IMG/VR virus record: IMGVR_UViG_3300025820_000005
Coordinates: 1 to 37,275 of that record
Strand: one strand, 5' to 3'
DNA length: 37,275 bases
Origin: a virus
Made by a program: the position numbers and the translations under genes. Shown here in pieces: positions 1-37,275 of the stretch (position 1 is the stretch's first letter; each line of letters opens with the position of its first letter). Under the pieces are notes generated by a model. The model was not told where the DNA came from. It worked only from the letters and a program-made list of their open reading frames with translations, and made no database searches.

Positions 1-937
1 AACTGATGGCACAGGTGGGTGGACTGCTGACGCTGGAACTTTGGTAAAGACAACTTCGGACGGAACGCTGACGGCTACGCCTAGTGGGACGTTTACGGTA
101 ACGGCTGGGAAAGTTTATAAAGTTACCATGACCGTAAGTGCGGTGAATGGGCTTATTTATTATTATGTTGGTTGGGCGTTTGGGCGTATGTTAACTGAAA
201 CCACTTTTACAGATTATATTATAGCTAGGACAACTAAAAAGATAACTTTTAGAGGCAGCGCAACTGCAACCTGCACAATTACATCTCTTTCAGTTAAAGA
301 AATAACAGACGCTACTGGCGGCTTGACTGTTAATGGTGGTGTTACTGTTAGAGGCCAAACATTAGCACCATATTCATCTTTTTATTATCCAGCGTATAGT
401 TTTGCGGGCTCACCTACTACTGGATTTTTCTGGGCTCCTAATGACGGCTTAGGCGCTGTCTATTCGGGAACACAAGTTATGGTCATTACAAGTGCTCTTT
501 TCGGAGTTCTCGCAGATTTTATCCGCTTAGGGGAGTATAGTTCGCACGTTAGATTATATGACGACGATGCAGATATTCTCGCTATCCGAAACTCGACTCG
601 ACAGAATATTTTCCGTGTTTACAACACCTACACCGATGCCTCCAATTACGAAAGACTTTCTCTTACGGGTGTCCAAGGTGCAAGTGTAAACATCACTGCC
701 GAAAGTGCGGGGACAGGCTCTGCTAATCTGGATTTAGTATTGACTCCGAAGGGAGATGGAGCAGTAAAAGCTAGTAATATTCAGCCGATTATAGATGATA
801 CTTATTATCTTGGGAAAAATGATGATGACTCTCCGCTTGCTTGGAAAGGGGTTATATTAAAAGATACAACTAACGGAAAATATTATCGTATTGAAGTTAT
901 AAGCGGTGTAATTACAGCCACAGATTTAACTGATTAA
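1..937 (+). CDS. Tail fibre / virion protein, 5' end outside window
   Basis: The reading frame is open from the first full codon (base 2) to the stop at 935-937, giving 311 visible residues; the true start lies upstream of the window. The visible part is rich in Thr, Ser, Gly and Tyr with alternating beta-strand-like segments, as in phage fibre shafts. The C-terminal ~50 residues (YYLG..., WKGVILKDTTNGKYYRIEV, ITATDL) resemble the short end module often seen on phage tail-fibre proteins. No enzyme motif is visible. The gene is followed at once by small genes on the same strand. A role as a host-binding or fibre component is inferred from composition and position only. Confidence 0.6.
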   Translation, partial: TDGTGGWTADAGTLVKTTSDGTLTATPSGTFTVTAGKVYKVTMTVSAVNGLIYYYVGWAFGRMLTETTFTDYIIARTTKKITFRGSATATCTITSLSVKEITDATGGLTVNGGVTVRGQTLAPYSSFYYPAYSFAGSPTTGFFWAPNDGLGAVYSGTQVMVITSALFGVLADFIRLGEYSSHVRLYDDDADILAIRNSTRQNIFRVYNTYTDASNYERLSLTGVQGASVNITAESAGTGSANLDLVLTPKGDGAVKASNIQPIIDDTYYLGKNDDDSPLAWKGVILKDTTNGKYYRIEVISGVITATDLTD

Positions 938-951
938 AGAAAGGTATTAAT

Positions 952-1089
952 ATGACAGAACAAGAAATTAAAGCGGAAATATTTGACATCTTAGTTGAGA
1001 TTGAAAAGCATCAAGGCGAAATCCATAAGCTTAACGAAATTAAAAACAAGTTATTAATGGACTTGGAGAAAGCAAAGAGGGAAAAATGA
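952..1089 (+). CDS. Small coiled-coil protein, 45 aa
   Basis: ATG at 952 follows an AAAGG ribosome site at 940-944. The frame runs 45 codons to a TGA at 1087-1089 that overlaps the next start (ATGA at 1086). The product is highly charged and Glu/Lys-rich with a heptad-like pattern (MTEQEIKAEIFDILVEIEKH), so probably a short alpha-helical coiled coil. Translational coupling to the next gene supports it as real. Function is not recognised. Confidence 0.55.
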   Translation: MTEQEIKAEIFDILVEIEKHQGEIHKLNEIKNKLLMDLEKAKREK

Positions 1090-1361
1090 AATATACAATT
1101 ACTTTAACAGAAGAACAGGCGGCGGGATTGGCTTATGCAGTTGACAAGCACAATGCGGAATTAAAAGAAGATAAAAAGCCACTCACGGCAGAGGACTATA
1201 TTTCCTTTGTTTTCGGTCACGTTTGCGAGAGATACCTTGCGTCTATGCGTAAAGACGAAGCAAAGATAGTTTCTGATAATTTTGTAAAAACAGGAATATG
1301 GGAAACTGACGTGGAGGCAATTAAAAAGGCGGAAAAACTTGAAACGGAAGAGGTAAAATGA
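1086..1361 (+). CDS. Hypothetical protein, 91 aa
   Basis: The start ATG overlaps the upstream stop and has GAGGG five bases upstream. The 91-residue product is soluble and largely helical with many acidic and lysine residues. It has a single Cys (VCERYLAS) and no recognisable catalytic motif. It overlaps the next gene by 4 nt (ATGA), so it is part of a tightly packed operon between fibre genes. Family not recognised. Confidence 0.6.
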   Translation: MKYTITLTEEQAAGLAYAVDKHNAELKEDKKPLTAEDYISFVFGHVCERYLASMRKDEAKIVSDNFVKTGIWETDVEAIKKAEKLETEEVK

Positions 1362-1684
1362 TTTATCTAAAATACTATGTCAAAAATGATTTAGGCGGTT
1401 TTGCGGGCAAGGCTTATGCGTTTATAATCCTAATCCACGTTGACTATAAAAACGACAGGGGGCTTTTAGAGCATGAAAAAGTCCACGTCAGGCAATTCTG
1501 GCGCAATCCTTTGCACGGATTGTTCTACAGGTTTTCTAAAAAGTATCGCCTTAAATCAGAAGTCGAAGCGTATCGTAAACAGATTGAATACGGTGCAGAT
1601 ATAGACAACATGGCGTGGTTATTGTGGGACAGATACGACCTTGACATAACGCTAGACGAGGCAAAAAAACTTTTAGAGGGTTAA
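1358..1684 (+). CDS. Putative zinc metallopeptidase-like protein (HExxH), 108 aa
   Basis: Contains HEKVH at residues 39-43, an HExxH zinc-metallopeptidase signature, followed about 25 residues later by SEVEAY, whose Glu68 or Glu70 could be the third zinc ligand (gluzincin layout). An N-terminal hydrophobic stretch (residues ~18-28) precedes the motif. The protein is much shorter than secreted metallopeptidases; short phage proteins with this HExxH...E pattern occur, usually of unknown substrate. Its place among tail-fibre genes suggests either virion maturation or a residual domain. Proteolytic activity is inferred from the motif alone. Confidence 0.55.
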   Translation: MIYLKYYVKNDLGGFAGKAYAFIILIHVDYKNDRGLLEHEKVHVRQFWRNPLHGLFYRFSKKYRLKSEVEAYRKQIEYGADIDNMAWLLWDRYDLDITLDEAKKLLEG

Positions 1685-1685
1685 T

Positions 1686-2219
1686 ATGGCAAATGTTAAA
1701 AAAATAACTCATATATGGAATGAAACTGGATTAACAGTTTATTGTATTATTCGTAAAGATTCAAATTCATATCTGCTTAATAATGCTGACGGTACTTTTG
1801 CAAGTGCACCCGCTGACCCGTATATTTCATTAACTGAAGATGCTACCATAAAAGGACTATATGAATTATCAGAAAGCCGCACAGCGTGGGCTGACGATGA
1901 TTATACGGTTGTAGTTTATAAGCAAGTTGGCGGTTCTCCTAATTTATCAGCAGATACTGCTATAGGTAAGGGAAAGATAGAAATAATAAGTGATACGGAA
2001 GTAGTTAATGTAAGCGTGGAAAAGGTTGCGGGCACGGCGCAGACGGCGGGGGATGTTACAGCAGTAGCAAAACTCATTGAAGACATTTTGAGAAATAAGA
2101 TGACTGTCACGAATGCTACGGGTGCGGTAACGCTGTATGCTGATGATTCAATTACTCCGTTATTGACCACAACATTACAAGATGACTCGACAACTACCAC
2201 CAGATTGAGGTTGACATAA
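1686..2219 (+). CDS. Putative virion/fibre-associated protein, 177 aa
   Basis: Starts 2 nt after the previous stop. The 177 residues are beta-rich with many Thr, Asp and Val, and include an ISLTEDATIKGLYELSES-type segment of the kind seen in phage tail-associated beta-sandwich proteins. The C-terminus (VTLYADDSITPLLTTTLQDD) looks like a beta-stranded end module. The stop overlaps the next ATG (TAATG). Neighbours point to a structural role; no family can be named with certainty. Confidence 0.55.
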   Translation: MANVKKITHIWNETGLTVYCIIRKDSNSYLLNNADGTFASAPADPYISLTEDATIKGLYELSESRTAWADDDYTVVVYKQVGGSPNLSADTAIGKGKIEIISDTEVVNVSVEKVAGTAQTAGDVTAVAKLIEDILRNKMTVTNATGAVTLYADDSITPLLTTTLQDDSTTTTRLRLT

Positions 2220-2446
2220 TGATTACTATAAAAGAATTAAACGAAAAGTATCAAGCAATTAATCCGTTATGGAATCTCGCTGGGGTTGAAGCATGGCTTG
2301 CGAAAAAGGGAATCGAAAGAGATATTATTGACACTACTATAAAGCAGGCGCTCCTTGATTTTTCCCAAGAGACTTTGCCAGAAACAACTTTTATTTTTGA
2401 TAATACAAGAAAGGCAAATTCGCTTGCAAAGTATGGAGAGGCGTAA
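2219..2446 (+). CDS. Hypothetical protein, 75 aa
   Basis: ATG at 2219 overlaps the upstream stop. The 75-residue product is mostly helical (MITIKELNEKYQAINPLWNL...), without Cys, membrane segment or known motif. Translational coupling and collinearity with tail genes support it as a gene. Function unknown. Confidence 0.5.
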   Translation: MITIKELNEKYQAINPLWNLAGVEAWLAKKGIERDIIDTTIKQALLDFSQETLPETTFIFDNTRKANSLAKYGEA

Positions 2447-2481
2447 TAGAACGATTTGGATTTTGGTTTTAAGGAGGATAT

Positions 2482-2638
2482 ATGTACGGTGGATTTTACG
2501 GTGACAACAATGCAAGAAAAAAAAACAAGATGCGTCGAAGTTACATTTACAAAAAAACAGTAGGGCGGTAAATGCGGGGCAGAACGAGAACGCTAGTGTT
2601 TATGTAATACCTGTTGCGACAGTTGCTACTAAAGTTTA
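2482..2638 (+). CDS. Small gene with candidate -1 frameshift at A AAA AAC
   Basis: A strong ribosome site (AAGGAGG, 2471-2477) precedes ATG 2482. Read without a shift the frame gives a basic 29-aa peptide ending at 2571. At 2520-2526 lies A AAA AAC, in exactly the zero-frame register of a canonical -1 slippery heptamer, inside an A9 run (2517-2525). After a -1 shift the frame continues QDASKLHLQKNSRAV... to TAG 2636-2638, just upstream of the next gene's ribosome site, giving a 52-aa product whose second half looks like ordinary protein (SVYVIPVATVATKV). Alternatives are an assembly error in the A run or a decayed gene. Confidence 0.45.
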
Positions 2639-2647
2639 GGAGACAAT

Positions 2648-3850
2648 ATGGCAAGATTTATAAAACAGGGCGTTGCAAGAGATGGCGCTGGAAACGTGAT
2701 AGCAGGCGCCACGATAAGTGTTTATGAGGCTGGAACTACGACAGTTGCCAATATTTATGCGACGGCTAGTGGCGGAACGGCGGTAAACTCAGTTGAGTCT
2801 GGAACTGACGGTTCGTTTTCTTTTTACGTAGATGACGGCGACTACGCAAGAACACAGAAGTTCAAAATAGTATTATCAAAATCAAACTATACTTCTCAAA
2901 CTTGGGATAATGTAATTTTGATGGATGCGTCAGAGGTTGCGGCGGCTGCTGTATTAAATACGGCGGGAACCTCTACATCTGGCAATCTACCGATGTTTAA
3001 TGATACAAGTGGTCTTTCGGTAGAAGATTCTGGGGTTGCACTAACTGATTTATTAACGAAAGATGATTATGCCGCCCATTCAATTCTTGCCGCTGATACG
3101 GCAGGTACTCCCGTTGCGGTTGAACTAGCTGCATCACAGTTAATCGGAAGAAAAGCTACTGGTGAGATTGTTGCGCTATCAAAAGCAGACCTACAGACAA
3201 TTATTAATGTAGAGGATGGTGCTAATAACTACAACCTTCCCACTGCTTCTACAGATACACTCGGAGGTGTGAAAGTAGGAAGTGGTTTGGGGGTATCTGA
3301 AGGGGTTTTATCTACTGAAGAGGGCAGTGATGAAGATGCAGTTCATTTGAGTGAAGAAGCTGAAATTTCTACTCTTTCTGACAAAGCAGCTCCCGCCCTT
3401 AATGACATATTCTTAATCGAAGACAGTGCAAGCTCTCCTGCATTTGGTAAAAAGAAAATTTCTTACAACACCATACGGGATTATATTCGGGAAGAAGTTT
3501 CGACGTGGACAGGGACTTTTACCAATAAAAGAATTACTAAAAGAACGGTTGCGGTTACTTCTCATGCCACGCCTACTTTAAACACTGACAATGCGGATAT
3601 AGCAACTATTCTTGCACTCGATACAGACATTACCAATATGTCCACAAATTTAAGTGGGACGCCAGTAGCAGGGGATATGATACTGTTTAGATTTAAGGAT
3701 GATGGAACGGCAAGAGCTATCGAATGGGGAACTTCTTTTGAGAGTTATCTTGAGGCACTTCCAACGACTACAGTTGAGAGCAAGGAACTTGCGGTATTGT
3801 TTCTTTATCGTTCTAAATGGAGTTGTGTATATGCAGGTTCGGAGGCATAA
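2648..3850 (+). CDS. Tail fibre / receptor-binding-like protein, 400 aa
   Basis: The N-terminal ~90 residues (GAGNVIAGATISVYEAGTTT...) resemble the carboxypeptidase-regulatory-like beta-sandwich domain common at the start of phage fibre proteins. The middle carries an LGGVKVGSGLGVSEGVLS segment typical of fibre shafts, then a DIFLIEDSAS linker. The C-terminal ~110 residues (beginning FTNKRITKRTVAVTSHATP) look like a compact end domain found on other tail fibres. Ribosome site TAGGAG is 6 nt before the ATG; the stop abuts the next ATG. Predicted host-recognition or fibre component; the receptor cannot be deduced. Confidence 0.7.
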   Translation: MARFIKQGVARDGAGNVIAGATISVYEAGTTTVANIYATASGGTAVNSVESGTDGSFSFYVDDGDYARTQKFKIVLSKSNYTSQTWDNVILMDASEVAAAAVLNTAGTSTSGNLPMFNDTSGLSVEDSGVALTDLLTKDDYAAHSILAADTAGTPVAVELAASQLIGRKATGEIVALSKADLQTIINVEDGANNYNLPTASTDTLGGVKVGSGLGVSEGVLSTEEGSDEDAVHLSEEAEISTLSDKAAPALNDIFLIEDSASSPAFGKKKISYNTIRDYIREEVSTWTGTFTNKRITKRTVAVTSHATPTLNTDNADIATILALDTDITNMSTNLSGTPVAGDMILFRFKDDGTARAIEWGTSFESYLEALPTTTVESKELAVLFLYRSKWSCVYAGSEA

Positions 3851-4378
3851 ATGACGCAAAAAGACATTGACAGATTACTGGCGGGAAGAAAAGTGGTGGA
3901 CGACTATCGTAGCGTTGCGGCTTCTTACCGTGAAGCTGACACACTAAGCAAAGTGACGGCGAAAAAGACTGATATTGCGTTAGCGAAAGAAAAATACCAA
4001 GACCGTGAAAAGGCAACGGAGAAGATGCACAATGGACTTTATAAACTTGGTTTTGGAAAAGGAGCAGACCCATCAGCATTTGAAAGCTTTATGGAATTTA
4101 ATAATGATATGAATTTTAAAGTATTTAAAGAATGTCGTCCCATTAAGGGTGAATGTGACTTATGTGTGGGATATGATAAAGACCCACCGTGTAAAGTATA
4201 TTATAAGGAAAAAGCCTGTATCAATACATTTACTCCTTTGCTAGATGATAAAATATACAAAATATCATTTGACCGGTTCACTGGGAGAACACCATGTCAG
4301 GCTTGTCCTCCTGGACATGGCTTTCAACCTGATACAGCTAATTACAAAGAACTGCCTTTTGACGTGGGGTGGAAATAA
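3851..4378 (+). CDS. Cysteine-rich hypothetical protein, 175 aa
   Basis: ATG directly follows the fibre stop. Residues ~1-65 are charged and helical. The second half holds a dense set of cysteines (CRPIKGECDLC, CKVYYKEKAC, CQACPPGH), suggesting a metal-binding or disulfide-stabilised knob. The stop overlaps the next ATG (TAATG), so it is translated with its neighbours. No known family recognised; a virion accessory role is inferred from position. Confidence 0.5.
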   Translation: MTQKDIDRLLAGRKVVDDYRSVAASYREADTLSKVTAKKTDIALAKEKYQDREKATEKMHNGLYKLGFGKGADPSAFESFMEFNNDMNFKVFKECRPIKGECDLCVGYDKDPPCKVYYKEKACINTFTPLLDDKIYKISFDRFTGRTPCQACPPGHGFQPDTANYKELPFDVGWK

Positions 4379-4920
4379 TGGCTACCGAAACTTTACGCCC
4401 GAATGATAATGGTGATTTATCACAATGTTATGGGTCTGATTACGACTACACTAATAACTATCAACTGATTAATGAAGAAACCGCAAATGATGCTGATTAT
4501 GTTAAGGGTGTTAGTAGTCCTTCTGTTGACCTTTATAATATACCCTCAACGGCAATTCCGGCGGGTTCAACAATTAATAAAGTTACTTTTTATGGACGGT
4601 TTGCCAGACGTGATTACGGTATTTCAACTGGTGATTGCAAGTTCGCTTACAAAAGTGGTGGCTCAACATATTACAGTTCATCATTAGCGGAGACAACCTC
4701 ATATAGTGAGTTTTCTTGGGAACAGACGACAAATCAGAAGACATCGGCGGCATGGACAATAGATGATATTAATGCTCTTCAAATCGGCGTTGCCTTGTAT
4801 TATTATGAGGTGGATAAAAGTAGCTCAAGAGGTCTGTGCTCCCAACTCTGGATAGTTATTGATTATACGGAAAAAAACATGGAAGAAAACAATGCTTGGC
4901 TTATGTTCTTTATGAGGTAA
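4378..4920 (+). CDS. Putative beta-sandwich virion protein, 180 aa
   Basis: I take ATG 4378, which overlaps the upstream stop, rather than a GTG nine bases earlier. The 180-aa product is beta-rich and Tyr/Ser-rich (VTFYGRFARRDYGI, KFAYKSGGSTYYSSS) and ends in SQLWIVIDYTE, a pattern seen in jelly-roll-like phage surface proteins. Position after two fibre genes suggests a fibre accessory or decoration role. Not assigned to a named family. Confidence 0.5.
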   Translation: MATETLRPNDNGDLSQCYGSDYDYTNNYQLINEETANDADYVKGVSSPSVDLYNIPSTAIPAGSTINKVTFYGRFARRDYGISTGDCKFAYKSGGSTYYSSSLAETTSYSEFSWEQTTNQKTSAAWTIDDINALQIGVALYYYEVDKSSSRGLCSQLWIVIDYTEKNMEENNAWLMFFMR

Positions 4921-4922
4921 TT

Positions 4923-5132
4923 ATGATTGACTTTGATAAAAATAGACGATTCAGAAGATTAATACTTGCTTGGATAATGCTGTTGATTACCGTGTTTGTT
5001 ACGTGGGCATTTATTGACCCACCTGATATTCCACAGCATACAGCACAGGTGATTCTAGGTGTTATAGGGCTTCTGGCTGTCGGCTTTGGATTTTACCAAT
5101 GGCATAAAAGAAAAGACGAGGAAAAAAATTGA
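4923..5132 (+). CDS. Holin-like small membrane protein, 69 aa
   Basis: ATG 4923 has GAGG (4915-4918) upstream; a longer in-frame form starting at TTG 4896 lacks a ribosome site. The product has two hydrophobic helices (~residues 13-30 and 39-58), a basic N-terminus and a charged C-terminus (HKRKDEEKN), the size and topology of class II-type holins. It stands immediately before the spanin pair and the endolysin, the standard place for a holin. Function is inferred from topology and context; small holins share little sequence. Confidence 0.6.
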   Translation: MIDFDKNRRFRRLILAWIMLLITVFVTWAFIDPPDIPQHTAQVILGVIGLLAVGFGFYQWHKRKDEEKN

Positions 5133-5500
5133 CCAAATATTTTCTTATTAGCACGGCGGTTTTGCTTGCGGTAATCGCAGGGCTTTCGCTATATGCAAAA
5201 AGTGCGAAATATGAACGTGACTTTTTCAAATTACAATATGAAGTGGCTCACGCCGCAAATCTAGCCAACGAAGAAGCTGTAAAAGAACTGATAAGAGAAA
5301 AAGCCAAAACAGAAAGACTGCTAAGCGAAAGAATAAAAGAACAAAAACAGATGGAAGAAACATTCAGAAAAGAACTTGAACAAAGAAACAAAGAAATTGC
5401 CGAATTGAGAAAGCATGAAGAAGTTGCTGATTGGCTTGATAGCCCTGTGCCTGGCCATTTTATTGACTGGCTGCGTGGGCAAGCCGATAATAAAAACTGA
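5129..5500 (+). CDS. Rz: i-spanin (Rz-like)
   Basis: TTG start at 5129, preceded by GAGG, overlaps the upstream stop by 3 nt. The 123-aa protein has one N-terminal membrane helix (residues ~4-22), then a long charged coiled coil (~35-100), and ends with WLDSPVPGHFIDWLRGQ, which matches the W..(T/S)PVP end of Rz proteins. i-spanins sit in the inner membrane and bind the o-spanin lipoprotein across the periplasm to fuse inner and outer membranes at lysis. A lipoprotein gene begins inside its 3' third in another frame, the classical Rz/Rz1 nesting. This implies a Gram-negative host. Confidence 0.85.
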   Translation: MTKYFLISTAVLLAVIAGLSLYAKSAKYERDFFKLQYEVAHAANLANEEAVKELIREKAKTERLLSERIKEQKQMEETFRKELEQRNKEIAELRKHEEVADWLDSPVPGHFIDWLRGQADNKN

Positions 5501-5690
5501 AGTTGTTAAGGTATATCCGCCTGCGAGTTTTGTTCAGGAAATAAAAGAACCTGAACTGCTCGAATATCCTGGTAAGTTGACAACAGGCGAATTGATTAAT
5601 TATCTTTGGTTGCGTGGTGATTTGTATAGGAAAGCGTTTCAGGAAGCTGAAGCGGATAAAGCAAAAATAAAAAAATGGATGGAGGAATGA
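5415..5690 (+). CDS. Rz1: o-spanin lipoprotein (Rz1-like), partly nested in Rz
   Basis: Starts at ATG 5415 within the i-spanin gene, in a different frame, and runs past its end. The 91-aa product begins MKKLLIGLIALCLAILLTGC, a signal peptide with lipobox LTGC and acylation site Cys20, followed by a short Pro-containing segment (VKVYPP). This is the arrangement of outer-membrane o-spanins. The C-terminal half is longer than in lambda Rz1 and helical. It should pair with the i-spanin to disrupt the outer membrane. Called from lipobox plus nesting. Confidence 0.85.
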   Translation: MKKLLIGLIALCLAILLTGCVGKPIIKTEVVKVYPPASFVQEIKEPELLEYPGKLTTGELINYLWLRGDLYRKAFQEAEADKAKIKKWMEE

Positions 5691-5692
5691 TT

Positions 5693-5827
5693 ATGGACAT
5701 TGTAGGGGCGTTTTTAAAAGGTTTTTTGGGTGGTTTATTTATCGGTGCAAGCGGAATTATCGCTATCTTGATAGTGGTGTATAAGAACAACAAACAGAAG
5801 ATTTTGGACTGGCTTTCAACTCACTAG
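5693..5827 (+). CDS. Single-span membrane peptide, 44 aa
   Basis: A GGAGG site at 5681-5685 is spaced well for ATG 5693 (an in-frame ATG at 5687 is too close). The 44-aa product is a Gly/Ile/Leu-rich hydrophobic helix (~residues 4-30) followed by a basic tail (YKNNKQKILDW). It lies between the spanins and another membrane protein, so it may be a second holin, antiholin or lysis-timing peptide. No specific family recognised. Confidence 0.55.
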   Translation: MDIVGAFLKGFLGGLFIGASGIIAILIVVYKNNKQKILDWLSTH

Positions 5828-5833
5828 GAGGTT

Positions 5834-6280
5834 ATGGTGGATGGTATTGTAATTAGTGGGGTAATTGTAAATGGCTCTTTGCTTGGGCTTGTGGTGTTTT
5901 TCTTTGTGCGGTGGATGAACAGGGTCGAAGCCGATAGGAAAGAAGATAGGGCATTAGCGGAAAAATATAGAATAAAGGACAGGGACGAAGTAAGAAGGAT
6001 AGTTGAAGTCGTTGCTGACAGGGCGGAGCGCACCGCTAAGGCTATTGCCGACAAGGCAGAACTGACATCAAGGGATATAAAAGAGAGAATAGAAGCTAAT
6101 AGGTTGTTTTATGCACAATCTTACTCTGATATTAAACAGGTAAATATTGACTTTAAACACTCAATAGATAAACTCGCTGATAAGGTAGGTGTTCAAAATG
6201 GCAGAATAAATAGACTCGAAAAGGATTTAGCGGCGCAAACCGCCATTTGTGTTGAAAGAAACAAAAAGAGAAGTGCATAA
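5834..6280 (+). CDS. Membrane-anchored coiled-coil protein of lysis block, 148 aa
   Basis: AGGAGG lies just before ATG 5834. One N-terminal membrane helix (residues ~5-25) is followed by an arginine- and lysine-rich coiled coil (~30-140; AERTAKAIADKAELTSRDI). Such anchor-plus-coil proteins accompany holins in several phages. The two Cys/Arg-rich C-terminal turns carry no motif. It may aid holin or endolysin function or host-membrane attachment; evidence is topology and position only. Confidence 0.55.
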   Translation: MVDGIVISGVIVNGSLLGLVVFFFVRWMNRVEADRKEDRALAEKYRIKDRDEVRRIVEVVADRAERTAKAIADKAELTSRDIKERIEANRLFYAQSYSDIKQVNIDFKHSIDKLADKVGVQNGRINRLEKDLAAQTAICVERNKKRSA

Positions 6281-6298
6281 GAAGAACAGGAGGGAAAG

Positions 6299-6793
6299 AT
6301 GAGCTTAAGGGATTTAAATGCTAAGATGCCTGGTGCGCCAAATTTCCAGTATAAGGAAGTCATCGAATCTTATGAAGCTACTCGGCTTGGTATTGACAAC
6401 ACTCCAAACGAAGAACAATGGAAGAACGCCGAGGAAACGGCTAGGGTAATTCTTCAACCTATTAGAAATAAATTTGGTCGCTTGAGGGCTAGTTCATGGT
6501 TCAGGTGTCCGCAACTGAATACCGCAGTTAAATCAAGCGATACTTCTCATCATTTAACAGGTAGGGCGGTGGATAAAAAGCCGTTGGTAGCGTCTGTGAC
6601 TCTGATGCAGGTATTGTGTTTTGTTTATGATAATTTGCCTTTCCGAGAACTGATAGCAGAATTTTTTCCTCATGGTTGGGTTCATACGGCATATGTAAAA
6701 GGGGACAATTCCAGAATATTGAAGTTGAAAGATGCTAATCATCATTATTCAATAATAGACATTGATTACTTAATAAAGTTATACGGAAGGTAG
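6299..6793 (+). CDS. Peptidoglycan peptidase endolysin, M15-like
   Basis: The 164-aa protein carries the zinc-site pattern of M15A D-Ala-D-Ala peptidases: SWFRCP....N near residue 66, then S83-x-H85-x-x-G88-x-A90-x-D92, then W127-x-H129. His85, Asp92 and His129 are the expected zinc ligands. Members cut peptide cross-links of peptidoglycan and are frequent phage endolysins. It lacks a signal peptide, so it would need a holin for release; membrane-protein genes stand just upstream. Ribosome site GGAGGG is 6 nt from the ATG. Length fits a single-domain endolysin. Confidence 0.85.
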   Translation: MSLRDLNAKMPGAPNFQYKEVIESYEATRLGIDNTPNEEQWKNAEETARVILQPIRNKFGRLRASSWFRCPQLNTAVKSSDTSHHLTGRAVDKKPLVASVTLMQVLCFVYDNLPFRELIAEFFPHGWVHTAYVKGDNSRILKLKDANHHYSIIDIDYLIKLYGR

Positions 6794-6801
6794 GAGATTT
6801 A

Positions 6802-8430
6802 ATGCAGCAGGGCGCTGAAGATTATAATAGCTGGGCTGGCTTCTTTTCCTATAAACCGACGCAGGTATTGCATTGGCTGTTAAACAGTCCGTGTAAAATT
6901 ACTTGCCTTTTTACGGGCAATCAATTCGGAAAGAATGAGACTGCAGTAATGGATTATATCTTTTCTATTTTAGGCTGGCACCCCAATAAAAATAAAAACA
7001 TTACAGATTCAGATTCAGTAAGAACTTTGCGGTTTGCGTCCCAAACTCTTCCAGGGGAAAAAGAGGAAGACGAGGTAAGGAATACGCAATATCCGGCTTT
7101 TAAACGAAGATTCCCGTCTACACTTATAGAGAAAGAAATAACAGCAAGAAAGCCAGTAATGACAGTAAAAGTTCCTACGGGTAAGAATGTTAATATAGAG
7201 TATGTTTCATTCTCTCAGGATGTTCAGGCTGGTGCTGGCGTACAACGCAGAAGAACCTGGATTGATGAAGAATGCAATAGGGATTTTTTTGATGAACAAA
7301 TCCCCCGCCTACTGGCTGCTGATGGGGATATACTGTTTACCTTTACCCCAGTCCCTGGTGCTATCGGCTGGGAATTTGATGAATTGTATGAAAGAGCAAA
7401 GTATATATACAGAACAAAAACCGTCAGAGATAGAATATTTCAGCGCACAGGAGAAACACTCCCTGAATGCGAAATAACAACCAGTAAGGACGATATATGC
7501 GTTATTATGGCTGCTACTGATGATAATCCTATTTATGAGGATTTAGCCAAGAGACGGTCTGAAATGGTAGGTAAACCTGTTACGGCTAAAGAATACATAG
7601 ACTCCATGTTTGATATGTATGATGATGAAGATGTTGTAGACGCAAGGCGCTATGGTTTATTCAGGCAATTATCTGGTAAAATTTATAAATCATTTACGCA
7701 GAAAATCCATGTTATAAGACAAGAGGAATATTTTCCTCATGGCGTCCCTGAATACTGGAAGCATTTTAGGGGGATAGATTACCATACGTCAAATCCGTGG
7801 GCGTGTGTATGGCTTTCTGTTTCTCCGCAGGATGAAATCTTTATCTGGTGCGATTACTCAGCAAGTCCGCAGCGTATGATAACCTATGATATAGCCCTGA
7901 ATATTGCTCAAAGAAGTGGAAATTATAAATATCTGTTAAACTTAATTGACCCATTGGCAAACAGCAAACAGGTTAATACTAACTTAACCACAGTAGAAGA
8001 TATGAATAGATTTTTTATCCAGTTCAAAAAAGACGGTGTGGGAACTGGTGGGTATTGGCAAGGATGGGATACTAAAGGCGGAAGGGGCAGAGAGGAGATG
8101 ACGAAGCGGCTCCTCAATTCCTTGAAAGTAGGCAAACCATTCAATAACAAAGTTATCACAGGCGAAGGGGATATGCAGCGAACTACCATATTGCCGACTA
8201 TATGGATAACTGATAATTGCACTCATCTTATTGATGCCATGAAAAACTGGAGATTAGAGGAATGGGGTTCGAGAGAGATGTTGAGCCGTAATGACCCGAA
8301 AGAGGCGGCGCAACGTAAGTGGTCGCACTTTCCTATCACTGTGGAATCGATGTTAAAAAACCCTATGATTTCAAATGCAAGGTGGGGAGTTGTTACTGGT
8401 AAGCCACTAAAGAGAAAAACCTATTTTTAG
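6802..8430 (+). CDS. terL: Terminase large subunit
   Basis: The 542-aa protein has an N-terminal ATPase with a Walker A-like loop TGNQFGKNET (Gly39, Gly43, Lys44; the usual Ser/Thr after Lys is Asn45), Walker B RTWIDEE (Asp155, Glu156) and coupling motif LFTFTP (~residue 175). The C-terminal nuclease starts at FRGIDYHTSNPW (Asp326). This motor packages phage DNA through the portal and cuts it at headful or specific ends. Ribosome site AGGAG precedes the ATG. No terS-like gene is obvious next to it. The Asn in the P-loop is unusual. Confidence 0.9.
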   Translation: MQQGAEDYNSWAGFFSYKPTQVLHWLLNSPCKITCLFTGNQFGKNETAVMDYIFSILGWHPNKNKNITDSDSVRTLRFASQTLPGEKEEDEVRNTQYPAFKRRFPSTLIEKEITARKPVMTVKVPTGKNVNIEYVSFSQDVQAGAGVQRRRTWIDEECNRDFFDEQIPRLLAADGDILFTFTPVPGAIGWEFDELYERAKYIYRTKTVRDRIFQRTGETLPECEITTSKDDICVIMAATDDNPIYEDLAKRRSEMVGKPVTAKEYIDSMFDMYDDEDVVDARRYGLFRQLSGKIYKSFTQKIHVIRQEEYFPHGVPEYWKHFRGIDYHTSNPWACVWLSVSPQDEIFIWCDYSASPQRMITYDIALNIAQRSGNYKYLLNLIDPLANSKQVNTNLTTVEDMNRFFIQFKKDGVGTGGYWQGWDTKGGRGREEMTKRLLNSLKVGKPFNNKVITGEGDMQRTTILPTIWITDNCTHLIDAMKNWRLEEWGSREMLSRNDPKEAAQRKWSHFPITVESMLKNPMISNARWGVVTGKPLKRKTYF

Positions 8431-8443
8431 AAAGGAGTCTATC

Positions 8444-8593
8444 ATTCCGTTATTTGATTATTATTGCAAAAAATGCCTAAAGAAGTATGAGGTCATGGTT
8501 CCTTTAGCTAAGACTGATGACAAAATAAAATGCCCTCGTTGCAAAAAGAACTTGATTAAATTAATAAATCGTGTATCATTCATCCTAAGATAG
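8444..8593 (+). CDS. FmdB-like zinc-ribbon protein with apparent ATT start, 49 aa
   Basis: Between terL and the portal the frame reads (ATT)PLFDYYCKKC...CPRC...RVSF. This matches the FmdB-type zinc ribbon, which normally begins MPxYDYxCxxC. Cys8, Cys11, Cys30 and Cys33 form the metal site. There is no ATG, GTG or TTG upstream in frame; the next ATG is codon 18, after the first Cys pair. AAAGGAG at 8431-8437 is spaced 6 nt from ATT 8444, so AUU (as in E. coli infC) is the likely initiator. Role in phages unknown; perhaps nucleic-acid binding. Confidence 0.7.
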   Translation: MPLFDYYCKKCLKKYEVMVPLAKTDDKIKCPRCKKNLIKLINRVSFILR

Positions 8594-8602
8594 GACATTA
8601 AT

Positions 8603-10537
8603 ATGGCAAAGAAAAAGGCAAGAGACTTACAATTCGGGGAATCAATCGAAGCTAAGGTCACAGGGCAGATAGTTGAGGAGTTCCAGACAGCCAAAAGAAA
8701 CCAGAAAAATAGCTTTGATGATTTTGAGAAAGTAATTGACATCCTTGAATGTGAGCGCACCGAAAAGGACTATGAGTGGCTATCTGATATTAGTATCCCG
8801 GAATATGCTTCTATTTATAATACGGAGGCATCCCAATGGGCTAATCAGTATTTCCCCTCAAGAGACTTTGTTGATGTCTATTTAGACGGTGAAACAGAAC
8901 TAAGCAAGAAAAAGGCTTTTGCAGCAAAAAGCTTTATAAATTCAATGCTTAATGTTCGTAAGATGTATCATTACCAAAAATACATGAAAGCCCGTTCTAT
9001 CAATAGCACTTATGGCTGCGTTTATGCGGTATGCTCATGGAAACAGAGGATACGGCAGAAGGAAGTCTTCGAACCACAAAAAGTATTGGCTGGGTATGAA
9101 GAAGATGGCAGGCCTGTATATGCTACTAAGATTGTTCCACGCATTGAAGAAATCGTAGAGGAAGATAGATTTCATTATGAAGTACCTGACCCAAGAAATG
9201 TTTTTACTGATAGCAGTTACGTTTATTCAGTTCAGGAAAAGGAATGGGTAATAATCAGGGCTGAAATGTCTTACGAGCAATTAGTTGCCAGTTCTGCCGA
9301 CAACGGGTATATTAATCTAGACGAATTAAAGAAAATATCAGTAGGTGAAGATACCCAGTCAAACAAACTTGCTAGGGGGCAGGAAAGAGAGAAAGATAAA
9401 TCCCAATTAAAACGCTTCGACATCCTTGAAAGATTCGGATTGATATGGGCGATTGTTGAAGAAAGAGATGAAGATGGCTACCCTGTAAAAATGAAGCCAG
9501 CATATAATGATAGAGGCGAAATAGACGAGAGTGCTGAACTTGTAGAGTCTATCGTTACCGTAGCTATTTATGGTAATACTTCCACTTTAATCAGATTTCA
9601 GCCAACACCATTTAGAACTTCTAAAAATGTCCCTTTCAGACCGATAATCAGGGGTCTGAATTATATTCATGCAACCAAAGATGTTGGCATGAGCGACGGG
9701 AAATATGCCAGGGAATTACAAGTAGCTATTAATGATACGCTTAATTTGTCCAATGACCGTGTTAAATTAGCTACAATGCCGACATTAAAAGTCCGCCGCC
9801 ATGCAATGGAAGATAATGATTCCATTTATTTTGAACCAGAACATATGATGATGGTAGACAATCCTGATGATATAACAGAATTTAGAATCAGCGATAATAT
9901 CCAGGGCGCTCTTATGCAGGCGCAAATGTTGATAGGGAAAATGCAACAGGTCAGCTCAGTTTATCCAACTACAATGGGCGACCTTCCAAGAATGGCAACC
10001 ACCACGGCAACGGCGGTACAGGGTGCATCCAATCAAAACAGTTTAAGGTCTAATTACAAAGCACTCACTTTTGAATACACTTTCTTAGTAGAGTTCTATT
10101 GGGTAATGTTACAGATGGGCTATCAATTTATGCACCCCAAAACTGCCATAGCTATTATGGGAGAAAATGCACAGTTCTTTGACCCTGAAGCGGATTATCA
10201 TTACCAGCCTGTAAGTTCCAATATAGAAGTAGAATACAACAAAGCCCAGAAGGTGCGAAATATAGACCAGATTATAGGAAGATTATCTGGTTTAGTCAAG
10301 ATTATGCCTGGTACAATCTTTGTAATTATAAAACTTCTTGAAATGCAGTTTGAGCTTTTGGGGCAGGAGCAACAGACAGTAGTTCCGTTGTTGAGAAAGA
10401 TTATTGAAATGGGTATAAATAAAGATGAGCCACAGGGAGAGCAGATTGCCGACCAGGAGCCAATACAGACTAGTAACCAGTATGGTGTGCCTGTAGGTGG
10501 ACTGGAACAACAGGCAAGAGAGGGGTCTGGTCTATGA
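8603..10537 (+). CDS. Portal protein (head-to-tail connector)
   Basis: A 644-aa protein directly after terL and before scaffold and capsid genes, the standard portal position, with length matching P22-like and other podovirus portals. It has a long helical N-terminal half, a segment around residues 375-395 (DVGMSDGKYARELQVAINDTLNLSNDRV) like the wing/stem region of portal proteins, a Gln/Met/Thr-rich helix-loop (MGDLPRMATTTATAVQGASNQ), and a charged Gln/Glu-rich tail. It would form the dodecameric DNA channel. Stop and next start overlap (ATGA). Confidence 0.85.
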   Translation: MAKKKARDLQFGESIEAKVTGQIVEEFQTAKRNQKNSFDDFEKVIDILECERTEKDYEWLSDISIPEYASIYNTEASQWANQYFPSRDFVDVYLDGETELSKKKAFAAKSFINSMLNVRKMYHYQKYMKARSINSTYGCVYAVCSWKQRIRQKEVFEPQKVLAGYEEDGRPVYATKIVPRIEEIVEEDRFHYEVPDPRNVFTDSSYVYSVQEKEWVIIRAEMSYEQLVASSADNGYINLDELKKISVGEDTQSNKLARGQEREKDKSQLKRFDILERFGLIWAIVEERDEDGYPVKMKPAYNDRGEIDESAELVESIVTVAIYGNTSTLIRFQPTPFRTSKNVPFRPIIRGLNYIHATKDVGMSDGKYARELQVAINDTLNLSNDRVKLATMPTLKVRRHAMEDNDSIYFEPEHMMMVDNPDDITEFRISDNIQGALMQAQMLIGKMQQVSSVYPTTMGDLPRMATTTATAVQGASNQNSLRSNYKALTFEYTFLVEFYWVMLQMGYQFMHPKTAIAIMGENAQFFDPEADYHYQPVSSNIEVEYNKAQKVRNIDQIIGRLSGLVKIMPGTIFVIIKLLEMQFELLGQEQQTVVPLLRKIIEMGINKDEPQGEQIADQEPIQTSNQYGVPVGGLEQQAREGSGL

Positions 10538-10854
10538 CAGTTTTAGCGAAAGAAGAAGTAGATAGTTTTCTTGAGAAATACAGGAAACGTGGTGAGCGTA
10601 CCCTGTCTTTGTTAGGAAAGCTGAAGGGCTTTATTGATGCTAAAGACACGGAGTTCGGCAGGGAATTTTTATCAGACTTGATAGTAGAACATGAACGCCT
10701 GCTTGATAAGATAGCGGCGTTTGAGGCGACAGAAGAAGAGAGGATGGAATACAAAGTAGTTCGTAAATTGCTTCTTAGGTATAGTGAAAAAATCAATATC
10801 TATCATGAAGCAATTAAGGAAATAAAAACAAATACGAAAGGAGATAAAGTATGA
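10534..10854 (+). CDS. Helical hypothetical protein, 106 aa
   Basis: Starts within the portal stop (ATGA) and its own stop overlaps the next start. The 106 residues are almost wholly charged and helical (EEVDSFLEKYRKRGERTLSL), consistent with a coiled coil. Its position between portal and scaffold suggests an assembly chaperone or minor head protein. No motif to prove it. Confidence 0.55.
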   Translation: MTVLAKEEVDSFLEKYRKRGERTLSLLGKLKGFIDAKDTEFGREFLSDLIVEHERLLDKIAAFEATEEERMEYKVVRKLLLRYSEKINIYHEAIKEIKTNTKGDKV

Positions 10855-11618
10855 GCGAGAAACAGACCTTAGAAAATCAATCCCCGTCTGAAGGCGGCAA
10901 TGATGATTTTACTTCGTCTGAAGAAGTTCAGGATTTATCAGCGAATGATGAAGGTTTAGAAGGTCTCCCTCAAGAGCATCAGGATGACTCCCTTGAAGAA
11001 CAGCGAGAGCGTTCAAGGCTTGGTCGTAAAGTTGCGTCCTTTGAGCAAGAGATAAGTGGCTTAAAACAGACTATATCCGAACTTACTTCGATGTTGGCTA
11101 CAAGACAGGATGGTACCAGGGCAATGGAGCAACCCATAGAGGATGCACCCCCCGTAGATTACATATCCACTCCAGAAGATTTAGAACGCTATAATCAATG
11201 GAAGGAAGCCAAGATGAGTAGGCAGCGGAATGAGTACGCAAATCGGTATATTCATAGCGTAAAATCTATGAGTTATATTAACCCAGATTTACACGCAGAT
11301 ATTGAAGCCGAATTGTTTACCAATGTTGATGAGTATCCGACCTATAGTGGTCATACTGACCCTGTTGCAGATGCTGGGCGGAATTATCTGAAGGCAGAAA
11401 ATAAGCTTCTAAAAATGAAGCTTGTAGGGGGGCAGGCGCCACAGGCTAATGTAAAAGGCGGAGTTCATCAGCCCACAGGGTTGTCAACTACTTCACAGGT
11501 TAGTCAGGCACAGAAACCACAGGTTAAGTTAGACCCTTATGCTGAAAAGTTTCTACGTGCTTTGGGTGAAGATACAAACTCTGAATGGGTTCAAAAATCG
11601 CTGGCAAGAAAAGAATGA
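10851..11618 (+). CDS. Putative capsid scaffold protein, 255 aa
   Basis: Very acidic, low-complexity N-terminus (residues 1-60), a central coiled coil (~62-90, FEQEISGLKQTISELTSML), a helical middle and a Gln/Val-rich linker before a short charged C-terminus. This composition and position (between portal and capsid) are typical of internal scaffolding proteins, which direct prohead assembly and leave before maturation. Scaffolds diverge quickly, so the call rests on context and composition. Ends overlapping the next gene. Confidence 0.7.
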   Translation: MSEKQTLENQSPSEGGNDDFTSSEEVQDLSANDEGLEGLPQEHQDDSLEEQRERSRLGRKVASFEQEISGLKQTISELTSMLATRQDGTRAMEQPIEDAPPVDYISTPEDLERYNQWKEAKMSRQRNEYANRYIHSVKSMSYINPDLHADIEAELFTNVDEYPTYSGHTDPVADAGRNYLKAENKLLKMKLVGGQAPQANVKGGVHQPTGLSTTSQVSQAQKPQVKLDPYAEKFLRALGEDTNSEWVQKSLARKE

Positions 11619-11959
11619 GTCGTTTAAGCAGAAAAAAACCTTCAAGACGAGTGAAGGGGTCTTTTGAAGATGGTGGTAAGTGGCTACGTTGTTGGAATTG
11701 TGGCTTTCATCTCGATATTACGAAAGTTTCTACGGGAACTGGAAGCGGTATCGTGCATAGAGAGTTTTCTGACATCCCCATGAGTCCAGTATCATCAGGC
11801 GACCCGAAATTGGTACAATTATATTTGGATACATTTAGTACGGTAGGTGGTGTAATACAGAATGGGGCGGATAGTGAACCGATAACGGATTATTATTTGC
11901 CGAGAAAACCAGTTGCGATAGGCGGCTGCCCATTTTGTGGGACAAAGAACTTACCGTAG
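11615..11959 (+). CDS. Zinc-ribbon protein next to capsid genes, 114 aa
   Basis: ATG 11615 overlaps the scaffold stop; an in-frame ATG at 11585 would extend into it. The N-terminus is very basic (SRLSRKKPSRRVKG), followed by CWNCG near residue 26 and CPFCG near residue 108, two CxxC pairs forming a zinc ribbon around a ~80-residue insert. The basic tail suggests nucleic-acid contact. Position between scaffold and major head genes is suggestive of a head-assembly role; no named family. Confidence 0.6.
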   Translation: MSRLSRKKPSRRVKGSFEDGGKWLRCWNCGFHLDITKVSTGTGSGIVHREFSDIPMSPVSSGDPKLVQLYLDTFSTVGGVIQNGADSEPITDYYLPRKPVAIGGCPFCGTKNLP

Positions 11960-11978
11960 TTGATAAGGAGATAATATT

Positions 11979-12836
11979 ATGAGTTTGGGATTTGAGGTAG
12001 TATATAGCCCTCAGAAGCCTATTTGGGTTCCTGTAAACGGGACTGCAACTCTTGCTCATGGAATGATGGTGTACTATGGACATAGGACGCCTACCGATAC
12101 TGGCGGTGTTATCGTAATGCCTGCTGCGTCAGGCGCTGGTGATGCTACGAATTTCCATGTACCGTTTGGTATTGTTGTTGGCGACAACAATGCTACACCT
12201 ACATATTCAACACTGGCTACTGCTCTTATTAAAAAGCAAATCATTACTGGTGTTAATACGGCGGATGGTCAGTTAGCGAGAGATTGGCGTCTTGTAGAGG
12301 GCGGGATGTACGGTAAGGGAGACCCGCAGCCATTAGTTCAGGTTGCGAGAATTACCCCTGAGACCGTTTTGAAGGGTTATTTTAGAGGTAGTGCTACTGT
12401 AGGTACTACGGTTATTACGGAAACAACTGCTGTCAGTGATTTATCTACTACTGGTGCAACATTTGCCGAATCATTTGGTTTTACTGGCGTGGCGCAGAAC
12501 TCGACTCTTTGCTATACAAGCGGAGCGAATGCAGGTATTTATCGTGTGCGTACTGATACTGGTACGACAGTTACGACTAATACGAGAGCATTCCCTTATA
12601 CGCCTAGTGTTGGTGATAAGGCGAAATCTGTTAATGTAAAGCAGGGTATTTGCCGTATGAATACCGATACGACTTATGGGCTGTGGATTGATAATACCGC
12701 AGAATTAACCTCTGATTACTATGTAATTAACGTGCTAGACATTAACCTTACTGGTGAACCTGGTACGGAATACTGCATCTTTCATTTCTTGAGTGATGCG
12801 CTTTCTCCGACCAATACAGCCAGATTGACAACTTAA
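11979..12836 (+). CDS. Putative minor head / decoration protein, 285 aa
   Basis: A Gly/Thr/Val-rich, beta-stranded protein directly before the major capsid gene. The N-terminus (SLGFEVVYSPQKPIWVPVNG) and the repeated TTVITETTAVSDLSTTGATF-like strands fit a surface decoration or head-stabilising protein. Both neighbours are head genes, and AAGGAG precedes the ATG. I see no catalytic motif. Function is inferred from order and composition. Confidence 0.6.
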   Translation: MSLGFEVVYSPQKPIWVPVNGTATLAHGMMVYYGHRTPTDTGGVIVMPAASGAGDATNFHVPFGIVVGDNNATPTYSTLATALIKKQIITGVNTADGQLARDWRLVEGGMYGKGDPQPLVQVARITPETVLKGYFRGSATVGTTVITETTAVSDLSTTGATFAESFGFTGVAQNSTLCYTSGANAGIYRVRTDTGTTVTTNTRAFPYTPSVGDKAKSVNVKQGICRMNTDTTYGLWIDNTAELTSDYYVINVLDINLTGEPGTEYCIFHFLSDALSPTNTARLTT

Positions 12837-12851
12837 TAGGAGGTATGAATT

Positions 12852-13793
12852 ATGGGAAATCCTCTTACTAGCTCACAATTTATGCGACTGCTTGATGACA
12901 GGCTCCGCAAAGTGTATGTGGATTCTTTCCAAGAGCTGCCTTCTATGGTTGACAAGCTTTTCGGCGTAATAAAATCCGACAAAGCATGGGAAGAGTTCTA
13001 TGGTGTTGGCGCAGTTCCTGATATTCCTGCGTTCAATGGACTGCTTGAATACCTGAGTGTTGCTCCGCAATATTACACCAGAATCGAACCGAAAGAGTTT
13101 GCTGGTGGTATTCAGATTGAACGTAAACTGTTAGACGATGACCGCTATGACGTTATAAAAACACGTCAGAATGGTCTGATAAATTCTCTCTATCGTGTGA
13201 AAGAGAAATACGGCGCCCAGGCTTTCGCTTATGCCTTTAGTTCCGCATTGACCTTTTCTACGAGTGAAGAGGGAACTGCCCTGTGTTCATCTTCGCATAC
13301 AACCAAGAGTGGAGCTTCTACTGCTACTGGTTTCTCTAATGCGGGTACAACTGCATTGAGCAAAACTGCGATAGGTGCAACCAGGGTGCTTATGAAAAGA
13401 TTCAGGAATGAAATCGGTCAGCGTATCGTTATTGAACCTGACACGCTTATCGTTCCTGATTCCCTGTATGATGCAGCCTGCGAAGCCGTAGGTAGAAATG
13501 AGACTGGAGCTTCCTCTGACCGTGACCCTGATTCGGCGGATGGAAAAATCAATCCCCAGTACAATAGGTGGACGATAATTCCGTATCCACGTCTAGACGA
13601 TTATGATACCAATAACTGGTTCATGGTTGATAGCAAACAGATGAAAGAATATCTGTTGTGGATTAACAGAATTGACCCCGATATTACTACGGAGAAAGAT
13701 TTTGATTCCATGATGTTTAAACAGGCGGTTTATGCTCGCTTCGGCTATGGATTTACGGACTGGAGGTTTATATATGGAATGGCGGTATCCTAA
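12852..13793 (+). CDS. Major capsid protein, HK97-fold (Mu-like)
   Basis: The 313-aa protein begins with a helical N-arm (LDDRLRKVYVDSFQELPSMV), then a segment with FAGGIQIERKLLDDDRYDVI typical of Mu-like major head subunits, an IVIEPDTLIVPDSLYDAA P-domain-like stretch, and a C-terminal TEKDFDSMMFKQAVYARFGYGFTDWR region. This layout matches the HK97-fold major head proteins of the Mu gpT class. It stands right after scaffold and minor head genes with AGGAGG upstream. Expected to be the most abundant virion protein. Confidence 0.85.
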   Translation: MGNPLTSSQFMRLLDDRLRKVYVDSFQELPSMVDKLFGVIKSDKAWEEFYGVGAVPDIPAFNGLLEYLSVAPQYYTRIEPKEFAGGIQIERKLLDDDRYDVIKTRQNGLINSLYRVKEKYGAQAFAYAFSSALTFSTSEEGTALCSSSHTTKSGASTATGFSNAGTTALSKTAIGATRVLMKRFRNEIGQRIVIEPDTLIVPDSLYDAACEAVGRNETGASSDRDPDSADGKINPQYNRWTIIPYPRLDDYDTNNWFMVDSKQMKEYLLWINRIDPDITTEKDFDSMMFKQAVYARFGYGFTDWRFIYGMAVS

Positions 13794-13831
13794 ATAATAT
13801 CGGATACATAGCGTTCTTTGACAATTAGTTG

Positions 13832-13860
13832 TTGCCAATTACTCAACCCGTAAGTATATT
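13832..13860 (+). promoter_or_regulatory. Sigma70-like promoter for the homing endonuclease
   Basis: TTGCCA (13832-13837) and TATATT (13855-13860) are separated by 17 bp, one mismatch each from or close to TTGACA/TATAAT. It lies in the 92-nt gap after the capsid gene and would start transcription near 13867, upstream of the endonuclease's GGGAGG ribosome site (13874-13879). The -10 sits in an AAGTATA-T-TATACTT palindrome (13852-13866). Confidence 0.5.
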
Positions 13861-13885
13861 ATACTTAACGATAGGGAGGTATGAT

Positions 13886-14632
13886 ATGCTTACGGACGAG
13901 TATATAGCAGGTTTCTTTGACGGTGAAGGTTGTGTGATGATTAATGCGGGCGGACGGTGTACAGTTACAATAACACAGAAAAATCCAGCTGTATTATATC
14001 TCATACAACAAAAGTTTGGTGGTAATGTTCATAAGAAACACATGAAGTTTTCTGAATGTTATCATTGGCGGTTAAGTAGCAAAAACGAAATTCTTCCGTT
14101 CCTAGAGCGAATGAAAGACCTTTGTTTCTGTAAAAAACAGGAGATTGAATTGGGATTAGAAGCTACGCATTTGGTGCGTGAAAACAATGATGGTTGTAAC
14201 CCTTTATCATCTGGCGAATATGCACAGAGATTATCAATTCGGGCGAGAATGCAGGCGTTAAGACCAAAGAAAACTTTCTGTTCATTATCTTCGCAGGAAT
14301 ATCTTTACCGCCAAAAAGTAAAAGAAGATGCTAACTGGTTATGCAATAAGTGTGGAATGGATTTAAAAGATATACGTATTCGTGACCAGATTGTCAGCGA
14401 GGAAAAATTATGGTGCCGTGCTTGCGCTGCTAATAGAACGAACCATAAACCTTTAAAGCCTATTACTAAAGAGCGTATTGAAGAAGTGTTGAATACGTAT
14501 AATAGTCTAGACGAGGCGTGTAAGGTTTTAAATATTGGCAGGTCGGCGCTGTTTAAAAAGCGCAAGGAATTTGGGTTACCACAAAGAATTGCTCTTAGGG
14601 GCAAAAAGCGTGGTACATACATAGACAAGTAG
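13886..14632 (+). CDS. LAGLIDADG homing endonuclease, free-standing, 248 aa
   Basis: Residues 6-15 read YIAGFFDGEG, a clear LAGLIDADG motif, followed by the beta-sheet and helix pattern of the family (CTVTITQKNP, LYLIQQKFGGNVH). Only one motif is present, so it would act as a homodimer. C-terminally there is a zinc finger (CNKC ... CRAC, ~residues 153-175) and a helix-turn-helix-like segment (ITKERIEEVLNTY...CKVLNIGRSALFKKR), probably for DNA targeting. I choose ATG 13886 because GGGAGG is correctly spaced. Inserted between the capsid gene and connector genes with its own promoter. The flanking gene is not split, so it is free-standing. Confidence 0.8.
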   Translation: MLTDEYIAGFFDGEGCVMINAGGRCTVTITQKNPAVLYLIQQKFGGNVHKKHMKFSECYHWRLSSKNEILPFLERMKDLCFCKKQEIELGLEATHLVRENNDGCNPLSSGEYAQRLSIRARMQALRPKKTFCSLSSQEYLYRQKVKEDANWLCNKCGMDLKDIRIRDQIVSEEKLWCRACAANRTNHKPLKPITKERIEEVLNTYNSLDEACKVLNIGRSALFKKRKEFGLPQRIALRGKKRGTYIDK

Positions 14633-14634
14633 GT

Positions 14635-14732
14635 AGGGGGGTAACTCCTAAAGCCCCCCTGCTGAATAAAGTGTAAGCGGAGGTGTGGTTCTTCTGGGCG
14701 GTGCATGGGAGATAACCCCGATAATGTTCGGG
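14635..14732 (+). other. Possible structured RNA: two hairpins after the endonuclease gene
   Basis: AGGGGGG (14635-14641) pairs with CCCCCCT (14654-14660) around a 12-nt loop, right after the endonuclease stop. A second hairpin is CCCGA (14717-14721) with TCGGG (14728-14732). Neither is followed by a T run, so simple intrinsic termination is unlikely. The 140-nt gap to 14773 holds no other gene. Could be a processing site or a remnant of a mobile intron. Confidence 0.4.
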
Positions 14733-14772
14733 AATAAGACAGGGCAGCGTCACTAATGTAAGGAGATTTATT

Positions 14773-14978
14773 ATGGGTTTAACAAATTTTCCGAATGGGA
14801 TAATGAGTATGGATGTGCTATGGATGCGACATCTGATTATTATAAAATAAAGTGCGGTGCCGATTTCTGGTGCGGCTATGTAAAAGGATTGGGGAAAAAG
14901 ATTACTGTTCATGGCAAGTCAACAATAATGAAGACAGTAGATGGCTTAGTCTATGGATACGATATAAAGCAAAAATAG
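14773..14978 (+). CDS. Small gene requiring a -1 frameshift (about 68 aa)
   Basis: AGGAG (14761-14765) is ideally placed for ATG 14773, but that frame stops after 25 codons at 14848-14850. The -1 frame carries protein-like sequence (SEWDNEYGCAMDATSDYY..., then FWCGYVKGLGKKITVHGK...) to TAG 14976-14978, immediately before the next gene's ribosome site. A slippery heptamer, A AAT TTT (14784-14790), is in the correct register. A single missing base in GGG/TTT near 14775-14780 would also explain it. An internal ATG at 14820 could give a 52-aa form. Function unknown; two Cys residues (C..., C) are the only notable features. Confidence 0.5.
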
Positions 14979-14994
14979 AAAGGAGTAATTTTTC

Positions 14995-15552
14995 ATGGAA
15001 GAGCAAAGTAGCGAAATCAGTTTTTTTTCTGAAAGCGACATGGTAGTAGGGAAGGATGGACAAAAGAGGATAGCATCGGAAATGCCTATCTGGTACAATA
15101 GGCAGATGCTTGACGAGCTTTCGGAAGATATTAGAATGGCTGAATTTGAAATTAAATCTGGCAGAATTAAGGATACCAAGCTTAGTGAGGCAAAAGAGAG
15201 GTTGAAAAAACTTCAAAAGAGAATGGATGAAGTTGAAGAAAGTATGCCCAAGCTTGATGCCAGGACAAAAGACTTCCTTGCAAAAGCCCGAAAAGACTTA
15301 GGAAAAGAGATTGCGGCCAAGATGTTTACCCGTTCTGATATGAAGAAAGGCTTGGCGGATGTGCATGAAGAAGTGCGGCGGTCTGAAGTTCCGTCTATAA
15401 AGCTGACAGGTGAAATGATGAAGCTTGCTAAGGCAAGTAATGTTACTCCGATAGATGGGAAGGTATCAAGAACACAAGCGGAAAAGATGTGGAAACTTTC
15501 CAGTAGGGTCTTGGATGAAAACAGCAATACGGAGGTGTTGCGCAGGGATTAG
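14995..15552 (+). CDS. Coiled-coil hypothetical protein, 185 aa
   Basis: AAAGGAG is 9 nt before the ATG. The product is strongly charged and helical (residues ~35-80, EDIRMAEFEIKSGRIKDTKLS...), with no hydrophobic core motif or Cys pair. It lies between the capsid block and the connector gene, where small head-completion or assembly proteins are often found. Family not recognised. Confidence 0.55.
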   Translation: MEEQSSEISFFSESDMVVGKDGQKRIASEMPIWYNRQMLDELSEDIRMAEFEIKSGRIKDTKLSEAKERLKKLQKRMDEVEESMPKLDARTKDFLAKARKDLGKEIAAKMFTRSDMKKGLADVHEEVRRSEVPSIKLTGEMMKLAKASNVTPIDGKVSRTQAEKMWKLSSRVLDENSNTEVLRRD

Positions 15553-15563
15553 GAGAATAAGGT

Positions 15564-16496
15564 ATGGACGGGAAGCAGTATCTTTACCAATTAAGAAACT
15601 TATTGCAGGAAGGAGAAACTTCTTCGTTCCTTGATACACGGACATCGTTTGATTACATATATCAGGCGGCGTGTCAGTTTGTTATTGAAACAAGGCTCCT
15701 TACGGCAGAAACAACTTTAACAACTGTTGCTGGTACGGCTGATTATGACTTACCAGTAGATTATCTTTCATTGTATTTGCGCAATTCAACCAATGAGTTT
15801 GTTATCAAATACTATGATGGTGCTAATTATACATTCCTGACTTACAGGGATATTGCTTCTATGTGGATAGACAATCCTACGGAAGGGAAGACTATACCTG
15901 ATAACTTTGCGATAATCGATGGAGATACGCCCAGCATTGTTACAGGGACAGCTTCGGCGGTTGGCGCTTTAACTAATGGATACACTATTCTTACGTCTTC
16001 TACGTCAACATTTATCGCCAGCAAAGTATCAGTAGGAGACCAAATACATAATACGACTGACGGTAGTGATGGAGTTGTTATCGAGGTAATAGACGCTACC
16101 CATCTAAAGACTGCCATGTTTGGTGGGACTGACAATGACTGGACAAGCGATGATGCGTTTATTATTACGCCCCAATCCAGAAAGCAAATAAAGTTCAATG
16201 CCTATCCTGATACGGCTGGACATACTGCTACACTTCCTTACATTCAAAAGCCAGACCCAGTTTATACAGCTTACGGGAGTTACAGGTTCCCTGCTGTTTA
16301 TATGCCTGCGGTGCTTCATTATGCGGCGTGGCTCTACAAGTATAGAGATAGGGAGCCGAATTTTGGTGATTCATGGTATAAGTATTGGGAAATGTTTTTG
16401 CGAAAAGCGAAGGCGAATGAAGACACCCGACCTGACAGGCACAAGTGGCGGGTGAATATGAAAAAGCGCACCTTTTTTGACAGGAGTATGCGTTAA
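15564..16496 (+). CDS. Head-tail adaptor-like protein, 310 aa
   Basis: N-terminal residues resemble phage adaptor proteins (SFDYIYQAACQFVIETRLLTAETTLTTVAGTADYDLPVDYLSL; helix bundle then a beta region). The middle (VGDQIHNTTDGSDGVVIEVID) is an inserted beta domain, and the C-terminus is helical (LHYAAWLYKYRDREPNFGDSWYKYWEMF), the typical end of these proteins. The adaptor ring would sit under the portal and receive the tail nozzle, which is the next gene; the stop and next start overlap by 1 nt. Confidence 0.7.
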   Translation: MDGKQYLYQLRNLLQEGETSSFLDTRTSFDYIYQAACQFVIETRLLTAETTLTTVAGTADYDLPVDYLSLYLRNSTNEFVIKYYDGANYTFLTYRDIASMWIDNPTEGKTIPDNFAIIDGDTPSIVTGTASAVGALTNGYTILTSSTSTFIASKVSVGDQIHNTTDGSDGVVIEVIDATHLKTAMFGGTDNDWTSDDAFIITPQSRKQIKFNAYPDTAGHTATLPYIQKPDPVYTAYGSYRFPAVYMPAVLHYAAWLYKYRDREPNFGDSWYKYWEMFLRKAKANEDTRPDRHKWRVNMKKRTFFDRSMR

Positions 16497-19400
16497 TGGC
16501 TGATAGAGATAAAAGTCTGACGCCTTTTAATTTTCCTTTGAATGGGCGGTTGATTACCAAATTGGATGGTACTTTACTTCCTGATAGCCATTTTCAGGTA
16601 TTAGAAAACCTGAGATATAACGATGGCGGGATTGAAGCTATTAGCGGCGGTATGACAAAAATAAACGCTACTGTCTTACCTAAATTAAAAGTCCAGAATG
16701 GTTTTTTCTTTAAGAAAGCCGCGCCTAATACAGAGAGTCATATATTCATTCAGGTAACAAACCCTGCGGATAAAACGTCCGCTATTTACAAAAGTGACGG
16801 GAGTGATGCCTCAGTTCCTGAGGAGACCACCTTTTCGCTATTCCATACGTTAACCTCAGATAATACAGTTTATTTCACGGAAGCACCCGACCAGAGCATA
16901 GTTTATTGTAATGGGATAGGTAATTATATATGGTCAGGCGAAGAATACAGGTGCGGGAAATTTATCAATTTCGACCCTGGCGGAAGTTTCAGTTACGATT
17001 ATACAGTTCAGGCTAATAACAATATAACCAATGCGGATAATGTATTTACGCTTTCACGGGTTTTGTCTGGTCTTCTGCCCACTACGGAAGGATTATGGAA
17101 GTTTGACGATAATTTGAATGATTCATCTGGCAAGGCAAAAACGCTTACTGGGGTGGGGACGCCGACTTATACTACTGGACTTTTCGAAAAGGCTTTAGCC
17201 CTCAATGGAAGTTCCCAATATGTTTACCGAGCATCTGATGCTGATTTCGATATGTCTGGTGGGCAGTGGACTTTCGATGGACGTATTTATGTTACCTCAT
17301 TGGCTACGGAAAGACCAATATGGTTTTGGAAAACAGATGCTGATAACTATGTAAAATTGTTCGTGACAACTGGTGGAGCGATTTCTTTTGTCATTTATGA
17401 CACGGGAGACAAAGTTGTGGAGCTTACCACTCCCGATGGCGTTGTCGCCCTTAATACATGGACTTATTTTGAGGTAGCCGAAGATGGAGATGTTTGGTAT
17501 TTATATGCGGGGACATCAGGGCTTGCTACGTTATATGATATAGATGAAGAAAATAATAACAGGGCGGTGTTATATTCAGAAAATTTTACTTTAGGATATG
17601 ATGAAACTACTTACTTTGCGGGATATATGGATGAGTTTAGGTTCAATTCTACGATAATCCATACTGAGCCGTTCCAAATACCTATTACCGCTTATACTGA
17701 CGAATATGGTTCCCATGTTTATGTTGGCTCTACCCGCCCAATTTCTGGTGTAAAATATTATGTGGATACAGCTAACACTACTACGGGAACTGTAGTTGGA
17801 TATTATTGGGACGGGTCTGCGTGGGTCTTGTTAAGTTCATTAGTGGATGGTACCGCAACTGCGGGGAAACCACTAGCCAAGACAGGCTCTATTACTTTTA
17901 GTAGTACTGTTGATACCGCTAAAGTGAAAGTTATCGAAGAAAATATTGCCTACTTTTACTACTTCGTTTTCTATGGGATTGATGCGACCACTAAACTAAA
18001 AGAAGTTACTGTTTACGCTCCGCCTCAAGAGCTAGTGGATATATGGGACGGTACGCCGAGACAGGTATATTCGTGTATAAGAAGGCTTCTTGGCAAATCA
18101 ACTGATTATACACCAAACGTATATGCGTTAGATTACAATGCCAACATTGATGATACGTATGTCTCAATCGGCGGCCTTACATCATCGGGCTGGCTGGCAT
18201 TCGGTTTTAATGAAAGGGTATCTGCCATAAAAATATTTATGGGGGGAACTTCTGTTAATGAATATGTTCGAAGTCTTTCTGTCCAATACTGGAATGGTAG
18301 TGAATGGACATCAGTCGGGAGTATTGAAGATGGAACTTCGGTAAATGGAAGAACTTTAAGCAGAACTGGTATAATCTCATGGAATGCTCCATCAAGAGTA
18401 AATGAGTTTCCTGTCAGTGTTGCTAATAGTTCTAAGTGGTATTATTACAGGTTAGTACCGTCTGGATTCCTATCAATAAAGGTAAGGATTGACCATGTTC
18501 AGGGGATACCTGTTCAGTCTGAAATTCCGCCCTATCGTTATCCGCTATTATGGCAGAATAGATTGTGGTTATTGAACGACCAATCTAAGGCGGCTAATGC
18601 TGCATTAGGCAGTAGCTATGGGACTGCTTGTGTCTTTAATGGGACTGATAGTGGGTTGTTGCTGTTCGGCGGGTCTAAGGGGCTTACGGCAGGGGCGACC
18701 CTGTTTACAAGATTCGGCGGGTCATTGTATGAGAATATGATAGTCTGCAAGAGTAATGAAACATATCTTGTTGACGGGGTTTCTTTTACAGGAGAATATG
18801 CGTTTGTAGTTTATCAGGTATCAGGCGTAAGGGGGTGCATAGCTCCGCTAACAATGAAAGCCTGCGATACAGGATACGAAGTTGCGGCGGGTGTTACAAA
18901 GCATGTGCTGACTTGGTTATCCAATTCTGGCGTGGTAATGTTCGACACCAACTCAATCATTGAAGTGTCTAGTGATGTAGATGATAAAGTGTCCGTGGGT
19001 GTTCCAGGGGGTATATCTTCTACGTTGGCTTCTTCGTCCTTTGCCTTTTATGATGCTACGAGGGGCGAATATCATTTACTGATTCCTACGGGAACTACGC
19101 CAACTTACCTTACAGAAGAACTTGTTTATGATACTATCAGAAAGAGATGGTATAATATAAAGAGGGGAACAAAGTATCTATGGTGCGGGTTTCAGGTAGA
19201 AGACAGCAGCGGGAATGCTTATGTATATGGCGGGACTGGTGACGGATATATTGAAAGACTAGAAAATGGGACTACCTTTGATGGTGTTGCTATTGCATAC
19301 AAGTTTAGGTTACCCGACTCTTTACTTAACCAATCATGGGATACAAGAAAAGAAATAAGGCAAATCAGGCTTGTGGGCAAATGCAAGACTACAACTACGC

Positions 19401-19642
19401 AGACCGTTGCGGTAACGCATTATGCTGATGGAAATACAACGGCGTCAACTCCCGCTATAATTCCTTTTGCAAATAATAAAGCAGGTAGAAGATTTTATAA
19501 ATTTGTAAGGTCTGTATCTTTAAGAGGATGTACTCACAGTCTGGAGTTTTCCATTTCCACGACTAATGAAAGTGGAGGGTTCGCCCCCTTATATGTAAGC
19601 GGACTTTATAAAGTAATTGATTATGATATGGAGGAGACATGA
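16496..19642 (+). CDS. Tail nozzle/hub-like protein with inserted lectin-type domain, 1048 aa
   Basis: N-terminal (PFNFPLNGRLITKLDGTLLPDSHFQVLENLRYNDGGIEAISGG) and C-terminal regions (VPGGISSTLASSSFAFYDATRGEYHLLIP...VYDTIRKRWYNI) look like podovirus stabilisation or nozzle proteins such as P22 gp10, a beta-propeller closing the short tail. Residues ~198-385 are a different module: GLWKFDDNLNDSSGKAKTLT...FDGRIYV...MDEFRFN, the hallmark of a concanavalin A/laminin-G-like jelly roll that often binds glycans. Further beta repeats follow (two YYW/SxxxGTxxxGxxLxxTGxI units near residues 440-480 and 600-640). Host-surface binding by the insert is inferred. Confidence 0.7.
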   Translation: MADRDKSLTPFNFPLNGRLITKLDGTLLPDSHFQVLENLRYNDGGIEAISGGMTKINATVLPKLKVQNGFFFKKAAPNTESHIFIQVTNPADKTSAIYKSDGSDASVPEETTFSLFHTLTSDNTVYFTEAPDQSIVYCNGIGNYIWSGEEYRCGKFINFDPGGSFSYDYTVQANNNITNADNVFTLSRVLSGLLPTTEGLWKFDDNLNDSSGKAKTLTGVGTPTYTTGLFEKALALNGSSQYVYRASDADFDMSGGQWTFDGRIYVTSLATERPIWFWKTDADNYVKLFVTTGGAISFVIYDTGDKVVELTTPDGVVALNTWTYFEVAEDGDVWYLYAGTSGLATLYDIDEENNNRAVLYSENFTLGYDETTYFAGYMDEFRFNSTIIHTEPFQIPITAYTDEYGSHVYVGSTRPISGVKYYVDTANTTTGTVVGYYWDGSAWVLLSSLVDGTATAGKPLAKTGSITFSSTVDTAKVKVIEENIAYFYYFVFYGIDATTKLKEVTVYAPPQELVDIWDGTPRQVYSCIRRLLGKSTDYTPNVYALDYNANIDDTYVSIGGLTSSGWLAFGFNERVSAIKIFMGGTSVNEYVRSLSVQYWNGSEWTSVGSIEDGTSVNGRTLSRTGIISWNAPSRVNEFPVSVANSSKWYYYRLVPSGFLSIKVRIDHVQGIPVQSEIPPYRYPLLWQNRLWLLNDQSKAANAALGSSYGTACVFNGTDSGLLLFGGSKGLTAGATLFTRFGGSLYENMIVCKSNETYLVDGVSFTGEYAFVVYQVSGVRGCIAPLTMKACDTGYEVAAGVTKHVLTWLSNSGVVMFDTNSIIEVSSDVDDKVSVGVPGGISSTLASSSFAFYDATRGEYHLLIPTGTTPTYLTEELVYDTIRKRWYNIKRGTKYLWCGFQVEDSSGNAYVYGGTGDGYIERLENGTTFDGVAIAYKFRLPDSLLNQSWDTRKEIRQIRLVGKCKTTTTQTVAVTHYADGNTTASTPAIIPFANNKAGRRFYKFVRSVSLRGCTHSLEFSISTTNESGGFAPLYVSGLYKVIDYDMEET

Positions 19643-21117
19643 GTTTAATAGGCGATGCTCAGGCGTTTATAAGAGAACAAAAATACGGGCAGTCAAGGCA
19701 ATTACCGCCTAGAGGTGGAAGCCCACGGGCGCAGCCTAGCTACATGACCGCTGCTTTGGAATCTCCTGGTGGATTTCAGACACAATCTGTTGAACAGCAA
19801 TATGATACCACAAAGCAACAGAGAGAGGGAAAGCCTAAGGAAAAGCCTAGCGGTATACTGAATATGCCCGCCCTTACCTCACCTTTGAATCAGCAAATAC
19901 CTGAACTTTCTGATTTGGAAAAAGCAAAAGGATATTTGGGCATAGCTAGAACTGGTGTCGAAGCTGCTAATCTTGCAGTAAAGGGGATAGATAGTATAGC
20001 CGATACTGATTTAGGAGGTACGGTAGGAGACACTCTAGGTAGCGTTGGGGCAGCGTTGAAGCCTGCTGCTGCAGCATTGAGTGCTTATAATATAGCAAGA
20101 GGGAAAGGAACTCCAGAAGATTATAAGGCTGTTGGTATGCAGATAGGCAGAGCAGCCCCCGCTGTTATTGATGCTATTACTTCAGTAACGAGTTTAGGTT
20201 CTAATATCCCAGCAATTAGCGGGTTTGGCGGTAGCGGTAGTGCAGCCGCTGCAAGCACTGCTGCAAGTTCTCTTGGGTCTACTATTGGAGGCGTTGTGGG
20301 CGGGATTTCAAATGTGGCTGGTTATAATGCGACAAGAGAATTAGCTGGGGCAGCATTTGGGATGGGAGCCAGAACAATGCAAAAAAGTGGACACAAAGAA
20401 ACACGCCGAGCTGGACAGCAAATGAGTACATGGTTAGCACGCCCGATTTCCGAGAACGCTTCTCTAGCAATGGCATCACAACATATAACAAGAAACATTG
20501 CAGATATGTTTGGCAAGGATAATCCTGTATCTAAGTTCTTATATACTGACCCTTATGTGCGGTCAATAGGTAGAGCGATTGGGTACTTTACAAACCCCGC
20601 TGCTGGCATTGTAGACTTATTTAAAGGTAGCCAACGAAAAGCTATAAAAAATGAATTAAAGAAAATCCAGAAAAACCCAGCAACTAGGGTTGGGGCAGCA
20701 ATTTTATCTGGTGGTCTCAGCGAAATATTTTGTTTTGCTGAAGGCACGCCTATTGAAATGGAAGACGGAACTACCAAACCAGTAGAAGAAGTAAGGATAG
20801 GCGATTTCTGTAAAGGCGGTGGCTTAGTTACGGGTTATGGAGTTTGCCTGTCTGGAGATATTTATGACTATCAAAACGTCCATGTAACAGGCTCCCACGC
20901 TGTATATGAAGATAGAAAATGGATAAGAGTAAAAGATAGTAAGATTGCAAAGCCTGTAGTTCTTGATGACGTGATAAAGGTTTATATTCTGAATAATCTA
21001 AACCACTTACTGATAGTGAACGGGATTATCTTTGCCGACTTTGGTGAAGTTACCAATAGCGGACATATGAATGACGATGAGAGGTTGGAATACTTAAATG
21101 CTCATTGCAGAATTTAA
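19639..21117 (+). CDS. Virion protein with C-terminal Hint (intein-like) domain, 492 aa
   Basis: Residues 1-360 are low-complexity, Ala/Gly/Ser-rich, with amphipathic helices, as in internal virion or tail-tip proteins. From Cys365 the sequence is a Hint domain: CFAEGTPIEMEDGTTKPVEEVRIGD (block A), then NVHVTGSHAVYED (~residues 413-425) giving the block B Thr417-x-x-His420 pair, and a closing strand NHLLIVNGIIFADFGEVTN. Hint domains cleave or splice at their first Cys. The usual C-terminal His-Asn end is not seen, so N-terminal cleavage rather than splicing is expected. It overlaps an acetyltransferase gene by 20 nt. Confidence 0.75.
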   Translation: MSLIGDAQAFIREQKYGQSRQLPPRGGSPRAQPSYMTAALESPGGFQTQSVEQQYDTTKQQREGKPKEKPSGILNMPALTSPLNQQIPELSDLEKAKGYLGIARTGVEAANLAVKGIDSIADTDLGGTVGDTLGSVGAALKPAAAALSAYNIARGKGTPEDYKAVGMQIGRAAPAVIDAITSVTSLGSNIPAISGFGGSGSAAAASTAASSLGSTIGGVVGGISNVAGYNATRELAGAAFGMGARTMQKSGHKETRRAGQQMSTWLARPISENASLAMASQHITRNIADMFGKDNPVSKFLYTDPYVRSIGRAIGYFTNPAAGIVDLFKGSQRKAIKNELKKIQKNPATRVGAAILSGGLSEIFCFAEGTPIEMEDGTTKPVEEVRIGDFCKGGGLVTGYGVCLSGDIYDYQNVHVTGSHAVYEDRKWIRVKDSKIAKPVVLDDVIKVYILNNLNHLLIVNGIIFADFGEVTNSGHMNDDERLEYLNAHCRI

Positions 21118-21520
21118 TCCTGATAAGCATTATAGTCAACTGTGCGACCTTTGGAAAGAGCATAACTGGTGCCCTTGCCCCCTTGATGCTATACCGAAAG
21201 AAAGCTATATTGCCAAAAACAATGGAAGTATACTGGCTTTTATGGCAATGTATGTAGACGAAAAGACTATTGCCGTAATAGACTGGGCGGTAAGTAACAA
21301 GATATATCCAAAAGAAATTAGAGCGTATGCCCTTAAAACTTTATTTGAATATCTTGTAGAGCGAGCAAAAAAGAAAGGGTGTAATTATATTTACAGTTTC
21401 ACAGGCAATAAGAAGTGGGGTCAGAAGATGGAGTCTTATGGCATGAGGCTTGCCGAGCAGGATGCGGCGACTTATATAATGCCATTGAATAACGGAGATG
21501 TAAGCTTTATCAGCGATTAG
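21098..21520 (+). CDS. GNAT-family acetyltransferase-like protein, 140 aa
   Basis: Size and pattern fit a GNAT fold: N-terminal helix pair (QLCDLWKEHNW), a strand ending in ILAFMAMYV, a central strand (TIAVIDWAV), then helix-rich acetyl-CoA-binding part (ALKTLFEYLVERAKKKGCNYIYSFT) and a closing strand (AATYIMPL). The Q/RxxGxG/A loop is not canonical, so activity is uncertain. It starts inside the 3' end of the Hint-domain gene and precedes internal virion protein genes, a place where several podovirus genomes carry such a gene. Substrate unknown. Confidence 0.6.
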   Translation: MLIAEFNPDKHYSQLCDLWKEHNWCPCPLDAIPKESYIAKNNGSILAFMAMYVDEKTIAVIDWAVSNKIYPKEIRAYALKTLFEYLVERAKKKGCNYIYSFTGNKKWGQKMESYGMRLAEQDAATYIMPLNNGDVSFISD

Positions 21521-21530
21521 GAGGTAAACT

Positions 21531-22085
21531 ATGGGAGATTTAATGCAACAGGCTTTCGATGCTATCAAAAACCAGAGGGGGCAATCAAGGTTGACAGGCA
21601 ATCAACAGTTAATGGGCGGCGCCAATCAGGATGAACCTCTGTATGAAGGCTACTTTGATGCCATGATGAAAAACAGAAGGGCGGACAGGGCGCAGGCAAT
21701 ACAACAGGAACAATTCAACCGCCAAATGCTTATGAGTAACCGCCAAATGAACATGAATGAAAAAATGATAAAACAGAGTAACGCCTTAGGGTGGGGACAA
21801 TTAGGCGCACAAGCTTTGGGGTATGGTATGAAAGCCATGCAGCCAGCAATAGATAGATGGCTTGCGCCATCACAGGCGACTACTCAGTCAGAAACACAGT
21901 CATTAGGAGGCAGTTATGGTGGGTCTCAGTTCTCTGATGACCAGTATCCAGCATTTACACCATACGACAAGGCGCTGACGGATATGTATGACCCATCCAG
22001 CACTACATCCTTTATGGGTGATTGGTTTGGTGATTGGTTTGGTGATTTGTTTAAAATGTTTGATTTTAGTTTCGATGTCTTTTAG
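21531..22085 (+). CDS. Putative internal virion protein, 184 aa
   Basis: Gln-, Met- and Asn-rich (QQEQFNRQMLMSNRQMNMNEKM) with an amphipathic helical centre and a C-terminus with tandem WFGDWFGDLFKMFDFSFDVF-like aromatic repeats encoded by repeated GATTGGTTTGGT units at 22020-22043. Composition is that of ejection or core proteins that contact membranes. GGAGG precedes the ATG. Followed by two larger putative ejection proteins. Function inferred from order. Confidence 0.55.
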   Translation: MGDLMQQAFDAIKNQRGQSRLTGNQQLMGGANQDEPLYEGYFDAMMKNRRADRAQAIQQEQFNRQMLMSNRQMNMNEKMIKQSNALGWGQLGAQALGYGMKAMQPAIDRWLAPSQATTQSETQSLGGSYGGSQFSDDQYPAFTPYDKALTDMYDPSSTTSFMGDWFGDWFGDLFKMFDFSFDVF

Positions 22086-22140
22086 GAGGATTGCGAGATT
22101 ATTAATTTCTGATATTAATTTCCGATAAGGAGGCAATAAT

Positions 22141-23106
22141 ATGAATGTACCATATACAAGTCCAGCAGTTTTGGGTGAAGGGTTTGCCAAAGGGATAGAG
22201 ATGTATAACCAATCCCAGCAAGCAGCTCTGAACAGAAATCAGGCTTTGCACGCTAAACTGCAATATGAGAAGGCAATGGAGTTTATACCGCTTGATAAAA
22301 TAGCAAAAGGTATCCCGCCTGATTTGCAGGAGCCGATATTGAAAATAGCTGAAGGCGGCGGATATATAAAGGAAATCAACGGCGTGAATGGTGTGCACAA
22401 ATACCAGTTACAGAACTTTATGAAAGACTTCGCACGAAACAAACTATGGCAGGCTACTGTATTGGAAGAAGCCTCTAACATGATTGCTGAAAGGCTTGAG
22501 CCAGCTAAACAGGAATATCAGCAGCTTCAGGCTCAGGTACAGTCAGATTTGGCTGAATATCAGGGCAGGATTAAGGATATAAAAGGGAGGGAAGCCAAAT
22601 TAGGGTACCCACTCAATTCTCAAATCAGAAAGATTGAGGAAGAGATGCGGCAGTATCAGACCACAAGCCCCGCCTTTGCCAAAATGAAACAGCTTGAAAG
22701 CGATATAATGAAGGCAACTGAGCTACACTTGAAAAGAATAAATGCGCTTGGTATGATTGAAACTGGTTATGAAAATGATACAAAAAAATACGGTAGGGAA
22801 AATGCGCTGAAACTTTATCAGGGAATGGTATCAAGAGAAGCCCTTGATTATAATCTGGAACGCCAGAAACAGCGAGCCAAGTATGAAGAAATAGAAAACA
22901 TAGAGCGTATGAAACAGGCAGGTGCGACCACAAGAGCTGGTATGAGAAACAACTCTACTCGTGGACTCCCGCCAGTTGGACAGTGGGAAGAGGAACAGCC
23001 CAACTTCCTTAGCCGTGCAGTAAGAAGTGTATTCGGCGGCAAACCCAAAGATGAAGGGGAAGAGATAGACACTAAAGAGATAGACATTAACCGGTACTTA
23101 AAATAG
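22141..23106 (+). CDS. Putative internal virion / ejection protein, 321 aa
   Basis: The N-terminal ~50 residues (PAVLGEGFAKGIEMYNQSQQAALNRNQAL) look like the start of podovirus core proteins. A long coiled coil covers ~100-260 (MIAERLEPAKQEYQQLQAQV...), followed by a basic low-complexity tail. No enzyme motif is visible. AAGGAGG lies 7 nt before the ATG. The upstream gap (22086-22140) contains a direct repeat of ATTAATTTCYGAT. Located between the 184-aa and 1360-aa proteins, so one of three likely ejected proteins. Confidence 0.55.
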   Translation: MNVPYTSPAVLGEGFAKGIEMYNQSQQAALNRNQALHAKLQYEKAMEFIPLDKIAKGIPPDLQEPILKIAEGGGYIKEINGVNGVHKYQLQNFMKDFARNKLWQATVLEEASNMIAERLEPAKQEYQQLQAQVQSDLAEYQGRIKDIKGREAKLGYPLNSQIRKIEEEMRQYQTTSPAFAKMKQLESDIMKATELHLKRINALGMIETGYENDTKKYGRENALKLYQGMVSREALDYNLERQKQRAKYEEIENIERMKQAGATTRAGMRNNSTRGLPPVGQWEEEQPNFLSRAVRSVFGGKPKDEGEEIDTKEIDINRYLK

Positions 23107-23117
23107 GATACTAGCTC

Positions 23118-26100
23118 ATGGACTTGTGGGAAAAGATTCGTAGCCAAAAGAACTTTCAGTCTTTGGATTATGAAAAACAGCTTTTAGTCGGAGAGAATTT
23201 TTTCAAGCAGGAGATAGCAGAGAGTGAAGCGTTCAAATCCCTGAAGACAGATGAAGAAAGAAACAAAGTCTACAAGAACTTCATGGCTACGTTGAAGCCG
23301 ACAGAAGATTTAGCTAAACAACAAATAGCGAACAGAAAAAAACCAACCTTTCATACAGGTTTTGTAATGCCTGCTGTTAAATCGGTTGGTGAGGCGGCCG
23401 TGGCTGCTGCAACTATGCCAGTTGGCTTAATCGTTGGTGGGGGGCAGTTTGTGACTGAAGGTGTTGGACACGCTGCACTGGCTGGCATTGATTTGTTGCA
23501 AGGTAGAAAAACCACCCCTGCCGCACAGACTTTAGCTGATATGAGTGAGCGTGCTTTAGGTACAGTAGAGAAACTTACCTATATGCCGAAATCAAAAGGA
23601 GGGCAAGCTATTGTAGAGACCGCATTACTTCCTTTTGAAAATTTGGCTGAAGCAGGACACCGAAAACAATCCGAATATTATGACAAAGCAGATATTGCAC
23701 AAATGAACGGATGGGGCAATATTGCTGACAACCTAAGAGCGAAAGGTTTTTTAGTCGGGTATGGTAGTGAGGCATTACCGCTGTTACTACCCTTTTTATT
23801 CAGGGGCGGAATTGGCATTTCGAGACAGGTAAAAACTGCGTATAACCGTTTACCTCATAGAACAAAAATAGTTCTTTCAGAAACCCAACGAAATATAAAA
23901 GCAGATATGGATGCTGGTAAATTGTCTAATGCTCAAATCAAGGAAGCTTGGAAAAATCCGGAAAACAGGGAAGCAATCCTAAATAAATATGTTAGGACAC
24001 AGCAAACACCAGAACAAGCAACTGTAATAGAGCAGGTGTTTCAAAAGAAGAAAGCTGCAAAGCCCGCAGAATCCGTCCAAGAATCTATTATTATAGACAA
24101 AACAGGACAAAAGAAAGTAGTGACTGGGCAAAAAGGGAAGGGGCAAAGACAATTATCCGAAGCTGAGTTAAAAGCGTACCATGATGAAGCTGTAAAAAGC
24201 CACGATGCTAAGGCAAGAAAGCTTAATAATTTAGACCCTAATCCCACCATTAAGCAGGGCGTGGTTGAGCCTGTAGGGGTTGATATGTTGCGAAAACGGG
24301 GTATAACTGAATTGACTTCAGAGCAAGTCCCCTCTCAATACCGTGTAGCAATTAAAGATAATAAGGGGAATATCATTAAAGGCAAAAAAGGGGAAACACA
24401 TGGGCAGCAAATAGAACGCCTGTTAAAAGAAGGCAAAGATGTGGCGTGGGGTAATGAGACTGGTTTTGTAGACACTAAAGGACAATATATAAAACAGGCA
24501 CAATCTCCTAAAGTTGCAAAAATATTAGAAGCACAGGAAGGGGCGGGTGTTCTTACTGCCGATAAATTAGCTAACCTTGATGCAAGAGTGGCAAAGATAA
24601 AAGTAAATATAAATAGACTGAAGGCGGAAGCAGAGACTAACCCTAAATTAGTTGAGACTAATATTAAGAAAATAGAAGCCCTCATGAACGAAGCATATGA
24701 GATACAGAGGAAAGTAATTGACGCTAAAAAGAAAGCGGCACCGCCTGCTGCTACCCTTGATGTGCTTGGTTTACAATCTATCTGGGAGAAAGCTGCCAAG
24801 TTGGTATCCAGTAAGACATCTAAGTTCTTGAGCCTGTTCAGAACAAAGCCAGAGTTAAAACCTGCCCTGCAAAAAGGTTTGGAGTCCATGATAGAACATG
24901 ACAGGGCTATCAGAAATGTAGAATTCATGGCTAAAGAACTGACAAAAATAGTCAATGATTTCCAGCCCGATAAAAACAGACAGATGCTCATGGTTCATGC
25001 TTATGAACATAAGATGCGGGGCAAATACTGGGAGCAGCTTACTGAGCCTGAGAAGAAAATGGTAAAATGGGCGGCGGCTGAGAAGCAGAAACTCAATGAC
25101 TTTATCGAAGAAAACAAAATCCTGACAATGATGCACGATAAGAAAATAAACCATATATACCACCATTGGATAGATGCAAAGACTGGTGAGGCTTATAAGG
25201 CATTTTATGGGAAGTTCAGCAAAGGTTTACCTCAATCGAAGCAAAGGGAAATCCCAACTTATGAAGTTGGTATTGAAAAAGGATTGAAACCCGCCACAAC
25301 TAACATAGGTGAACTGATAGGGCTGGAATGGATTGCTGCAACAAGGGCGAATAGTGCAAGGGCTTTAATCAAAAATTTATATGGCATAAAGGGAGACCCG
25401 AATACCAGTATTCAATTAAGATTTAACAAGGAACCTGTCCCTATCAGAATGGTAGAACGGTGGGATATGCTTGTGAAGCAGGGATTAACGGAAGGATATA
25501 AAAGGTATACAAACCCTGCATTGGATAAAGCGATGGCTTTCAAGACAGCCGATGGTAAGGTGGTTATTTTCAAAGGTGCTGTTGGTATTAGGGAAGAACT
25601 GTATCCGTTTGTGCGTTCTTATATAGAATCGCCCAGTTATGGGAAGCTATCTCAATTAAATTTTGTCTCCAAGAGCATGAAACTAGGCATGAGTTTCTTT
25701 CATATTGTATCTTTGGGCGTTCAGGAGCTGGCTAATATGAGGGTGCCGTTTACCCATATACCTGAAGGGCTTCGTATGATTAAAGACCTTACACCTGAAG
25801 TAAAAATCCTGCACCGAGAAGGACTTGAGTTATGGAAAGGTTACGAGGACTTGGGATATAAGAACAAGTTCTTTGAAGGGACTGGTCTGGTATCAAAGAC
25901 TGGGAATGTAGTTACAGCCCCAGTTCGTTTAATGCGTGACTTTATTTTTGATATTGTCCAGCCAGGGATGAAAACATCTTTTGCTGTTATGCAGTTCAAT
26001 AAGCTACTCCCGAAATATTTAAAACAATATAGTCCAGGGCATTCAGTAGAGAGTGTGATGGCTGCTATAAAGCAGAATAAAAAACTACCAGAAGGCGCCT

Positions 26101-27200
26101 TAAAATGCGCCAGAGAGGTAGTCCAGAAATCTGATGGGCATTTTTCAGGGGAGCATTATAAGCGTTCCTTATTGGAGACCAACCGTTTTATGGTCAAAGC
26201 TTTTTTCACACCCGAAGCCAGAAAGCTGTGGCAATGGCTGTTGTTGTCTTTTACATGGCAGAGAGAACATTTACTTGTGGCAAAGAATGTGTTTAAGTCA
26301 TTCCTGCCTGATGCGGCAATCAAGAAAATGGGACTGGCTGAAATGGGCGCAATCAAGGGGCAATACCGAAAATACCTGCTTGGCGGGTTAATGATAGTTG
26401 GTGCTGTTGATTTGTTTAACCAGATGACTACTTATGAGATGGACGGTGAAGCTAAACATATTTGGCAGAACCCTCGTGGTAAGCGTCTAGCTGTAAGGGC
26501 ATGGTGGAATGAACCTGATTACTTTACTACAGATAAAGATGGGACTGTGCGATTTGTGCAAGGAAGGCCAGCCTACATTAGACCAATCAAATCTTTATTT
26601 GAAGTGGCTGAATGGGCAAATGACCCGACCTCTAAGTTCTTTTATAAAGTAGCGCCAATAATTTCCGCTATAATGAATTTGAGGGATACTCAATTTCCAC
26701 AAGGTAGAAGTGGTTTTGAGAAGACGAAGGATTTCCTGTTCGATGTTTACACTCCGATTGTTCTTAGCCAAGCAGGTGAAGTAACAAAGGGTAAAAAGGA
26801 TTGGAAGGGCGCAGCCCTTTCCTTCTTTGGTATGCCCACAAGTAAAGACCCTAACCGTAGGACTGTTGACGCATTAATAGGGAAGTATTTATCTACCAAA
26901 ACTAAAAAGGACTATGATAATCTAAAGGCTTATATAGATAAAATGCCTTCCGATAATATCAAGCGCAATATGATAAAGAAATACAGAAATGAAGTTCTGA
27001 TAATCAATGAAAAAGATAAGGACTTTTGGCGTGAGGCGCTGAAAGCCAGACCAGAAAAAAGAGCCAGAATGCTTTACGATAGATGGTCTAAGATGCCTGT
27101 CAATGAGGAAGCCAGAGAAAAAGAATTAGCCCAGCAATTAGAGAGCTTCCTGACTGACAAGACTATTGAGGAGTTTATAAAGATAGCCAACAAGATGTAG
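23118..27200 (+). CDS. Giant internal virion (ejection) protein, 1360 aa
   Basis: The largest gene in the window. It begins with a short helical module (LWEKIRSQKNFQSLDYEKQLLVGENFF), then Ala/Gly-rich hydrophobic helices (~95-125 and ~205-230), a long Lys/Glu/Gln-rich coiled region (250-560) and a conserved-looking helical domain (~580-1080) with further hydrophobic stretches (SMKLGMSFFHIVSLGVQELAN; KYLLGGLMIVGAVDLF). This matches the large, multi-segment core proteins of short-tailed phages that exit the head to form a channel across the cell envelope. No lytic transglycosylase motif is visible here. It ends the rightward structural block. Confidence 0.65.
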   Translation: MDLWEKIRSQKNFQSLDYEKQLLVGENFFKQEIAESEAFKSLKTDEERNKVYKNFMATLKPTEDLAKQQIANRKKPTFHTGFVMPAVKSVGEAAVAAATMPVGLIVGGGQFVTEGVGHAALAGIDLLQGRKTTPAAQTLADMSERALGTVEKLTYMPKSKGGQAIVETALLPFENLAEAGHRKQSEYYDKADIAQMNGWGNIADNLRAKGFLVGYGSEALPLLLPFLFRGGIGISRQVKTAYNRLPHRTKIVLSETQRNIKADMDAGKLSNAQIKEAWKNPENREAILNKYVRTQQTPEQATVIEQVFQKKKAAKPAESVQESIIIDKTGQKKVVTGQKGKGQRQLSEAELKAYHDEAVKSHDAKARKLNNLDPNPTIKQGVVEPVGVDMLRKRGITELTSEQVPSQYRVAIKDNKGNIIKGKKGETHGQQIERLLKEGKDVAWGNETGFVDTKGQYIKQAQSPKVAKILEAQEGAGVLTADKLANLDARVAKIKVNINRLKAEAETNPKLVETNIKKIEALMNEAYEIQRKVIDAKKKAAPPAATLDVLGLQSIWEKAAKLVSSKTSKFLSLFRTKPELKPALQKGLESMIEHDRAIRNVEFMAKELTKIVNDFQPDKNRQMLMVHAYEHKMRGKYWEQLTEPEKKMVKWAAAEKQKLNDFIEENKILTMMHDKKINHIYHHWIDAKTGEAYKAFYGKFSKGLPQSKQREIPTYEVGIEKGLKPATTNIGELIGLEWIAATRANSARALIKNLYGIKGDPNTSIQLRFNKEPVPIRMVERWDMLVKQGLTEGYKRYTNPALDKAMAFKTADGKVVIFKGAVGIREELYPFVRSYIESPSYGKLSQLNFVSKSMKLGMSFFHIVSLGVQELANMRVPFTHIPEGLRMIKDLTPEVKILHREGLELWKGYEDLGYKNKFFEGTGLVSKTGNVVTAPVRLMRDFIFDIVQPGMKTSFAVMQFNKLLPKYLKQYSPGHSVESVMAAIKQNKKLPEGALKCAREVVQKSDGHFSGEHYKRSLLETNRFMVKAFFTPEARKLWQWLLLSFTWQREHLLVAKNVFKSFLPDAAIKKMGLAEMGAIKGQYRKYLLGGLMIVGAVDLFNQMTTYEMDGEAKHIWQNPRGKRLAVRAWWNEPDYFTTDKDGTVRFVQGRPAYIRPIKSLFEVAEWANDPTSKFFYKVAPIISAIMNLRDTQFPQGRSGFEKTKDFLFDVYTPIVLSQAGEVTKGKKDWKGAALSFFGMPTSKDPNRRTVDALIGKYLSTKTKKDYDNLKAYIDKMPSDNIKRNMIKKYRNEVLIINEKDKDFWREALKARPEKRARMLYDRWSKMPVNEEAREKELAQQLESFLTDKTIEEFIKIANKM

Positions 27201-27219
27201 GAGAAAAAGACTATCTTCC

Positions 27220-27255
27220 AGAGGCTACAGGGCGGAGCTATTTAACCTCTTTTTT
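27220..27255 (+). terminator. Possible intrinsic terminator of the late operon
   Basis: AGAGG (27220-27224) pairs with CCTCT (27246-27250), followed by T5 (27251-27255), 20 nt after the last structural stop and overlapping the end of the converging nuclease gene. The 5-bp stem with a 21-nt loop is weak. Confidence 0.35.
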
Positions 27256-28006
27256 ACATCCCATTCTTCACTTTCCAGTAATTTACTAGGGCAAGGAAGC
27301 ATCCGTAGCCTTTTTTTCTTTCTTCGTCTGTAAGCCAAACCAGGACTGAATTAGCGTTATGTTTGTTAACGTATAGGATACCACATTTTTTGTTGCGTCC
27401 CCTGTCATACGCCCCTAATTGCATATGTTGGTCATGCCAGGTTTTTACTTCTGTTAACAAATCCTTCTCAGTCGTTTTTATATCAATGATTTCGGTTTCA
27501 CTTTCCAAGTCTATTTTACCACCATAGGTTTCAGTAGCAAAGGATTGTTCGCATTGCCATTCTCTTTTGCCTATTTTTGTTTCCAATTCTTTAAGGGCGG
27601 CAAGATAAAAACCCTGTCCCTCTTCTGGTAGTTCTTTCCCCTTCAAACCATCCTCTATCCATGCGTGGATTTGCTTACCTCTTAGGGCGGCTTGTTTAGA
27701 TTGCTCATTGGCGTCCTGCTTTATCCTTGCCAGAAAGAACTCATCAGCCTCCCCTTCCTGTCTTTCAAGTGTAAGGCAGGATAATATATGCTGGTCAATT
27801 ATCCATGACTGTAGCATGGGCTTGGCTGCCAGAGCTATTATGGAAGTGACACTTGGTTTCAGGTTTAATTTCCTTGCGTCCCTTAGCGTAGTGTTACGGC
27901 GCTTGCCGTTCTTCCCTATGATTGTGTATTTGGGCGTCCCATCTGCTTCATACCAATGCCCTTGTTCTGATGTTTGTTCCAGAATTTTTTCTTCATTGTT
28001 GTCCAT
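27254..28006 (-). CDS. RecB/Cas4-like PD-(D/E)XK nuclease, 250 aa
   Basis: Motifs of the RecB-family exonuclease fold appear in order: GKQIHAW (His114), YGGKIDLE (Asp166), IIDIKTTEK (Asp175, Lys177) and MQLGAY (Gln196-x-x-x-Tyr200, the QxxxY motif). Phage proteins of this kind act as exonucleases in recombination or in host DNA degradation. I start at ATG 28006 because GGAGGG is correctly spaced; an in-frame TTG at 28021 would overlap that site. It is the last gene of the leftward block. The start lies 15 nt downstream of a duplicated GTTAGAC-containing repeat. Confidence 0.8.
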   Translation of the reverse strand: MDNNEEKILEQTSEQGHWYEADGTPKYTIIGKNGKRRNTTLRDARKLNLKPSVTSIIALAAKPMLQSWIIDQHILSCLTLERQEGEADEFFLARIKQDANEQSKQAALRGKQIHAWIEDGLKGKELPEEGQGFYLAALKELETKIGKREWQCEQSFATETYGGKIDLESETEIIDIKTTEKDLLTEVKTWHDQHMQLGAYDRGRNKKCGILYVNKHNANSVLVWLTDEERKKGYGCFLALVNYWKVKNGM

Positions 28007-28020
28007 TTTATCGCCCTCCA

Positions 28021-28081
28021 AGAATTAGTCTAACAAAGAATTAGTCTAACAATTTCTGTCAGTTGTTTATCAGTTGTTTAT
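28021..28081 (-). repeat. Degenerate recombination-site-like repeat with two tandem duplications
   Basis: AGAATTAGTCTAACAA is present twice in tandem (28021-28036, 28037-28052), each copy containing GTTAGAC on the minus strand, a match to GTTRRRY. CAGTTGTTTAT is duplicated at 28060-28081. The region separates the nuclease start from the truncated methyltransferase end and holds no other gene. Confidence 0.45.
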
Positions 28082-28362
28082 GTTTGGCTTTTGTTCTTCA
28101 CTCCAAAAAAATGCCTTCCTTATTTCGATTCCCTCTTTTAAATGACTATCTGTTACCCACATAAAACAAGCACAATCATCGGCTGTATAGTTTTTAACCG
28201 GAAGATTTTTATGTCGGCTATTGTCATTGTCGGATATATTTTTCCAATAGAGGCAAAGCGTTTTTGTTCACCATTTTTATAACCATTTATTTTATCGCCG
28301 TATAATTGCTTGCTTGAATATTTCCACGGCGGGTCAGCATAAATTATGTTGTTTTTTTTCAT
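28070..28362 (-). pseudogene. Truncated and frameshifted MT-A70 adenine methyltransferase
   Basis: Begins MKKNNIIYADPPWKY, with the DPPW catalytic motif of MT-A70 N6-adenine methyltransferases. The frame is lost at an A5 run (28206-28210): with one more A it continues NLPVKNYTADDCACFMWVTDSHLKEGIEI, as in the family, then degenerates to a stop at 28070-28072. As sequenced the ORF stops at 28153. Even frame-corrected it would be about 98 aa against about 180 for a complete enzyme, so it lacks the C-terminal half. A second MT-A70 gene lies 1.2 kb upstream. Confidence 0.7.
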
Positions 28363-28383
28363 TTTAAATTAAACCAAAATAAA

Positions 28384-28439
28384 ATATAACAAAGGCAATC
28401 CAGCCGAGCGCTACGCTCCGGCTGTTTTCTGCGTTATTT
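28384..28439 (-). repeat. attC-like palindromic element, copy 1
   Basis: Ends are ATATAAC and GTTATTT on the plus strand. CAGCCGAGCG pairs with CGCTCCGGCTG with one bulged base. It shares 45 of 48 bases with the element at 30474-30538 (plus-strand CAATCCAGCC... through GCGTTATTTCGC). The TAA stop of the 50-aa gene (28434-28436) lies inside the GTTATTT end; the methyltransferase start is 21 nt beyond the other end. Confidence 0.6.
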
Positions 28440-28586
28440 CGCCAATTCCTTCATTCTTTCTTCTTCCCATTTCCTATCGGCAATAATTTCTGCACGTTCT
28501 AGTCTTGCCTCAAGTTCGGCTTCTTTATCGCCATAAGGGTCAAAGTCAATAGCTCCGTCTTCAAATCGGCTAAACATCTTGGTCAT
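28434..28586 (-). CDS. Small acidic protein, 50 aa
   Basis: ATG at 28586 has AAGGGGG 6 nt upstream. The product (MTKMFSRFEDGAIDFDPYGD then a Glu/Arg/Lys helix) is soluble and mostly helical. Its stop codon is formed by the end of the palindromic element at 28384-28439. No family recognised; the strong ribosome site and codon-level coherence support it as a gene. Confidence 0.6.
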   Translation of the reverse strand: MTKMFSRFEDGAIDFDPYGDKEAELEARLERAEIIADRKWEEERMKELAK

Positions 28587-28616
28587 TTCGTTACCCCCTT
28601 TCGTTTCGCAAATTTG

Positions 28617-28871
28617 TCAAACCTTATTTTTAAATAATGGACACCGCCAATTATATACCCGTCCATCTTCGGAAACGCCGATTGCCTTTGCTGTTTCTTC
28701 TGTGCAGCTACCGTCTGCCATATAACCTGAGTCTATCGCCTTTTCATATTTACAAATCCAGTCCATTTTTTTTTCATCATATCCCTTGGCGCACTCATCA
28801 CAGTTATATGATTTCCAATCTTGATATTGTGAGCCACAATAAAAAGGCACACTATTATTTTTTTTGTTCAT
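28617..28871 (-). CDS. Cysteine-rich hypothetical phage protein, 84 aa
   Basis: I start at ATG 28871 (preceded by GAGGTGG) rather than the TTG/ATG extension at 28883. Residues: SVPFYCGSQYQDWKSYNCDECAKGYDEKK ... CKYEKAI...GSCTEETAKAIGV...YNWRCPLF. The Cys pattern (C..CxxC..C..C..C) suggests metal binding. Short Cys-rich proteins with a similar ending are common in phage accessory regions, without known function. It lies 8 nt after the upstream 145-aa gene. Confidence 0.6.
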   Translation of the reverse strand: MNKKNNSVPFYCGSQYQDWKSYNCDECAKGYDEKKMDWICKYEKAIDSGYMADGSCTEETAKAIGVSEDGRVYNWRCPLFKNKV

Positions 28872-28879
28872 AAGCCACC

Positions 28880-29317
28880 TCAATAAAATCTCATTCCATA
28901 ATGCCTTTGATTTTTGTGGTATAGTTTGTTCTGTATTTTTTTTTCTGGCATTCTGTTTTTTTCGCTTTCTAAAAACAATCTGAAGAATCTTGGCATATCA
29001 GTTCCATCAAGGTCAAGGGAGAAGAGCCAGGCGAATGCATCCCCAAGACTCATGGAGTAAGTTACCTTTTCTCTTGCTATTACCGAAAGATAAAAGTTTT
29101 TCCACTTTCCCTTCTCAACCATTTTGTCCTTGAGGGCAATCATATCTTTTTCATCCAAAGGGTGTTCAGTTTCACAATCTCGGTGCTTATTGCATAAAAT
29201 ACACACTTCGCATGTCCCCACTGGGGTGCTTTTCACCCATTCCGTATGGGTACGCCACTCATGTCGACACCATCCCATATAATCATATATCTTTTTAATA
29301 TTATCTTCTCTGGTCAT
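28880..29317 (-). CDS. Hypothetical protein with Cys/His cluster, 145 aa
   Basis: ATG 29317 (or GTG 29320) follows immediately after the GTTAAGT end of the palindromic element at 29319-29369. The N-terminal half has CRHEW ... CEVCILCNKHRDCE, a likely metal site; the rest is helical (DAFAWLFSLDLDGTDMPRFFRLFLES). The start is only 1 nt from the repeat, as in cassette genes. Function unknown. Confidence 0.6.
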   Translation of the reverse strand: MTREDNIKKIYDYMGWCRHEWRTHTEWVKSTPVGTCEVCILCNKHRDCETEHPLDEKDMIALKDKMVEKGKWKNFYLSVIAREKVTYSMSLGDAFAWLFSLDLDGTDMPRFFRLFLESEKNRMPEKKIQNKLYHKNQRHYGMRFY

Positions 29318-29318
29318 C

Positions 29319-29369
29319 ACTTAACCTGTCAATCCAGCCGAGCGCTACGGCTATTTTTTGCGGTTGGGC
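29319..29369 (-). repeat. attC-like palindromic element, copy 2
   Basis: On the minus strand it begins GCCCAAC (RYYYAAC, perfect) and ends GTTAAGT (GTTRRRY, perfect). AGCCG and CGGCT form the inner stem, with 10 nt on each side. The stop of the preceding 60-aa gene (29351-29353) lies inside, and the next gene's ATG starts 1 nt past GTTAAGT. No T run follows, so it is not a standard terminator. Confidence 0.65.
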
Positions 29370-29532
29370 TGCTTATCCTTTGCCGTCCGCAAGCGCCACG
29401 AAACAATAAAATATTTTGTATCCTTTTTATCAATGGTCATGTTTTCATCAGCCCATCTTCTTAATTCATTATGATTCAAAAAAACAGCCCTTACAGATAA
29501 AACGTAAAATTAGTTTTTTTAATATCTTTCAT
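29351..29532 (-). pseudogene. Frameshifted small gene (60 aa if corrected)
   Basis: AGGAGG lies 7 nt before ATG 29532, but the frame stops after 13 codons. With one extra base in the A4/T4 run at 29506-29509 the product becomes a coherent 60-aa protein (MKDIKKTNFYVLSVRAVFLN, then HNELRRWADENMTIDKKDTK, ending QPNRKK) whose stop falls inside the next palindromic element. So either a real frameshift mutation, a consensus error, or -1 slippage on TTT. Function unknown. Confidence 0.55.
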
Positions 29533-29553
29533 TAAAATCCTCCTAAAAAAATC

Positions 29554-29585
29554 AGATAACCAGTCAATCTAATCAACTGTTATAC
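29554..29585 (-). repeat. Short attC-like element, copy 3
   Basis: Minus-strand ends GTATAAC and GTTATCT enclose 18 nt; TAAC-AGT pairs with ACT-G-GTTA with one bulge. The methyltransferase stop TAA (29580-29582) is inside the GTATAAC end, and the next start (29532) is 21 nt beyond the other. Confidence 0.45.
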
Positions 29586-30134
29586 CGCACTGCCAAGCTC
29601 GGCGGTACATTCAACTTCGTTGCCCCATACGTCCCAGCCTATCTCTGGGTAGCGGCAAAACAACTCCACGCGGGGAACATCACCGCAAAGCCAAACTATC
29701 ATTTCCCGTATTTCGTCTGGCTTTCTACTATGTTCGCGCCTCGGTGAGACGACCAGTTCCCTCACTGACGCACTTTTTCTCTTTTGGCTTTTCTTTCGTT
29801 GCCAGTAAGCGCAGTTCTGAATTACTACGCGTCCAGTTCCCCCCGCCGAAAAAGTATTTGCCCGTCGCTGTCGTCTTAATCCAGTTGAACGCAACAGTCT
29901 TATAGGTAAACCCCATGCCTCAATGCAGCGCAACGCGAGGGGTAGCTCGGAGTTCATCACCCACAAAAACAGGACACAATTTGCGTCTGCTATCGAGCCA
30001 ACTGGCAAGGCCACTATGTCTTGTGCCTTCATCGTAGAGTATAGGTTGGCCTTAGCGTCATCACTCAGCCCTTTTCGGTTCTGGAAGTTAAACGGCCACG
30101 GGGGGTCGGCATAAATAATACTGTATTTCTTCAA
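29580..30134 (-). CDS. MT-A70 adenine methyltransferase with two compensating frameshifts
   Basis: TTG start at 30134 with AAGGAG 8 nt upstream. DPPW at residues 10-13 marks an MT-A70 N6-adenine methyltransferase. The ORF is open for 184 aa, the full family length, but residues ~75-118 are out of frame: the correct sequence (GFTYKTVAFNWIKTTATGKY..., WTRSNSE, LLATKEKPKE) is in another frame between about 29910 and 29785. A base is missing at AAACCCC (29908-29914) and one is extra near 29780-29786, which restores the frame before ELVVSPRREHSRKPDEI. As written the enzyme is probably inactive; if these are sequencing errors it is intact. Confidence 0.7.
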   Translation of the reverse strand: MKKYSIIYADPPWPFNFQNRKGLSDDAKANLYSTMKAQDIVALPVGSIADANCVLFLWVMNSELPLALRCIEAWGLPIRLLRSTGLRRQRRANTFSAGGTGRVVIQNCAYWQRKKSQKRKSASVRELVVSPRREHSRKPDEIREMIVWLCGDVPRVELFCRYPEIGWDVWGNEVECTAELGSAV

Positions 30135-30157
30135 GTCTGCAACTCCTTAAATGTGCG

Positions 30158-30221
30158 GTATAACAATCACATCAACTCGGACGCGGAAACAGCCCCGCGC
30201 CGGTTATGTGAAGCGCTAAGT
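30158..30221 (-). repeat. attC-like element, copy 4, best-folded
   Basis: Stem pairs TCACAT/ATGTGA, AAC/GTT, CGG/CCG and CGCGG/CCGCG (17 bp), closing on an 8-nt loop, with three single unpaired bases (C30173, T30177, A30181) all on one arm. C30173 and A30181 are 8 nt apart, like the two extrahelical bases of integron attC sites. Ends are GTATAAC (30158-30164) and GCTAAGT (30215-30221; one base off GTTRRRY). The stop of the 80-aa gene lies inside the latter. Confidence 0.65.
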
Positions 30222-30458
30222 GGATAAAGCCTTGTGGCATTTTGCACACACCGATTTATTATTATCAGCTATGCGGTCACAAAAATCACATAGCCGGAAA
30301 CCACCATTGACGGCTCTTTGAAACCTTCGTGCAGCAGAATAAAGACTTTTTGCCGTTATTGCACCGAATGGATACGGCGTTCGTCCCCACAAAATATAGA
30401 AGCATGTTTCGTCGTCAGCGTTTGGTATTGCTGCTTTGATTATGTCGTGTGTTGTCAT
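30216..30458 (-). CDS. Zinc-ribbon protein, 80 aa
   Basis: ATG 30458 lies 15 nt after the GTTAAGT end of the element at 30474-30538, with GAGG in between. The C-terminal half has CDFC and CAKC, a zinc ribbon (Cys57, Cys60, Cys71, Cys74); the N-terminal half is helical (ITAKSLYSAARRFQRAVNGG). The TAG stop is inside the next palindromic element. No known family; probably nucleic-acid or metal binding. Confidence 0.6.
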   Translation of the reverse strand: MTTHDIIKAAIPNADDETCFYILWGRTPYPFGAITAKSLYSAARRFQRAVNGGFRLCDFCDRIADNNKSVCAKCHKALST

Positions 30459-30473
30459 AAAAATAAAAACCTC

Positions 30474-30538
30474 ACTTAACTAGTCAATACTAGTCAATCC
30501 AGCCTATCGCTACGTTCCGGCTGTTTTCTGCGTTATTT
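30474..30538 (-). repeat. attC-like element, copy 5
   Basis: Minus strand AAATAAC ... GTTAAGT (perfect GTTRRRY end). Nearly identical to copy 1 in the palindrome and in the GCGTTATTTCGC end. The other side carries a 10-nt tandem duplication, ACTAGTCAAT twice (30479-30498); removing one copy gives the same 10-nt spacing as copy 2. Confidence 0.6.
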
Positions 30539-30542
30539 CGCA

Positions 30543-30710
30543 CTATTCAGCATCCGGCATATACTGCAGGAAAGCGCCCTTCCCTTTGCATGGGTCAAGA
30601 ACCCGTCCAGAAGGGCAGAAAAAAGAAACAACGTCACGCGCCACATCATCCGGCGTGTAAACAACGTCAGATTGTATTGGCTCAAGTTCTATAAGTTCTA
30701 TTTGTCTCAT
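30543..30710 (-). pseudogene. N-terminal fragment of a DNA methyltransferase, 55 aa
   Basis: ATG 30710 lies 14 nt beyond the GTTAAGT of copy 6. The product has VVYTPDDVARDVVSFF then VLDPCKGKGAFLQYMPDAE, where LDPCKGKGAF matches the AdoMet-binding motif I of adenine methyltransferases (LDPxxGxGxF). It stops at TAG 30543-30545 right after DAE, where the family often has Trp (TGG), then the frame enters the next palindromic element. It has no catalytic NPPY/DPPY motif, so it is a truncated remnant. Confidence 0.6.
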
Positions 30711-30724
30711 AATTTTAAAAATTC

Positions 30725-30775
30725 ACTTAACAAATCCATGCAGCCGACTCGCTCACGCTGATGTCGGCGTTATCT
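30725..30775 (-). repeat. attC-like element, copy 6
   Basis: Minus strand AGATAAC ... GTTAAGT. GCCGAC pairs with GTCGGC around a 14-nt loop. The 60-aa gene's stop (30775-30777) abuts its end and the methyltransferase fragment starts 14 nt past GTTAAGT. A near-identical copy with a 13-nt insertion is found at 37034-37111. Confidence 0.6.
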
Positions 30776-30957
30776 TAATCACTAATTGTCAGTAGTATGT
30801 TGTCGTTTTTCTGGTATTGCGCAGCCCATGTATGAATATCTTTAATGGTTGCGTTTTCATCAAATACTTTTGTTCTTACCTGAGTCTCAAATGAATCAGG
30901 CGATACTTGAACTAAAGTTCTTATTTCAGCCACATAAATATAATTTACCAAACTCAT
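30775..30957 (-). CDS. Hypothetical protein, 60 aa
   Basis: AAAGGAG precedes ATG 30957. The product (MSLVNYIYVAEIRTLVQVSP, then a beta-alpha pattern ending NILLTISD) is soluble with a short strand-helix layout. Its stop is at the edge of the palindromic element. Family not recognised. Confidence 0.6.
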   Translation of the reverse strand: MSLVNYIYVAEIRTLVQVSPDSFETQVRTKVFDENATIKDIHTWAAQYQKNDNILLTISD

Positions 30958-31020
30958 ATATCGTTACTCCTTTCTTTTTTCCTCCTGCCAGTATTTCTAC
31001 CTGAGGAACTATCCTGTATG

Positions 31021-31037
31021 TGGGGATAAGCTCCCCA
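31021..31037 (-). other. Small hairpin after the tRNA-like gene
   Basis: TGGGGA (31021-31026) and TCCCCA (31032-31037) pair over a 5-nt loop, just 3' of the tRNA on the minus strand. No T run. It could be a processing or pausing signal. Confidence 0.3.
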
Positions 31038-31045
31038 TGTGCTTT

Positions 31046-31155
31046 TGGAGGGTGAGGCAGGATTTGATACCTGCATGATTGCGTAGCCCTCAACTTATGC
31101 CGCAATCGGAACTATCTTTCAAGTCGCCTCGTCTATACTCTTCCGCCACTCACCC
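31046..31155 (-). tRNA. Degenerate class II tRNA-like gene (Ser/Leu type)
   Basis: Minus strand: a perfect 7-bp acceptor stem (GGGTGAG with CTCACCC), encoded CCA end, a D-arm like tRNA-Leu (TGGCGGAA...TATAGACG), a T-arm GCAGG...CCTGC with an 8-nt loop (one base too long), and a long variable arm (GATTGCG with CGCAATC). The anticodon loop would read CTTGAAA (anticodon UGA, Ser), but its stem does not pair, and total length is 110 nt. So probably a decaying or altered tRNA. Its 5' end overlaps the stop of the membrane-peptide gene. Confidence 0.5.
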
Positions 31156-31296
31156 CCAATATATTATTAACGCTATCGTAATGCCGATTACCAACGCCAT
31201 CAACACCCACCTGATTGCAACCCACAACGGATATTGATTAAGTATATCGCGGATTGGCACCTTTATTTTTTGGGGAAATGGATACCAGTTCATCAT
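31150..31296 (-). CDS. Small single-span membrane protein, 48 aa
   Basis: AAAGGAGG is correctly spaced for ATG 31296 (or 31293); a longer frame starting upstream overlaps the transglycosylase. The product is a polar, basic N-terminus then a hydrophobic helix (~residues 24-47; WVAIRWVLMALVIGITIALI). It follows a membrane-anchored peptidoglycan enzyme, so may help in cell-envelope function. Unknown family. Confidence 0.5.
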   Translation of the reverse strand: MMNWYPFPQKIKVPIRDILNQYPLWVAIRWVLMALVIGITIALIIYWG

Positions 31297-31318
31297 AATT
31301 TCCTCCTTTACGGTCTGC

Positions 31319-32149
31319 CTATTTCCTTCCCCTGTTTTTGGACGCTTTGATTTCCACTTCCTGCCATGAAGGGGATTTGGCTTTGGCTTGCTGTGAATAT
31401 TTGATAAATCCATACGTCTGGAGAACATTCTGCATATACCTTACATTGGAAGCATGATTTGTGGGGTGTCCGTGATAGTTCATCAATGCTTTGGGCAAAT
31501 CACCGTTCACGGCGTCCAGTTTCTTCCGCATTATGTAATTCCCCGCCTTAACACCAGTCACATTACCATGCAAATCCCTTACGTCTTTAATAATATTCGC
31601 TTCTATCAGTTCGGGGACGTGACCTGGGCGGCTGATTATCTGGTGCAGACCCCTTGCCCCTGTTGAAGATACGGCGCCAGGAAAGAACAGGGACTCATTG
31701 TAGATTATGGCGAAAGCAAGTTCAGGCATATCAGAGTGCTCCAGAATAGCGTCTACAACAGCCACAAATGCCGCCTTATCCATTCTTTTGTCAGATAAGG
31801 GGTAGAATGTTTCTATGAGAAATTCTCTTGTCTCAGAGTCAATTCCGTGTTGTAGTGTTTTTGGATATGCCAGATAGCCGATAACTGTAAACTGTATAAT
31901 CAACAGGAATGTCAGCCCCGCAATATACAAAGCCAGTTTCCGTTTTGATAATGTCACCTTGAGCTCATTACCTATATGCATTATGTAGCAGTGCGAGCAA
32001 TGGAACTCACTCTTTTCTTTGTCCCACATACCCTTGCGTTTATTTTTACCGCACTTAATACAGTTGGTTTTGGCTTCCAACTCTACGTAATCGTAGTGTT
32101 TATTGCTTTTCAGTTCAGGATTAATTAGTTCACGCAATATCTTTATCAT
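31319..32149 (-). CDS. Membrane-anchored lytic transglycosylase with zinc ribbon, 276 aa
   Basis: Residues 28-54 hold CIKC...CSHC, a zinc ribbon (Cys30, 33, 51, 54), then a membrane helix (~72-95), then an SLT-type domain: IIYNESLFFPGAVSSTGARG, with catalytic Glu152 followed by the S-S-TGARGLHQI motif, and further helices (KALMNYHGHPTNHASNV). Such enzymes cleave glycan strands of peptidoglycan. Being early/leftward and membrane anchored, with a cytoplasmic ribbon if N-in, it may remodel the wall in infected cells rather than be part of the virion. GGGGG precedes the ATG. Confidence 0.75.
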   Translation of the reverse strand: MIKILRELINPELKSNKHYDYVELEAKTNCIKCGKNKRKGMWDKEKSEFHCSHCYIMHIGNELKVTLSKRKLALYIAGLTFLLIIQFTVIGYLAYPKTLQHGIDSETREFLIETFYPLSDKRMDKAAFVAVVDAILEHSDMPELAFAIIYNESLFFPGAVSSTGARGLHQIISRPGHVPELIEANIIKDVRDLHGNVTGVKAGNYIMRKKLDAVNGDLPKALMNYHGHPTNHASNVRYMQNVLQTYGFIKYSQQAKAKSPSWQEVEIKASKNRGRK

Positions 32150-32200
32150 TTTTCCCCCTTATAATTCTTGCCCCAGTAAAAGAGTCTAGTATAATAGACA

Positions 32201-32716
32201 CTATTCTGTTGGATTCATTAGTTCCAAAAAAAGGCTATTATAGTGTCTTATTGTCGCATCTATCCCCTTAGATTCCTTTATTATGCCCTGATTAATACAG
32301 GCGACTGCAATATCTTTAGCATAAGAGGCAGCGAAAGACTCATTTTTGCCAGCCATTTGGTTACGTGGATAATAATGAGTAGCCTTTGTTTTTAGTTCCT
32401 CTACATGCTCAGGTACATGCTCAGGCACATCAGTTAGCGACTCTTTAGGCTGTGTAACTTGTTGTGGGGCTTGTTGTGGGGCTTGTTGTAGATTTTGAGT
32501 ACCCTTTGGTAGCGTCATAAAAGTTGCAGTCTTGTCTTTGCTTTGGAATGTATAGAAATCTATAGTTGAGTTTACAGAGTTACTGACTACATCCATTGTA
32601 GCAGGGTCAGTACAAAGATATTGTACCTGTTGACCGTTTACTTCCATCAGCACAGTTAAGTAACTCCCACCAGCTTTCTTTGCCTTTTCGTAAAAACTGA
32701 TTACTTTTCCAACCAT
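32201..32716 (-). CDS. Putative OB-fold / ssDNA-binding protein, 171 aa
   Basis: The N-terminal ~70 residues are five-strand-like and basic (GKVISFYEKAKKAGGSYLTVLMEVNGQQVQ...), then a Gln/Pro-rich linker with duplicated QQAPQQAPQQ and VPEHVPEHV units, and a helical C-terminus (ESFAASYAKDIAVACINQG). This order (OB-like domain, flexible linker, helical tail) fits phage ssDNA-binding proteins, and it sits in the early operon. No decisive motif, so moderate confidence. Confidence 0.5.
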   Translation of the reverse strand: MVGKVISFYEKAKKAGGSYLTVLMEVNGQQVQYLCTDPATMDVVSNSVNSTIDFYTFQSKDKTATFMTLPKGTQNLQQAPQQAPQQVTQPKESLTDVPEHVPEHVEELKTKATHYYPRNQMAGKNESFAASYAKDIAVACINQGIIKESKGIDATIRHYNSLFLELMNPTE

Positions 32717-32718
32717 TT

Positions 32719-32964
32719 TTAGTCCTCCTTTTTTTCTTGTTTTGGGATTATTTGTTCTGTTATTCTATCCAGCGCATTAGCTATGCGCTCTAGCTGATAG
32801 ACCACAAGTAGCTCATGCGATTCCTTTAACGCTTCCATCCTACAAGATTCGCATAAACCGCTTGCGCTATATGCTTCTTCCTCCCCTTTACTCTTAAACG
32901 TAAGGGGAGCCCCACATTCAAAACAATTACAATCTTTTTTATCTACCATAATTTTATCTACCAT
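32719..32964 (-). CDS. Zinc-ribbon protein, 81 aa
   Basis: First gene of the leftward operon. ATG 32964 has GGGAG 7 nt upstream. The N-terminus MVDKIMVDKK comes from a 15-nt tandem duplication (32941-32970), giving two start-like ATGs. CFECGAPL ... CESCR is a zinc ribbon like those of traR/DksA-type or small phage regulators, followed by a helix (HELLVVYQLERIANALDRIT). Being first after the promoter, it may be an early regulator; inferred. Confidence 0.6.
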   Translation of the reverse strand: MVDKIMVDKKDCNCFECGAPLTFKSKGEEEAYSASGLCESCRMEALKESHELLVVYQLERIANALDRITEQIIPKQEKKED

Positions 32965-32999
32965 AATTTAGCTCCCTTCTCTTTTTTTTTGGCGCCTCA

Positions 33000-33028
33000 A
33001 AACTAGCAAAATCCGCCGAGCTTGTCAA
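33000..33028 (-). promoter_or_regulatory. Leftward early promoter
   Basis: Minus strand TTGACA (33023-33028), 17-bp spacer, TAGTTT (33000-33005). The -35 is perfect; the -10 is weak. It shares the GATTTTGCTA block with the divergent rightward promoter. Transcription would start near 32993 and reach the zinc-ribbon gene. Confidence 0.6.
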
Positions 33029-33036
33029 GCTTTTTT

Positions 33037-33049
33037 TCACACGGCGTGA
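33037..33049. promoter_or_regulatory. Candidate operator palindrome
   Basis: TCACACGGCGTGA is an imperfect palindrome between the divergent promoters. Its half-site GTGTGA recurs as GGTGTGA at 33113-33119 and 33132-33138, the latter overlapping the rightward -10. The likely ligand is the HTH protein encoded next door. Confidence 0.45.
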
Positions 33050-33105
33050 CGAGTTTTTTTAAAAGCCAAGAAAATCCGAGACTTCCGACCCGATAAAAAA
33101 ATAAC

Positions 33106-33134
33106 TTGACAGGGTGTGAAGATTTTGCTATGGT
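33106..33134 (+). promoter_or_regulatory. Rightward promoter, leaderless for the HTH gene
   Basis: TTGACA (33106-33111), 17-bp spacer, TATGGT (33129-33134). The expected start point is 7 nt downstream, at or beside the A of ATG 33141, so the HTH gene mRNA would be leaderless, as with lambda cI from PRM. No ribosome site is visible before the ATG. Confidence 0.65.
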
Positions 33135-33140
33135 GTGAGC

Positions 33141-33347
33141 ATGAAAAAACAGACTTATTTTAGAAAAATAGTCAAGTTAAACCGAAAGAAGTTAGTAAAG
33201 CGGCATGGGTTCCGTCCTTCTACGGTATCAATGTGGGTTTCTGGTTCCAGGATACCTAACTGGAAGAACGCAAAAAGGTTGGCAGCCTTATTGGATATAC
33301 CAATATCTAATATGCCGTATTACAGAGCAGAAAGAATATTAGACTAA
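33141..33347 (+). CDS. HTH DNA-binding regulator, 68 aa
   Basis: The helix-turn-helix spans ~residues 15-52: KLVKRHGFRPSTVSMWVSGS then RIPNWKNAKRLAALLDI, with the turn and recognition helix of the Cro/C1 family. At 68 aa it has no dimerisation or cleavage domain, so Cro-like. Start is ATG 33141 (GTG 33135 is in frame but lies in the promoter). It likely binds the GTGTGA-type sites in the divergent region and controls the early switch. Confidence 0.75.
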   Translation: MKKQTYFRKIVKLNRKKLVKRHGFRPSTVSMWVSGSRIPNWKNAKRLAALLDIPISNMPYYRAERILD

Positions 33348-33418
33348 CACTACGGCGGGTACAAGCTGTCAGTAATGCGCTTGACGTTCCCCAACGTGCC
33401 TATTCCCGCCGTAGTGTA
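33346..33418 (+). other. Long inverted repeat between HTH and primase genes
   Basis: ACACTACGGCGGG (33347-33359) is perfectly inverted at 33405-33417, starting at the HTH gene's stop. Inside are ACGTT-CCCC-AACGT (33384-33397) and TGTCAGTA (33367-33374), the latter close to the primase-gene iteron. 90 nt without a gene; no T run after it. Could be an origin-linked or regulatory hairpin. Confidence 0.6.
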
Positions 33419-33436
33419 AGGCGAAAGGGGTGTTAA

Positions 33437-35080
33437 ATGAATAGTGAAATGAAGGAATGGGCATTAAGATATGCCGAGGCAGGTTTTTCTGTTATACCGG
33501 TAAACCATGACAAAAAGCCCATAATCAAGTGGGAACCTTACCAAAAAAGGAAAGCAACAAAAGAGGAAATAGAAAAATGGTGGACTATAACCCCGACTGC
33601 TAATATCGGAATAGTTACGGGCTCTATTTCTGGTGTGGCTGTTGTGGATATTGATACGCCAGACCTAAAAAATGAAATGCTAGATAACATTGAAACCCTG
33701 GCAGCTCCGCCTATCTCATTAACTCCAAGGGGTGGCAGGCATCAATGGTATGCTTATCCACATGAGGAAGTCCGTAACACTACTGGTATGTTCCCTAATG
33801 TGGATTTTAGAGGGGAAGGCGGTTATGTGTTAGTTCCACCTAGCACTAATGGAAATGGAAAGCCATATTCATGGAAAAATAGCATTTTAGATAATGATTT
33901 ACCTATCCTTCCTAAAGATATTATTTATATAATAAAAGGGCAAAAACCGAAAAATGCTGAAAAAGAGGACGAACTCCTTGATTTTGCGGGGAATTCGGCG
34001 TGTCAGCACCGTGTCAGCATGCTGACAAATGCTGACAAATGCTCACAAATGCTGACAGAGGGGCGGCGGGACGATGATTTGTTTCATATCGCTAACTGTT
34101 TAGTAAAAGGAGGCGCAAAGTATGCAGAGATAATGAAGGTCATAGAAATTCTTGCTAAATCATGTACTCCACAGTTTCCTATAGACCAAGCTATGGAAAA
34201 AATAAAGAGCGCCCTGAATAGGACTGAGCGTAAAGAACGCACAATCATGGAAGATGTAAGAAACTGGTGCATGATGCAGGAAGGTTTTTTTAGTGTCAAT
34301 GACTGTTGTATCGCCCTTGCTGTTAGCACAAGGCAGGATAAGAATGCTGTATATACGTCAATGGGCAGGCTTGTCAAAGAAGAACTAATAGAAAAATACG
34401 GCAAAAAATCAGGTTGCTATAGAAGGATTGAACGTGATGTAACGGAAATGGATTGGGAAAATGCGCCTACACATGACCTTGCAATAGATTATCCTTTAGG
34501 GATAGCAGACCTGGTTAGAACATATCCATCAAATATTATCATAGTAGCAGGCACAAGCAATGCGGGAAAAACTGCCTTCTTATTAGACTTTGCCAGGAGG
34601 AATGCCAGTAGATTTAAGGTGCATTACTTTAATTCAGAAATGGGGTTGAGTGAACTAAAGATGCGCCTTGATTTATTTCAAGGTGTAACAAGAGAAACAT
34701 GGCGTAAAATAAAATTCTATGAAAGGGGGGATAACTTTGTTGATGTCATTGACCCTAATGGGATTAATGTCATAGATTATCTAGAAGTATTAGATGAGTT
34801 CTGGAAAGTAGGGGCGGCAATTAAAGGAATACATGATAAGTTAAAGAATGGTATTGCAGTAATAGCAATACAAAAGAACAAGGGTGCCGACTTAGGTAGG
34901 GGTGGTGCATTAGGATTAGAAAAACCACGCCTATATTTAAACATAGAACATGGTAATTGTAAAATTATCAAGGCTAAAAACTGGCGCAGTACTGAAAACC
35001 CAAGTAATATGTCAATCAGCTTTAAACTCGCAGGTGGCTGGAAAATAATTCCAGACCAGAAAGGATGGTGCAAAGAATGA
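33437..35080 (+). CDS. Prim-Pol primase fused to RecA-like ATPase/helicase, 547 aa
   Basis: N-terminal AEP-type primase-polymerase: YAEAGFSVIPV...KKPIIKWEPYQ, NIGIVTGSISGVAVVDID (Asp71, Asp73), PRGGRHQWYAYP (His102), DFRGEGGYVLVPPS. Residues ~190-330 hold a linker and winged-helix-like part. The C-terminal domain has Walker A GTSNAGKT (Gly372-Thr379) and IAVIAIQKNKG, like KaiC/DnaB-type ATPases. Together they give primase and helicase functions for phage replication. DNA encoding residues ~189-207 contains iterons (see 34001-34057). Ribosome site GAAAGGGG. Confidence 0.85.
   Translation: MNSEMKEWALRYAEAGFSVIPVNHDKKPIIKWEPYQKRKATKEEIEKWWTITPTANIGIVTGSISGVAVVDIDTPDLKNEMLDNIETLAAPPISLTPRGGRHQWYAYPHEEVRNTTGMFPNVDFRGEGGYVLVPPSTNGNGKPYSWKNSILDNDLPILPKDIIYIIKGQKPKNAEKEDELLDFAGNSACQHRVSMLTNADKCSQMLTEGRRDDDLFHIANCLVKGGAKYAEIMKVIEILAKSCTPQFPIDQAMEKIKSALNRTERKERTIMEDVRNWCMMQEGFFSVNDCCIALAVSTRQDKNAVYTSMGRLVKEELIEKYGKKSGCYRRIERDVTEMDWENAPTHDLAIDYPLGIADLVRTYPSNIIIVAGTSNAGKTAFLLDFARRNASRFKVHYFNSEMGLSELKMRLDLFQGVTRETWRKIKFYERGDNFVDVIDPNGINVIDYLEVLDEFWKVGAAIKGIHDKLKNGIAVIAIQKNKGADLGRGGALGLEKPRLYLNIEHGNCKIIKAKNWRSTENPSNMSISFKLAGGWKIIPDQKGWCKE
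34001..34057. repeat. Iteron cluster inside the primase gene (candidate origin)
   Basis: TGTCAGCA occurs at 34001-34008 and 34012-34019; TGCTGACA at 34020-34027, 34030-34037, 34050-34057, with a variant TGCTCACA at 34040-34047. The direct copies repeat every 10 bp; 34012-34027 is a perfect 16-bp palindrome. Origin iterons inside a replication initiator gene are known in lambda and related phages. Confidence 0.65.
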
Positions 35081-35301
35081 GTGATAATAATTTTGAGCTA
35101 ACTCCAGAAGGATTTTGGGTAATCGTAAGAAACCCTAAAAGCCCGCAATCTAATATGCCGACTAAAATATATACGAACTTTAATCATGCCACAAAAGAAA
35201 TGAAACGGCTCACCATAAAAGAAAGGGATAGTTTTTATCTGATGAAATCAACAATAAAATGCAGTCCATCCGGGGAAGTAAGATGGGATTTTTTAGAATA
35301 A
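35077..35301 (+). CDS. Hypothetical early protein, 74 aa
   Basis: ATG 35077 overlaps the primase stop (ATGA); a start at 35065 would overlap further. Short strand-helix protein (SDNNFELTPEGFWVIVRNPK...), no motif. Operon partner of the primase; function unknown. Confidence 0.55.
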   Translation: MSDNNFELTPEGFWVIVRNPKSPQSNMPTKIYTNFNHATKEMKRLTIKERDSFYLMKSTIKCSPSGEVRWDFLE

Positions 35302-35315
35302 CGAAAGGATAGCAA

Positions 35316-35810
35316 ATGACAAAAGAGATACAAACAGTAGGAGAAAGATTCTTTGAGGTTATGACTTGGTGGCAGGAAGGTGTTAAGCTTTCAAAAACAG
35401 GATTCGTATTGATGGGTAAAGCAATCTATATATTTAAAAAGGAAAAATTGTGGCGTAAAGAAATAGAACATATACCGACTTTTAAATATTGGGTAGAACA
35501 TAGTCTCCATATATCAGTAGCGCAGGCACACAGATTAGCACAAGTTTATGTAATGGTAGGGTATTTACTAGAAGAAATGTCTATAAGTGTAGATATATCA
35601 AAGATAACCTTGTTGCTGCCATATATGGCCGAAAAAACAGATGCTGAAAAAAGAAACCTATTGGAAATGGCAAGCATTTGTACAATAGAAGATATAAAAA
35701 ACAATATAAAAGAAATGACTGGTAACAAAGATAAATGTACTGATGTTTGCCCTCATTCCGAAGTTGAACTGATAACCCGCTGCCGCCAATGTGGTAAATG
35801 GCTTAAATAA
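35316..35810 (+). CDS. Helical early protein with C-terminal zinc ribbon, 164 aa
   Basis: GAAAGGA precedes the ATG. Residues ~1-120 are helical (SKTGFVLMGKAIYIFKKEKL, AHRLAQVYVMVGYLL), resembling small phage DNA-binding helical bundles. The end has CTDVCPH ... CRQCGKW, a ribbon. It is in the replication operon. The helix pattern recalls DUF3102-type proteins, but I cannot confirm this. Confidence 0.5.
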   Translation: MTKEIQTVGERFFEVMTWWQEGVKLSKTGFVLMGKAIYIFKKEKLWRKEIEHIPTFKYWVEHSLHISVAQAHRLAQVYVMVGYLLEEMSISVDISKITLLLPYMAEKTDAEKRNLLEMASICTIEDIKNNIKEMTGNKDKCTDVCPHSEVELITRCRQCGKWLK

Positions 35811-35823
35811 CGAAAGGGTTGAT

Positions 35824-36324
35824 ATGAAAGCACAGCCCAAACCAGTAAAAGCGCCTAAGAAAAAATATAAATTTAAAAGGAAAAAAGTATCTAAGAAAAC
35901 ACTCACAAAGAAAACACTCACTAAGAAAACAGATAATAAGAAAGAAGAAAGAAAACGACTGGAAAAAGAATTACTGGGTTTATTTAGTAAGATAATTCAT
36001 GCAATCTATCATAACAAATGCGCCTGCTGTAACAAGGCGGGGACAGATGCGCACCATTTTTTTGGCAAGCAAGCATATCCTTCAGTCAAATATAATACAG
36101 ATAACGGAATTTTGTTATGCGCAGGTTGCCATCTTTTTAAAGTTCACCGTAAAGGGCAAACTGAAATGGTAAGGGATGCGTTGATTAACCGTATAGGATT
36201 GTCCCGATTTGAGGCGTTAAAAAAAGAAGCCAATGAGGTCAAGCGCTATAAATTACCTGACCTCATTGACCTCAAGGCTAGACTACTCGCTGAGCTTGCG
36301 CGGTCTGGAATATTTATTAATTAG
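35824..36324 (+). CDS. HNH-like nuclease (NinG/Ref-like), 166 aa
   Basis: I use ATG 35824, with AAAGGG upstream, rather than the in-frame start at 35791. The N-terminus is extremely basic with KKTLT repeats (residues ~24-35). Then CACC...TDAHHFFGK (Cys66, Cys69, His77, His78), N-D-NGILLCAGCH (Cys99, Cys102, His103) and His108, an HNH/zinc pattern like NinG and Ref recombination nucleases. It probably acts on branched DNA or with RecA. Its 3' end overlaps a convergent gene by 42 nt. Confidence 0.7.
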   Translation: MKAQPKPVKAPKKKYKFKRKKVSKKTLTKKTLTKKTDNKKEERKRLEKELLGLFSKIIHAIYHNKCACCNKAGTDAHHFFGKQAYPSVKYNTDNGILLCAGCHLFKVHRKGQTEMVRDALINRIGLSRFEALKKEANEVKRYKLPDLIDLKARLLAELARSGIFIN

Positions 36325-36492
36325 GTAATTAATATTATCCAGTTTATTATTAACGTCACCCTTTAGGGCGCCCAAAAGCTCCCGCAAGTATTCAGCCATC
36401 TTGAAGTTGTCCTCATTAAGTTCGGCTATAAGCTTATTCTTACATAAGATGTTGTCTTTTAGCGCGCTAATTAATTTGTCTGTATTATTCAT
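36283..36492 (-). CDS. Coiled-coil hypothetical protein, 69 aa
   Basis: AAGGGGG precedes ATG 36492 (a GTG at 36507 is in frame). Helical (NNTDKLISALKDNILCKNKL...) and without motif. Converges on and overlaps the HNH nuclease gene by 42 nt; the stop of the upstream gene overlaps its start. Function unknown. Confidence 0.5.
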   Translation of the reverse strand: MNNTDKLISALKDNILCKNKLIAELNEDNFKMAEYLRELLGALKGDVNNKLDNINYLINKYSRPRKLSE

Positions 36493-36889
36493 CGTTACCC
36501 CCTTCACATACCAGTTTATACTTAGGATAAGTATGCGTTTCTTCTCCTACCTGTATGAGCCTACAAGTTGCACCTTCTACTTTTTCATAATTCCAATAAG
36601 GCGTAAGCAATATTCTGCCTGCCTTACCATTGAGATACCATGTAGGTCTATCTTCCGACCCCCCTTTTTTATCCAACATAATACCCTGCTTGGCAAAAAG
36701 ATTAAGGGTTGATTTGACTTCGTCCATACTCAGAGCCGACCATGACAGGTAGATAGTATCTGCATCCAAGTAGATATCAACCTTTTCTGGCATAACATTA
36801 CGGCAGATTTCTAAGTCCTTCCTTAGCCCTGTAACTTTTTTTATTTGCTCTACATAATACTTTACTTTAGCCATAATTAATTTGTCCAT
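36485..36889 (-). CDS. Hypothetical protein, 134 aa
   Basis: ATG 36889 is preceded by a tandemly duplicated AAGGAGG ribosome site (36889-36916). The product starts with a helix (AKVKYYVEQIKKVTGLRKDL), then a strand-helix pattern (VDIYLDADTIYLSWSALSMD...) and ends acidic (CEGGNDE). Soluble; family not recognised. Confidence 0.55.
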   Translation of the reverse strand: MDKLIMAKVKYYVEQIKKVTGLRKDLEICRNVMPEKVDIYLDADTIYLSWSALSMDEVKSTLNLFAKQGIMLDKKGGSEDRPTWYLNGKAGRILLTPYWNYEKVEGATCRLIQVGEETHTYPKYKLVCEGGNDE

Positions 36890-36916
36890 AGTATTTCCTC
36901 CTTAGTATTTCCTCCT
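36889..36916 (-). repeat. Tandemly duplicated ribosome-binding site
   Basis: TAGTATTTCCTCCT on the plus strand is repeated twice, giving two AAGGAGGAAATACTA units before the ATG on the minus strand. Either could serve the start; only the inner one is properly spaced. Confidence 0.6.
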
Positions 36917-37033
36917 TAGAAACTTGGCAATCATTTCTTTCTTTTTTTATAGCCCTTTTTATTTATTTGCGCTTAAAATTTTTAATCACAAATTCAAAAA
37001 TTTCTTTTGCCTCTATATGGTATTAAAAAATTC

Positions 37034-37111
37034 ACTTAACAAAATTCACTTAACAAATCCATGCAGCCGACTCGCTCGCGTTGCTCGCTCACGCTGATGT
37101 CGGCGATATCC
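37034..37111 (-). repeat. attC-like element, copy 7 (distal)
   Basis: Same sequence as copy 6 (minus: GCCGACATCAGCG ... GTCGGCTGCATGGATTT GTTAAGT) with a 13-nt insertion in the loop arm and one end altered (GATATCC instead of GTTATCT). The GTTAAGT end is duplicated as AATTCACTTAACAA twice (37029-37056). It lies 6 kb from its nearest copy, past the partial gene and a possible remnant start (ACG after AAGGAGG). The stretch 36917-37126 has no credible gene. Confidence 0.6.
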
Positions 37112-37126
37112 AGTTTATTTTCTTCG

Positions 37127-37275
37127 TCACACCTCCTTATATAACTGCTCTACAATGTTAATTAACAATAGCCGTTCTGACTGGCTACCACTCGTAAATT
37201 CTTTCTTAATTATCCGCAGAAACTTGACAAACATTTCTGCCTTAACAGCTTCAATGAGCTTTAAATCTTTAGCGG
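37127..37275 (-). CDS. Partial gene at window edge, at least 49 aa
   Basis: Frame open from the window end to TGA 37127-37129: AKDLKLIEAVKAEMFVKFLR, then IIKKEFTSGSQSERLLLINI and a short tail. Helical, charged. The 5' end lies outside. Function unknown. Confidence 0.5.
   Translation of the reverse strand, partial: AKDLKLIEAVKAEMFVKFLRIIKKEFTSGSQSERLLLINIVEQLYKEV

Follow-up and report, generated by a model that had tools for sequence, protein, structure and literature searches.

The repeat array at positions 34001-34057 of the window, the 37,275-base IMG/VR virus record analysed here in full, is probably a set of iterons for the primase encoded by the gene in which it lies, and most likely serves as the replication origin of the phage. 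Comparison across about sixty related viruses shows that the repeats change together with two residues of the predicted recognition helix of the primase, and that the repeat can often be read from the protein.

The array consists of six half-sites, two in reverse followed by four in forward orientation, all inside the primase gene. The reverse copies of TGCTGACA lie on the minus strand at 34001-34008 and 34012-34019, where the top strand reads TGTCAGCA, and the forward copies on the plus strand at 34020-34027, 34030-34037, 34040-34047 and 34050-34057; the third forward copy (iteron 5) is the variant TGCTCACA and the other three (iterons 3, 4 and 6) are exact. An earlier note on this DNA had described direct copies of an 8-mer at exact 10-bp spacing with one variant, and the forward copies agree with that description (spacings 10, 10 and 10). 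The 16-bp palindrome it reported is indeed perfect (34012-34027), but its arms are the second reverse and the first forward copy (half-site 2 on the left, iteron 3 on the right) rather than the two reverse copies. Exact TGCTGACA occurs seven times in the window, five of them within the array, against a whole-window expectation of 1.05. None of 100 shuffles matched the seven copies, and none of 3000 synonymous-codon shuffles with the protein held fixed reproduced five exact 8-mers in 60 bp (maximum four, reached twice).

The repetition belongs to the DNA and not to the peptide. Its period of 10 is not a multiple of 3 and therefore runs through all three reading frames (MLT/NAD/KCS/QMLT), which places the constraint on the DNA. 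It is extremely unlikely that the array arose incidentally from a repetitive peptide or linker, or by recent slippage, and has no role in recognition: linkers tolerate repeats, and in one group of homologues (L176-L181) part of the array is in frame with a spacing of 9, but the passage through three frames, the presence of inverted copies, the failure of synonymous shuffles to reproduce the array and the co-variation of its bases with protein residues described below all speak against it. The frame and the synonymous shuffles led us to reject a peptide repeat as the source of the array.

The gene itself (33437-35080, plus strand) was delimited as an open reading frame of 547 aa and interpreted with Pfam/PHROG profiles, AlphaFold and Foldseek. 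It encodes a Prim-Pol domain (aa 9-159, 33461-33913; PF09250, E 2e-32), the linker that carries the array, a helical PriCT-like domain modelled by AlphaFold2 at about aa 211-265, a winged-helix DNA-binding domain (aa 270-330, 34244-34426; AlphaFold and structure matches) and a DnaB/KaiC/RecA-like ATPase from about aa 350 (34484-35077; PF03796, with Foldseek matches to DnaB/RadA/KaiC). Within the winged helix, AlphaFold and the column scan place the recognition helix at aa 299-314 (34331-34378). Y306 and T307, which co-vary with c2 and c4 of the iteron respectively, are encoded at 34352-34357; all of these features are on the plus strand. The array encodes aa 189-207, in or beside a linker of low model confidence (aa 176-202). 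The full AlphaFold2 model has a mean pLDDT of 90 and a pTM of 0.52, so the relative placement of the domains is not established. When the winged helix was modelled again in isolation it matched PDB winged helices, with MecI, DpnI, Fur/PerR, ORC and Z-alpha about equal; since many match equally, we claim no specific relative. PF09250 is present in 49/51 family members by Pfam, PriCT_1 matches 19/51 homologues, with no match to the window protein at E 0.05, and DnaB_C is found in 51/51 at E 0.05, the window protein falling just under the Pfam cut-off. Just upstream of the array is an A+T-rich stretch (33861-33960; 72-75% A+T in 40-base windows against a gene mean of 60%), a candidate melting site; among the homologues, A+T-rich flanks show no family trend.

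Upstream of the primase gene, the promoter-like sequence TTGACA-17-TATGGT stands directly before a small HTH_3 regulator gene (33106-33347). Between this gene and the primase start lies an inverted repeat (33339-33425) with near-perfect G+C-rich arms, CACTACGGCGGG and CCCGCCGTAGTG, whose folding gives -34.5 kcal/mol (z -2.15) and which has no Rfam match. The partial repeat copy TGTCAGTA that had been noticed at 33367 is real and sits just inside the loop of this inverted repeat, but it carries no weight as evidence because the window has many isolated copies that deviate from the repeat at one or two positions. GC skew, proposed earlier as a check on the origin, was computed for the window and proved uninformative, as gene strand switches at the same place. 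Elsewhere in the window, inspection by eye suggests a Hint/intein-like C-terminal part (CFAEGTPIEMEDGTTKPVEEVRIGD...) in an open reading frame of the structural region (19639-21117), and a LAGLIDADG-type homing endonuclease-like product for another between structural genes (13829-14632).

As a single-protein query, the window primase returned no relatives in viral or genome contigs; they were instead recovered by alignment queries, and alignment scans of viral contigs and genomes gave about 300 loci, reduced to 138 sequences below 90% identity. Many of the genome loci belong to Desulfobacterota. Arrays were called blind to the protein alignment, with significance set at p <= 0.02 relative to synonymously shuffled genes whose flanks were shuffled as well, and with 500-bp flanks included 74/138 loci contained a significant array. 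When genes alone were considered, arrays were present in 51/125 primase genes versus 3/101 other long open reading frames from the same loci. Placement among 125 homologues was in the gene in 50, upstream in 13 and downstream in 7, while 55 had no called array within 500 bp; the earlier note had held that homologues lacking the repeats would count against an origin, and some homologues do lack them. In about half of the 125, the array is of a different 7-mer at 10- or 21-bp spacing, for which blind registration gave the form c1c2c3c4-A-C-A, in which c2 and c4 vary freely and c3 is usually C or T. Homologues keep the arrangement, with repeat and recognition helix changing together, but not the sequence TGCTGACA. 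One homologue (L104) has the same geometry as the window, two reverse and four forward copies, with TGACCTCA replacing TGCTGACA. Same-strand neighbours are 9-11 bp apart in 140/242 cases and 20-22 bp apart in 43/242, a phasing that the caller rewards. The arrays usually occupy the same linker and often the winged-helix coding region too, and 24/62 genes with a regular motif have the identical iteron in the first linker and again in the winged-helix coding region; the window gene has no second cluster there.

Direct-repeat arrays serve packaging, partition or recombination in other elements, and the array could be such a site that the primase also touches. This is highly improbable, given that the recognition residues sit in the primase-helicase and that the arrays stay with its gene across homologues.

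Among individual relatives, the closest homologue (L091) has the residues Y-T as in the window, and no such array was found in its 49.8-kb contig; where no array had been called in a gene, the motif expected from the code was not enriched (mean rank 7.9 of 16; 2/29 matches). The two full-length relatives in phage records are Methanosarcina virus MetMV and Methanomicrobiales virus vir555. Both are without TGCTGACA arrays and have other repeats in their genes: MetMV carries CGACCAC, and vir555 carries CAGTTGA/TGTTGAA, which is read in two frames. The iteron of L098 and L115 is GACGACA by blind registration, which replaced an initial reading as GTCGTCA. Besides its in-gene array, L155 has another with the same type of iteron, at about 340 to 287 bases before the start of the gene. 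Searching viral contigs for the repeat returned 84 stretches, mostly from unrelated phages. In one of the contigs (L031:2162-2464), a different Prim-Pol/helicase gene is preceded by an array of TGCTGACA in both orientations, and six related viral contigs (L009, L016, L035, L058, L067 and L076) carry two to three blocks of CATTGCTGACAATTGCTGACATT with a spacing of about 51 bp beside a G+C-rich palindromic stretch, possibly another kind of origin.

To relate iteron to protein, we scanned 452 usable protein columns against five variable iteron positions, with codons that overlap iterons masked. The pair 306~c2 ranked first (z 17.1) and 307~c4 second (z 11.4), and 0/20,000 permutations reached either value. 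The two residues are adjacent on the recognition helix of the winged helix; residues 303 and 310 of the same helix came next, with weaker links. Position c2 is G with R306 (16/16), A with N306 (5/5) or V306 (3/3), and C with Y306 (3/3), the pairing seen in the window; S306 is ambiguous (T in 18/25, A in 4 and G in 3). Position c4 is G with K307 (10/11), T with I307 (7/7) or V307 (11/14), and C with M307 (8/12). Pairings of Arg or Lys with G and of Asn with A are common in the major groove. Caller, registration and 0.02 cut-off had been settled before the column scan, but the filter for an [A/T]CA-core motif was set within the same script, and the idea of residues 306 and 307 arose from reading the alignment by eye; the scan of all columns and a held-out set were therefore run as a guard. 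This co-variation across homologues makes it very probable that the iterons are bound by their own primase. A binder other than the primase, either a host factor or the small HTH_3 regulator encoded just upstream (33141-33347), is very unlikely: the regulator gene with its promoter-like site does adjoin the primase, but the best predictors of the iteron bases among 452 columns are two adjacent residues in the recognition helix of the primase itself, and a different iteron in each phage would not be expected of a host factor.

We then asked how far shared descent accounts for the link. After thinning on a tree of the ATPase domain, 306~c2 still ranked first with 51, 35 and 22 representatives. 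On tree-independent pairs, 306 ranked second for c2, behind its neighbour 307, and 307 ranked 20th of 452 columns for c4, making the c4 link the weaker of the two on that test. With whole clades left out, the code predicted c2 correctly in 45/58 cases and c4 in 40/59, versus 12/58 and 15/59 for the nearest remaining relative. Compared column by column, 306 predicted c2 best (45/61, the next best about 31/60), and 307 was first and 310 second for c4. The held-out set comprised homologues fetched afterwards that were less than 85% identical to the training set, and in this small sample (n=14) the same table was right for c2 in 10/14, versus 6/14 for a fixed base guess and 5/14 for the nearest relative, and for c4 in 9/14, versus 6/14 and 3/14. 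In addition, among arrays with no part in the winged-helix coding region, R306 was paired with G in 8/8 cases, and overlap of coding sequence and iteron therefore does not create the link.

A natural exchange is consistent with this. Between L243 and L266, the coding regions of the Prim-Pol and ATPase domains are 73-100% identical in DNA, while the middle block (linker, PriCT and winged helix) is about 55% identical. L243 has the iteron GACCACA with residues V-M, and L266 has GTCTACA with residues S-I. L249, whose iteron is also GTCTACA, has a middle block with 72-97% identity to the one in L266. This pattern indicates that iterons and winged helix moved together. The primase of L266 (2483-5149) also has an intein-like insertion of about 330 aa within the Walker A motif of its ATPase.

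The main rival concerns the consequence of binding: the primase could bind the in-gene iterons as an operator, block its own transcription and so set copy number, with replication starting elsewhere. The co-variation shows recognition and not what follows from it, sites within a gene could act as a roadblock, and plasmid iteron arrays also serve copy control. We nevertheless regard this as unlikely, for the array lies far from the promoter and its many copies are spaced by the helical turn, the domain set of primase and DnaB-like ATPase resembles that of an initiator, and across homologues arrays lie downstream and upstream as well as within the gene, the downstream position suiting an origin better. 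For an origin, we propose that the recognition helix of the central winged helix would enter the iteron, residue 306 reading the second base and 307 the fourth, before the near-constant A/T-C-A. Sites one helical turn apart would align primase copies on one face of the DNA. The DNA may then open nearby, perhaps in the A+T-rich stretch, allowing the DnaB-like ATPase to unwind it and the Prim-Pol domain to prime. The primase would in this way be a self-contained initiator with its origin within its own gene, where replication is predicted to start. Iteron-type origins are marked by several short direct repeats in phase with the helix, within or next to an initiator gene, and the window has them; it is the co-variation that suggests a tie between repeat specificity and the DNA-binding domain of the initiator.

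Parts of this arrangement are known from other systems. The origin of phage lambda consists of direct iterons inside gene O, bound by O, with an adjacent A+T-rich segment (PMC4488673). As in lambda, the iterons of the window lie inside the coding sequence of the initiator, and of the earlier proposal of a lambda-style origin, recognition by the encoding primase is the best-supported reading, through the family-wide co-variation, while origin activity is what we infer from it. Lambda differs in that it has four 19-bp iterons, rather than six units of 7-8 bp with a 10-bp spacing, and relies on P as a separate helicase loader and on host DnaB, where the window initiator is itself primase and DnaB-like ATPase; the A+T-rich flank adjoins the iterons in lambda and is present in the window but is not a family trend. 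The window primase gave no match to the O protein in Pfam/PHROG profile scans, which a distant relation could escape. In the excerpted text of Kazlauskas et al. (2018; PMC5862659), the PrimPol-PV1 supergroup and PrimQH combine an AEP primase with PriCT, a RecA-type helicase and a winged helix, which is suggested to recognise the origin in primases of mobile elements; iterons are not described for them in that text. The window family shares the AEP Prim-Pol domain and the RecA-type P-loop helicase, whereas the winged helix is C-terminal in PrimPol-PV1/PrimQH and internal in the window protein, between the PriCT-like domain and the ATPase. SaPI Rep and SCCmec Cch2 are initiator helicases that bind short iterons beside their own gene (PMC7581432); unlike in the window, those iterons are found downstream of the gene, a separate protein serves as primase, and the DNA-binding domain of SaPI Rep is C-terminal. 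In geminivirus Rep, virus-specific iterons co-vary with a short initiator stretch, the iteron-related domain (PMC6669703, PMC12548392). Such co-variation of iteron and initiator is also seen in the window family. Geminivirus Rep acts in rolling-circle replication of plant single-stranded DNA viruses, with iterons upstream of rep, and is unrelated to the window primase. For RepA of PLE in Vibrio cholerae, replication modules are exchanged and iterons changed between related elements, under origin-directed nuclease attack (PMC8263062); the PLE iterons are semi-palindromic, about 30 bp long and in a noncoding origin with a different initiator, all unlike the window. In-gene iterons, the proposal of a winged-helix origin reader, co-variation in geminiviruses and module exchange in PLE are thus already known. 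We found no report, in the open-licence literature, of iterons in a Prim-Pol gene or of this residue-base code.

Taken together, our results lead us to favour, with some reserve, the view that Desulfobacterota phages and the viruses of methanogenic and methane-oxidising archaea share a family of self-contained replication modules. A single gene would be primase, helicase, initiator and origin, a two-residue code would set specificity, and winged helix and iterons would swap as one cassette to give each virus a private origin. If this is true, the origin specificity of many uncultured phages and archaeal viruses would be predictable from two residues and could be checked in vitro. The family would also provide a set of natural winged-helix domains, each matched to its own DNA target, a clean example of the evolution of initiator specificity, and a direct test of whether iterons inside the coding block of a DNA-binding domain let both pass on as one piece. 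In addition, the oddity of lambda, an origin inside the initiator gene, would extend to an unrelated primase-helicase.
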